A stretch of 33,408 nt of DNA from a virus, in IMG/VR virus record IMGVR_UViG_3300020448_000019, positions 1 through 33,408 of that record, one strand, 5' to 3'. This document shows positions 1 to 33,408 of this stretch, one piece after another. Every line of letters begins with the position of its first letter. The first letter of the stretch is position 1. The notes below the pieces were generated by a model. That model saw only the letters and a list, made by a program, of their open reading frames with translations, was not told the DNA's origin and made no database searches. The position numbers and the translations under genes are program-made.

Positions 1-2
1 TT

Positions 3-173
3 TTTAATAATGGTCTTATAAATCGAAGATCACATTTTCATGGTTTCTTCGGTTGGGCTCCATACACACGAGGTGGAATATCTCAGCATCAATTCGATAG
101 ATACAATCTATTATTAGAGCCAATAATGACTCAACTTATAATAGATGCTGCTAAAGAACAGGGAGTTAAATAA
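3..173 (+). CDS. 3' end of an unidentified phage protein (partial)
   Basis: An open frame enters from the left edge and runs 56 codons to a TAA that overlaps the next start codon (TAATG). The visible C-terminal part has an aromatic and glycine-rich stretch (HFHGFFGWAPYTRGG) and ends in a helical-looking tail. I do not recognise the family. The tight overlap with the following gene shows it belongs to the same transcription unit. The start is outside the window. Confidence 0.6.
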   Translation, partial: FNNGLINRRSHFHGFFGWAPYTRGGISQHQFDRYNLLLEPIMTQLIIDAAKEQGVK

Positions 174-373
174 TGGGAATGTCAGGTTGGATAATGGATG
201 TTGAAGAAGCTTACTGGGATCAAGTCGCTAGAATCGTAGAAGATAGTGAGCATATCAGTGAAGCTGAAGATAGAGCACTATCTCTTTCTGAACCAATGGT
301 TCCACACATAGACATAGACGATATTCGTGAAAGTGTAACTATGTTATGGAATGAATACTGGAGTAACGTATAA
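173..373 (+). CDS. small acidic phage protein, unknown function
   Basis: This is a 66-residue acidic protein rich in Asp, Glu and Trp, with no signal peptide or membrane segment. Its start codon overlaps the stop of the upstream frame and its own stop overlaps the next start, so it lies in a coupled string of small genes. I recognise no domain. Composition and predicted helices suggest a soluble cytoplasmic protein, but nothing in the sequence shows a function. Confidence 0.65.
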   Translation: MGMSGWIMDVEEAYWDQVARIVEDSEHISEAEDRALSLSEPMVPHIDIDDIRESVTMLWNEYWSNV

Positions 374-522
374 TGATGGCGTTTACTCGAGATGATGTAT
401 TAGGTGGAATACTCTTAGGAGTATTTGCCTTTGGTTGGATGGACACACTGTGGATATTCGGAGTTGAAAATAGTCAATGGTATACATGGTGGGGACTCAT
501 CTATTATTTGGGGAATATGTAA
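373..522 (+). CDS. small membrane protein, unknown function
   Basis: This 49-codon gene fits exactly between two neighbours, with TAATG overlaps at both ends. The product has one clear hydrophobic stretch (VLGGILLGVFAFGWMDTLW) and a Trp/Tyr-rich C-terminus, so it is probably a small inner-membrane protein. A second ATG lies directly after the first. No family is recognised. Its reality rests on the perfect fit between neighbours and the membrane-type composition. Confidence 0.6.
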   Translation: MMAFTRDDVLGGILLGVFAFGWMDTLWIFGVENSQWYTWWGLIYYLGNM

Positions 523-743
523 TGGCTAGAAAGTTTAAAGAAAAATTTCTCAAACCTTCGTTTGAAACATCAGGTCATATCTGGGTTGGAACAGTCTGGC
601 CAGTTACAGGAAGTAAAGGTGATCAGTACTCAGTTGAGCTTACTGATCATGGATTTAAGTGTGACTGCATGGGGTTTCCTTGGCACGGTCGATGTAAGCA
701 TTCAAAGGCGGTCCTACAAAAAGTTGAAAGGGCAATAGCATGA
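522..743 (+). CDS. SWIM-type zinc finger protein
   Basis: The protein has 73 residues when started at the ATG that overlaps the previous stop; an upstream start would run into the preceding gene. The C-terminal half contains C47-x-C49-x8-C58-x-H60, which is the CxCxnCxH pattern of SWIM zinc fingers, followed by a helix. SWIM modules bind one zinc and are used for DNA or protein contacts. The basic N-terminus (MARKFKEKFLKP) fits nucleic-acid binding, though this is an inference. It may be a small regulator or DNA-associated early protein. Confidence 0.7.
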   Translation: MARKFKEKFLKPSFETSGHIWVGTVWPVTGSKGDQYSVELTDHGFKCDCMGFPWHGRCKHSKAVLQKVERAIA

Positions 744-850
744 GTGAAGATAGGCCACCAACCGAAGGAGAAGCTTTATTCTTTATGATTGCTATAATCC
801 TTGTAGGAACTCTAGTCATTAACGGTGTAGTGTATCTGTTTATGCAATGA
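740..850 (+). CDS. tiny single-pass membrane protein
   Basis: A 36-residue gene starts at an ATGA overlap with the SWIM gene and ends in a TGA that overlaps the next ATG. A short polar N-terminus (MSEDRPPTEGEA) precedes one hydrophobic helix (FFMIAIILVGTLVI...). The topology is that of a single-pass inner-membrane peptide. No function is recognised. Confidence comes from the double overlap and the clean membrane segment. Confidence 0.55.
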   Translation: MSEDRPPTEGEALFFMIAIILVGTLVINGVVYLFMQ

Positions 851-1230
851 CTTATTATATTGTTCAAGGTGGTGGAGTTCGTCAAAGAAAACTTGCAGAA
901 GAAGCAGTAAGGTTTGCGATACAACAACTCTTTCCTAGGTTTAAAAACTATGAGATCTTTATACAGCTGACAAAAGATAAGACAGATGTTTTTGAAGAAG
1001 ATGAGAGAACATATCAGGTCAGAGTGAGTACAAGGCAAAACAAAGAGGACTTTATTACTGGTATATTTCATGAGTTTGTTCACATAGATCAGTATCTTAG
1101 AGGTAGAATGCATGACTATGGATATACAAACTTTCAGGAATATATTAATCATCCTGCTGAAGTAGAGGCGTATGCTAGACAAGAAGAATTACTTAAAAAA
1201 TGGAATACTGCTCGTAGCTCAGCTGGATAG
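847..1230 (+). CDS. HExxH zinc metallopeptidase-like protein
   Basis: The 127-residue protein contains HEFVH at residues 75-79, the zinc-binding and catalytic core of zincin metallopeptidases. About 25 residues later an acidic segment (HPAEVEAYARQEEL, Glu105 or Glu107) could supply the third zinc ligand, as in gluzincins. It lacks a signal peptide, so it would act in the host cytoplasm. The gene is short compared with typical peptidases and may be a minimal protease or a SprT/ImmA-like fold; the substrate cannot be told. The last eight codons and the TAG stop lie inside the following tRNA-Arg gene (positions 1208-1230), so the terminal residues NTARSSAG are dictated by tRNA sequence. Confidence 0.7.
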   Translation: MTYYIVQGGGVRQRKLAEEAVRFAIQQLFPRFKNYEIFIQLTKDKTDVFEEDERTYQVRVSTRQNKEDFITGIFHEFVHIDQYLRGRMHDYGYTNFQEYINHPAEVEAYARQEELLKKWNTARSSAG

Positions 1231-1284
1231 AGCAAGAGACTTCTAATCTCTAGGTCGGGGGTTCGAATCCCTCCGAGCAGGCCA
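1208..1284 (+). tRNA. tRNA-Arg (TCT anticodon)
   Basis: The sequence folds as a full cloverleaf. The acceptor stem CTGCTCG pairs with CGAGCAG, the D stem GCTC pairs with GAGC, the anticodon stem AGAGA pairs with TCTCT, and the T loop TTCGAAT sits in a GGGGG/CCCTC stem. The anticodon is TCT at 1242-1244, decoding AGA, which is the dominant arginine codon in this genome. The discriminator is G1281 and CCA is encoded at 1282-1284. The 5' 23 bases also encode the end of the metallopeptidase gene. Confidence 0.95.
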
Positions 1285-1286
1285 AT

Positions 1287-1370
1287 GGGAGACGTGTTAC
1301 AAGGTGTGACAGGGGACTGTAAATCCTCCGCGGAAACGCACGCCAGGTTCGATTCCTGGGTCTCCCACCA
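1287..1370 (+). tRNA. tRNA-Tyr (GTA anticodon), long variable arm
   Basis: The acceptor stem GGGAGAC pairs with GTCTCCC, the T arm is CCAGG-TTCGATT-CCTGG, and CCA is encoded at 1368-1370. The anticodon loop CTGTAAA gives GTA at 1319-1321. A long variable region at about 1329-1342 fits the class II form of bacterial tRNA-Tyr. The D arm looks compact compared with host versions. Only two bases separate it from the preceding CCA. Confidence 0.9.
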
Positions 1371-1373
1371 AAT

Positions 1374-1447
1374 GCGGGTGTAGTATAATGGTATTATTAC
1401 AGCCTTCCAAGCTGAAGATAGGGGTTCGATTCCCCTCACCCGCTCCA
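1374..1447 (+). tRNA. tRNA-Gly (TCC anticodon)
   Basis: The acceptor stem GCGGGTG pairs with CACCCGC, the D arm carries the TATAATGG element typical of bacterial tRNA-Gly(UCC), the anticodon loop CTTCCAA gives TCC at 1406-1408, and the T arm is AGGGG-TTCGATT-CCCCT. Discriminator T1444 and an encoded CCA follow. It reads GGA, which is frequent in the neighbouring genes. Confidence 0.95.
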
Positions 1448-1452
1448 ATTCT

Positions 1453-1460
1453 TATAAATA
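1453..1460 (+). promoter_or_regulatory. T4-type late promoter TATAAATA
   Basis: A perfect TATAAATA box lies six bases after the tRNA-Gly CCA and 34 bases before the start of the next gene. In T4 this octamer is the -10 element recognised by the gp55 late sigma factor together with gp33 and the clamp. The position in the only free space after the tRNA cluster fits a late promoter for the virion-type gene at 1494 and the membrane protein behind it. Confidence 0.75.
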
Positions 1461-1493
1461 GATATATCAACTAGTAAGAAAACAGGTGGACAA

Positions 1494-1721
1494 ATGGCAC
1501 AACAAGAGATTAATATTGGAACTGTAGCTAATGATGGTACAGGAGATACTTTAAGATCTGCAGGTAATAAGATCAATGAAAATTTTTATGAGTTATATCA
1601 AACTACTTATACTGCAGCTGTTTCCAGTAACTGGAATGGAACAGCACCTACAACTGTCGGCGAAGCTCTAGATAGACTTGCTGTAGTTGTAAAAAGTCTA
1701 AACGGCGGAACCGGCGCCTAG
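1494..1721 (+). CDS. short virion-type protein with the IGTxANDGTGD motif
   Basis: The 75-residue protein opens with NIGTVANDGTGDTLR followed by KINENFYELY. This motif recurs in tail-fibre and baseplate-associated proteins of marine T4-like phages, usually inside much longer chains. Here it stands alone with a short C-terminal part ending in a Gly-rich tail. A GGTGG ribosome site lies seven bases upstream and a TATAAATA late promoter 34 bases upstream, which agrees with a structural role. I infer a minor virion component or a fibre attachment module. Confidence 0.6.
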   Translation: MAQQEINIGTVANDGTGDTLRSAGNKINENFYELYQTTYTAAVSSNWNGTAPTTVGEALDRLAVVVKSLNGGTGA

Positions 1722-1728
1722 TTTCTCA

Positions 1729-3021
1729 ATGATTAATTATCTAGCATTTATCGCAGCCATTGCTATAGCTACGGTTGCTGCATACTATTCAATTATAGGA
1801 CTGACAACAATATTTGCTGCGGCAGTAATGCCTATTGCTATAATGGGCGGTGTACTTGAAGCAGGTAAGTTGATCACTGCATCATGGTTATATAATAATC
1901 GTACAAGAATTCCTTTCCTTTTAAAATCTTATCTTATATTTGCAGTTATAGTTCTTATGTTTATTACAAGCATGGGAATCTTTGGATTTTTATCAAAAGC
2001 ACATATTGAACAAACTGCAGAGTCAGAAGAGAACATTGCACTTATTCAACAACTTGATAAGAAGCTGTTAAGACTTAATACAACTATTACTAATGCAGAA
2101 TCTAGTATTGATAAAATTGAGAACAAAGATAATACTAGGAATGATGAAGTAAATGAGCAGATCGCAACCGAAGAAGAAAGAATAGAAAAAGTTAGAGATC
2201 AGTATCAGTCACTGGTTGATGAACAGAATGAAATTATAAAAAATTCTGGATCTCAACTAAAACTACTTGAGGAGTTTATAAAAGATCAAAACATCAAAGC
2301 ACTACAGTCTCTTGTTGGAACTAAAGTTGACGGTAACTATGGTCCAGGAACTTCTGCAAAAGTTAATGAGTTTAGAGAAAAAGAACAGTCTCGAGCAGAT
2401 GAAATAATAAAAGATGCTAGAGATAGAGTTCAAGAACTTCGACAAAAAGAATTAAACGAGATCTCAAAAAGTAATGATGTTATTAATCGATTAAGACAAA
2501 GTATTAACACAGATGGTGTTGATGAAAATGATGTTGCAAGAATAAAGAATCTTCAAAATAGTATTATTAGTTCTGAAGAAGAAATAATAAAACTCAATAG
2601 CGAAAAGTTTAACCTTGAAGCTGAAGAAAGAAAACTAGAAGCTGAAGTTGGTCCAGTAAAATATATTGCAGAGCTAGTTTATAGTGGAGAAGCAGATAGA
2701 GCAATACTGGAAGATGCTGTTAGGTGGGTGATCATAATCATTATATTTGTTTTTGATCCTTTAGCTGTTTTATTATTAATTGCTGCTAATATGGGTTGGG
2801 AACATGCAAGAGAAGATAGAATTAAGAAATTAGGAAGATCTCAGAACAGAGTCGCAAAAGATGGAAAGATAGTCGACGCAGTAGAGATGACAAATCCAAT
2901 TAAAGAAGAACCAACTCGAAAAGAAAAGCTTGAAAAATTAAAAGAAGAAACTGAAAAACCTAAGAAAATTTTAAAAAAGAAAGAAGTCAGAGCTGGTTAC
3001 GAGTATGATGTAGATGTATAA
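1729..3021 (+). CDS. multi-span membrane protein with long coiled coil and peptidoglycan-binding-like motif
   Basis: The 430-residue protein has hydrophobic segments at about residues 2-24, 26-45 and 68-88, a coiled-coil region from about 95 to 305, and a final membrane segment at about 332-354 with a Lys/Glu-rich tail. Inside the coiled coil, residues 187-216 (ALQSLVGTKVDGNYGPGTSA, then KVNEFREKEQ) match the pattern of PG_binding_1 domains. With membrane anchors on both sides, that loop could lie in the periplasm. I infer an envelope protein that may touch peptidoglycan, possibly in lysis or lysis control. No catalytic residues are seen. It lies seven bases after the preceding gene, behind a late promoter, and has no obvious Shine-Dalgarno site. 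Confidence 0.6.
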   Translation: MINYLAFIAAIAIATVAAYYSIIGLTTIFAAAVMPIAIMGGVLEAGKLITASWLYNNRTRIPFLLKSYLIFAVIVLMFITSMGIFGFLSKAHIEQTAESEENIALIQQLDKKLLRLNTTITNAESSIDKIENKDNTRNDEVNEQIATEEERIEKVRDQYQSLVDEQNEIIKNSGSQLKLLEEFIKDQNIKALQSLVGTKVDGNYGPGTSAKVNEFREKEQSRADEIIKDARDRVQELRQKELNEISKSNDVINRLRQSINTDGVDENDVARIKNLQNSIISSEEEIIKLNSEKFNLEAEERKLEAEVGPVKYIAELVYSGEADRAILEDAVRWVIIIIIFVFDPLAVLLLIAANMGWEHAREDRIKKLGRSQNRVAKDGKIVDAVEMTNPIKEEPTRKEKLEKLKEETEKPKKILKKKEVRAGYEYDVDV

Positions 3022-3024
3022 ATA
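3017..3024 (+). promoter_or_regulatory. T4-type late promoter TATAAATA
   Basis: A perfect TATAAATA overlaps the TAA stop of the membrane protein gene. By T4 spacing, transcription would start around 3030, at the first codon of the next small gene, so the useful product would be the lipase behind it. It could be chance in AT-rich DNA, but perfect octamers are rare in the window and most fall at gene boundaries. Confidence 0.5.
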
Positions 3025-3029
3025 AAATA

Positions 3030-3218
3030 ATGGATGATAAAGGTTCATATACAGAATATGGATACAGAGGTCTGGAAGAAATAAAAACTCTTCAAGCTGA
3101 AAACGCGCGCTTGAAAAAGGAGATAGAAGAACTAAAACAAAAACAAATAACTATAGCTGAATTGTATCCTGATGGTTACAGTATAGCTTGGAGAGATAAA
3201 GAAGGGCATAAAGAATGA
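3030..3218 (+). CDS. small coiled-coil protein
   Basis: The product has 62 residues. Residues 14-40 form a Leu/Glu/Lys heptad pattern typical of a coiled coil (LEEIKTLQAENARLKKEIEE), followed by a short tail (YPDGYSIAWRDKEGHKE). It has no membrane segment. Its end overlaps the lipase start by four bases (ATGA), so the two are probably translationally coupled. The function is unknown; it may be a partner or chaperone of the lipase. Confidence 0.55.
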   Translation: MDDKGSYTEYGYRGLEEIKTLQAENARLKKEIEELKQKQITIAELYPDGYSIAWRDKEGHKE

Positions 3219-3955
3219 TTGTCAATCTGTCATTTAAGAAAAGATCAGTACTGTTTGCAAAATTAGCAGATATAGCGTATTTAGAGAAACCAGCGGCAAC
3301 AAAGAAAGCAAAAGAGTTAGGGTTTACTACAGTAGAATATTATGATAGAGATGGTGCACAGGCTTACAGATTTATGAATAAAAAAGATCTTGTCATTGCT
3401 TGTAGAGGAACACAACCAAATCAATGGAATGATGTAAAAGCAGATCTGAAAGCAATTCCAGTTATGGCAGAAACAGTAGGAAGAGTTCATAGAGGTTTTA
3501 AAAAAGAAGTAGACGATCTTTGGCCAATGGTAAGAGAAGATCTTTTAAGAAAAGTAAACTTATCGAAGACTGTTTGGTTTACTGGTCATTCACTCGGAGC
3601 GGCGATGGCAACTATAATGGCAAGTAGATGCATGCATGATGAAGAAGTAAATTATCCGGCAGAGCTCTATACGTTTGGATCTCCAAGAGTAGGTTGGAAT
3701 AAGTATTGTAAGAGTCTAGGAGTTGAGCACCATAGGTTTGTTAATAATAACGATATAGTTACTCGAGTTCCTTTATGGATTATGGGTTATAGACACCATG
3801 GTGAGAAAGTATACTTTAATCGTCACGGTAAAGTTTCAAAAGTTACGTTATGGGATAGGCTTATCGGTATGTGGAATGGGATCAAAAGATTAGAGTTTGA
3901 TAATATTTCAGATCACGCTATGCCAGAGTACATAAAAAATTGTGAAAAGATGTAA
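3215..3955 (+). CDS. class 3 lipase (alpha/beta hydrolase)
   Basis: The 246-residue protein carries the nucleophile elbow WFTGHSLGAA with Ser126, the upstream strand VIACRGTQ of the oxyanion region, the conserved TFGSPRVG at 153-160, the acid site NNNDIVTRVP with Asp180, and DHAMPEYI with His234 as the likely base. Together these form the Ser-Asp-His triad of Lipase_3 enzymes, which cleave acyl esters in lipids. No signal peptide is seen, so access to membranes would be from the cytoplasm or after lysis. The gene is coupled to the preceding coiled-coil gene. A phage lipase could aid lysis or envelope remodelling, but that role is inferred. Confidence 0.85.
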   Translation: MIVNLSFKKRSVLFAKLADIAYLEKPAATKKAKELGFTTVEYYDRDGAQAYRFMNKKDLVIACRGTQPNQWNDVKADLKAIPVMAETVGRVHRGFKKEVDDLWPMVREDLLRKVNLSKTVWFTGHSLGAAMATIMASRCMHDEEVNYPAELYTFGSPRVGWNKYCKSLGVEHHRFVNNNDIVTRVPLWIMGYRHHGEKVYFNRHGKVSKVTLWDRLIGMWNGIKRLEFDNISDHAMPEYIKNCEKM

Positions 3956-3963
3956 AATAATGG

Positions 3964-3992
3964 TTTACTTTTTATAAAAACTGTTGTATAAT
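3964..3992 (+). promoter_or_regulatory. sigma70-like phage promoter (P1)
   Basis: A -35 box TTTACT (3964-3969) and a perfect -10 box TATAAT (3987-3992) are separated by exactly 17 bases ending in CTGTTG. The layout matches four other promoters in the window. It lies in the 67-base gap before the exported protein gene at 4023, which has a strong ribosome site. I expect host RNA polymerase to use it early. Confidence 0.8.
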
Positions 3993-4022
3993 AGTAAAAG
4001 AATGAAACGGAAAGAGGAAGAA

Positions 4023-4532
4023 ATGTTTAGTACTAGAAATATATTAATAGGTCTTATAGTAGGTTTTATGTCAGCTGCAGTAGTACACACTGCACAAGCA
4101 GGAACCTCTTTGGCTTATGTTTGGCATGTTGAAAAAGTTAATAGAGTTGTAACTCAATACGTATCTGAAAGAAGATGTAGTATGCAACAGGTTCCAATAT
4201 ACCAGAATCAAATTGTGCACGGTGGATCATCTAACGGAGATTTACTTGGAGCTATGATTTTTGGTGGCATACTTGGAAAAGCAATAGGTAACACAGATCA
4301 GGCTGCTGCCGCTGGTGCAATCTTTGGTGCACTTACGCAGAATCAAAATGGAACTACTACTCAAAAAGTAATTACTGGTTATGAGAATAGAAGTATTTGT
4401 AATAACGTTAGCGTTCCAACGCAGGTATCAAACTCATCGTATATAATTCACTGGAAGTCTGGTCACAGACGTGGTTCATTTTACAGTGATAGTAAGTACG
4501 TAGTCGGTGATTCTGTGTACGTGCGTAATTAA
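4023..4532 (+). CDS. exported glycine-zipper protein
   Basis: Started at the ATG behind GAGGAAG, the protein has 169 residues. It begins with a signal peptide (NILIGLIVGFMSAAVVHTAQA) with a likely signal peptidase I site after AQA. The middle holds a glycine-zipper pair (LLGAMIFGGILGKAIG and AAAAGAIFGAL) like that of the 17-kDa surface antigen family. The mature protein has two cysteines (RRCSM and SICNN) that could form a disulphide, and the C-terminus (YVVGDSVYV) resembles an SH3-like strand pattern. It probably sits in the periplasm or outer membrane. An early promoter lies just upstream, so it may alter the envelope early in infection, for example against superinfection; that is inference. 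Confidence 0.75.
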   Translation: MFSTRNILIGLIVGFMSAAVVHTAQAGTSLAYVWHVEKVNRVVTQYVSERRCSMQQVPIYQNQIVHGGSSNGDLLGAMIFGGILGKAIGNTDQAAAAGAIFGALTQNQNGTTTQKVITGYENRSICNNVSVPTQVSNSSYIIHWKSGHRRGSFYSDSKYVVGDSVYVRN

Positions 4533-4543
4533 TAGGAGGAAGC

Positions 4544-4810
4544 ATGATAGAAGGAGCTTCAAAGAATATGCCGTTTAATGTACAGGCATATAACAATATA
4601 ACTAGAATTCAAGAGGCTAAAAGAAAAGAACAAGTAAATGCTCTTGAAAGACTCAATGACTATCAAATGACTCAATACCAACAAGCTCAGTTTAGAGAAC
4701 AACAGAGATGGTTGGTTTATATTATGATGATGCAACTCATGTTTAAACTTAACATGTGGGATGCGTTGAATCAAATGCGAATAAGAAGAAGTATTGACAT
4801 AACTGTTTAG
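4544..4810 (+). CDS. Gln-rich helical protein with a hydrophobic C-terminal helix
   Basis: The 88-residue product follows a strong AGGAGGAAGC ribosome site, eleven bases after the exported protein. It is almost entirely helical, with a Gln/Arg-rich middle and a Met-rich hydrophobic segment (WLVYIMMMQLMFKLNMW) that may be amphipathic or membrane-associated. No domain is recognised. It is co-transcribed from promoter P1. Confidence 0.6.
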   Translation: MIEGASKNMPFNVQAYNNITRIQEAKRKEQVNALERLNDYQMTQYQQAQFREQQRWLVYIMMMQLMFKLNMWDALNQMRIRRSIDITV

Positions 4811-4818
4811 GAGATATT

Positions 4819-4938
4819 ATGAAAAAAATGAAAGAAATGTGGGAAGCCTCATACGGTGAGGGAACCAAGTTTGATTTAGATTATGGAAAACTCGTAATCT
4901 TAGGCCTTTGTATTTATATTGCTGTTCAAGTATCATGA
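4819..4938 (+). CDS. tiny membrane-anchored protein
   Basis: A 39-residue gene starts nine bases after the previous stop behind a GGAGA ribosome site that overlaps it, and ends in a TGA overlapping the next ATG. A charged N-terminal half is followed by one hydrophobic helix (LVILGLCIYIAVQVS) that runs to the C-terminus, like a tail anchor. No family is recognised. Confidence 0.55.
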   Translation: MKKMKEMWEASYGEGTKFDLDYGKLVILGLCIYIAVQVS

Positions 4939-5117
4939 CCGAGACAAGTTGGAATAATCATGAGGACTCTGCAGCAGAGCAATTAAGGAGACAGCTTCTT
5001 CGAAAAGAAGAAGAAATTAAACTTCTCAAGCAAATGGTTGCTGTCGAAAATAAAGAGAAGTACGATGCTTATAAGAGAATAAAAGAACTCACTGAGCAGC
5101 TTAATAAAAAGGATTAA
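4935..5117 (+). CDS. small coiled-coil protein
   Basis: The start is taken at the ATGA overlap with the previous gene, giving 60 residues; an upstream ATG would lie inside that gene. From residue 14 on, the sequence is a continuous charged coiled coil (LRRQLLRKEEEIKLLKQM). It lacks membrane or export signals. The function is unknown; small coiled-coil proteins of this kind occur repeatedly in this accessory region. Confidence 0.55.
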   Translation: MTETSWNNHEDSAAEQLRRQLLRKEEEIKLLKQMVAVENKEKYDAYKRIKELTEQLNKKD

Positions 5118-5121
5118 AGAG

Positions 5122-5496
5122 ATGATTAGAAACCTAGTCATGGCACTGTTCATGGTGCCTATCATAGCCATGGCTGACACAAATAATAATATATCAAAGG
5201 TACCTGGACAATATCGTAGTAAAATTGTCGTTTGTAATTTACAAGATGAGATTATTAAGGTTATGGAAGAATATGGTGAACACCCATGGATTCATGTTGA
5301 TGGTGGTAGTTTTATACAAAATAAAGTTTTTCTACCCGGCAGGTACGTAATATCAATAAACCCTAAGACTCAGACTTGGAGTTTATTAGAATTTTATACG
5401 AGTCAAGCCGGAGAAAAATTGGCTTGTATGTTGGGCTTTGGAAAAGGTCCGGTTACTATGAATGATTTAAATAAAAGAAAAGGAATTGATTTATAA
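5122..5496 (+). CDS. exported two-cysteine protein, unknown function
   Basis: The 124-residue protein opens with a short signal peptide (MIRNLVMALFMVPIIAMA, cut likely after AMA). The mature part has two cysteines, in VVCNLQDEI and LACMLGFGKG, far apart and well placed for one disulphide in the periplasm. The rest looks like a small alpha/beta domain. No family with known function is recognised. It is one of several exported two-cysteine proteins in the window and overlaps the next gene by one base (TAATG). Confidence 0.6.
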   Translation: MIRNLVMALFMVPIIAMADTNNNISKVPGQYRSKIVVCNLQDEIIKVMEEYGEHPWIHVDGGSFIQNKVFLPGRYVISINPKTQTWSLLEFYTSQAGEKLACMLGFGKGPVTMNDLNKRKGIDL

Positions 5497-5747
5497 TGGA
5501 ACCATATCATAATAAGGGTTTTGGACTAGCATTTTTAACTATTATATTTGTAACGCTAATTTTGCCAATTGCGGCTATGATGACGATTGATGATACATGG
5601 GACAGACTCTTACAAAAATATGGTGATCCGTGGAAGAGTGACTGTTGGGAAAACAGTAAGCATGAAAGAGTATGCAAAGGAGAAAATACGTGTAAGTTTG
5701 GAAGAAACTTTTGTATTCCTGAAGTATACAGATGGAGGGCTGAATAG
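5496..5747 (+). CDS. membrane-anchored four-cysteine protein
   Basis: The 83-residue protein has an N-terminal hydrophobic segment (GLAFLTIIFVTLILPIAAMM) that could be a signal anchor. It is followed by a short domain with four cysteines (SDCWEN, RVCKG, NTCKFG, NFCIPE) likely to form two disulphides outside the cytoplasm. An unusually good GGAGGG motif lies near its 3' end at 5734-5739, yet no ATG follows at the right distance. Function unknown. Confidence 0.55.
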   Translation: MEPYHNKGFGLAFLTIIFVTLILPIAAMMTIDDTWDRLLQKYGDPWKSDCWENSKHERVCKGENTCKFGRNFCIPEVYRWRAE

Positions 5748-5782
5748 GTCTTATAAAGACACCAAAGGTAGTTGATTTAGTA

Positions 5783-5977
5783 ATGCCAGATGGACCAATT
5801 ATGAGAGAAATTCGTAAAGGTACTCTTAAGTTTGTAAGAGGAATCGATTCCCAATGGAGAAAGAGACAAGAAGAAAATAAGTTTATAAAAGAAAACTACT
5901 TTAAAAAAAGACCAAAGCGCTATCCTAAAGCACCTACTTATAATTATGCAAATGTGAAAGAAGAAAAGAAAGAATGA
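5783..5977 (+). CDS. small basic protein, unknown function
   Basis: The 64-residue product is strongly basic (many Lys and Arg, with FKKRPKRYPKAP) and has no membrane segment. The ATG at 5783 has only a weak ribosome site. The GGAGGG at 5734-5739 lies too far away, so an alternative upstream start is possible. Its stop overlaps the next start (ATGA). It may bind nucleic acid, but this is only suggested by charge. Confidence 0.5.
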   Translation: MPDGPIMREIRKGTLKFVRGIDSQWRKRQEENKFIKENYFKKRPKRYPKAPTYNYANVKEEKKE

Positions 5978-6141
5978 GACTTATTGATACTTTAAGAACT
6001 GAATATATAACACCAAGAAACTGGTTAGCCGACTTAAACAAAAAAGAAGATGATCATGATCCAGAACCTGAACGCTACTATGAATGGATGCTCTGGAGAA
6101 TGAGACAGGAAAAGAAACATGAGCAACAAAGCAATATTTGA
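5974..6141 (+). CDS. small charged protein, unknown function
   Basis: A 55-residue frame starts at an ATGA overlap and continues 23 bases into the next gene. The N-terminal motif RLIDTLRTEYITPRNWLADL is followed by an acidic middle and an aromatic segment (YYEWMLWRMRQEKKH). It is soluble in appearance and unassigned. Confidence is moderate because the overlap with the following gene is longer than usual here. Confidence 0.45.
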   Translation: MRLIDTLRTEYITPRNWLADLNKKEDDHDPEPERYYEWMLWRMRQEKKHEQQSNI

Positions 6142-6385
6142 TTTTGGTTTTACTGCAGTCGACGAAGATGAGTTAGAAGCAGTACAGACTACTCAAGTAA
6201 AGGTAAAGGAGACCGAAAAGTCTGCCAAAGCTCTTCAAGATAAGATAGATGAGCTGTACAATGCAATTACACCCCTCCTTAATAATCTGAAGAAAAATCC
6301 AGAGAAAGAATATATCCTCTGGCCAGATCGATTAAACAAAGTCGAACAATTCGAAGACTATCTCACTTCTATATACCAGAAGTAA
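6119..6385 (+). CDS. conserved marine T4-like phage protein, unknown function
   Basis: The 88-residue protein begins KAIFDFGFTAVDEDELEA and ends with ITPLLNNLKKNPEKEYILWP and a final helix. This pattern recalls a small gene common in cyanophages and related marine myoviruses; I know of no assigned function. The middle is helical and probably coiled. It is the last gene before a terminator and a new promoter, so it closes the P1 transcription unit. Confidence 0.65.
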   Translation: MSNKAIFDFGFTAVDEDELEAVQTTQVKVKETEKSAKALQDKIDELYNAITPLLNNLKKNPEKEYILWPDRLNKVEQFEDYLTSIYQK

Positions 6386-6386
6386 C

Positions 6387-6404
6387 TGTTACATTTTTGT
6401 CACA
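6387..6404 (+). promoter_or_regulatory. paired TGTNACA sites (possible operator)
   Basis: TGTTACA-TTTT-TGTCACA puts two small palindromes 11 bases apart, one helical turn. It starts one base after the stop of the upstream gene and 64 bases before the -35 box. An identical arrangement, with a single base change, lies at 14448-14465. It may be a protein binding site or part of an RNA structure; no regulator can be named. Confidence 0.45.
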
Positions 6405-6421
6405 ATAAACAATTAAAATGA

Positions 6422-6449
6422 AAAAAAATGCATTTTAGTGCATTTTTTT
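6422..6449 (+). terminator. AT-rich intrinsic terminator, probably bidirectional
   Basis: An 11-base arm AAAAAAATGCA pairs perfectly with TGCATTTTTTT around the loop TTTTAG. The run of T at the 3' side, and of A at the 5' side, allows termination on both strands. It follows the last gene of the P1 unit and ends one base before the next promoter. Confidence 0.7.
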
Positions 6450-6450
6450 G

Positions 6451-6479
6451 TTTACATTCCTAAAAAACTATGGTAGATT
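6451..6479 (+). promoter_or_regulatory. sigma70-like phage promoter (P2)
   Basis: A -35 box TTTACA with the adjoining TTCC, a 17-base spacer ending in CTATGG, and a -10 box TAGATT (6474-6479) match the other promoters of the set. It lies directly behind a terminator and 35 bases before the start codon at 6514, so it opens a new early unit. Confidence 0.8.
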
Positions 6480-6513
6480 GGTATCAAGATAAATTAATAA
6501 GGAATGAAAATAA

Positions 6514-6693
6514 ATGGATATTTTTGATTATAACAATGTAAAAGGGATCTTGGCAGGGATGTCAGATCAGCAACTTTCAACTCTAGCTGAAAAGCTAGTT
6601 GAGCAGTTCCCTAAGACTGCTGATTATTTCTCCTCTTACTTAGAGGCTCAACTTCAGGACAAAATTGTCCGTGAGAATGAGGAGGTATCTTAA
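6514..6693 (+). CDS. small helical protein, first gene of the P2 unit
   Basis: The 59-residue product is soluble and helical (GILAGMSDQQLSTLAEKLVE). It is the first gene after promoter P2 and carries AAGGA about ten bases before its ATG; an ATG at 6504 opens only a very short frame. The codons are less AT-biased than in nearby genes, as expected for a highly expressed early gene. No family is recognised. Its stop overlaps the next start (TAATG). Confidence 0.65.
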   Translation: MDIFDYNNVKGILAGMSDQQLSTLAEKLVEQFPKTADYFSSYLEAQLQDKIVRENEEVS

Positions 6694-7010
6694 TGAAAAT
6701 CACTGTAGTACATAAAGCTTTCGAAGACACACCAACAAATGTGGCTTTGGTAAATGTTCCATCTGAAATTAAAAATGTTGATTCTGCTTTAGAATATGCA
6801 TATCGTTGGACTAATAACGTAATGGGTTCTTGGAGCCGAGACGATATTGAAAATAACGGTGACGAAAATCCTAACGTTACACCATTATTCTTTCATCCTG
6901 ATGGAATGGGAGTTCGTTCAACTTCAATGGGCGATCAGATGATTGTCGATAATAACGATAACATAACCACTTATGAAGTCGCTATGTTAGGCTTCGAAGA
7001 GGTAGCGTAA
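6693..7010 (+). CDS. conserved phage protein, unknown function
   Basis: The 105-residue protein contains SALEYAYRWTNNVMGSWS, a polar middle with NPNVTPLF, and a C-terminal strand with YEVAMLGFEEVA. The pattern ALEYAYR..NN..GSWSR with a closing V..MLGFE is one I associate with a common early phage family of unknown role. It has no export signal. A good GAGGAGG ribosome site lies at the end of the previous gene, and overlaps at both ends place it in the P2 operon. Confidence 0.65.
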   Translation: MKITVVHKAFEDTPTNVALVNVPSEIKNVDSALEYAYRWTNNVMGSWSRDDIENNGDENPNVTPLFFHPDGMGVRSTSMGDQMIVDNNDNITTYEVAMLGFEEVA

Positions 7011-7243
7011 TGAGGTTAATTAACTTAGACGGTCCTGATGGAAATGCTTTTGCTCTTCTCGGCTATGCTAGCAGATGGGCAAAAGATCTTGAACTCGACA
7101 AAGACAAGATATTAAACGAAATGAAGTCAGATGACTACGTAAATCTTGTTTCAACTTTTAATAAATATTTTGGAATGCCTGGAGCTCAGATTGCTGTTCT
7201 TCAATCTGACCAAGACAATCTACAGGAGATTATTCATGGTTAA
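7010..7243 (+). CDS. conserved phage protein with LDGPDGNAFALLG motif
   Basis: The 77-residue protein begins RLINLDGPDGNAFALLGYA, then a helix with ASRWAKDLELDKDKILNEM and DDYVNLVSTFNKYFG. Small proteins of this form occur in many marine phages, without an assigned function that I know. It is soluble, starts at a TAATG overlap, and ends eight bases inside the following gene. Confidence 0.65.
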   Translation: MRLINLDGPDGNAFALLGYASRWAKDLELDKDKILNEMKSDDYVNLVSTFNKYFGMPGAQIAVLQSDQDNLQEIIHG

Positions 7244-7511
7244 ACGTGAAACAGTAACAGTAATGAAAATGCAGGTTCATCAACCTCTTGATCCTGCAGA
7301 CTTTGATGATATAAAGGCAGGATCTAAACACGGAGGTCCATTTGATAGAGGAAGTGCAGATGCCTACTATCAACGTCCTTATGATCCTCATATGTGGCCA
7401 AATGGTACTGGTCATGGTACAAGAGTAGAAAAAAAGGATATGACTCCTAGAGATATTGAGCTCTATAGCTTTGGATATAATTATGAAACTGACAGAAAGG
7501 ATTGGGGTTAA
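7236..7511 (+). CDS. conserved phage protein with YDRGSADAYY-type motif
   Basis: The start at 7236, behind AGGAG, gives 91 residues; upstream starts lie in another gene. The core KHGGPFDRGSADAYYQRPYD and the C-terminal MTPRDIELYSFGYNYETDRK match a recurring small family seen in many phage and some plasmid genomes, function unknown to me. Richness in Gly, Tyr and Pro suggests a small beta fold. The neighbours are all early-type genes of the P2 unit. Confidence 0.65.
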   Translation: MVKRETVTVMKMQVHQPLDPADFDDIKAGSKHGGPFDRGSADAYYQRPYDPHMWPNGTGHGTRVEKKDMTPRDIELYSFGYNYETDRKDWG

Positions 7512-7513
7512 TT

Positions 7514-7774
7514 ATGGAAGTAGCAACTACTATGGAAGAGCGTCTTGCTCTTATTCGAAAGATCGCCAAGCGTAAAGGTATGCTTAAGACTGTTAAGCAA
7601 AAAACACGTAAAGCTAGATCATACGCTTTAAAAAATCGAAAAGATGACGTTCCTGAATGGGCAAGAGATGACGGTAATAACGTCAACGCCTGGACTGACG
7701 AGCGTAAGTATGCTGATCAGTATTATGGTGATGCATATCGCGACACTACGAGGTATGATAATGACTGGGACTAA
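7514..7774 (+). CDS. small basic protein, unknown function
   Basis: Started at the ATG just after the previous stop, the protein has 86 residues. The N-terminal half is very basic (IRKIAKRKGMLKTVKQKTRK), the C-terminal half acidic and aromatic (YADQYYGDAYRDTTRYDNDW). The split charge suggests nucleic-acid binding with an acidic tail, but no domain is recognised. Its 3' end overlaps the next gene by 14 bases. Confidence 0.55.
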   Translation: MEVATTMEERLALIRKIAKRKGMLKTVKQKTRKARSYALKNRKDDVPEWARDDGNNVNAWTDERKYADQYYGDAYRDTTRYDNDWD

Positions 7775-7898
7775 AACGATCATGTATGTTATAGGATCCA
7801 TTATGCTGGTTACGGCTATTGGATTCTATCTTCATCACATTTGGTCAGACTGTTTAAATGAAAACTCAGTTCTAACATGCATGAGGATGTTATCATGA
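7761..7898 (+). CDS. tiny membrane or exported two-cysteine protein
   Basis: The ATG at 7761 is chosen because GAGG lies seven bases upstream; the ATG at 7755 is too close to it. The 45-residue product has one hydrophobic helix (TIMYVIGSIMLVTAIGFYL) followed by a short segment with two cysteines (SDCLNENSVLTCMRM) suited to a disulphide outside the cytoplasm. The stop overlaps the next ATG (ATGA). Function unknown. Confidence 0.5.
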   Translation: MTGTKTIMYVIGSIMLVTAIGFYLHHIWSDCLNENSVLTCMRMLS

Positions 7899-8086
7899 AA
7901 GTTACAATAATAAATCGTAGTAACGGCTCAGCAATGGAAATGAACTTTGATAATGAAGAACAGAAACAAAGATGGCTAGAAATTAATCCAACTTTCGAGT
8001 GTTTAGGTCCTTTAGAAAATCAACTTCCTACTCGACATGTAAGAATGCAAAAGAAAGATGAAGAGTTTGAAGGTTGGGGTAGTTAA
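7895..8086 (+). CDS. small soluble protein, unknown function
   Basis: The start at 7895 has GAGG eight bases upstream; an ATG at 7877 would lie inside the preceding gene. The 63-residue product starts with beta strands (MKVTIINRSNGSAMEMNF), then a helix (EEQKQRWLEINP), and ends in a charged tail. It lacks membrane segments. No family is recognised. Confidence 0.5.
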   Translation: MKVTIINRSNGSAMEMNFDNEEQKQRWLEINPTFECLGPLENQLPTRHVRMQKKDEEFEGWGS

Positions 8087-8296
8087 GTGGACTTTCTACT
8101 AATCATGGTCACGCTTCTTGCTAATGGGCAATACAAAGTTCTAACTGAAGATGTCTATAAACATCTTCCAACCTGTGAAGTTGCGGCTGAAGGGCGACAG
8201 ATGTTTTTTAAATCTGAAGGTATATATCATAAAAAGTATGTATGTATTGCAACAAATCCCTTTAATAAAGGTATACCAGGCCCAAACAATGAGTGA
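8087..8296 (+). CDS. exported two-cysteine small protein (GTG start)
   Basis: A GTG immediately after the upstream TAA opens a 69-codon frame. The product has a short hydrophobic N-terminus (FLLIMVTLLANGQY), then two cysteines about 22 residues apart (LPTCEVAAE and KYVCIATN) and a polar tail. The layout closely matches the proteins at 8867-9046 and 20950-21240. A periplasmic location is likely. The start codon is the only doubtful part. It overlaps the next gene by eight bases. Confidence 0.5.
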   Translation: MDFLLIMVTLLANGQYKVLTEDVYKHLPTCEVAAEGRQMFFKSEGIYHKKYVCIATNPFNKGIPGPNNE

Positions 8297-8486
8297 TTTA
8301 CTAGAAAGTGTAATTGATGTGGGTAGTGGGTTTTTTCTCGCTATCCTAATACAGATTCTAGTATTTCCTTTATTTGGATTTACACCTACAATAATGGATA
8401 ATATTCAGATAGCATTAATATTCACAGGTGTATCAATGTTAAGATCTGCTCTATGGAGAAGATACTTTAGAAAGGCAAGACAATGA
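8289..8486 (+). CDS. DUF7220-like small membrane protein
   Basis: The 65-residue protein has two hydrophobic segments. The first contains FFLAILIQILVFPLFGFTPT and the second NIQIALIFTGVSMLRSALWR, ending in a basic tail (RRYFRKARQ). The string QxLVFPLFG, then DNxxIxxIFTxVS and LRR, matches the small two-helix family DUF7220 found in many phages and prophages. It should sit in the inner membrane. Its role is unknown. Start and stop overlap the neighbouring genes. Confidence 0.75.
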   Translation: MSDLLESVIDVGSGFFLAILIQILVFPLFGFTPTIMDNIQIALIFTGVSMLRSALWRRYFRKARQ

Positions 8487-8656
8487 ATGAAGAAAATAAA
8501 CCACCTGAAACAATAATCTATGTAGATAATCCAAGAGTGTGGTGTATGGGAGAGCAGATGGATCATCCTAAAGTTTATTATACAGTACCAGAGGGTGGTG
8601 AGGTAGTGTGTGGTTACTGCGATATAAAGTTTAGAATGAAAGAAGAAAATGAGTGA
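8483..8656 (+). CDS. CHCC-type zinc finger protein
   Basis: The 57-residue protein has Cys21, His28, Cys43 and Cys46 in the order RVWCMG, DHPKVYYTV, VVCGYCDIKF. This is the zf-CHCC pattern, which is found in the NDUFS6 subunit of complex I and in small stand-alone bacterial proteins. It should bind one zinc ion. The fold in these proteins is a compact beta structure. A phage copy may come from a proteobacterial host; what it does is not known. It begins at an ATGA overlap and ends eight bases into the next gene. Confidence 0.75.
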   Translation: MNEENKPPETIIYVDNPRVWCMGEQMDHPKVYYTVPEGGEVVCGYCDIKFRMKEENE

Positions 8657-8867
8657 AGAAAACAAAGTTATATTCTTAACAGATCTGATAGAACAAAAGT
8701 TAAGAAAAGAAAAAGAGATTGAATACTATGAGGCGCAACTAAAAGAGATTGCAGATAAACTATTCTTTTTAAAAAAAGAAAAAGATTTAACAGCTCTTAT
8801 TATTGATATTCTTCAAAAAGAAAAAATTATAGATCTCAGTGAAAATCTTAGAAAGATAGAAAAATAA
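8649..8867 (+). CDS. conserved coiled-coil phage protein
   Basis: The 72-residue product begins KVIFLTDLIEQKLRKEKEIE and continues as a charged coiled coil to its C-terminus (LTALIIDILQKEKIIDL). I recall similar short proteins in marine T4-like phages, without known function. It has no membrane or export segment. It overlaps both neighbours. Confidence 0.6.
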   Translation: MSEENKVIFLTDLIEQKLRKEKEIEYYEAQLKEIADKLFFLKKEKDLTALIIDILQKEKIIDLSENLRKIEK

Positions 8868-9046
8868 TGTTCAAATTAGTTTTTATATTAATGATAATGA
8901 ATGGTTCTGAAGTAGAAGGACAGATAACGTATTCTAGTATGCAGAAGTGTATTTGGTATGCAAAGCAAATCAATATACATGAAGATAGATTAGTCGGTAA
9001 TTATTCAGCATGGTGTAAACCGGTAGCAGTAGAGCAACAAGAATGA
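8867..9046 (+). CDS. exported two-cysteine small protein
   Basis: A 59-residue frame fits between two genes with TAATG and ATGA overlaps. The hydrophobic start (MFKLVFILMIM) is followed by NGSEVEGQITYSSMQKC and, 23 residues after that cysteine, a second one (YSAWCKPV). Length, signal and cysteine spacing resemble the proteins at 8087 and at 20950 (minus strand). A periplasmic protein with one disulphide is likely. The function is unknown. Confidence 0.55.
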   Translation: MFKLVFILMIMNGSEVEGQITYSSMQKCIWYAKQINIHEDRLVGNYSAWCKPVAVEQQE

Positions 9047-9825
9047 AAATAATCGCAGGGCCTTGTCAACATGAATCGTATCCTCAGTCGTTAAAAATAG
9101 CAAAGCACTGCTATGAAGTCTGTCATGACTTAGGAGGTGGAGGTTGGGGTATAGACTACTACTTTAAAGCTTCCTTTGATAAAGCAAATAGAACTAGTTT
9201 AGATAGTCCTCGAGGACAAGGGATAGATGTAACACTACCTGCCTTTATGAACTTAAAAAAAGAAATACCTGGGTTGAAAATATGTACAGACGTTCACACT
9301 GAAGCACATATTAATAGATGCAAAGGTGTTGTTGACATGATACAAATACCTGCGTTTTTATCGAGACAGACTGATTTAATTTTAGCTGCGGCAAAAACAG
9401 ATTGTGTGATAAATATTAAGAAGGGTCAGTTCATGGCTCCATGGGATATAGAAGGGATCATAGGTAAGTTAGGTGAGTCCACAGACTATTGCATTACTGA
9501 ACGAGGTACCAGTTTTGGTTATAACAGGCTGGTTGTCGATTTTGCTGGGATGGATTATATGTTGCGTCGCATCGGGCGTAAACTTGTCTTCGATTCTACG
9601 CATGCCGTTCAGAACCCCGGCGGAGAGGGTAGCCATTCTGGTGGTGATCGTAGGTTGGTTCCTAATCTGGTTCGTGCAGCAGCAGCGATTGGTGTATCCA
9701 ATTTCTTTGTAGAAGTTCATGAAGATCCTGATAACGCGCCGTCCGATGGACCTAATATGATAAGACTAGAAGACTTTGAGCCTTTAATCAGAGATATATG
9801 CTTTGTAAGAAAAATGCTTCACTAG
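9043..9825 (+). CDS. kdsA: 3-deoxy-8-phosphooctulonate (KDO-8-P) synthase, metal-dependent type
   Basis: The 260-residue protein is a clear KdsA: IIAGPCQHES at the N-terminus, KASFDKANRTS at 42-52, DVHTE, IQIPAFLSRQTDL, INIKKGQFMAP, TERGTSFGYNRLVVD, FDSTHAVQ and VHEDPDNAPSDGPN follow in the family order. The enzyme joins phosphoenolpyruvate and arabinose-5-phosphate to give KDO-8-phosphate, the precursor of the inner-core sugar of lipopolysaccharide. Cys8, His187, Glu224 and Asp235 match the metal ligands of the metal-dependent class, where the metal-free E. coli type has Asn instead of Cys. It is a little shorter than host enzymes but appears complete. The segment around 9540-9700 is GC-richer and uses CGT/CGC arginine codons, unlike the rest of the gene. 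The stop codon lies in a terminator loop. Confidence 0.93.
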   Translation: MKIIAGPCQHESYPQSLKIAKHCYEVCHDLGGGGWGIDYYFKASFDKANRTSLDSPRGQGIDVTLPAFMNLKKEIPGLKICTDVHTEAHINRCKGVVDMIQIPAFLSRQTDLILAAAKTDCVINIKKGQFMAPWDIEGIIGKLGESTDYCITERGTSFGYNRLVVDFAGMDYMLRRIGRKLVFDSTHAVQNPGGEGSHSGGDRRLVPNLVRAAAAIGVSNFFVEVHEDPDNAPSDGPNMIRLEDFEPLIRDICFVRKMLH

Positions 9826-9835
9826 TGCATTTTTT
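9810..9835 (+). terminator. intrinsic terminator overlapping the kdsA stop
   Basis: AAAAATGC pairs with GCATTTTT around a nine-base loop that includes the TAG stop of kdsA. The T run follows directly. It resembles the terminator at 6422-6449 and ends two bases before the next promoter, so the same terminator-promoter joint occurs twice. Confidence 0.6.
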
Positions 9836-9837
9836 CC

Positions 9838-9866
9838 TTTACATTCCCTGATAACTGTGGTAGTAT
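9838..9866 (+). promoter_or_regulatory. sigma70-like phage promoter (P3)
   Basis: The -35 box TTTACA with adjoining TTCC, a 17-base spacer ending in CTGTGG, and the -10 box TAGTAT (9861-9866) follow the common pattern. It lies behind the kdsA terminator and before the gene at 9888, which has a good AGGAGA site. It should drive the unit up to 14452. Confidence 0.8.
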
Positions 9867-9887
9867 AGTATCAAATAGGAGAATGAT

Positions 9888-10193
9888 ATGGGAATCACAA
9901 TGAACACAAAAGGTATTAATCCAGAAATTAGAAACAGAATACGTCTTGCCGTAGCAGCATATGCTTATGAGTATATAGATGATCCTATCATGTCAGATGC
10001 TGATTTCGATTCATTAGCAAGGTCAATCAGTCCTGAAGAAAAGACTGGAAATCGTAAGCTGGATAATTTCTTCAAAAAACACTTCCAACCTGACACAGGT
10101 ATGTGGATCCATAAACATCCTGAAAAAGATAAGCTTCGTCACATATACGAAACTTACTACAAAAACGATAAATATAGATATACAGGTAAATAA
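9888..10193 (+). CDS. conserved phage protein, unknown function
   Basis: The 101-residue protein starts six bases after AGGAGA; the ATG at 9882 opens only a short frame. It contains IRLAVAAYAYEYIDDPIMSD and DFDSLARSI, a pattern faintly like the first helices of NAD-dependent DNA ligases (Y-x-Y-x-x-x-D-x-x-x-S-D-x-x-[FY]-D), but the ligase domain itself is missing. The C-terminal half contains FKKHFQPDTGMWIHKHPEKD. Similar short genes occur in marine phages. First gene of the P3 unit. Confidence 0.65.
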   Translation: MGITMNTKGINPEIRNRIRLAVAAYAYEYIDDPIMSDADFDSLARSISPEEKTGNRKLDNFFKKHFQPDTGMWIHKHPEKDKLRHIYETYYKNDKYRYTGK

Positions 10194-10194
10194 T

Positions 10195-10563
10195 ATGACA
10201 ATGCATCTTGTTCGCGGAATGTCTAGCCTAAATACTAAAAGGCGAAGACAAAAGAAATCACCTGGTTGGAAGCAAAAACTAGCTGAGCACGATAAGTTTC
10301 TCAGAAAGATGGGCGCACATCCAGATCAGATAAAAGAAAGTAGAAAAAGAAATGCTGATGTGGTTATTCGGAGCATCCCTGATTATAGCGATGATAGGTC
10401 TAGTCTGCGTACTAGTGATGTTATTTGTGGAGGAGGACTGAAAAAAGAAACGAATAAATATACAGGTACAGAAATTATTGGTATAGGTACTATGCATAAG
10501 TCTAACATGGTTCCAGTATCAAGAAAAAAAGATGCCGAGGATATGGCAAAAATGAGGAGATAA
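10195..10563 (+). CDS. conserved phage protein, MHLVRGMSSLNT family
   Basis: The 122-residue basic protein begins with MTMHLVRGMSSLNTKRR and ends with TGTEIIGIGTMHKSNMVPV and MAKMRR. Both end motifs are shared by a small family that is common in phages, where the middle varies in length. It is soluble with many Lys and Arg; a DNA-associated role is possible but not shown. An alternative ATG at 10201 matches the usual family start, while the first ATG has the better ribosome spacing. Confidence 0.7.
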   Translation: MTMHLVRGMSSLNTKRRRQKKSPGWKQKLAEHDKFLRKMGAHPDQIKESRKRNADVVIRSIPDYSDDRSSLRTSDVICGGGLKKETNKYTGTEIIGIGTMHKSNMVPVSRKKDAEDMAKMRR

Positions 10564-10564
10564 G

Positions 10565-10804
10565 ATGTTTTCTATAGAGTTCGATGCTGATCACACTTGC
10601 TCTACTATACTCGATAACGATGGAAGAAAAGAAGATGTACAGTTACTTATAGGTGATGAAGAAGTTTATATGCGTCAGTGGAATGAGAAGAGAAATAAGT
10701 ATGAAGTAATCAACTTTTCACCTATGATGTTTAAAGAACTTATGACATCAATGGACTATCCAGAAGGGTTATATGCTACTAGTAGGGAGTTAGTAAGACA
10801 GTAA
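10565..10804 (+). CDS. conserved small phage protein, unknown function
   Basis: The 79-residue acidic protein begins with FSIEFDADHTCSTILDNDGR, then EEVYMRQWNEKRNKYEVINF, and ends in a helix. It has an all-beta look in its first half. The ribosome site GAGGAGA is strong. I recognise the pattern from marine phage genomes without any function. It sits immediately before the radical SAM gene. Confidence 0.6.
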   Translation: MFSIEFDADHTCSTILDNDGRKEDVQLLIGDEEVYMRQWNEKRNKYEVINFSPMMFKELMTSMDYPEGLYATSRELVRQ

Positions 10805-10805
10805 T

Positions 10806-11741
10806 ATGAGTAAATCCTATGCGGATGCGTACTACAGCAATCAGCTGTGTATGTGGATGGATATATCTACATACTGTAACGCAGGTTGTCCAGAATGTCA
10901 CAGAACAGATATTGTTAACGGTGGTCTAAAAACTATAGACTGGCTTCCACTCATTCAATGGAGACTCAAAGAATTTCAAGAAAGATTTAGTATAGAATTT
11001 ATTAAACATGCTACAAGAAAATGGGAGTTTTGTGGTACATGGGGAGATCCTGTGATGAATAAAGATCTGTACAATATTGTGAAATACATAGTCGAGTCAA
11101 ATCCATCAACATTTATCTCTATAGATACAAATGGAAGTATAAGAGGTGTTAACTGGTGGGAGGATCTAGGTAAACTCTCAGCCGCAACAAAATATTATGG
11201 AGGAGGAACTATCGAAGTAGATTTTGCTGTAGAAGGTATCACACAAGAAATGCATTCTCACTATAGAAGAAAAACTAATCTTCATAAAGTGCTAGCAAAC
11301 ATGAAAGCATTTACAGATAACGGTGGTATTGCCACCGCTTTTGTTGTTATTCATAAGCATAATCAAGATCACCTGCATCAAATAAAAGAAATGTGTGAGC
11401 TTCACGGATGCTCAAGATTTAATTTTGTTGAGTCTAATAGATTTGAGTATCATTCAACCGGAACTACTGGTAGGTTTGAATTTATAGATGAAAAAGGTAA
11501 GAAGCAGGTGTTGCTTCAGGCTGATAGAACATATTCAGTTCCTAAAGAAAACTCTCAGTTTCATGCACCAATTGCAGATCACAAAACTAGAACAGATCAT
11601 AATCCATTACTAGAAGAACACAAAAGAAAAAAGAAAAATAGCTATATGGATATTCAGAGAGCAGTTCAAGCAGCAGCAGCCGAGCTAGATGGAAGTGATG
11701 ATATAGATTCTTTTATCGAAGCTAATGAGGCAGAAGTATGA
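10806..11741 (+). CDS. radical SAM enzyme core
   Basis: The 311-residue protein has the radical SAM cluster motif CNAGCPEC, with Cys24, Cys28 and Cys31 in CxxxCxxC spacing, binding a 4Fe-4S cluster and S-adenosylmethionine. Later segments (KWEFCGTWGDPVMNKD, then FISIDTNGS and VDFAVEGITQEMH) follow the strand order of the barrel, including the GGExP-like position replaced by GTWGDP. The C-terminal tail is polar and helical. No auxiliary-cluster cysteines are present; these lie in the next gene, which overlaps by four bases. The substrate is not evident; peptide or sugar modification is possible. Confidence 0.85.
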   Translation: MSKSYADAYYSNQLCMWMDISTYCNAGCPECHRTDIVNGGLKTIDWLPLIQWRLKEFQERFSIEFIKHATRKWEFCGTWGDPVMNKDLYNIVKYIVESNPSTFISIDTNGSIRGVNWWEDLGKLSAATKYYGGGTIEVDFAVEGITQEMHSHYRRKTNLHKVLANMKAFTDNGGIATAFVVIHKHNQDHLHQIKEMCELHGCSRFNFVESNRFEYHSTGTTGRFEFIDEKGKKQVLLQADRTYSVPKENSQFHAPIADHKTRTDHNPLLEEHKRKKKNSYMDIQRAVQAAAAELDGSDDIDSFIEANEAEV

Positions 11742-12106
11742 AAAAAAGTTACATTAAATGTAGATGGCTAGATATGAATAAAATTCTAGTTAATCCAGAC
11801 GGACAAGTATATCCATGTTGTTATCTTGCAAATAAAGCATATAAGTCAGAACAACTCGGTGTGTTTGGTCCGAACAATCAAGTAGAAGATATGAGTCAAA
11901 AAGGTCAGAACTGGTACTGGAAACCTGGTGATGAGCTTATGCATGAATACAAAAAGAACTATGATGATCTTAATATTAAGAACAAGTCAATGGAGGAGAT
12001 AGTTAATCATGATTGGTATACGAAAACACTTCCAGAATCATGGGAAAAAGAAGAAACTAGGTTTGAAGCTTGCAGAACATTTTGTGAACACTATAAAGAA
12101 GATTAG
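11738..12106 (+). CDS. SPASM-like auxiliary Fe-S domain, partner of the radical SAM protein
   Basis: The 122-residue protein contains ILVNPDGQVYPCCYLANKAY, the typical start of SPASM/twitch domains, with further cysteines at Cys8 (YIKCRW), Cys112 and Cys116 (EACRTFCEH). In most proteins this domain is fused behind a radical SAM barrel and binds auxiliary clusters. Here it is encoded separately, with its ATG overlapping the TGA of the barrel gene and lying in the -1 frame. A run of seven A follows the start, so either a coupled two-subunit enzyme, a frameshift fusion or a sequencing indel must be considered. Confidence 0.75.
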   Translation: MKKSYIKCRWLDMNKILVNPDGQVYPCCYLANKAYKSEQLGVFGPNNQVEDMSQKGQNWYWKPGDELMHEYKKNYDDLNIKNKSMEEIVNHDWYTKTLPESWEKEETRFEACRTFCEHYKED

Positions 12107-12109
12107 ATA

Positions 12110-12316
12110 ATGACATTTGAAATATTTACAATTATATGTTTTATAGCAACTGTTGCTATTGTACCGATATATATGTGGTTACTATACAACATTAAAAATT
12201 CTTGGACGTCAAACTCACATGACACTCAAGGTGGTAGTATGACAATACTTGAAGGAAAAGATCAGCCAAAGGTAACTTGGATAGATCCTATAATTAAAAG
12301 AATGAGGAGGGAATGA
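12110..12316 (+). CDS. small membrane protein
   Basis: The 68-residue protein has one N-terminal hydrophobic helix (IFTIICFIATVAIVPIYMWL) and a polar cytoplasmic or periplasmic part ending in IIKRMRRE. A strong AGGAGG site in its 3' end serves the following gene. No family is recognised. It stands between the radical SAM pair and the flavoprotein gene in the P3 unit. Confidence 0.55.
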   Translation: MTFEIFTIICFIATVAIVPIYMWLLYNIKNSWTSNSHDTQGGSMTILEGKDQPKVTWIDPIIKRMRRE

Positions 12317-12522
12317 TGCCCGGACAGAATTTTATAAACGGCCCACCTAATCCACGTGGAGTAGAAAGAACCACACTAGATGGCAAAATACGCATAGAAG
12401 ATCAAAGTGATTTTTCCATATTAAAAATAATTGGAATCAAATTTTTAGTTGAAGATCCTAAAGCACCATTTGTATGGTTTGCTATCGCTATGTGTGTAAT
12501 ATTTTATGTTGCAGGTTTTTGA
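12313..12522 (+). CDS. small tail-anchored membrane protein
   Basis: The 69-residue protein has a polar N-terminus (PGQNFINGPPNPRGVERTT) and a hydrophobic C-terminal helix (PFVWFAIAMCVIFYVAGF) that could be a tail anchor. Two adjacent ATGs follow AGGAGGGA; the second, at 12316, has the better spacing. Its stop overlaps the next ATG. Function unknown. Confidence 0.55.
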   Translation: MMPGQNFINGPPNPRGVERTTLDGKIRIEDQSDFSILKIIGIKFLVEDPKAPFVWFAIAMCVIFYVAGF

Positions 12523-12674
12523 TGACTGTGAAACAACAAATAAAATTTTTGGAAAAAGAAATTAAAATTGTAAAAGAGAGATGGGAACCTCATACTTCTA
12601 AATCTTACCATAGTATTTGGCTATACCTGACAGACAGAATTAAAGAGTTGAAGAAAAAATTGGATAACGGTTGA
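12522..12674 (+). CDS. small coiled-coil protein
   Basis: The start at 12522 overlaps the previous TGA and gives 50 residues; an upstream start would fall inside the preceding gene. The product is highly charged and helical (QIKFLEKEIKIVKERW and LTDRIKELKKKL). It may form a coiled coil with another small protein of the unit. No function is recognised. Confidence 0.5.
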   Translation: MTVKQQIKFLEKEIKIVKERWEPHTSKSYHSIWLYLTDRIKELKKKLDNG

Positions 12675-12678
12675 CATA

Positions 12679-13377
12679 ATGACAACTTTTATATCCGCTC
12701 CTTTCGGAAACTATCTCAAATTTAAAAACGCCGTAAGTGTTACTGGAACTTGGACGTATAAACCAAGACCAGGACTATTTGGACAGGTCATTAAGACACT
12801 GCGATACACAAGAAATGGTTGGCGTAATAAAATCGGTCTTCGAAATCGTGGAATTGAATATGGAATACAAAAAACCAACTTCAATGAAGTATTAAGTATT
12901 GCAGCAATAGGTCAATATGATTGGATAAATCTGGAATCAATTGTACCAGAAACTCAAAATGTAGAACTTAATATTAGCTGTCCTAACTTAGATGTTCATC
13001 AAGATACTACTGATTTCAAAGGTTTTGATGCATGGCCAACAATTTATAGAAAGTGGTGTATCGTTAAGGTTCCACCAATGGCATCATACTCTTTATTAGA
13101 TAAGATCGTAAAGTTAGGATTTACACAGATTCATGCTAGCAATACTCTACCAACAGATAAGGGTGGATTGAGCGGAGCAATATTACTACCACATACTCGA
13201 AGAATTATTAAGTATCTAAAGAAAGAATATGATCATGTGGAAGTTATTGCTGGTGGCGGAATCAAAGAAGCATGGCATGCTGAATTTTATAAAGACTTAG
13301 GTGCAGATCACGTAAGCATCGGCACCGGTTGTTTTAATCCTCTGAAAACATGGAGAACTGTGAATGATATCGCCTAA
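12679..13377 (+). CDS. dihydroorotate dehydrogenase-like flavoprotein
   Basis: The 232-residue protein has a PyrD-type barrel pattern: AVSVTGTW, GLRNRGIEYG at 53-62, ELNISCPN at 96-103, IVKVPP with Lys130, IHASNT, GGLSG at 162-166, VIAGGGI at 189-195 and GADHVSIGTGCF at 208-219. These positions bind FMN and substrate in dihydroorotate dehydrogenases. The protein is shorter than typical class 1 or class 2 enzymes (about 310-340 residues), so parts of the barrel are trimmed. It may supply pyrimidine synthesis or act on a different substrate. It follows two membrane genes and precedes a glycosyltransferase, overlapping it by 14 bases. Confidence 0.75.
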   Translation: MTTFISAPFGNYLKFKNAVSVTGTWTYKPRPGLFGQVIKTLRYTRNGWRNKIGLRNRGIEYGIQKTNFNEVLSIAAIGQYDWINLESIVPETQNVELNISCPNLDVHQDTTDFKGFDAWPTIYRKWCIVKVPPMASYSLLDKIVKLGFTQIHASNTLPTDKGGLSGAILLPHTRRIIKYLKKEYDHVEVIAGGGIKEAWHAEFYKDLGADHVSIGTGCFNPLKTWRTVNDIA

Positions 13378-14242
13378 AAAGAAAAGAATCATTTTTACGA
13401 TTCACATATCACCTGAAAAGGTATCAAAATATTTTAATACTACAGAATTAAAAATGACTAATCTGGATCTATACGCTAGCACTTTACAAGTAAAACAAAA
13501 AGACTATGCTGAATCCTGTGGCGCGGACTATAGAATATATAAGTTTGGTGACAAGTTTATAGATTTTACTGAAAAGCTCTGGGAACTTAATATATTTGAA
13601 GAATACTATCAATCAATACAACACTACAAGATATACATCTTAGAAGAACTGACCAAAGAGTATGAGGAAGTACTTTACTTAGACTTAGATGTATGGCCTA
13701 ATAAATTTGTAAATATATTTGAAGAGATAGATGTAAGTGACGGAATAGCAATAAGAGGTTTTACAGATGATAAGCCTAAGGATATAGAATCTTTAAAAGA
13801 AGGCTGGCTTCATTACAAACCAATTCCTAGAAGTGTATCAACTAAAACAGCACTTATGAGATCTTTATGTAATGATAGTAAAATTGAATGTACATCAGAT
13901 GTTGTATTTAATACTGCTATTACTCTTGCAAATGAAGAGCATATGAATAAATTAAACTATTTTGGAGAGATAGAAGATACAAGAAATAAAATTAAAAAGT
14001 TAACAAACAATGATAAGTTTTTTGCAGACTACATCTATTGTATGTTTAGATTTAATAATGAATCTGTGTTTTCATATCTCATCTTTAAAAACAAAGTTGA
14101 GTGGCAATCACTAGATGAAAAGTGGCACTGGGTTTCGAATCATAGGAATCCAGATGAGTTATGTCCTGCGAATGTTAACTTAGCTCATATAATTAATAAA
14201 CAGTTCTCTAATATCATAGGACTAAAAGATAAGGAATACTAA
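13364..14242 (+). CDS. glycosyltransferase-like protein (GT-A fold, DxD motif)
   Basis: The 292-residue protein has the helix-strand sequence YKIYILEELTKEYEEVLYLD followed by LDVWPN, with Asp107 and Asp109 as a DxD motif after a hydrophobic strand. This is the usual metal- and nucleotide-sugar site of GT-A enzymes such as the GT8 and GT32 families. The conserved region with ...CTSDVVFNTAITLANEEH could form the acceptor side. No signal or membrane segment is seen. Its target could be host lipopolysaccharide, phage DNA or a virion protein. The presence of kdsA in the neighbouring unit makes surface sugar plausible, but this is inference. Confidence 0.7.
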   Translation: MISPKKKRIIFTIHISPEKVSKYFNTTELKMTNLDLYASTLQVKQKDYAESCGADYRIYKFGDKFIDFTEKLWELNIFEEYYQSIQHYKIYILEELTKEYEEVLYLDLDVWPNKFVNIFEEIDVSDGIAIRGFTDDKPKDIESLKEGWLHYKPIPRSVSTKTALMRSLCNDSKIECTSDVVFNTAITLANEEHMNKLNYFGEIEDTRNKIKKLTNNDKFFADYIYCMFRFNNESVFSYLIFKNKVEWQSLDEKWHWVSNHRNPDELCPANVNLAHIINKQFSNIIGLKDKEY

Positions 14243-14452
14243 ATGTTTGGATTAGATCCTTTAATGTCAACACTAATTTTAACTGGAGCTATATTTTATT
14301 GTGCCTATATGATAGGTCGAGGAGATAAAATAAAAGATCGTGATGAAATTATAAACACAACCATGGTCTATCTTTGTAAGAGTGGTTATGTTAAATGGCG
14401 TTATGATGAAAATGGGGAGATTGAAATGGTTCCCATTAACGAAAACCTGTAA
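14243..14452 (+). CDS. small membrane protein with C-terminal soluble part
   Basis: The 69-residue protein has an N-terminal hydrophobic helix (LMSTLILTGAIFYCAYMIG) and a soluble part (TTMVYLCKSGYVKWRYDENG, then EIEMVPIN) that looks like a small winged or beta unit. Similar short proteins are common in marine phages. Its stop codon falls inside the paired TGTNACA element at 14448, so it closes the P3 unit. Confidence 0.6.
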   Translation: MFGLDPLMSTLILTGAIFYCAYMIGRGDKIKDRDEIINTTMVYLCKSGYVKWRYDENGEIEMVPINENL

Positions 14453-14465
14453 CATTTTTGTCACA
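14448..14465 (+). promoter_or_regulatory. paired TGTNACA sites (possible operator)
   Basis: TGTAACA-TTTT-TGTCACA differs from the copy at 6387 by one base. It overlaps the TAA stop of the preceding gene. The two palindromes are 11 bases apart. The conserved place relative to the promoter suggests a shared regulator or a shared transcript feature. Confidence 0.45.
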
Positions 14466-14511
14466 GTTCGAATAAAAAAATAAAAAAAATGCATTTTATT
14501 GAAAATAATGG

Positions 14512-14540
14512 TGTACATTCCAGTTTATTTATGGTAGATT
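14512..14540 (+). promoter_or_regulatory. sigma70-like phage promoter (P4)
   Basis: The -35 box TGTACA with adjoining TTCC, the 17-base spacer ending in TTATGG and the -10 box TAGATT (14535-14540) match P2 closely. It lies 32 bases before the start of the ArdC-like gene. Confidence 0.75.
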
Positions 14541-14572
14541 AGTAGTATAAGGTAAATAAAAAAGGAATGAAA

Positions 14573-14845
14573 ATGATTAATTATGTAACAGGGAATGAGT
14601 ACTCAGGGTCTAACGCTAACACCCTTATGGCTCTAGGTTTTGGTGAAGGTGATGCCTTCGTAACTTTCAAGCAAGCTATCAAGCTTGATGGAATTTCTGG
14701 TAAGTCTCTTAAAGGTCTTAAGAAGTCTGCCTCTCTTATCAGGTTCGCAAAAGAACTTGACAAGGACACTGGAAAATGGGAGAAGAAACCAAGATACTTC
14801 TCAGTTTTTCACATTGATGCGGTTCTCGCTAGGAGAGCTGCATAA
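14573..14845 (+). CDS. ArdC-like N-terminal domain protein (possible antirestriction)
   Basis: Started at the ATG behind AAGGA the protein has 90 residues. The order VTGNEYSGSNANTLM, then DAFVTFKQAIKLDG, then GLKKSASLIRF and finally PRYFSVFHIDAV follows the N-terminal single-strand-DNA-binding domain of ArdC proteins (pattern NPVTGxxYxGxNxxxL, W[LM]TFKQA, G..G..., Y.VFN..Q). ArdC proteins protect incoming DNA from restriction. The C-terminal metallopeptidase domain of ArdC is absent. Being first behind a strong early-type promoter fits a defence-evasion role. Codons are less AT-biased than around it, as for P2's first gene. Family placement is from memory of the motif. Confidence 0.7.
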   Translation: MINYVTGNEYSGSNANTLMALGFGEGDAFVTFKQAIKLDGISGKSLKGLKKSASLIRFAKELDKDTGKWEKKPRYFSVFHIDAVLARRAA

Positions 14846-15219
14846 TGGATATAGTTGATGCAATTCATGGAATGACACTTCAGTCACCAAAAGTCGATGG
14901 ACTTAATGGTAAGAAATTATATCAGGTACATATGAGAGCAAGAGCTACTTACACGTATGTTGATCCAGTTTATGTCAGTGCTCATAATGATGAGGAAGCT
15001 TGGGAAAAAGCTTTAGATCTTGAAGCTGGAAAATTTCAAGTCAAGTCAGTTTCTCTTGAATGGATGGATGAAAAAGTTCTTGATGAAGAAAAGAAAGATA
15101 TCGCTGAAAGATTTCCAGAAGATGTACATCAGCGATCATACATTGTAACTGGTGATATTATGGAACAGAACCCTATGTATGCGGGATCTGAAGGTGAAAG
15201 AAAAGGAGGAAATAGATAA
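14845..15219 (+). CDS. unknown phage protein
   Basis: The 124-residue protein contains LYQVHMRARATYTYVDPVYV and SAHNDEEAWEKALDLEAGKF, a strand-helix arrangement, and an acidic C-terminal half. It lacks membrane or export segments. No family is recognised. It overlaps the neighbours by one base at each end and carries a strong GGAGG site for the next gene near its 3' end. Confidence 0.6.
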   Translation: MDIVDAIHGMTLQSPKVDGLNGKKLYQVHMRARATYTYVDPVYVSAHNDEEAWEKALDLEAGKFQVKSVSLEWMDEKVLDEEKKDIAERFPEDVHQRSYIVTGDIMEQNPMYAGSEGERKGGNR

Positions 15220-16334
15220 TGGCTAGAAAAAAGAAAGCATTTAGAAGTCGACCAAGGACTGGTATGGCTGCTGCTCCAACTAAATCATTCTCTGCATTTA
15301 GTGATTATGTTAGGTGTGAAGTTGAAAAGAAAGAAATCTCAGGTATCATTAAAGATTTCTTTAAGAAGACTCTTAATAAACCTGATCTAAAAATAGTTTC
15401 AGATACTCCTGACTGGTGGTATGGTTCTAAAACTATTCTTGCATCTACTGTTGCTTGGGAAACAATGGGTAATTCATTTCCTGATAACTGGAATCCTGAA
15501 AGAGTAAAAGCATCTTGCATTGAAGATGCAAAAGAATGGGCTGAAAGAAAGAGAAAAGAAAAAGCCAAAGAACAAGCTAATGGTCCTGTTCGGAGAAAGA
15601 AAAATCCTACTGAGATCATAGCCGAAAGAACTTCAGATTTTATTGGTGGCGTTGAAGAAGTACTTGACGACTATCATAATAAAACACATGAACAGGCAAT
15701 GGAATATTCTGTCTTTCATGAATTAAGACTAGCAGTTGCACCTAACTCTATGGCAAAGGCAGTATATGACTACTATACTCCTATATACGAAGAGATTAGA
15801 GAACTGGTAGAAGATAAAACTCCAGATCTAGTTGAAGCCTATGGCTACATGACTGTACCGCAGAGAAAGCAGTACATGGAGTTTATTAAACAAATAGTTG
15901 ATGATGCTGAAAAATACATGCAGAATAAAAAAGCAATGCGCAAAGTGCGTGTCAAGAAAGCACCAACAGCTCTCAAACAGGTCTCTAGGATTCAGTACGC
16001 TAAAGACTCTGTTGAATATAAGCTTACATCTATTAACCCTACACAGATCGTAGGAAATCATAGATTGTATACTTTCCATGTAAAGTATAAGAGGCTTACA
16101 GAACTTGTTAGTAACGGTAAAGGGTTTGAGATTAGTGGTAGTACTATTAAGAATTTTGATAGTGATCTGTCACGAACTATATCACTTAGAAAACCAGATG
16201 AGTTCTTACAAAAAGTTCTTAAGATGACTCCTACTCAAATCAATAAAGAGTGGGGTACTCTAACAACTAAAACAAATCCTGCTAACGGTAGGATAAACAA
16301 AGAAACTATTTTACTAAGGGTATTCGATAAATGA
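15219..16334 (+). CDS. unknown phage protein of 371 residues
   Basis: The protein has a very basic N-terminus (MARKKKAFRSRPRTGMAAAP), a helical middle with SDTPDWWYGSKTILASTVAW, and a C-terminal beta-looking half (YTFHVKYKRLTELVSNGKG). No catalytic motif is visible. It lies between the ArdC-like gene and the gp33-like gene near gp32. In T4 the helicase loader gp59 lies next to genes 32 and 33, but I see no sequence reason to call this gp59. The ribosome site is strong, so it is likely expressed well. Confidence 0.6.
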   Translation: MARKKKAFRSRPRTGMAAAPTKSFSAFSDYVRCEVEKKEISGIIKDFFKKTLNKPDLKIVSDTPDWWYGSKTILASTVAWETMGNSFPDNWNPERVKASCIEDAKEWAERKRKEKAKEQANGPVRRKKNPTEIIAERTSDFIGGVEEVLDDYHNKTHEQAMEYSVFHELRLAVAPNSMAKAVYDYYTPIYEEIRELVEDKTPDLVEAYGYMTVPQRKQYMEFIKQIVDDAEKYMQNKKAMRKVRVKKAPTALKQVSRIQYAKDSVEYKLTSINPTQIVGNHRLYTFHVKYKRLTELVSNGKGFEISGSTIKNFDSDLSRTISLRKPDEFLQKVLKMTPTQINKEWGTLTTKTNPANGRINKETILLRVFDK

Positions 16335-16567
16335 CAGAAAAGAAACCAGAATTTATGAACCGATCTAGGTTTACTAAATTAATTGAGGCTCAAATATTAG
16401 AGAAAAAACTCAGCTACATCGATGCAGTAGTTGAAGTCTGTGATCAAACAAGTATTGATCCAGAAGATGTGAAGAAGTTCATATCACCAGTTATAAAAGA
16501 GAAGATTGAAGCCGAGGCAATGAAATTAAATTATTTGCCGAAAGGAAATGAATTAACTTTTGAGTAA
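16331..16567 (+). CDS. 33: gp33-like late transcription coactivator
   Basis: The 78-residue protein contains KLSYIDAVVEVCDQTSIDPE, then VKKFISPVIKEKIEAEAMKL and NYLPKGNEL. The pattern YxDAxxxxCxxxxIxxExVxKxxSxxxKxKIxxEAxxLN is that of small gp33 proteins of T4-like phages, which bridge host RNA polymerase and the sliding clamp for late transcription. T4 gp33 is longer (112 residues). Position next to gene 32, as in T4, and the TATAAATA promoters in this window support the call. It overlaps the preceding gene by four bases. Confidence 0.7.
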   Translation: MTEKKPEFMNRSRFTKLIEAQILEKKLSYIDAVVEVCDQTSIDPEDVKKFISPVIKEKIEAEAMKLNYLPKGNELTFE

Positions 16568-16575
16568 CTTTTTTA

Positions 16576-16583
16576 TATAAATA
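16576..16583 (+). promoter_or_regulatory. T4-type late promoter TATAAATA
   Basis: A perfect TATAAATA lies in the short gap before gp32, two bases upstream of the -35 box of promoter P5. It would keep gp32 expressed late in infection, as in T4, where gene 32 also has late transcription. Confidence 0.7.
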
Positions 16584-16585
16584 GA

Positions 16586-16614
16586 TTTACATTACAGTGA
16601 TACTGTGGTATAAT
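16586..16614 (+). promoter_or_regulatory. sigma70-like phage promoter (P5)
   Basis: The -35 box TTTACA, a 17-base spacer ending in CTGTGG, and a perfect -10 box TATAAT (16609-16614) make this the strongest-looking member of the promoter set. It lies 47 bases upstream of gp32. Confidence 0.85.
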
Positions 16615-16660
16615 AATATTATAATTCAGCAAAACATTTCAGTTATACAAGGAGAAATAT

Positions 16661-17593
16661 ATGTCTTTTGCAAATCTTAAAAGGAACAAAGGTTCCATCG
16701 CTAAACTCGTCCAAGCTGCCGAAGCAGTAGGCGGTAACTCTCAACAAAAAAACTATAATGATGATAGGATGTGGAAGCCTACAGTGGATAAAGCAAATAA
16801 TGGTTATGCTGTTATTCGTTTTCTTCCGGCTAATGAAGGATCCGATCTTCCATGGAACAGGTATTGGGATCACGGTTTTAAAGGTCCTACTGGTAGATGG
16901 TATATCGAGAAATCTTTAACATCCATTGGTGGTAATGATCCTGTTGGAGAATTGAATAGTCGCTTATGGAATTCAGGTATTGAGTCTGATAAAGAAAAAG
17001 CTCGATCTCAAAAACGAAGAATGCATTACGTATCTAATATTCTAGTTGTGCAAGATCCAGGTAATCCTTCTAACGAAGGTAAAGTCTTTCTTTATCAGTA
17101 CGGTAAAAAAATCTTTGATAAACTTATGGATGCGATGCAACCAGAGTTTGAAGATGAAGCTCCACTCAATCCATTTGATTTTTGGGAAGGTGCAAACTTT
17201 AAACTAAAAATTCGTGATGTTGAAGGTTATCGTAACTATGATAAATCAGAGTTCGGTAGTCAAGAAGCATTATCTGATGATGATACTTATCTTGAAGGTA
17301 TCTACAATCAAATGCATGATATTGGAGAATTCACCGATCCAAAAAACTATAAAACATATGATGAGTTAAAGAATAAACTTGTCAGTGTTCTTGGAGAAGA
17401 TGCTCTAGGTGGTGCTCCAACTATGAGAGAAGAAACTAAACTAGGAAATAGTAGTCCTCCTCCAGCAATGAAAGAAGCGGCTGCTCCTGAATTAGATGAC
17501 GAGATTCCTGATTTTAGTGAAACTGCAGAACAAACATCTGCGAAAAAAGAAGACGATACAATGTCTTACTTTGCAAACTTAGTTAACGATTAA
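16661..17593 (+). CDS. 32: gp32 single-stranded DNA-binding protein
   Basis: The 310-residue protein aligns along its length with T4 gp32: a basic N-terminus (NLKRNKGSIAKL) in the place of the LAST motif for cooperative binding, then ANNGYAVIRFLP, DHGFKGPTGRWYIEK, SNILVVQDPGNPSNEGKVF, PFDFWEGANFKLKI and an acidic tail ending MSYFANLVND. It coats single-stranded DNA in replication, recombination and repair. His71 matches T4 His64, but the three zinc-binding cysteines of T4 (77, 87, 90) are absent and the protein has no cysteine at all. AGGAGA precedes the start, and early and late promoters lie just upstream. Its stop shares the bases TTAA with the stop of the convergent gene. Confidence 0.95.
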   Translation: MSFANLKRNKGSIAKLVQAAEAVGGNSQQKNYNDDRMWKPTVDKANNGYAVIRFLPANEGSDLPWNRYWDHGFKGPTGRWYIEKSLTSIGGNDPVGELNSRLWNSGIESDKEKARSQKRRMHYVSNILVVQDPGNPSNEGKVFLYQYGKKIFDKLMDAMQPEFEDEAPLNPFDFWEGANFKLKIRDVEGYRNYDKSEFGSQEALSDDDTYLEGIYNQMHDIGEFTDPKNYKTYDELKNKLVSVLGEDALGGAPTMREETKLGNSSPPPAMKEAAAPELDDEIPDFSETAEQTSAKKEDDTMSYFANLVND

Positions 17594-20058
17594 AGAGGGA
17601 CTACTCTCGAATAATTATCAACGGTGCTGGTGGAACCTCCACTTAGCACCGTTGTGTTTGAGTTGTTTATATTCTGAGTATTACTATTAGAAGGCGCGTT
17701 TACAGCCATGTTTACTGCATTCGCAGCGGATGCTAATTGATTATTCTCCGACTGTGTACTCATCATTTCTTGACTTAAAGAACTCTGCTCCATCTTTTGT
17801 ATTAGATCTTGAGCTTCTTTTAGTGTTGTAGTATCACCTCTTAATCCAATGTTTTGCGTATCAGTATTGTATTGTGTTAAGTCAGAACTAGTGTGTGGTG
17901 TTATTATTAATCTACCAGAGCTATCCATTTGACCAACATATGAACCATCAACAAACTTTTTTGTGCCACTTACAAAAGATTTAAATTCATCTAATAAGTT
18001 TCTTTCTTCAATAATCTTAAGAGCATCTGTAGATGTCATATCATTAATAGTATTTAAGTTCAAGCTTGAACTACGTACACCTGCTGCAGTTTCAAATAAA
18101 CCGTAATTTTCAACAGAAGATCCTGCACCGGCGTTAGCAATTAATGTACTTGAAATAGTTTTTTCACCTTCAATCTTAGTACCTTTTAAGACTAGTTTAC
18201 TTGGATCTATTAGTGCTTGTAACTTGTCCATTTCATCACTTGATACATCAATCCTCATATCATAGTCTAGTAGTGCTTTTGCATCTTCATATCTTTTATC
18301 TGCTTTTAACTTTTCATATAGAGCTGTTGATTCTTCAACTGTAAGATTCTTTGCGACTTCTTCAGGTTTAAAATTAGGATTCCTAGGAATACTTTGATCA
18401 ACTACTGGAGGCTGACCCATACCAATTGTAGGATTTAGTTTCAAAGGTGTGACGTCTCTAATAGTAGGTAAAACATCATTCGGTGTGATATTGATAGGAG
18501 ACAAAGGTGAAGTATCTACAACTGGAAGATTAGGAACATTAGTGTCAACAATAGGTGGATCATTGGAAAGAATTGGTTCAGAAGTTGTTACGCCTATTCC
18601 TCTTCCCATTCTTTGTATCGAATCATCATAATTTTTAACAGCAACTTTAAATCTACCTGGGCCTCTCTGACCCGGCTTTCTTGGTGCACTAACTATTTCA
18701 TACATTTCTGGAAATTCAGTCTGATCAATTGCATCTTGAGCTTGATCTCTACTGCTAAAAGTTTTTTCTACTAATGGTTTATTTCTATTCTCAACAATAC
18801 TTTCGCCAATGTTCTCGCCTATAGCTTCACCACCTTTAAATCCTGCATAACCTCCCGTAAAAGCACCTATTAAACCACCAATACCAACTGTAAATGGATT
18901 AAACCCTGCGGCACCGAGTGCTGCTCCAGTTCCAAAACCAGTAATAGCACCAGTAATTAGTCCACCAATGCTTCCTCCTCCAGCTTTCGTTCCTTCTATA
19001 ATCTTTTCATCAGTAGTCATGTTTTCATCAGTAACTGCCTGAGCTATTTCAAATGCTGTAATCAGTCCACCTATAATTGCTAGTGGTCCACCTTTCCCTT
19101 TGAAAAAATCTTTTATTTTAGACTTATCTCGTCCACCGTCTTTCTTGTCGCCTGTATCTTTACTGCCGGCATCCTTATCACCACCATCAACAGGTTTAGA
19201 TTTAACCATGTCAACTATCTTTTTTGTTCCGTAGGCACCAGCACCTGCACCAGCAGCAGTTAGTCCTAATATTCCTGCTATTCTACCAAGTATATTTTTT
19301 AAGAAACTTCCACTATTCTTTTCACCTTGATTAGCACTTGCACCAGCAGCAGTAGCTCCTAACAATCCTGCACCAGATCTCTTATCTCTTCTCTGCTCAA
19401 GTCTATCTAAGTTACCCCTTCTCATTCTTCTCTGCTCATCCTTATAAGTCTTATGAAAAGCTTTTACTTCATCTAAGGTATCTTCTTGAACATTCAACAT
19501 TTGTTTTTGAATATCTAAATCTTCAATTGCTAGTTCAACTAACTTCTTCTGATCTTTGTTAGTAAACATGTTTTTGGTCATTGCACCTATTCCTCTGAAT
19601 GGTGCGCCGATCAGGTTCTTTGCAGTTGACGCTGCACCTGCCGCAAGGTTATAAGGAGCAGCTGCTATACTACCTATAGTGTTTGCAGCACCTCTACCAA
19701 AAGCTGCGGCTCCTCTAAAAGGAGCTGTTGCAAACCTACCAATTTGTCCTATCCCTCTGGTGATCATATTGTTTCCGAGAATTCCAGACTTTCCATATAC
19801 AACACCTGCACCAGTCTTCTTATTGATAGAAGACAGTAGTTCATTGGCCGTTTGCAGTTCAGTTATAATATCATCATTGTGTACTTGGAGCATATCACCA
19901 ATTTCATTTAATGTGGTAAATATCTTCTTTGAATCAGATCCAGTCGGCTGACGTTCTTCATTCTCAACTTTTGCACGAAGAGAAGGTAACAATAATTCCT
20001 TATCAAGCCCACTGGGGTTTGATTCTCTTAACATATTTGTTGCGTTTTCTATTGCCAT
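17590..20058 (-). CDS. large tail protein, probably tape measure (gp29-like)
   Basis: The 822-residue protein has an N-terminal helical part (LNEIGDMLQVHNDDIITELQ), long Gly/Ala-rich hydrophobic stretches around residues 75-165, 230-275 and 345-415 (such as GLITGAITGFGTGAALGAAG), a Pro-rich linker, and a C-terminal domain ending in an Asn/Ser-rich tail. Repeated Gly/Ala hydrophobic helices are typical of tape measure proteins, which set tail length and pass through the membrane during DNA entry. T4 gp29 is 590 residues. Its place behind gp26 and gp51 in a baseplate-hub operon supports the role, but no diagnostic motif is seen. The gene ends convergently with gp32, sharing TTAA. Confidence 0.6.
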   Translation of the reverse strand: MAIENATNMLRESNPSGLDKELLLPSLRAKVENEERQPTGSDSKKIFTTLNEIGDMLQVHNDDIITELQTANELLSSINKKTGAGVVYGKSGILGNNMITRGIGQIGRFATAPFRGAAAFGRGAANTIGSIAAAPYNLAAGAASTAKNLIGAPFRGIGAMTKNMFTNKDQKKLVELAIEDLDIQKQMLNVQEDTLDEVKAFHKTYKDEQRRMRRGNLDRLEQRRDKRSGAGLLGATAAGASANQGEKNSGSFLKNILGRIAGILGLTAAGAGAGAYGTKKIVDMVKSKPVDGGDKDAGSKDTGDKKDGGRDKSKIKDFFKGKGGPLAIIGGLITAFEIAQAVTDENMTTDEKIIEGTKAGGGSIGGLITGAITGFGTGAALGAAGFNPFTVGIGGLIGAFTGGYAGFKGGEAIGENIGESIVENRNKPLVEKTFSSRDQAQDAIDQTEFPEMYEIVSAPRKPGQRGPGRFKVAVKNYDDSIQRMGRGIGVTTSEPILSNDPPIVDTNVPNLPVVDTSPLSPINITPNDVLPTIRDVTPLKLNPTIGMGQPPVVDQSIPRNPNFKPEEVAKNLTVEESTALYEKLKADKRYEDAKALLDYDMRIDVSSDEMDKLQALIDPSKLVLKGTKIEGEKTISSTLIANAGAGSSVENYGLFETAAGVRSSSLNLNTINDMTSTDALKIIEERNLLDEFKSFVSGTKKFVDGSYVGQMDSSGRLIITPHTSSDLTQYNTDTQNIGLRGDTTTLKEAQDLIQKMEQSSLSQEMMSTQSENNQLASAANAVNMAVNAPSNSNTQNINNSNTTVLSGGSTSTVDNYSRVVPL
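17620..17653 (+). terminator. strong hairpin inside the end of the tape-measure gene, possible gp32 terminator
   Basis: A perfect nine-base stem (AACGGTGCT with AGCACCGTT) encloses 16 bases that can form a second stem (GTGG with CCAC). It begins 27 bases after the gp32 stop, on the strand opposite to the tape-measure coding sequence. A loosely T-rich stretch (GTGTTTGAGTTGTTT) follows, but not a clean T run. There is no gap between the two convergent genes, so a terminator for gp32 must lie here. Confidence 0.45.
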
Positions 20059-20246
20059 TATACTGACTTTCTTCTTGCTCTAATCTTTTCGTTTTCCTGT
20101 TTTAAGTGCTGCACTAGCAGACTCACATATACTTCTCTTTCCCAAGGCATCATAGCTTCGAGTTCTGATAAGGAATACTTGTGATGTTGTATTAGTGCGA
20201 AGTTGGTCTTATAATGATTGATCAAAGAATCATTAGAAGACCACAC
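20058..20246 (-). CDS. 51: gp51-like baseplate hub assembly protein
   Basis: The 62-residue protein contains FALIQHHKYSLSELEAMMPW and EREVYVSLLVQHLKQENEK, a pattern shared by short gp51 proteins of T4-like phages, which help assemble the baseplate hub and are not in the virion. The start is a GTG that overlaps the TAG of the gp26 gene by one base. The order gp26, gp51 agrees with T4. T4 gp51 is longer (about 249 residues), so the assignment relies on context and motif. Confidence 0.65.
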   Translation of the reverse strand: MWSSNDSLINHYKTNFALIQHHKYSLSELEAMMPWEREVYVSLLVQHLKQENEKIRARRKSV

Positions 20247-20953
20247 TAAAAAAAATCGGCGATATTCCTTATTCTAACTTCTTTCTTCGCCTGACACCCT
20301 TTACAAACATACTTGTGATTGATCTCAACTCGAGGCATACTCTCTACATATGTTCTCAGTTTTGCAAACTGATCATTAGTCATTGACTCTACGAATTCGA
20401 TCAACTTCTCTCTCGGTTCATTCTTTACTAGAATCTTCTCTTCGGGTGTATTAATACATGATATACAATCTGTCACTAGTTCAAGTGTAGTTGTAACTTC
20501 AGAGGAAGGTTCAACAATCTTATCATTACGAATCATTTTTGCGTATTCTGGATACATCATCTCTACTGATATATCATCATTAATATCGATGACATTTTCT
20601 TTTGGATCTCCAACTACTGATATGCTATCAATATTGACACTTTCAGTATTTTCTGTCTGGCAGTTTGAACATGTAAAAACTAACTTAACGTTCTCACCAA
20701 CAGACTTGGCTCTTATTTTAGTAAACATGTATTCTACGTCATATAGTTTTAATTCTTCAGTGTTAATCTCTTCAGAAACACATGCTTTTACAGTATCAAC
20801 AATCGCGTTTAACGCTGCCTTTTGATCTTGTGATTCAAAGGCCATCATTAGAACTTTCTCTTCTTTTACTAAGTAAGGTCTAAACTTTACTTCAGTTTTA
20901 GTAGATGGAATCATCATCTCATACTGTGGTTTATCATTTAATGTAGGTATCAT
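20246..20953 (-). CDS. 26: gp26-like baseplate hub protein
   Basis: The 235-residue protein begins IPTLNDKPQYEMMIPSTKTE and continues VKFRPYLVKEEKVLMMAFES, the usual start of the T4 baseplate gp26 family. It has three CxxC pairs: Cys95/98 (FTCSNCQTEN), Cys163/166 (TDCISCIN) and Cys217/220 (YVCKGCQAKK), so at least one zinc site is likely. T4 gp26 has 208 residues. It is involved in the central baseplate hub. The start overlaps the upstream stop (ATGA). Confidence 0.85.
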   Translation of the reverse strand: MIPTLNDKPQYEMMIPSTKTEVKFRPYLVKEEKVLMMAFESQDQKAALNAIVDTVKACVSEEINTEELKLYDVEYMFTKIRAKSVGENVKLVFTCSNCQTENTESVNIDSISVVGDPKENVIDINDDISVEMMYPEYAKMIRNDKIVEPSSEVTTTLELVTDCISCINTPEEKILVKNEPREKLIEFVESMTNDQFAKLRTYVESMPRVEINHKYVCKGCQAKKEVRIRNIADFF

Positions 20954-21240
20954 TCATTGCTCCATAAGGGTCTAAAATCTTTTAGTTCACTTTCTTCATC
21001 GGGTTTTATTATATTTATGCTCATAGTTACGCAACCCATTGTCTCGACTTCCATGGCTTGTCCATATCTTCTCTCAGCATAATCTAAAGCTCCAGCCATC
21101 AAGTTTGTTTTATTTCGTTGAAAAAATAATTCACAGTCAACATAGTTTTCAAACTGAATTCCATGGCTGACTGCCTGTTCATGTTCGGTTCCTCCAACAT
21201 ATGTTAAAATGCTATATAGCACTATAAATGTTTTTATCAT
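20950..21240 (-). CDS. exported two-cysteine small protein in the hub operon
   Basis: Started at the ATG that overlaps the TGA of the tube protein gene, the product has 96 residues. A hydrophobic N-terminus (MIKTFIVLYSILTYVGG) is followed by YVDCELFFQRNKTNLMAGAL and, further on, METMGCVTMSINI-like sequence with the second cysteine. It resembles the exported two-cysteine proteins at 8087 and 8867. It is odd to find such a gene inside a baseplate operon. It may assist virion release or act on the envelope. Confidence 0.6.
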   Translation of the reverse strand: MIKTFIVLYSILTYVGGTEHEQAVSHGIQFENYVDCELFFQRNKTNLMAGALDYAERRYGQAMEVETMGCVTMSINIIKPDEESELKDFRPLWSNE

Positions 21241-21791
21241 AAGAAACTCGCCTGTATAAGTTTTAATTCGTTTTGTGGTATTGGTTCCCAATCAGTGTAA
21301 GATATCTGCACATTATATCTAGCGATATCTTGTACTATGTTACCCATTTCTACTGGGTTTAATGTTGTAGGAAACGCTTCTATGATTTTGCAACCGTATA
21401 TCTCGTTCCCTTCGTCATCTAGTTGAAAAATCCTAAAATCTCTTTCATAAGTGTTTTTATACTTTACTTGCTGTATGTTATAAGCTACAGATTTTTCTGC
21501 CCATGATTCAAAATATCTCTTTACGTTATAGTTATTTGTTAAATAGAATGTTAAAGAAATATCATCTACAGCGTAGCCGTTCACCATCTTATCAAACTTT
21601 ATACCTATCTGTCTTTCGTTTGTTAGTATCTGCTTACCTGGAAGATTTACTGTATCACACAAAAAATTCAATTCTGGTCCGTCTATATCATCTAAAATAC
21701 CAATAACGGGTAAGACAACTTTATACTTATTGGCTTTTGCTAATCCTACGTCGTCTACTAGAGACTTAAAATCTGATATGTTTAAACTCAT
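21237..21791 (-). CDS. tail-tube-like baseplate protein (gp54/gp19 family)
   Basis: The 184-residue protein starts at MSLNISDFKSLV, overlapping the previous gene (ATGA). Segments such as NKYKVVLPVIG, FLCDTVNLPGKQILTNERQI, VDDISLTFYLTNNYNVKRYF and NVQISYTDWEPI follow the gp19 tail-tube fold. In T4 this fold is shared by gp19, gp48 and gp54. As gp48 is encoded nearby and gp19 normally lies with gp18 elsewhere, I infer that this is the gp54-type tube initiator. T4 gp54 is longer (320 residues), so a gp19 role cannot be excluded. Confidence 0.7.
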   Translation of the reverse strand: MSLNISDFKSLVDDVGLAKANKYKVVLPVIGILDDIDGPELNFLCDTVNLPGKQILTNERQIGIKFDKMVNGYAVDDISLTFYLTNNYNVKRYFESWAEKSVAYNIQQVKYKNTYERDFRIFQLDDEGNEIYGCKIIEAFPTTLNPVEMGNIVQDIARYNVQISYTDWEPIPQNELKLIQASFL

Positions 21792-22372
21792 ATTGCTAAC
21801 CTCGAATCTTTGTAAATTGAACTGGCACTTCCTTTCTGCCAAGCTGCAGTCGGTAAAAACGTTGCGACCTCCCATTCAGGAGCAGGTACTCTTGCAAATC
21901 TACTTTTTACGTGAGCTCCTAAGTAATGTTTAACACAAGGTTTAAAATATTTCAATTTAGCTGAAGACTTTAACATCCTATATCTTGCATTGAAAGTTGT
22001 AGTGTCATTAAAAGAATTATCAGAAGTTAAGTCCATAAGTCCATCTAAAAACTTTGCTCTCAGTATAGGTGGAAGATAGTGTAAGTTTAGTCCTAAAAAA
22101 CCACCAGGTCTCCTTTCAATTACAATTGCTAAAGGAAACGAATCGTAATAAGGTAACGTTTCTTTATGCTTTGGATCATAATAAAACATGTACATCGAAC
22201 CAATAGCTTGGCGAGCAGTCAGATCTAATTCTTCCTGCTTCATTAGTTGGTTAGTATTTATTCTTCCTAGACTTGCTGCCTTCTTTCGAAACCATTCTCT
22301 GGATTCTTTTGTTCTTGGTGTAATACCAGCTCTAAAAGCTTCAATCTCTAGTTTTTGAAATAAGTTTGCCAT
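21788..22372 (-). CDS. conserved T4-like marine phage protein next to gp4
   Basis: The ATG at 22372 gives 194 residues and avoids overlap with gp4; a GTG at 22423 would add 17 residues. The core YYDSFPLAIVIERRPGGFLG, followed by LNLHYLPPILRAKFLDGLMD, is a pattern I associate with T4-like phages, without a known function. The C-terminus has KSRFARVPAPEWEVATFLP. It sits between gp4 and the tube protein, so a structural or assembly role is likely. Its stop overlaps the tube protein start. Confidence 0.65.
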   Translation of the reverse strand: MANLFQKLEIEAFRAGITPRTKESREWFRKKAASLGRINTNQLMKQEELDLTARQAIGSMYMFYYDPKHKETLPYYDSFPLAIVIERRPGGFLGLNLHYLPPILRAKFLDGLMDLTSDNSFNDTTTFNARYRMLKSSAKLKYFKPCVKHYLGAHVKSRFARVPAPEWEVATFLPTAAWQKGSASSIYKDSRLAI

Positions 22373-22377
22373 ACCAC

Positions 22378-22385
22378 TATTTATA
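22378..22385 (-). promoter_or_regulatory. late promoter box TATAAATA (minus strand)
   Basis: TATTTATA on the plus strand reads TATAAATA on the minus strand. It lies between the gp4 stop and the following start. With T4 spacing the transcript would begin at or next to the ATG at 22372, so it might serve the tube protein and later genes rather than the first one. Confidence 0.45.
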
Positions 22386-22869
22386 TTCTTTTTAGTGGTT
22401 TTAGCTTCTTCATTTTCTTCCACTTAGGAAGTATACCCATTTCTTGTAGTGTTTCTTCTGTCCAAACTTGAAAATCCCACCCTCTGTCTTGTGCAAAAGT
22501 GTTAGCTGCTTTCCACTTATTTACGTTCTTTATGTAGGTTAATCCTTCATTGATGTATCTTTTTGTTTTCTTTCCGGTGGCTGTAATTTTTGGTGGAGCT
22601 GTTTCTTTCTTTGGTTTTATCTCAACGAGAATAGTTCTTCCATCTTTGTAGTCTATTCTTAGATCAATAAAGTACCTGTGATACTTTTTGTCAACCTCAT
22701 AAAAGTAAGGAATTACTGTCTCTTCACTTGACCACTTTTTTACATTTGGATTCTTATCACACCAGTTAAAACACTTGGCTTCCCACATCGACCTATAAAT
22801 AACATTGTCTGGGTCACCTCTGTATTTTGAGCGGTGATGTACTCTATATTTCCCTTGATATACTTTCAT
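22381..22869 (-). CDS. 4: gp4 head completion protein (TnsA-like nuclease fold)
   Basis: The ATG at 22869 has GGAAAA at a good distance and gives 162 residues; an ATG at 22881 has no such site. The sequence YQGKYRVHHRSKYRGDPDNV, then YRSMWEAKCFNWCDKN, then YFIDLRIDYKDGRTILVEIK and PKKE matches gp4 (also called gp50) of T4-like phages, which completes filled heads before tail joining. Glu in MWEAKC, Asp in FIDLRI and the ExK in LVEIKP form the D/ExK metal site of PD-(D/E)xK nucleases. T4 gp4 has 150 residues. It is first in the minus-strand operon. Confidence 0.9.
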   Translation of the reverse strand: MKVYQGKYRVHHRSKYRGDPDNVIYRSMWEAKCFNWCDKNPNVKKWSSEETVIPYFYEVDKKYHRYFIDLRIDYKDGRTILVEIKPKKETAPPKITATGKKTKRYINEGLTYIKNVNKWKAANTFAQDRGWDFQVWTEETLQEMGILPKWKKMKKLKPLKRI

Positions 22870-22880
22870 CGTGTTTTCCA

Positions 22881-22888
22881 TATAAATA
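22881..22888 (+). promoter_or_regulatory. T4-type late promoter TATAAATA for the gp48 operon
   Basis: A perfect TATAAATA lies 38 bases upstream of gp48. The expected transcription start near 22894 leaves a leader with a GGAAAG ribosome site. It faces the minus-strand late box at 22907-22914. Confidence 0.8.
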
Positions 22889-22906
22889 CTACTAACTATA
22901 TTCTAC

Positions 22907-22914
22907 TATTTATT
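22907..22914 (-). promoter_or_regulatory. late promoter-like box AATAAATA for the gp4 operon
   Basis: TATTTATT reads AATAAATA on the minus strand, one base off the consensus. The expected start near 22901 leaves about 30 bases before the gp4 ATG at 22869, with its ribosome site in between. No other late box fits the head of the minus operon. Confidence 0.55.
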
Positions 22915-22925
22915 GGAAAGCTACG

Positions 22926-23942
22926 ATGCAATTTAACAGAACAGAACTGTACGATATAAAAGGCTCTAGACTATATTATCCACTAAACGATACGAGAAAG
23001 TATGGAGGAAGCATTAGCTTTCGAGCTTTTGAAACTATTCCTCCATCTAAATCGGATGTTGTTGGGTTCTTAGGTGATTTTAAAAAGAGAGCCTCTGACA
23101 TAGATCTAAAGCAGGCTAATGAAGATGCTGAAATAGAACCTTCAACATTTGACGAGAACGCTATTGAAGAGTTAAGGAGTAACACTTCAAACAGAACTCA
23201 AGTTGTAGATACCTTTGAAAGTGTTTCATTATATCTTCCACCCAATATAGTTGTTACGGACAATATAGATTATAATACAAACGTTCCACTAGGAATATTT
23301 GGCTCTATTGTTGAACAGACTATGCAAGGAGGAGGCGGAGCAGCTGCAGGACTAGGTAACGCAATAATGGATGCAGGAAAATCTGTAGTTGATGCGGTGT
23401 TTGGAAGTGGTGATGCCCAAGGCGGCGCTGATCTTGCAAGAACACAGTTATCTAGATTAGCAGGTTTAGCACCTGAGGGTACTGAGGCTGCAATAAGAAG
23501 TGGACTACAAACAACACCTAATCCAAACATTAGAGCTATATTTAAGTCGGTTAACCTAAGAGACTTCGTCTTTCAATTTAAAATGCTGCCTAAGTCTCAA
23601 GAAGAAGCCGAGTGCATAAAGAAAATAATCTACTTTTTTAGAAAAAATATGTATCCAGAATCTATTCCTATTGGTGATATATCTGCAGGTTATAAGTTTC
23701 CAATGAAATTTGATATTCAAATGAGATATGAAAGAGAAGTAACTGAAGAGCTTCGTCTTACATATATGAAGGACAGTGTTGCAACTCTTTTGAAAAAATG
23801 TTACCTAAGAAATGTACAGACTAATTATAACCCTGCAACTATGGCTATGTTTCCAGACGGTAATTTTCAAGAAATAGATTTAAGCTTGGTATTTGTTGAA
23901 GAGCAAACTCTAGACAGGCAAGATATACAGAAAGGTTACTAA
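22926..23942 (+). CDS. 48: gp48 baseplate tail-tube cap
   Basis: The 338-residue protein starts with IKGSRLYYPLNDTRKYGGSI and has ESVSLYLPPNIVVTDNIDYN, a Gly/Ala-rich middle (GGGGAAAGLGNAIMDAGKSV), then VNLRDFVFQFKMLPKSQEEA and CIKKIIYFFRKNMYPE. This order is characteristic of gp48 of T4-like phages, which sits on the baseplate and starts the tail tube together with gp54. T4 gp48 has 364 residues. It is the first gene of the plus-strand operon and overlaps gp53 by one base. Confidence 0.9.
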   Translation: MQFNRTELYDIKGSRLYYPLNDTRKYGGSISFRAFETIPPSKSDVVGFLGDFKKRASDIDLKQANEDAEIEPSTFDENAIEELRSNTSNRTQVVDTFESVSLYLPPNIVVTDNIDYNTNVPLGIFGSIVEQTMQGGGGAAAGLGNAIMDAGKSVVDAVFGSGDAQGGADLARTQLSRLAGLAPEGTEAAIRSGLQTTPNPNIRAIFKSVNLRDFVFQFKMLPKSQEEAECIKKIIYFFRKNMYPESIPIGDISAGYKFPMKFDIQMRYEREVTEELRLTYMKDSVATLLKKCYLRNVQTNYNPATMAMFPDGNFQEIDLSLVFVEEQTLDRQDIQKGY

Positions 23943-24697
23943 TGTCATCATTCTTTACTTCATTCCCCACAATAGGATATAAATTTGGTAGTGAAAGCAG
24001 CGTTTCTGCTTTTCATGATTTAGCAGTCTATGTTGATATTATCTCATCACTAAAGGATCAGACTACTGCTTACGAATATTTTAATATAAAAGATAATGAC
24101 AGACCTGATAACATTTCTAATTTATTGTATGGAACTCCTAACTATTACTGGACATTTTATATTCTTAATGATGGTTTAAAAAGATCTGGGTGGCCTCTTC
24201 CGTATCTTGACTTGCAAGAACTTATAAAGAAAAGATACCCAAACAGAACAATAGTGCTAAGAAAAATATTGAAAGATGACTTTGCAGTAGGTATGAATGT
24301 TTATGGAGTCACATCAGCATCAGGAGGAGTTATTATTGCTAGGAATCTTGAGCTTGGACAAATCGTAGTAAAGCCTACAAATAATAAAACTTTTATTGCA
24401 GGTGAAGTTCTTCAAAGTAATGTAGGACTAGATGGACTAGCTGATGGATCTGGTCAACCTGTTACTAATCATAATATTCATTCTACAACATTAGAATATT
24501 TGAGTGCACATCACTATGAAGACACTAGTGGAAACTATGTTGATATTGATCCTGTAAATGGACCAGGAGCGAGTTTAGTAGAAGTAACTTATCAAGAAAG
24601 AATGAGAAAGAAAAACGATTCTTTGAGAAGAATGAAATTTTTTAAACCAAACATCGTAACAGAAATTGTTAAAAAGTTTGAAGATGAGCTTAAGTAA
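23942..24697 (+). CDS. 53: gp53 baseplate wedge protein
   Basis: The 251-residue protein has ITSL-type start sequences and the diagnostic stretch RPDNISNLLYGTPNYYWTFY followed by ILNDGLKRSGWPLPY, matching T4 gp53 (AIYGNPQLYWVLLMCND). The C-terminal half holds an insertion of beta type before RMRKKNDSLRRMKFFKPNIV. gp53 (196 residues in T4) joins neighbouring wedges in the baseplate. Both ends overlap neighbours by one base. Confidence 0.85.
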   Translation: MSSFFTSFPTIGYKFGSESSVSAFHDLAVYVDIISSLKDQTTAYEYFNIKDNDRPDNISNLLYGTPNYYWTFYILNDGLKRSGWPLPYLDLQELIKKRYPNRTIVLRKILKDDFAVGMNVYGVTSASGGVIIARNLELGQIVVKPTNNKTFIAGEVLQSNVGLDGLADGSGQPVTNHNIHSTTLEYLSAHHYEDTSGNYVDIDPVNGPGASLVEVTYQERMRKKNDSLRRMKFFKPNIVTEIVKKFEDELK

Positions 24698-26103
24698 TGC
24701 CAGACATCGATTTTTACAGTACACCATACAAGTATAGGTTTGATAAAATATCAATCACTACTGAAAGAGGTGGTGGAAATGTATTTAATGTTGAAAGAGT
24801 CGTAAGTGAATTAAATATATATGAGCACTTAGATAAACCTTTCCTCACCGCAACGTTAGCTTTAAATGATATTGATCCTAAAGTTAGTCTTTCTAATGAG
24901 ATACATTTTATGGGTACAGAAAAGGTATCGATAGAAATAAGAACTTATCCAGGAAATGAATTTAAAATCACTAAAAATTTTGTAGTTAGTGAAGTACTTA
25001 AATCTCAAAAATCGAATGACGATAACGAGGTTTTTTTACTTCATCTTGTAGAGGACTGTGCATACGTATCGAGTCTTATGAGAGTTACAAAGGCTTATAG
25101 AGATAAGAAAGAAAACATAATAAAGTCACTGATTGAAATGACTGGAAGAGAAGTATTATGGAATCCTGATAAACTTCCAGTAGGAGATAAACTTACACGA
25201 CTCATCGTTCCTAACTATACACCTTTAGAAGCTGCAAATTGGGTGAAGGATAGAATACATACCGAACTTGGATTTCCATATTTTTTATATTCAACTATTG
25301 CAGATGATAATATAAGAATGCTAGATCTAGAATCTATGTTAAAAAAAGATGCTATAAATGAAACACCCTATTCATATACTTTAAACTCTGATCAAATACC
25401 TAATACAAGTAGATCTACTAAAAACAAAAATGATAGGACTAATATAATTGATGAGGCCTCATTTGTAATTAATTCATATAGTGTCGAAAGAGTAAACGAT
25501 CATTTGAACATGGCTAGAAAAGGTTTTACTACATCAAAATATAATTTTATTGATACAACGTTTGGTGATAATCTAGAATTTAAATACGAGGTAGTTGATA
25601 CTTTTTCTAAAATGATAAACGATAATGTTTTAAGAAACGCAACAAAGTATCCTATATATGATTACTTAGCAGAATTTAATAATCAAAAAATACATGAGTA
25701 TGATACAAGAGAAATAACTCACTTTGCAACTTCTCGACAGTTTAATGATTTCTTCGAATCTGAAAGTTATCATGAAGGTCGAAGTGAAACAGAACATAGA
25801 GCTAAAGTCGTTGCAAAAGCTTTGAGATGGTGGTTGACTAATTCATCTATGAATATCACAGTTCCAGGTAGAAATTTTATGCAGGCTGGAGATAACATGA
25901 CTATCGGTAATATTATAAACGTGGCGTTTGCAGCCAATGTTGGACCAGATAGAACCATACGTTTAGAAGAATTAAAAGACCAACAGAAATCAGGAGATTA
26001 TTTAGTTTATACGGCAAGACATAAGTTTTCAGGCGAAAGATATGATGTTAATATGACACTGTCAAAACTTGGAACACCTGCTATGGGTAGAGGATCCTAC
26101 TAA
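24697..26103 (+). CDS. 27: gp27 baseplate hub protein
   Basis: The 468-residue protein contains VVSELNIYEHLDKPFLTATL, then LNDIDPKVSLSNEIHFMGTE, FLLHLVEDCAYVSSLMRVTK, and VPNYTPLEAANWVKDRIHTE followed by LGFPYFLYSTIADD. These segments follow T4 gp27 (391 residues), which forms the trimeric ring holding the gp5 spike and continuing the tail tube. The C-terminus includes FMQAGDNMTIGNII and YLVYTARHKFSGERY. It lies directly before gp5, with a one-base overlap. Confidence 0.9.
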   Translation: MPDIDFYSTPYKYRFDKISITTERGGGNVFNVERVVSELNIYEHLDKPFLTATLALNDIDPKVSLSNEIHFMGTEKVSIEIRTYPGNEFKITKNFVVSEVLKSQKSNDDNEVFLLHLVEDCAYVSSLMRVTKAYRDKKENIIKSLIEMTGREVLWNPDKLPVGDKLTRLIVPNYTPLEAANWVKDRIHTELGFPYFLYSTIADDNIRMLDLESMLKKDAINETPYSYTLNSDQIPNTSRSTKNKNDRTNIIDEASFVINSYSVERVNDHLNMARKGFTTSKYNFIDTTFGDNLEFKYEVVDTFSKMINDNVLRNATKYPIYDYLAEFNNQKIHEYDTREITHFATSRQFNDFFESESYHEGRSETEHRAKVVAKALRWWLTNSSMNITVPGRNFMQAGDNMTIGNIINVAFAANVGPDRTIRLEELKDQQKSGDYLVYTARHKFSGERYDVNMTLSKLGTPAMGRGSY

Positions 26104-27008
26104 TGATAGATACGTGGAGAACAGATGTAAGTCCAAAGTCTTTGTATTCAGATTATGCTGGAGCTGACACTGTATGGTTTACAGGAAAGGTTATAAGTAA
26201 TAACGATCCTATGAAACTTGGAAGAGTTCAAATAAGAATTTTTGGAATGCATAGTAATGATATAGGTGAAGTACCTACTAACGCTCTTCCGTGGGCGCAG
26301 ACTTTGAACAGCGCTGGAGGTGGAGTATCTGGAATAGGAACATTTAGTTCAATGATTCCTGGTGCGTTTGTTTTTGGTATATTTTTGGATGGAAGACACG
26401 CACAGATTCCTTTTGTCATTGGCTTTAGTGAAACTTTAGAAGGTCCTTCAAATACACAAAAAACAGATCCTACAGCTCCTATACTTCCAGACAGAGATAA
26501 AAACAGAGACCCAATAGATACTCAGACACCGGTTGATATGACAGATGCTTTAGAAGGAGGATCTAACGCTGAAAAAATATTTAACTTCTATACATCAAAT
26601 GGTTTTACTTCTGAACAAGCATCAGGGTTCATAGGTAACTTCTTTGCTGAATCTAACTTAAATCCAGAAGCCTTGAACCCAAATGATTTAGGAAAACCAG
26701 CGTTTGGTCTAGCTCAGTGGAGAGGTGATAGACTAGAAAATCTAAAGAGTTGGTCAGAAGGTAGAGGTTTAGACTATAGAACATTAAAAGCACAGCTGCA
26801 GTTTTCTTTACATGAGTTAAGTGGTACAGAAAGAAATGCAGGTGCAAAGATTAGAAGAGCAGCAACTGCTAGAGAATCTGCATACGTTATGTGTAGGTAT
26901 TATGAGAGACCTTCGTATGAAATAGTAAATGGAAACTACACTAGTCCTTCTCTAAGTTTAAGAATACAAGTATCAAAAGATGCTTATGAAAGGTTTGCAA
27001 GAGCATGA
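26103..27008 (+). CDS. 5: gp5 OB-fold with C-terminal tail lysozyme, no beta-helix
   Basis: Residues 20-115 form the gp5/VgrG OB domain (TVWFTGKVISNNDPMKLGRV and QIRIFGMHS, then PGAFVFGIFLDGRHAQIPFV). After a Pro/Asp-rich linker, residues 150-301 are a Phage_lysozyme2-type domain: IGNFFAESNLNPEALNPNDL with likely catalytic Glu183, then FGLAQWRGDRLENL. T4 gp5 has OB, lysozyme and beta-helix in one 575-residue chain; this chain stops after the lysozyme. The hydrolase would open peptidoglycan during infection. The next gene starts in an ATGA overlap. Confidence 0.88.
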   Translation: MIDTWRTDVSPKSLYSDYAGADTVWFTGKVISNNDPMKLGRVQIRIFGMHSNDIGEVPTNALPWAQTLNSAGGGVSGIGTFSSMIPGAFVFGIFLDGRHAQIPFVIGFSETLEGPSNTQKTDPTAPILPDRDKNRDPIDTQTPVDMTDALEGGSNAEKIFNFYTSNGFTSEQASGFIGNFFAESNLNPEALNPNDLGKPAFGLAQWRGDRLENLKSWSEGRGLDYRTLKAQLQFSLHELSGTERNAGAKIRRAATARESAYVMCRYYERPSYEIVNGNYTSPSLSLRIQVSKDAYERFARA

Positions 27009-28585
27009 CAGAGATTAATAAAGTACCAATTAGTAAAGTTAACAATACTCTAACAAGACTTCCAATAGCCGGCGAGTTCATAAAAGAGATTGAGAAGATG
27101 AACTTTGCTTCTCAACAGTATGCTTCTACGCAAGAGACTCAACTAGGAAAGAAGATTAATCAAGAACAAGGTGGAGTAACTGTTCTTACTCAGTCAGACT
27201 TATATCCAGCTTCCGTTGGTGGTTCATCAGTTCCACCTATTGTACAAGCAGGAGTTGGAATGAAGTCAGATGAACTTCAGAACGGTGGAAAGAAAGAACT
27301 GCAGTATGCTACCGAGATTGGAAAAATGACACACTCTATGGTTACGATAATCGGAAGTGTTACAGGTAATGGTTATATACACTCTAAGATAATGTTAGGA
27401 ACTCCACAAGCTATTAAGAATTCTTATTTTCAGACTGTAGGAAAAGAACCAGATCCTAGTTATGCACCTCAGTTTGCTCCTTCTTCGTTACAAGGTGCAG
27501 CAACTACTGCACTGACATCTATGAGTTCTGCTTCTGATTATTCATCACAGATTGGAAGTGTATCAAATAATGTTATTGAGGCAGTTACTGGTCTTTCACA
27601 AAAAGTAGATTCACTCGTAGGTAATAAGAACTTAGGAGTAACACAAAGAGCAATACTTAAAACAGAAAACTATTTAGATGGATTCTTAAAGAATATATCA
27701 CAAGGAACTCTTACCGAAGAAGAAACAGATAGAGCTACTGATCTGATTATTGCTGGAAATAATAGTCAGGTTATTGACATTGTGCAGGCTGCAGGAAGAA
27801 GAGAAAATAAAGATCTTGGAGATATTTCTGCGCTTGAAAATTCTATTATGAATGTTAATGCTTCTGCGTCAAGTTCTATTACAAATCAATCAAGTTCGTT
27901 TAATAATATGGGTGTATCAAGTAGGAAAACTAAAGACTTAGCTACTATATCTAATAACTGGAATGGTGCAAATACTCCAGCAGAATATACTTTTGAGAGA
28001 GTACATAGTGTCGAAGAGTTAGTAGCAGAACTTAGATCTGTAACAAGACCAATAACAGAAACTATTGTACACTGGACAGCAAACTTTAACGATCAAGGTC
28101 ATATAGGTGCTAGAGAAATACATAACATAGGATTAAGAAGAGGCTTTGCAGGATGTAGTTACCACTACGTTATAAAAAGAAATGGAAACATAGAAAGAGG
28201 ACGGCCAGTAAATATAAAAGGTGCGCATGCTCGAGCAGCAGGCCATAACAATAACAGTATAGGAATATCATTTGTCGCAGGTTATAACTGTCCTACTGGC
28301 ACACCTAATCCAAACAGATACATAAGTGCTGAATCAATTACTCCAGCTCAGTTTGCCGCTTTAGATTCTTATCTAAAAGCTTTCTTTATGGTATATCCAG
28401 GTGGTCAAGTCTTTGGACACCAAGACTTTGACAGTAATAAGCCAGATCCGGGATTTGATGTTGGAACTTATATCAAATCTAGATTTAATAAAGTAAATGT
28501 TTCAAATCCTAATAATGGTCCTATAAGTGAAACTCAGATGGCGAGCATTCTTGCAGAGACAACTCAAGGTGAGACTATAGCATGA
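27005..28585 (+). CDS. tail-associated N-acetylmuramoyl-L-alanine amidase
   Basis: The 526-residue protein has an unassigned N-terminal half (about 1-330), then an Amidase_2 domain: TETIVHWTANFN with His356, SYHYVIKRNG with Tyr386 and Tyr388, GAHARAAGHNNNSIGISFVA, and VFGHQDFDSNKPDPGFD with His472, Lys479 and Asp481. These match the zinc ligands and catalytic residues of T7-lysozyme-type amidases, with Asp in the place of the last ligand. It cuts the bond between muramic acid and the stem peptide. Being encoded between gp5 and the spike gene, with ATGA overlaps at both ends, it is probably part of the baseplate hub rather than an endolysin. Confidence 0.85.
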   Translation: MTEINKVPISKVNNTLTRLPIAGEFIKEIEKMNFASQQYASTQETQLGKKINQEQGGVTVLTQSDLYPASVGGSSVPPIVQAGVGMKSDELQNGGKKELQYATEIGKMTHSMVTIIGSVTGNGYIHSKIMLGTPQAIKNSYFQTVGKEPDPSYAPQFAPSSLQGAATTALTSMSSASDYSSQIGSVSNNVIEAVTGLSQKVDSLVGNKNLGVTQRAILKTENYLDGFLKNISQGTLTEEETDRATDLIIAGNNSQVIDIVQAAGRRENKDLGDISALENSIMNVNASASSSITNQSSSFNNMGVSSRKTKDLATISNNWNGANTPAEYTFERVHSVEELVAELRSVTRPITETIVHWTANFNDQGHIGAREIHNIGLRRGFAGCSYHYVIKRNGNIERGRPVNIKGAHARAAGHNNNSIGISFVAGYNCPTGTPNPNRYISAESITPAQFAALDSYLKAFFMVYPGGQVFGHQDFDSNKPDPGFDVGTYIKSRFNKVNVSNPNNGPISETQMASILAETTQGETIA

Positions 28586-30603
28586 CAACAGAAAATAAAG
28601 AACTCGAACTAAGAATACAAGAAGAAGGAATAGCAAAAGTTGAGGCTGAAGGTCGACCTGCTGATGCGTTTTCTGATCCGACTGGTCAGTACCCTCGTCA
28701 CGGATATCACGGAGAACAAGGTGTTAATAAAGCAGCAAGAGGTGATGCTGTCAATGAATTAGATTTGAGAAACGGAATCCCAGGAATAAACACTGACCTT
28801 GCTCAAAGAGTATCAACTCAGTATCCGCTTGCAAGTACTACCGAATCTGTTTCAGGTCACATAATAGAAATAAACGATACTCCCGGTGGAGAACGTATTA
28901 TTATAAGACATAATACTGGCGCCGGAGTTGATATTAAGAGTGATGGAACTGTCATTGTTAATTCTAAGAGTAATAAAGTAGAAATCGTAGATGCTGATAG
29001 TCGTATGGTGGTTGAAGGAAGTGGAAACATTTCATATTATGGAAACTTAAATTTAAATGTCTCAGGCGATTATAATGTGACAGTAGGTGGTAACTATAAC
29101 TTAAAGGTAGCAGGTAATTGGATCGTTAATGTTATTGGATCATTTAAGACGACAGTTGCTGGACTAATGTCTGAAGTTGTACAAAAATCAAAGTCTGTTA
29201 TTATATTAGGACAACTAACTCAAACATACTTATCAAATGTAAATCATTTTGTAAAAGGTACTTATCAACATTTTATAAAAGGTAATGCCGACTACAACCA
29301 CGGTGCTGTAACTAAGTTTACTTCTCAACTAGAAGTTGATGTTAGTTCACCTAATATTAATATAGCTGGAGATAACATTAATATTCTTTCAAATGGTGGT
29401 ACACAAGGTGGAGAAAACGTAATTAAGTACGGTAAGAACATGTATCTTGGAGAGAACTTAGAAAGTAAAACAGTTACAACAACTGCAGCAAGAGCGGTAA
29501 CCTTTATAGGTGATTTAAACGGAACTGCGCGTGGATCTCTACAAGCTTCTACTGCAGGTGGTCTCGGAGCCGTAAGTGTTCAAGCGCCTGTATTTAATAC
29601 AACTGCTGCGGATACTACCAAGACAGAAAAACCAACTTCAGCAATACTAACAGAATATTTAAACCATACTGATCTTGGTGTAAAGCGCGTGAGTATTGAT
29701 GAGGATAATTCTATTAAGAACTATTATGATAAAACAATTACAAGTGGTGGTGTAACTGACAGAGCTCTTGATATTAGAGAGGTTAGATCGAGACTTAAAT
29801 CTTCTTCAGTAAGATCTAATAAAACTTTTATAAATGATAGAATGGCAGCTGGTGTACTAAACTCAAACTTTGTAAATACAGTTCCTATAGAAATAGGAAG
29901 AGTAAGAGGTGAAGGATCAACAGTAAGAATAGGTCAAAACATTATTGGACAAAAGGGAAGAACACTTATGGACAATAAGTTTAAACCAGCAGATGCTGCG
30001 GCAGAAGCAAAAACATTTACGTTTCCATTAGAAGCACAATACAATCCAGACAATCAAGAAGTAATTACTCACTCCACTTTACTTGGAAAAGGAATTCCAA
30101 TTTCTAAATTTACTGGTAGTGTAGGAAATAAAACTACGTTGAATCATATTACTACTCAGGACGAAAAGAAACAGATTGCTAGAAACTTATACGTCCAATC
30201 ACAAGTTATTAAGAACTTTTACGCCTTAGATATATTCAAAAACTATAACTTAGTAGTCGCAGAAGGTTTATATCAGGCTGGACCAGATGAAACACCAACA
30301 GGCTTTAACGATTTAGCACAAACAGGAAGAGCTGTCGCTTATGAAGTATACTCAGCGGACGGAGTAATAGCACTTGATAAATTATATGACTACGCAGAAT
30401 TTTTAAAAGATACTTTTAGTTATGATAAGATCGGTCTTGCTTATGATACTTATAACAAGAACGGAAGAGTTCACGGTCAACTTATAGTAGAAATACCTAC
30501 TATTCCTTCTTCTTTCACGGCAACGTTTTCAATGAAACTAGAAACTACGTTCAATGGAGAAATTCAAAGTTCATCAGATTTAGTTGAAATTGTATATAAA
30601 TAG
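28582..30603 (+). CDS. spike/needle protein resembling the gp5 C-terminal beta-helix
   Basis: In this 673-residue protein, GHIIEINDTPGGERIIIRHN and TGAGVDIKSDGTVIVNSKSN lead into a long region of regular short beta strands (NLNLNVSGDYNVTVGGNYNL, then KVAGNWIVNVIG) running to about residue 270. This is the pattern of the T4 gp5 C-terminal and VgrG-type triple beta-helix needle. The N-terminus has SDPTGQYPRHGYHGEQGVNK, and the C-terminal half (from about 380) is an unassigned mixed domain with LDIFKNYNLVVAEGLYQAGP. It lacks OB and lysozyme domains, so it likely completes a spike begun by gp5. Confidence 0.75.
   Translation: MTTENKELELRIQEEGIAKVEAEGRPADAFSDPTGQYPRHGYHGEQGVNKAARGDAVNELDLRNGIPGINTDLAQRVSTQYPLASTTESVSGHIIEINDTPGGERIIIRHNTGAGVDIKSDGTVIVNSKSNKVEIVDADSRMVVEGSGNISYYGNLNLNVSGDYNVTVGGNYNLKVAGNWIVNVIGSFKTTVAGLMSEVVQKSKSVIILGQLTQTYLSNVNHFVKGTYQHFIKGNADYNHGAVTKFTSQLEVDVSSPNINIAGDNINILSNGGTQGGENVIKYGKNMYLGENLESKTVTTTAARAVTFIGDLNGTARGSLQASTAGGLGAVSVQAPVFNTTAADTTKTEKPTSAILTEYLNHTDLGVKRVSIDEDNSIKNYYDKTITSGGVTDRALDIREVRSRLKSSSVRSNKTFINDRMAAGVLNSNFVNTVPIEIGRVRGEGSTVRIGQNIIGQKGRTLMDNKFKPADAAAEAKTFTFPLEAQYNPDNQEVITHSTLLGKGIPISKFTGSVGNKTTLNHITTQDEKKQIARNLYVQSQVIKNFYALDIFKNYNLVVAEGLYQAGPDETPTGFNDLAQTGRAVAYEVYSADGVIALDKLYDYAEFLKDTFSYDKIGLAYDTYNKNGRVHGQLIVEIPTIPSSFTATFSMKLETTFNGEIQSSSDLVEIVYK
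30595..30602 (+). promoter_or_regulatory. T4-type late promoter TATAAATA
   Basis: A perfect TATAAATA overlaps the last codons and first base pairs of the stop of the spike gene, 35 bases before the next start. It gives the unit with gp25 and gp6 its own late promoter in addition to read-through. Confidence 0.7.
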
Positions 30604-30636
30604 AAGTATCATTAACTTATAACCACGGAGCAGCAT

Positions 30637-31035
30637 ATGACCTATCCTACCGAAGAAATGATCTCAATGATGGAAAATCTTAGAGAACAGGCCAACGACA
30701 TGGAAAAGCATGTAAAGAATATGATCGAAGCTCAAGGAAGAGCTTCTGGAATTGAACTTGATAAAAGAAAGAACGCAAGAGACCTCATGGATGAACTTCA
30801 TGAACACCAAGTAAATGAAGGTATGTGTATGGAAAACGGACATCCGGAAAATCAACAAGAAATGATGTGGGCTTATGTACCTAACACTGAGGTTCATTAT
30901 GATCTAACAAAAGATGAACACTATGATCCAGCAGACTATCAAGAAATGAATATAGTCGATGAAGATGATTGGGAAGATTATGATGAATATGATGATGATT
31001 ATGCTGCAATGCCAGATGACGGAGTGAAAGTTTAA
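30637..31035 (+). CDS. acidic protein upstream of gp25, unknown function
   Basis: The 132-residue protein has a helical N-terminal half (MMENLREQANDMEKHVKNMI) and a very acidic C-terminus (DEDDWEDYDEYDDDYAAMP). It lacks signal and membrane segments. The acidic tail suggests DNA mimicry or a chaperone-like assembly role, but no family is recognised. A GGAG site lies upstream, and gp25 starts three bases after its stop. Confidence 0.6.
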   Translation: MTYPTEEMISMMENLREQANDMEKHVKNMIEAQGRASGIELDKRKNARDLMDELHEHQVNEGMCMENGHPENQQEMMWAYVPNTEVHYDLTKDEHYDPADYQEMNIVDEDDWEDYDEYDDDYAAMPDDGVKV

Positions 31036-31038
31036 TAA

Positions 31039-31503
31039 ATGGTAGCTCGAGCAAATGCAGTTGAAGATGGTAAACTAACGTTTCCGGTTCTGAACAGTTC
31101 TAGGATCAGACCTAGTTCAGACATCGATCTGCTCTTTGCTCCGAAAAGAAAATCACAAACTGGAGAAACCGGTGACATTTTTAAGAAGCTTGATGCTGCT
31201 GCAGTCAAGCAGTCTGTTAAAAATATCGTAATGACTAATATTGGTGAAAAACCATTTAATCCTAGGTTCGGCGGAAATGTCACTGGCTTACTCTTTGAAA
31301 ATTCTGATCCAACTTTGAAGAAAGATTTAGAAGCTCATATAGTTTCATGTTTAGAAACTTATGAACCTAGAGCTGAGAATATAAACGTAGAGATAGACGA
31401 TACAGCGATTGATAATAATTATTTAAATGTGAGAGTAGAATTTGCTATTGTTAACTCTCTAGAAACTGTGTCAATACAAACAACGATAGCGAGGCTAAGA
31501 TAA
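31039..31503 (+). CDS. 25: gp25 baseplate wedge protein
   Basis: The 154-residue protein has SVKNIVMTNIGEKPFNPRFG followed by GNVTGLLFEN and the conserved EPR in LETYEPRAENINVEI, the GPW/gp25 family signature. T4 gp25 has 132 residues. Together with gp6, gp7 and gp53 it forms the wedge core and contacts the sheath. The N-terminus is extended by some 25 residues. It overlaps gp6 by one base (TAATG). Confidence 0.93.
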   Translation: MVARANAVEDGKLTFPVLNSSRIRPSSDIDLLFAPKRKSQTGETGDIFKKLDAAAVKQSVKNIVMTNIGEKPFNPRFGGNVTGLLFENSDPTLKKDLEAHIVSCLETYEPRAENINVEIDDTAIDNNYLNVRVEFAIVNSLETVSIQTTIARLR

Positions 31504-33338
31504 TGGCAACTAATATAACATCAACTCAATTAGACTTTGATAATATAAAAAATCGATTGAAAACTTTTCTCGCTGCAAAAACAGAGTTTGCTGATTATGA
31601 CTTTGAAGGTTCTGGACTGTCAAATATTCTTGATGTATTATCGTACAACACTCACTTCAATGGTCTTATAGCTAACATGGCTCTAAATGAATCTTTCTTA
31701 CATACTGCTCAATTAAGGTCATCTCTTATTACTCATGCAGAAGCTCTTGGTTATAATATTAGATCTAAAGCTTCCTCTCAGGTTTCTTTTACTGCTTCGG
31801 TTAATTTGTCAACTATTTCTCCTAGAGCAACGTCATACAGTCTTCCAATAAATTCTACTATAATTTCAACTAATGAAGAAGGAACTTTTAATTTTAGAAC
31901 TAGAGAACTTTATACTGCAACAGACGATGGTGCAGGTAACTATGTGTTTACCGATATAAATGGCAGCACAATATTAAATGCGTTTGAAGGAGAGATAATA
32001 ACAAAAACTTTTTATGTCGGTCCTAAAACAGAAAGACGAGTTTATGTTGTGCCTGATGAAAATATAGACACAACTACTGCTATAGTAAAAGTATTTCCTT
32101 CAGCAAATTCAACAACTTTTCAAGAATATACTGACTTGAGTAAAGCTATAAAGGTTGATTCTAATTCGCAGTACTATACACTCAGAGAAGCTCCTAACGG
32201 TAAGTTCGAATTAAATTTTGGTGATGGTGTTACGTTTGGTAAAACTCCAGATTCAGGAAGTAAGATTGTAGTTGAATACTTAAGAACAGAAGGAGCAAAA
32301 GGTAACGATTGTAAAACATTTACAACAAATGTTGAGGTAGCAACTCGAGCAATTGCAATAGTTCCAACATCATCTTCTGGTGGAGGTGGTGATAAACAAT
32401 CACTGGAATCTATAAGACAACTTGCTCCGTCTGCATTTGCCACTCAACAGAGACTTGTTACTTCAGAAGATTATAGAGCAACCATAACTGCTAATTTCCC
32501 TACGGTCAAAGATGTTTCAGTTTGGGGAGGAGAGGATAACATTCCTATTGACTATGGTAAAGTCTACATAAGTTTAGATTATAATCCAGGACTCAGTCAA
32601 TCTGCAAAAAGTATCATTGAGAACAGAATAAAAACTGACTTTTCTGATAATCTTTCAGTCATGTCAATAACACCTCAGTTCATTGATCCTGTAGTGTGCT
32701 ATATTGAAATGGTAACGGAGTTTTATTATAATCCTGACTTGACAGGTAAAACTGGAGTTACTCTAGAAAACAACATAAGATCGATTATTCAAACATATTT
32801 CGCATCCGACATTAGTGGATTTGGAAAAACTTTTAGAAGATCTAACTTACTGACTGACATCGATGCTGTTGATTCTGCTATATTAAATTCTAAGATGGAT
32901 ATTAAAATGCAGTTGAGACTTACACCTACTCTAAACATAGGTCAGAATTATAGTATAGTATATCCTGTAAAACTGGCTACACCTGATGATGTATACTACA
33001 GGATAGAATCTAGTATGTTTGAATATACGGGTGCTTCAGGGAACTGTAAAATTGTAAATGTACTTGGATCTAACGTATTAAAAGTTGTTAACATAAGTAA
33101 AAATAATGAGACAGTAGTTGATAACGTAGGAAACTATAACAGCAAAACAGGAACTATAAGTCTAGACAACTTTAATCCTACTACAATATTGAGTGGTGTC
33201 AATTATATTAAATTTTCTGCTACACCCGATAATCAAGCTATACTGAAGTCTCTTCGAAACTTTACATTTGACTTTGATTCAGACAAGTTTGTTGTGTCTG
33301 CACAAGTAGATAGAGAAAACGTGAGAGTATCGTTATAA
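31503..33338 (+). CDS. 6: gp6 baseplate wedge protein
   Basis: The 611-residue protein begins with TSTQLDFDNIKNRLKTFLAA and has LDVLSYNTHFNGLIANMALN, then ESFLHTAQLRSSLITHAEAL and GYNIRSKASSQ, a conserved start of gp6 and of the J-like baseplate family. Later come LREAPNGKFELNFGDGVTFG and VTSEDYRATITANFPTVKDV with SVWGGEDN. T4 gp6 has 660 residues and forms the inner ring that links wedges and drives the baseplate change. The stop overlaps the following start. Confidence 0.93.
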   Translation: MATNITSTQLDFDNIKNRLKTFLAAKTEFADYDFEGSGLSNILDVLSYNTHFNGLIANMALNESFLHTAQLRSSLITHAEALGYNIRSKASSQVSFTASVNLSTISPRATSYSLPINSTIISTNEEGTFNFRTRELYTATDDGAGNYVFTDINGSTILNAFEGEIITKTFYVGPKTERRVYVVPDENIDTTTAIVKVFPSANSTTFQEYTDLSKAIKVDSNSQYYTLREAPNGKFELNFGDGVTFGKTPDSGSKIVVEYLRTEGAKGNDCKTFTTNVEVATRAIAIVPTSSSGGGGDKQSLESIRQLAPSAFATQQRLVTSEDYRATITANFPTVKDVSVWGGEDNIPIDYGKVYISLDYNPGLSQSAKSIIENRIKTDFSDNLSVMSITPQFIDPVVCYIEMVTEFYYNPDLTGKTGVTLENNIRSIIQTYFASDISGFGKTFRRSNLLTDIDAVDSAILNSKMDIKMQLRLTPTLNIGQNYSIVYPVKLATPDDVYYRIESSMFEYTGASGNCKIVNVLGSNVLKVVNISKNNETVVDNVGNYNSKTGTISLDNFNPTTILSGVNYIKFSATPDNQAILKSLRNFTFDFDSDKFVVSAQVDRENVRVSL

Positions 33339-33408
33339 TGAGAACGCCTATTGAAAAGTTACTTGACTATAGGAGTAATGTACAATTTTATGATAACTCG
33401 AAAGTACC
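33338..33408 (+). CDS. 5' end of the next baseplate gene (partial)
   Basis: An ATG overlapping the gp6 stop opens a frame that runs to the window edge (MRTPIEKLLDYRSNVQFYDN). By T4 order, gp7 or another wedge protein would follow gp6, but 23 residues do not allow a firm call. Confidence 0.55.
   Translation, partial: MRTPIEKLLDYRSNVQFYDNSKV

Follow-up and report, generated by a model that had tools for sequence, protein, structure and literature searches.

A predicted split radical SAM/twitch enzyme and a glycosyltransferase in a composite gene block of an uncultured marine T4-like phage

The auxiliary-cluster domains of radical SAM enzymes include: (i) the full SPASM domain, which has two auxiliary clusters and the motif CX9-15GX4C-gap-CX2CX5CX3C-gap-C, and (ii) the twitch domain, which has one auxiliary cluster with four Cys ligands, in CX9-15GX4C plus a second Cys pair. 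BlsE, SpeY and BtrN are twitch or related enzymes with sugar or sugar-nucleoside substrates, and each combines its domains with a radical SAM barrel in a single chain. Split or heterodimeric SPASM enzymes were not found in the literature searched (open-licence PMC papers), nor was dihydroorotate dehydrogenase (DHOD, PyrD) as an auxiliary gene of marine phages. The class 1 PyrD enzymes (class 1A, and class 1B as in 1EP1) are about 310 aa in length.

The T4-like Campylobacter phage CP220 combines multiple radical SAM genes with genes for sugar transferases; its radical SAM chains are distant in the tree and were treated as fused. A T4-like marine genome carries 12 radical SAM genes (PMC5332604), and the host-recognition clusters of pelagimyophages contain GT8s and radical SAM cassettes (PMC7029224). 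The isolated SAR11 phage Mosig EXVC030M (MT647606) encodes a glycosyltransferase (GT) of the family described here (27.6% identity, profile 264 bits), located, as in the present locus, close to an overlapping radical SAM/twitch-like gene pair and surrounded also by carbamoyltransferase, methyltransferase, epimerase and VrlC genes. The Mosig twitch partner was missed by the twitch profile and is assigned from its motif and position.

Layout of the P3-P4 block

The window (the whole stretch of 33,408 nucleotides that was analysed) is part of the genome of an uncultured marine T4-like phage. A bipartite promoter-like element, TACATTCC-N10-TGGTAG, has exact copies in the window at 6453, 9840 and 14514 and a 2-mismatch copy at 16588, a four-copy count that was matched in 0 of 100 shuffles. 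The spacing is 10 bases, and the pattern with 12-base spacing does not occur. The copies at 9840 and 14514 are the P3 and P4 of the initial annotation, which had placed them correctly. An element of the P4 type also lies 3' of the GT gene in a near-identical locus (L003), and a variant form is present in L031. The features of the region are as follows:

9043..9825, +, kdsA, 3-deoxy-8-phosphooctulonate (KDO-8-P) synthase (NCBIfam NF003543, 312.8 bits vs cut-off 242)
9840..9863, +, P3, bipartite promoter-like TACATTCC-N10-TGGTAG (exact copy)
9888..10193, +, 101 aa, resembles the NAD-binding N-terminal domain of DNA ligase (Pfam PF22745, E 3.8e-11)
10195..10563, +, phage protein phrog_27048, no assigned function (PHROG, E 5.8e-17)
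10565..10804, +, 79-aa ordinary phage protein (IMG/VR loci)
10806..11741, +, radical SAM barrel subunit (Pfam PF04055, E 3.7e-9)
11738..12106, +, twitch-type auxiliary-cluster subunit (Pfam SPASM PF13186, E 9.3e-7, above cut-off)
12110..12316, +, 68 aa, N-terminal hydrophobic stretch (open frame)
12313..12522, +, 69 aa, C-terminal hydrophobic stretch (open frame)
12522..12674, +, 50-aa charged protein, probably helical (open frame)
12679..13377, +, putative miniature PyrD, 232 aa (Pfam PF01180, E 1.6e-10; class 1-type ELNISCPN)
13364..14242, +, GT-A glycosyltransferase, GT8-like (DLD motif, predicted fold)
14243..14452, +, membrane protein, 69 aa (follows the GT gene in synteny in L003, L036 and L053)
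14514..14537, +, P4, element as P3, which opens the next unit (exact copy)

The P3-P4 span forms a block the size of a single transcription unit, lies in a variable phage region and is functionally composite. All genes named in the initial annotation are open frames at the positions it gave, while the span 9838-14452 includes three further small frames that it omitted (9888-10193, 10195-10563 and 10565-10804). These three are ordinary phage genes: phrog_27048 occurs in many phages that lack a radical SAM gene, and among the matches listed from IMG/VR the radical SAM gene is absent at 71 of the 80 loci of the 79-aa protein. Since most relatives of the 79-aa protein lack a radical SAM neighbour, it was discarded as a candidate peptide substrate.

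The kdsA gene lies outside the span, just upstream of P3. It is also noted in L006 and L029/L030, and in L029 only about 55 bp separate it from the unit downstream. DHOD, kdsA and the membrane proteins vary in presence between related loci. The 68-aa protein travels with the DHOD gene in four loci (L003, L004, L005 and L007), while the 69-aa protein at 12313..12522 is found elsewhere only in L003. No role is assigned to the small membrane proteins, which are passengers specific to particular lineages.

The radical SAM barrel and its twitch partner

The barrel subunit scores 37.4 bits against PF04055 (cut-off 29.5), and its CX3CX2C motif (C24, C28, C31) is invariant across 16 aligned sequences, which places it in the radical SAM superfamily. 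Its gene overlaps that of the partner by ATGA. The partner had been read as a SPASM protein, and the PF13186 match bears this out at the family level; its cysteines, however, do not form the full SPASM motif, of which the CX2CX5 segment and the final Cys are missing. The conserved residues are five, arranged as C8-X13-G-X4-C27C28 ... C112-X3-C116, and both the C8-X13-G-X4-C27 and C112-X3-C116 elements are kept in the 15 sequences aligned. Because this pattern fits one auxiliary cluster, the partner is assigned to the twitch type and the pair is predicted to bind a single auxiliary cluster, like SpeY and other twitch enzymes.

Barrel and twitch domains occur in the same order as a single fused chain, with the same twitch at its C-terminal end, in L039, L041-L043, L045 and L048, and a tree of 38 rows requires at least three changes between the split and fused states. 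Comparison shows the two window proteins to be, as judged from their sequences, two halves of one enzyme that is single-chain in related phages. The twitch gene is about 3 kb from the barrel gene in three loci (L036, L038 and L053). A frameshift or sequencing error as the origin of the split was rejected, since the split is present in many distinct phages. Relatives of the barrel subunit were not detected in 84,980 bacterial and archaeal genomes scanned by two short peptide patterns only.

Predicted folds were used for comparison with solved structures because PDB searches with the single radical SAM sequence and with the GT profile gave no meaningful match. The best match of the barrel subunit by sequence (E 1.2e-4) and by fold is BlsE, a cytosylglucuronate decarboxylase, followed in fold by the peptide-modifying SkfB and SuiB, with anSME also among the closest. 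Similarity to BlsE, SpeY and BtrN is low, and the barrel and auxiliary domains that these enzymes join in one chain are encoded by separate genes in the window. The fold matches are remote (TM ~0.4-0.5); thus, the pair may instead act on a peptide or nucleic-acid substrate.

The glycosyltransferase and the short dihydroorotate dehydrogenase

The glycosyltransferase of the initial annotation is weak by sequence and of GT-A type by predicted fold. Against the GT8 family (PF01501) it falls below cut-off (E 0.0027, 17.8 bits vs 24.3), whereas its model (pTM 0.87) matches GT-A folds and D107 and D109 of the DLD motif are invariant. The closest solved folds are xyloside xylosyltransferase, a PBCV-1 capsid glycosyltransferase and LgtC.

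The GT is linked to the radical SAM genes by two comparisons. Among loci retrieved through the adjacent 79-aa gene, 4 of 5 clusters with a radical SAM gene contain the GT vs 0 of 32 without (Fisher p 7.6e-5), one of the four GT matches being weak. Among loci fetched by the GT itself, a radical SAM gene of the family found in the window lies within ~6 kb in 27 of 49 clusters; the other 22 have no radical SAM neighbour, and GTs of this kind are widespread in marine phages. The conserved core is the radical SAM barrel, twitch subunit and GT, which co-occur across diverse marine phages. In L031 and L033 the twitch gene is followed directly by the GT gene, with neither DHOD nor membrane proteins between. 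In other phages this conserved neighbourhood adjoins tail-fibre-like, carbamoyltransferase and methyltransferase-like genes, and L002 has tail-fibre-like genes, GTs, a carbamoyltransferase, a 2OG-Fe(II) oxygenase and further radical SAM genes. The Mosig pair differs in being very divergent, annotated as a molybdenum cofactor enzyme and a hypothetical protein, and placed in a cluster adjoining VrlC, whereas the window block is upstream of ssb and carries the putative PyrD.

The shortened DHOD-like enzyme was likewise correctly recognized (41.2 bits vs a PF01180 cut-off of 27). Aligned with 1EP1, it keeps ELNISCPN with the catalytic Cys, the conserved Lys, NT...GGLSG and IAGGGI, active-site motifs common to class 1 PyrD, while its N-terminus and loops are trimmed. 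Its best NCBIfam PyrD equivalog score is 55.8 bits (cut-off 269), as a divergent short form. A homologue in Ca. Actinomarina (L074) ends a pyrimidine operon, after PRTase, pyrB, pyrC-like, carA, carB and pyrF, and no PyrK was found beside it. This operon setting belongs to the host homologue and not to the window. In all 25 of 42 Actinomarina-family genomes that have a PF01180 (DHO_dh-family) gene, the short form is the sole one; the other 17 show no DHOD, possibly from incompleteness. In phages, pyrF lies near the DHOD gene in L011, L015, L020 and L021. More than 20 phage contigs have the DHOD gene with no radical SAM pair beside it, and of 16 such records scanned whole, 13 had no match to the radical SAM profile and 3 only distant matches. 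The simplest explanation of the short DHOD is that it serves UMP synthesis as a miniature PyrD, an assignment strongly supported by context. DHOD accompanies radical SAM in close relatives of the window (2 of 5 clusters vs 0 of 32, p 0.015), and since both travel together there, some link between them may exist.

Proposed function and competing explanations

We lean, with modest confidence, towards a composite block in which a split radical SAM/twitch enzyme is coupled to a GT and joined by a PyrD cassette and passengers. The barrel and twitch proteins would assemble as a heterodimer, in which SAM would be cleaved by the barrel and the twitch cluster would contribute to electron transfer or to the binding of the substrate. 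The enzyme may oxidise, epimerise or dehydrate a sugar or sugar-bearing substrate, and the GT may attach the modified sugar to a virion protein or host-surface glycan. A surface or virion target fits because the core adjoins tail-fibre-like, carbamoyltransferase and methyltransferase-like genes, and kdsA, upstream of P3 and in L029 close to the block, would fit a supply of surface sugars. The most likely role of the pair and GT is the tailoring of a surface or virion sugar. The short DHOD, judged by context, would be a working PyrD that feeds UMP to phage nucleotide synthesis, and its gene would have entered the block as a cassette, between those of twitch and GT.

The initial annotation had instead joined all of these genes, DHOD and membrane proteins included, in one possible envelope or virion modification pathway. 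This single pathway would agree with one promoter-bounded block with overlaps and with the place of the DHOD gene in L029 (directly after the pair) and in L006 (upstream of the pair), but is improbable, as DHOD is widespread without the pair, the pair occurs without DHOD and the host context marks DHOD as PyrD. Gene order in relatives, set beforehand as the check, splits the unit: the radical SAM, twitch and GT genes stay together in a conserved neighbourhood, so that the proposal is supported in part: the shared unit holds for this core, whose neighbours fit a surface or virion target, while DHOD separates from it. The small membrane proteins, proposed as anchors or substrates, are unlikely to be required because twitch runs straight into GT in L031 and L033, and as substrates they are weakened by the same close relatives. 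Their absence there also counts against the idea that the radical SAM/twitch enzyme targets a small peptide (RiPP-like) encoded by phage or host, or a side chain of a virion protein, which the GT then glycosylates. SkfB, SuiB and anSME among the closest folds, small ORFs that adjoin the pair and protein glycosyltransferases among the closest GT folds would suit such a peptide; yet the adjacent 79-aa protein is found in many phages without the enzyme, and family scans revealed no peptidase or leader-binding domain beside the pair, which leaves peptide modification unlikely.

The rank of BlsE as best match and the place of DHOD in pyrimidine synthesis could also point to hypermodification, in which a modified pyrimidine for phage DNA would be the joint product of DHOD, the BlsE-like enzyme and the GT. 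The genes are, however, found apart, many GT/radical SAM clusters adjoin tail-fibre-like rather than replication genes, and no dedicated base-modification gene was recognized in the scanned part of the window; we give this scheme little credence. A hypervariable region that gathers unrelated accessory genes by chance would explain why DHOD, kdsA and the membrane proteins come and go, but is very improbable given that the coupling of radical SAM to GT recurs in diverse phages.

A broader form of the composite explanation, which we advance only tentatively and consider doubtful, is that marine phages have a two-protein class of radical SAM enzyme, with a free auxiliary-cluster subunit and a dedicated GT, that makes a radical-modified sugar absent from their hosts. 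A two-subunit radical SAM enzyme, if true, would be a natural experiment on the role of the auxiliary cluster, and the Mosig pair, near a GT of the same family, means that a cultured system may exist. The miniature PyrD would be of unusual smallness for a dihydroorotate dehydrogenase, would stand as the sole one detected in a streamlined marine actinobacterial family, and would be encoded by a pyrimidine-synthesis gene borne by many marine phages.

Genes and promoter-like elements of the window

Every gene that the initial annotation had placed in one modification unit at 9838-14452 was found in the window, a 33,408-base virus record in IMG/VR, and the elements bounding the unit, P3 and P4, both match TACATTCC-N10-TGGTAG exactly. 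This element occurs in the window as three exact copies and one copy with two mismatches, with four or more copies in 0 of 100 shuffles; it is present too in a few of the relative loci that were fetched (L-numbers). The closest relatives of the window ssb and baseplate wedge proteins are those of Phage C48C1 (Kyanoviridae) and marine T4-like phages, and the C48C1 gene order is similar to that of the window downstream of ssb.

Additional features of the window
1208-1447, tRNA genes Arg-tct, Tyr-gta and Gly-tcc, three side by side
3215-3955, class 3 lipase (PF01764, E 2.6e-24)
6453, 9840, 14514 and 16588, copies of the TACATTCC-N10-TGGTAG repeat, bipartite and promoter-like
8483-8656, zf-CHCC family zinc-finger protein, 57 aa
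9888-10193, free-standing protein resembling the DNA ligase N-terminal domain that binds NAD
27005-28585, Amidase_2 domain protein in the baseplate gene region (PF01510)

The lipase has relatives in L008, L030, L036, L038 and L053, the zinc-finger protein has relatives close to the short dihydroorotate-dehydrogenase-like gene (DHOD) in L004, L005 and L015, and the ligase-like protein is retained in several relatives.

The radical SAM pair and its coupling to the glycosyltransferase

Coupling of the radical SAM genes to the GT8-like glycosyltransferase (GT) was assessed in 80 loci (37 clusters) fetched via the neighbouring 79-aa gene, as the tested genes should not select the loci. The GT family was found in 4/5 clusters with a radical SAM gene vs 0/32 without (Fisher p 7.6e-5, a guide only, since most relatives are fragments, the sets were fetched with short peptide patterns and the clusters are still related by ancestry); among the four GT matches, that in L170 is weak (20 bits), and the fifth radical SAM locus is cut off by the end of its contig. 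When loci were anchored on the GT, a radical SAM gene of the family present in the window lay within about 6 kb in 27 of 49 clusters. L031 and L033 lack both membrane proteins, and also the 50-aa protein, between the twitch and GT genes, which overlap in these loci.

The barrel subunit keeps its CX3CX2C motif in 16/16 aligned sequences, and C8, C27, C28, C112 and C116 of the partner are kept across 15. The partner set is compatible with one auxiliary cluster, vs two in a full SPASM domain, and thus the partner is predicted to be of the twitch type. The two domains form a single chain in L039, L041-L043, L045 and L048, and the genes lie about 3 kb apart in L036, L038 and L053. At least three changes between split and fused forms are needed to explain the tree built from 38 radical SAM domains, in which the fused GT-linked group is placed among split forms. 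In the cultured Pelagibacter phage Mosig, whose position in this tree is unsure, gene 00084 is hit by the barrel profile at E 1.4e-17, and gene 00085, which overlaps it, bears the twitch motif; the twitch profile search gave 00085 no score. Several consecutive radical SAM genes occur at L044:7911-13693, and record G041 (L068; 242,646 bases) has seven radical SAM matches.

The short dihydroorotate-dehydrogenase-like protein

At 232 aa, the DHOD retains ELNISCPN, the VKxPP lysine, NT...GGLSG and IAGGGI, and is alignable with class 1 enzymes (best, 1EP1). It occurs without the radical SAM pair beside it in more than 20 contigs; whole-record searches of 16 such records gave no radical SAM match in 13 and only distant ones in 3. 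The L007 record (146,609 bases) has the DHOD, with radical SAM and GT matches not found in the whole record, and the L002 record (146,556 bases) has the pair and GT, with the DHOD not found in the whole record. The 68-aa protein accompanies the DHOD in L003, L004, L005 and L007. The occurrence of the DHOD apart from the pair has one caveat: among close relatives of the window, the DHOD and kdsA are limited to radical SAM clusters (2/5 vs 0/32, p 0.015, likewise a guide only).

A genome scan identified the short DHOD at 49% identity in Ca. Actinomarina. In the L074 locus of this organism it is preceded by genes for a PRTase, pyrB, an amidohydrolase occupying the place of pyrC, carA, carB and pyrF, and it overlaps a short PRTase-like gene. 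Of 42 genomes of this family, 25 have a DHO_dh match, which is the short gene in 25/25, with no second DHO_dh gene among these 25. Phage loci also place pyrF (L011, L015, L020, L021) or a short PRTase-like gene (L009, L010, L028) near the DHOD. Just 3' of the Ca. Actinomarina pyrimidine operon, the gene at L074:9013-9894 has a match to PF18723 (E 1.4e-18), the helical domain of 5-hmdU DNA kinase.

Possible surface-sugar context and predicted folds

The window kdsA encodes a full-length KDO-8-P synthase and its counterpart in L029 lies about 55 bp from the unit; KdsA has been reported from a marine virus alongside other surface-sugar genes (PMC5332604). In other phages, tail-fibre-like, methyltransferase-like and carbamoyltransferase genes adjoin the GT and radical SAM genes, in agreement with the pelagimyophage host-recognition cluster, which contains GT8s and radical SAM cassettes (PMC7029224). 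The GT is modeled as a GT-A fold, with xyloside xylosyltransferase, a PBCV-1 capsid glycosyltransferase and LgtC as best solved matches. The radical SAM model, made from the fused homologue of L041, is nearest to BlsE, SkfB, SuiB and anSME, and BlsE is also the top PDB match of the radical SAM profile by sequence. Based on these gene neighbourhoods, the GT fold matches and the radical SAM fold and sequence matches, the pair and GT may act on a sugar or surface component.
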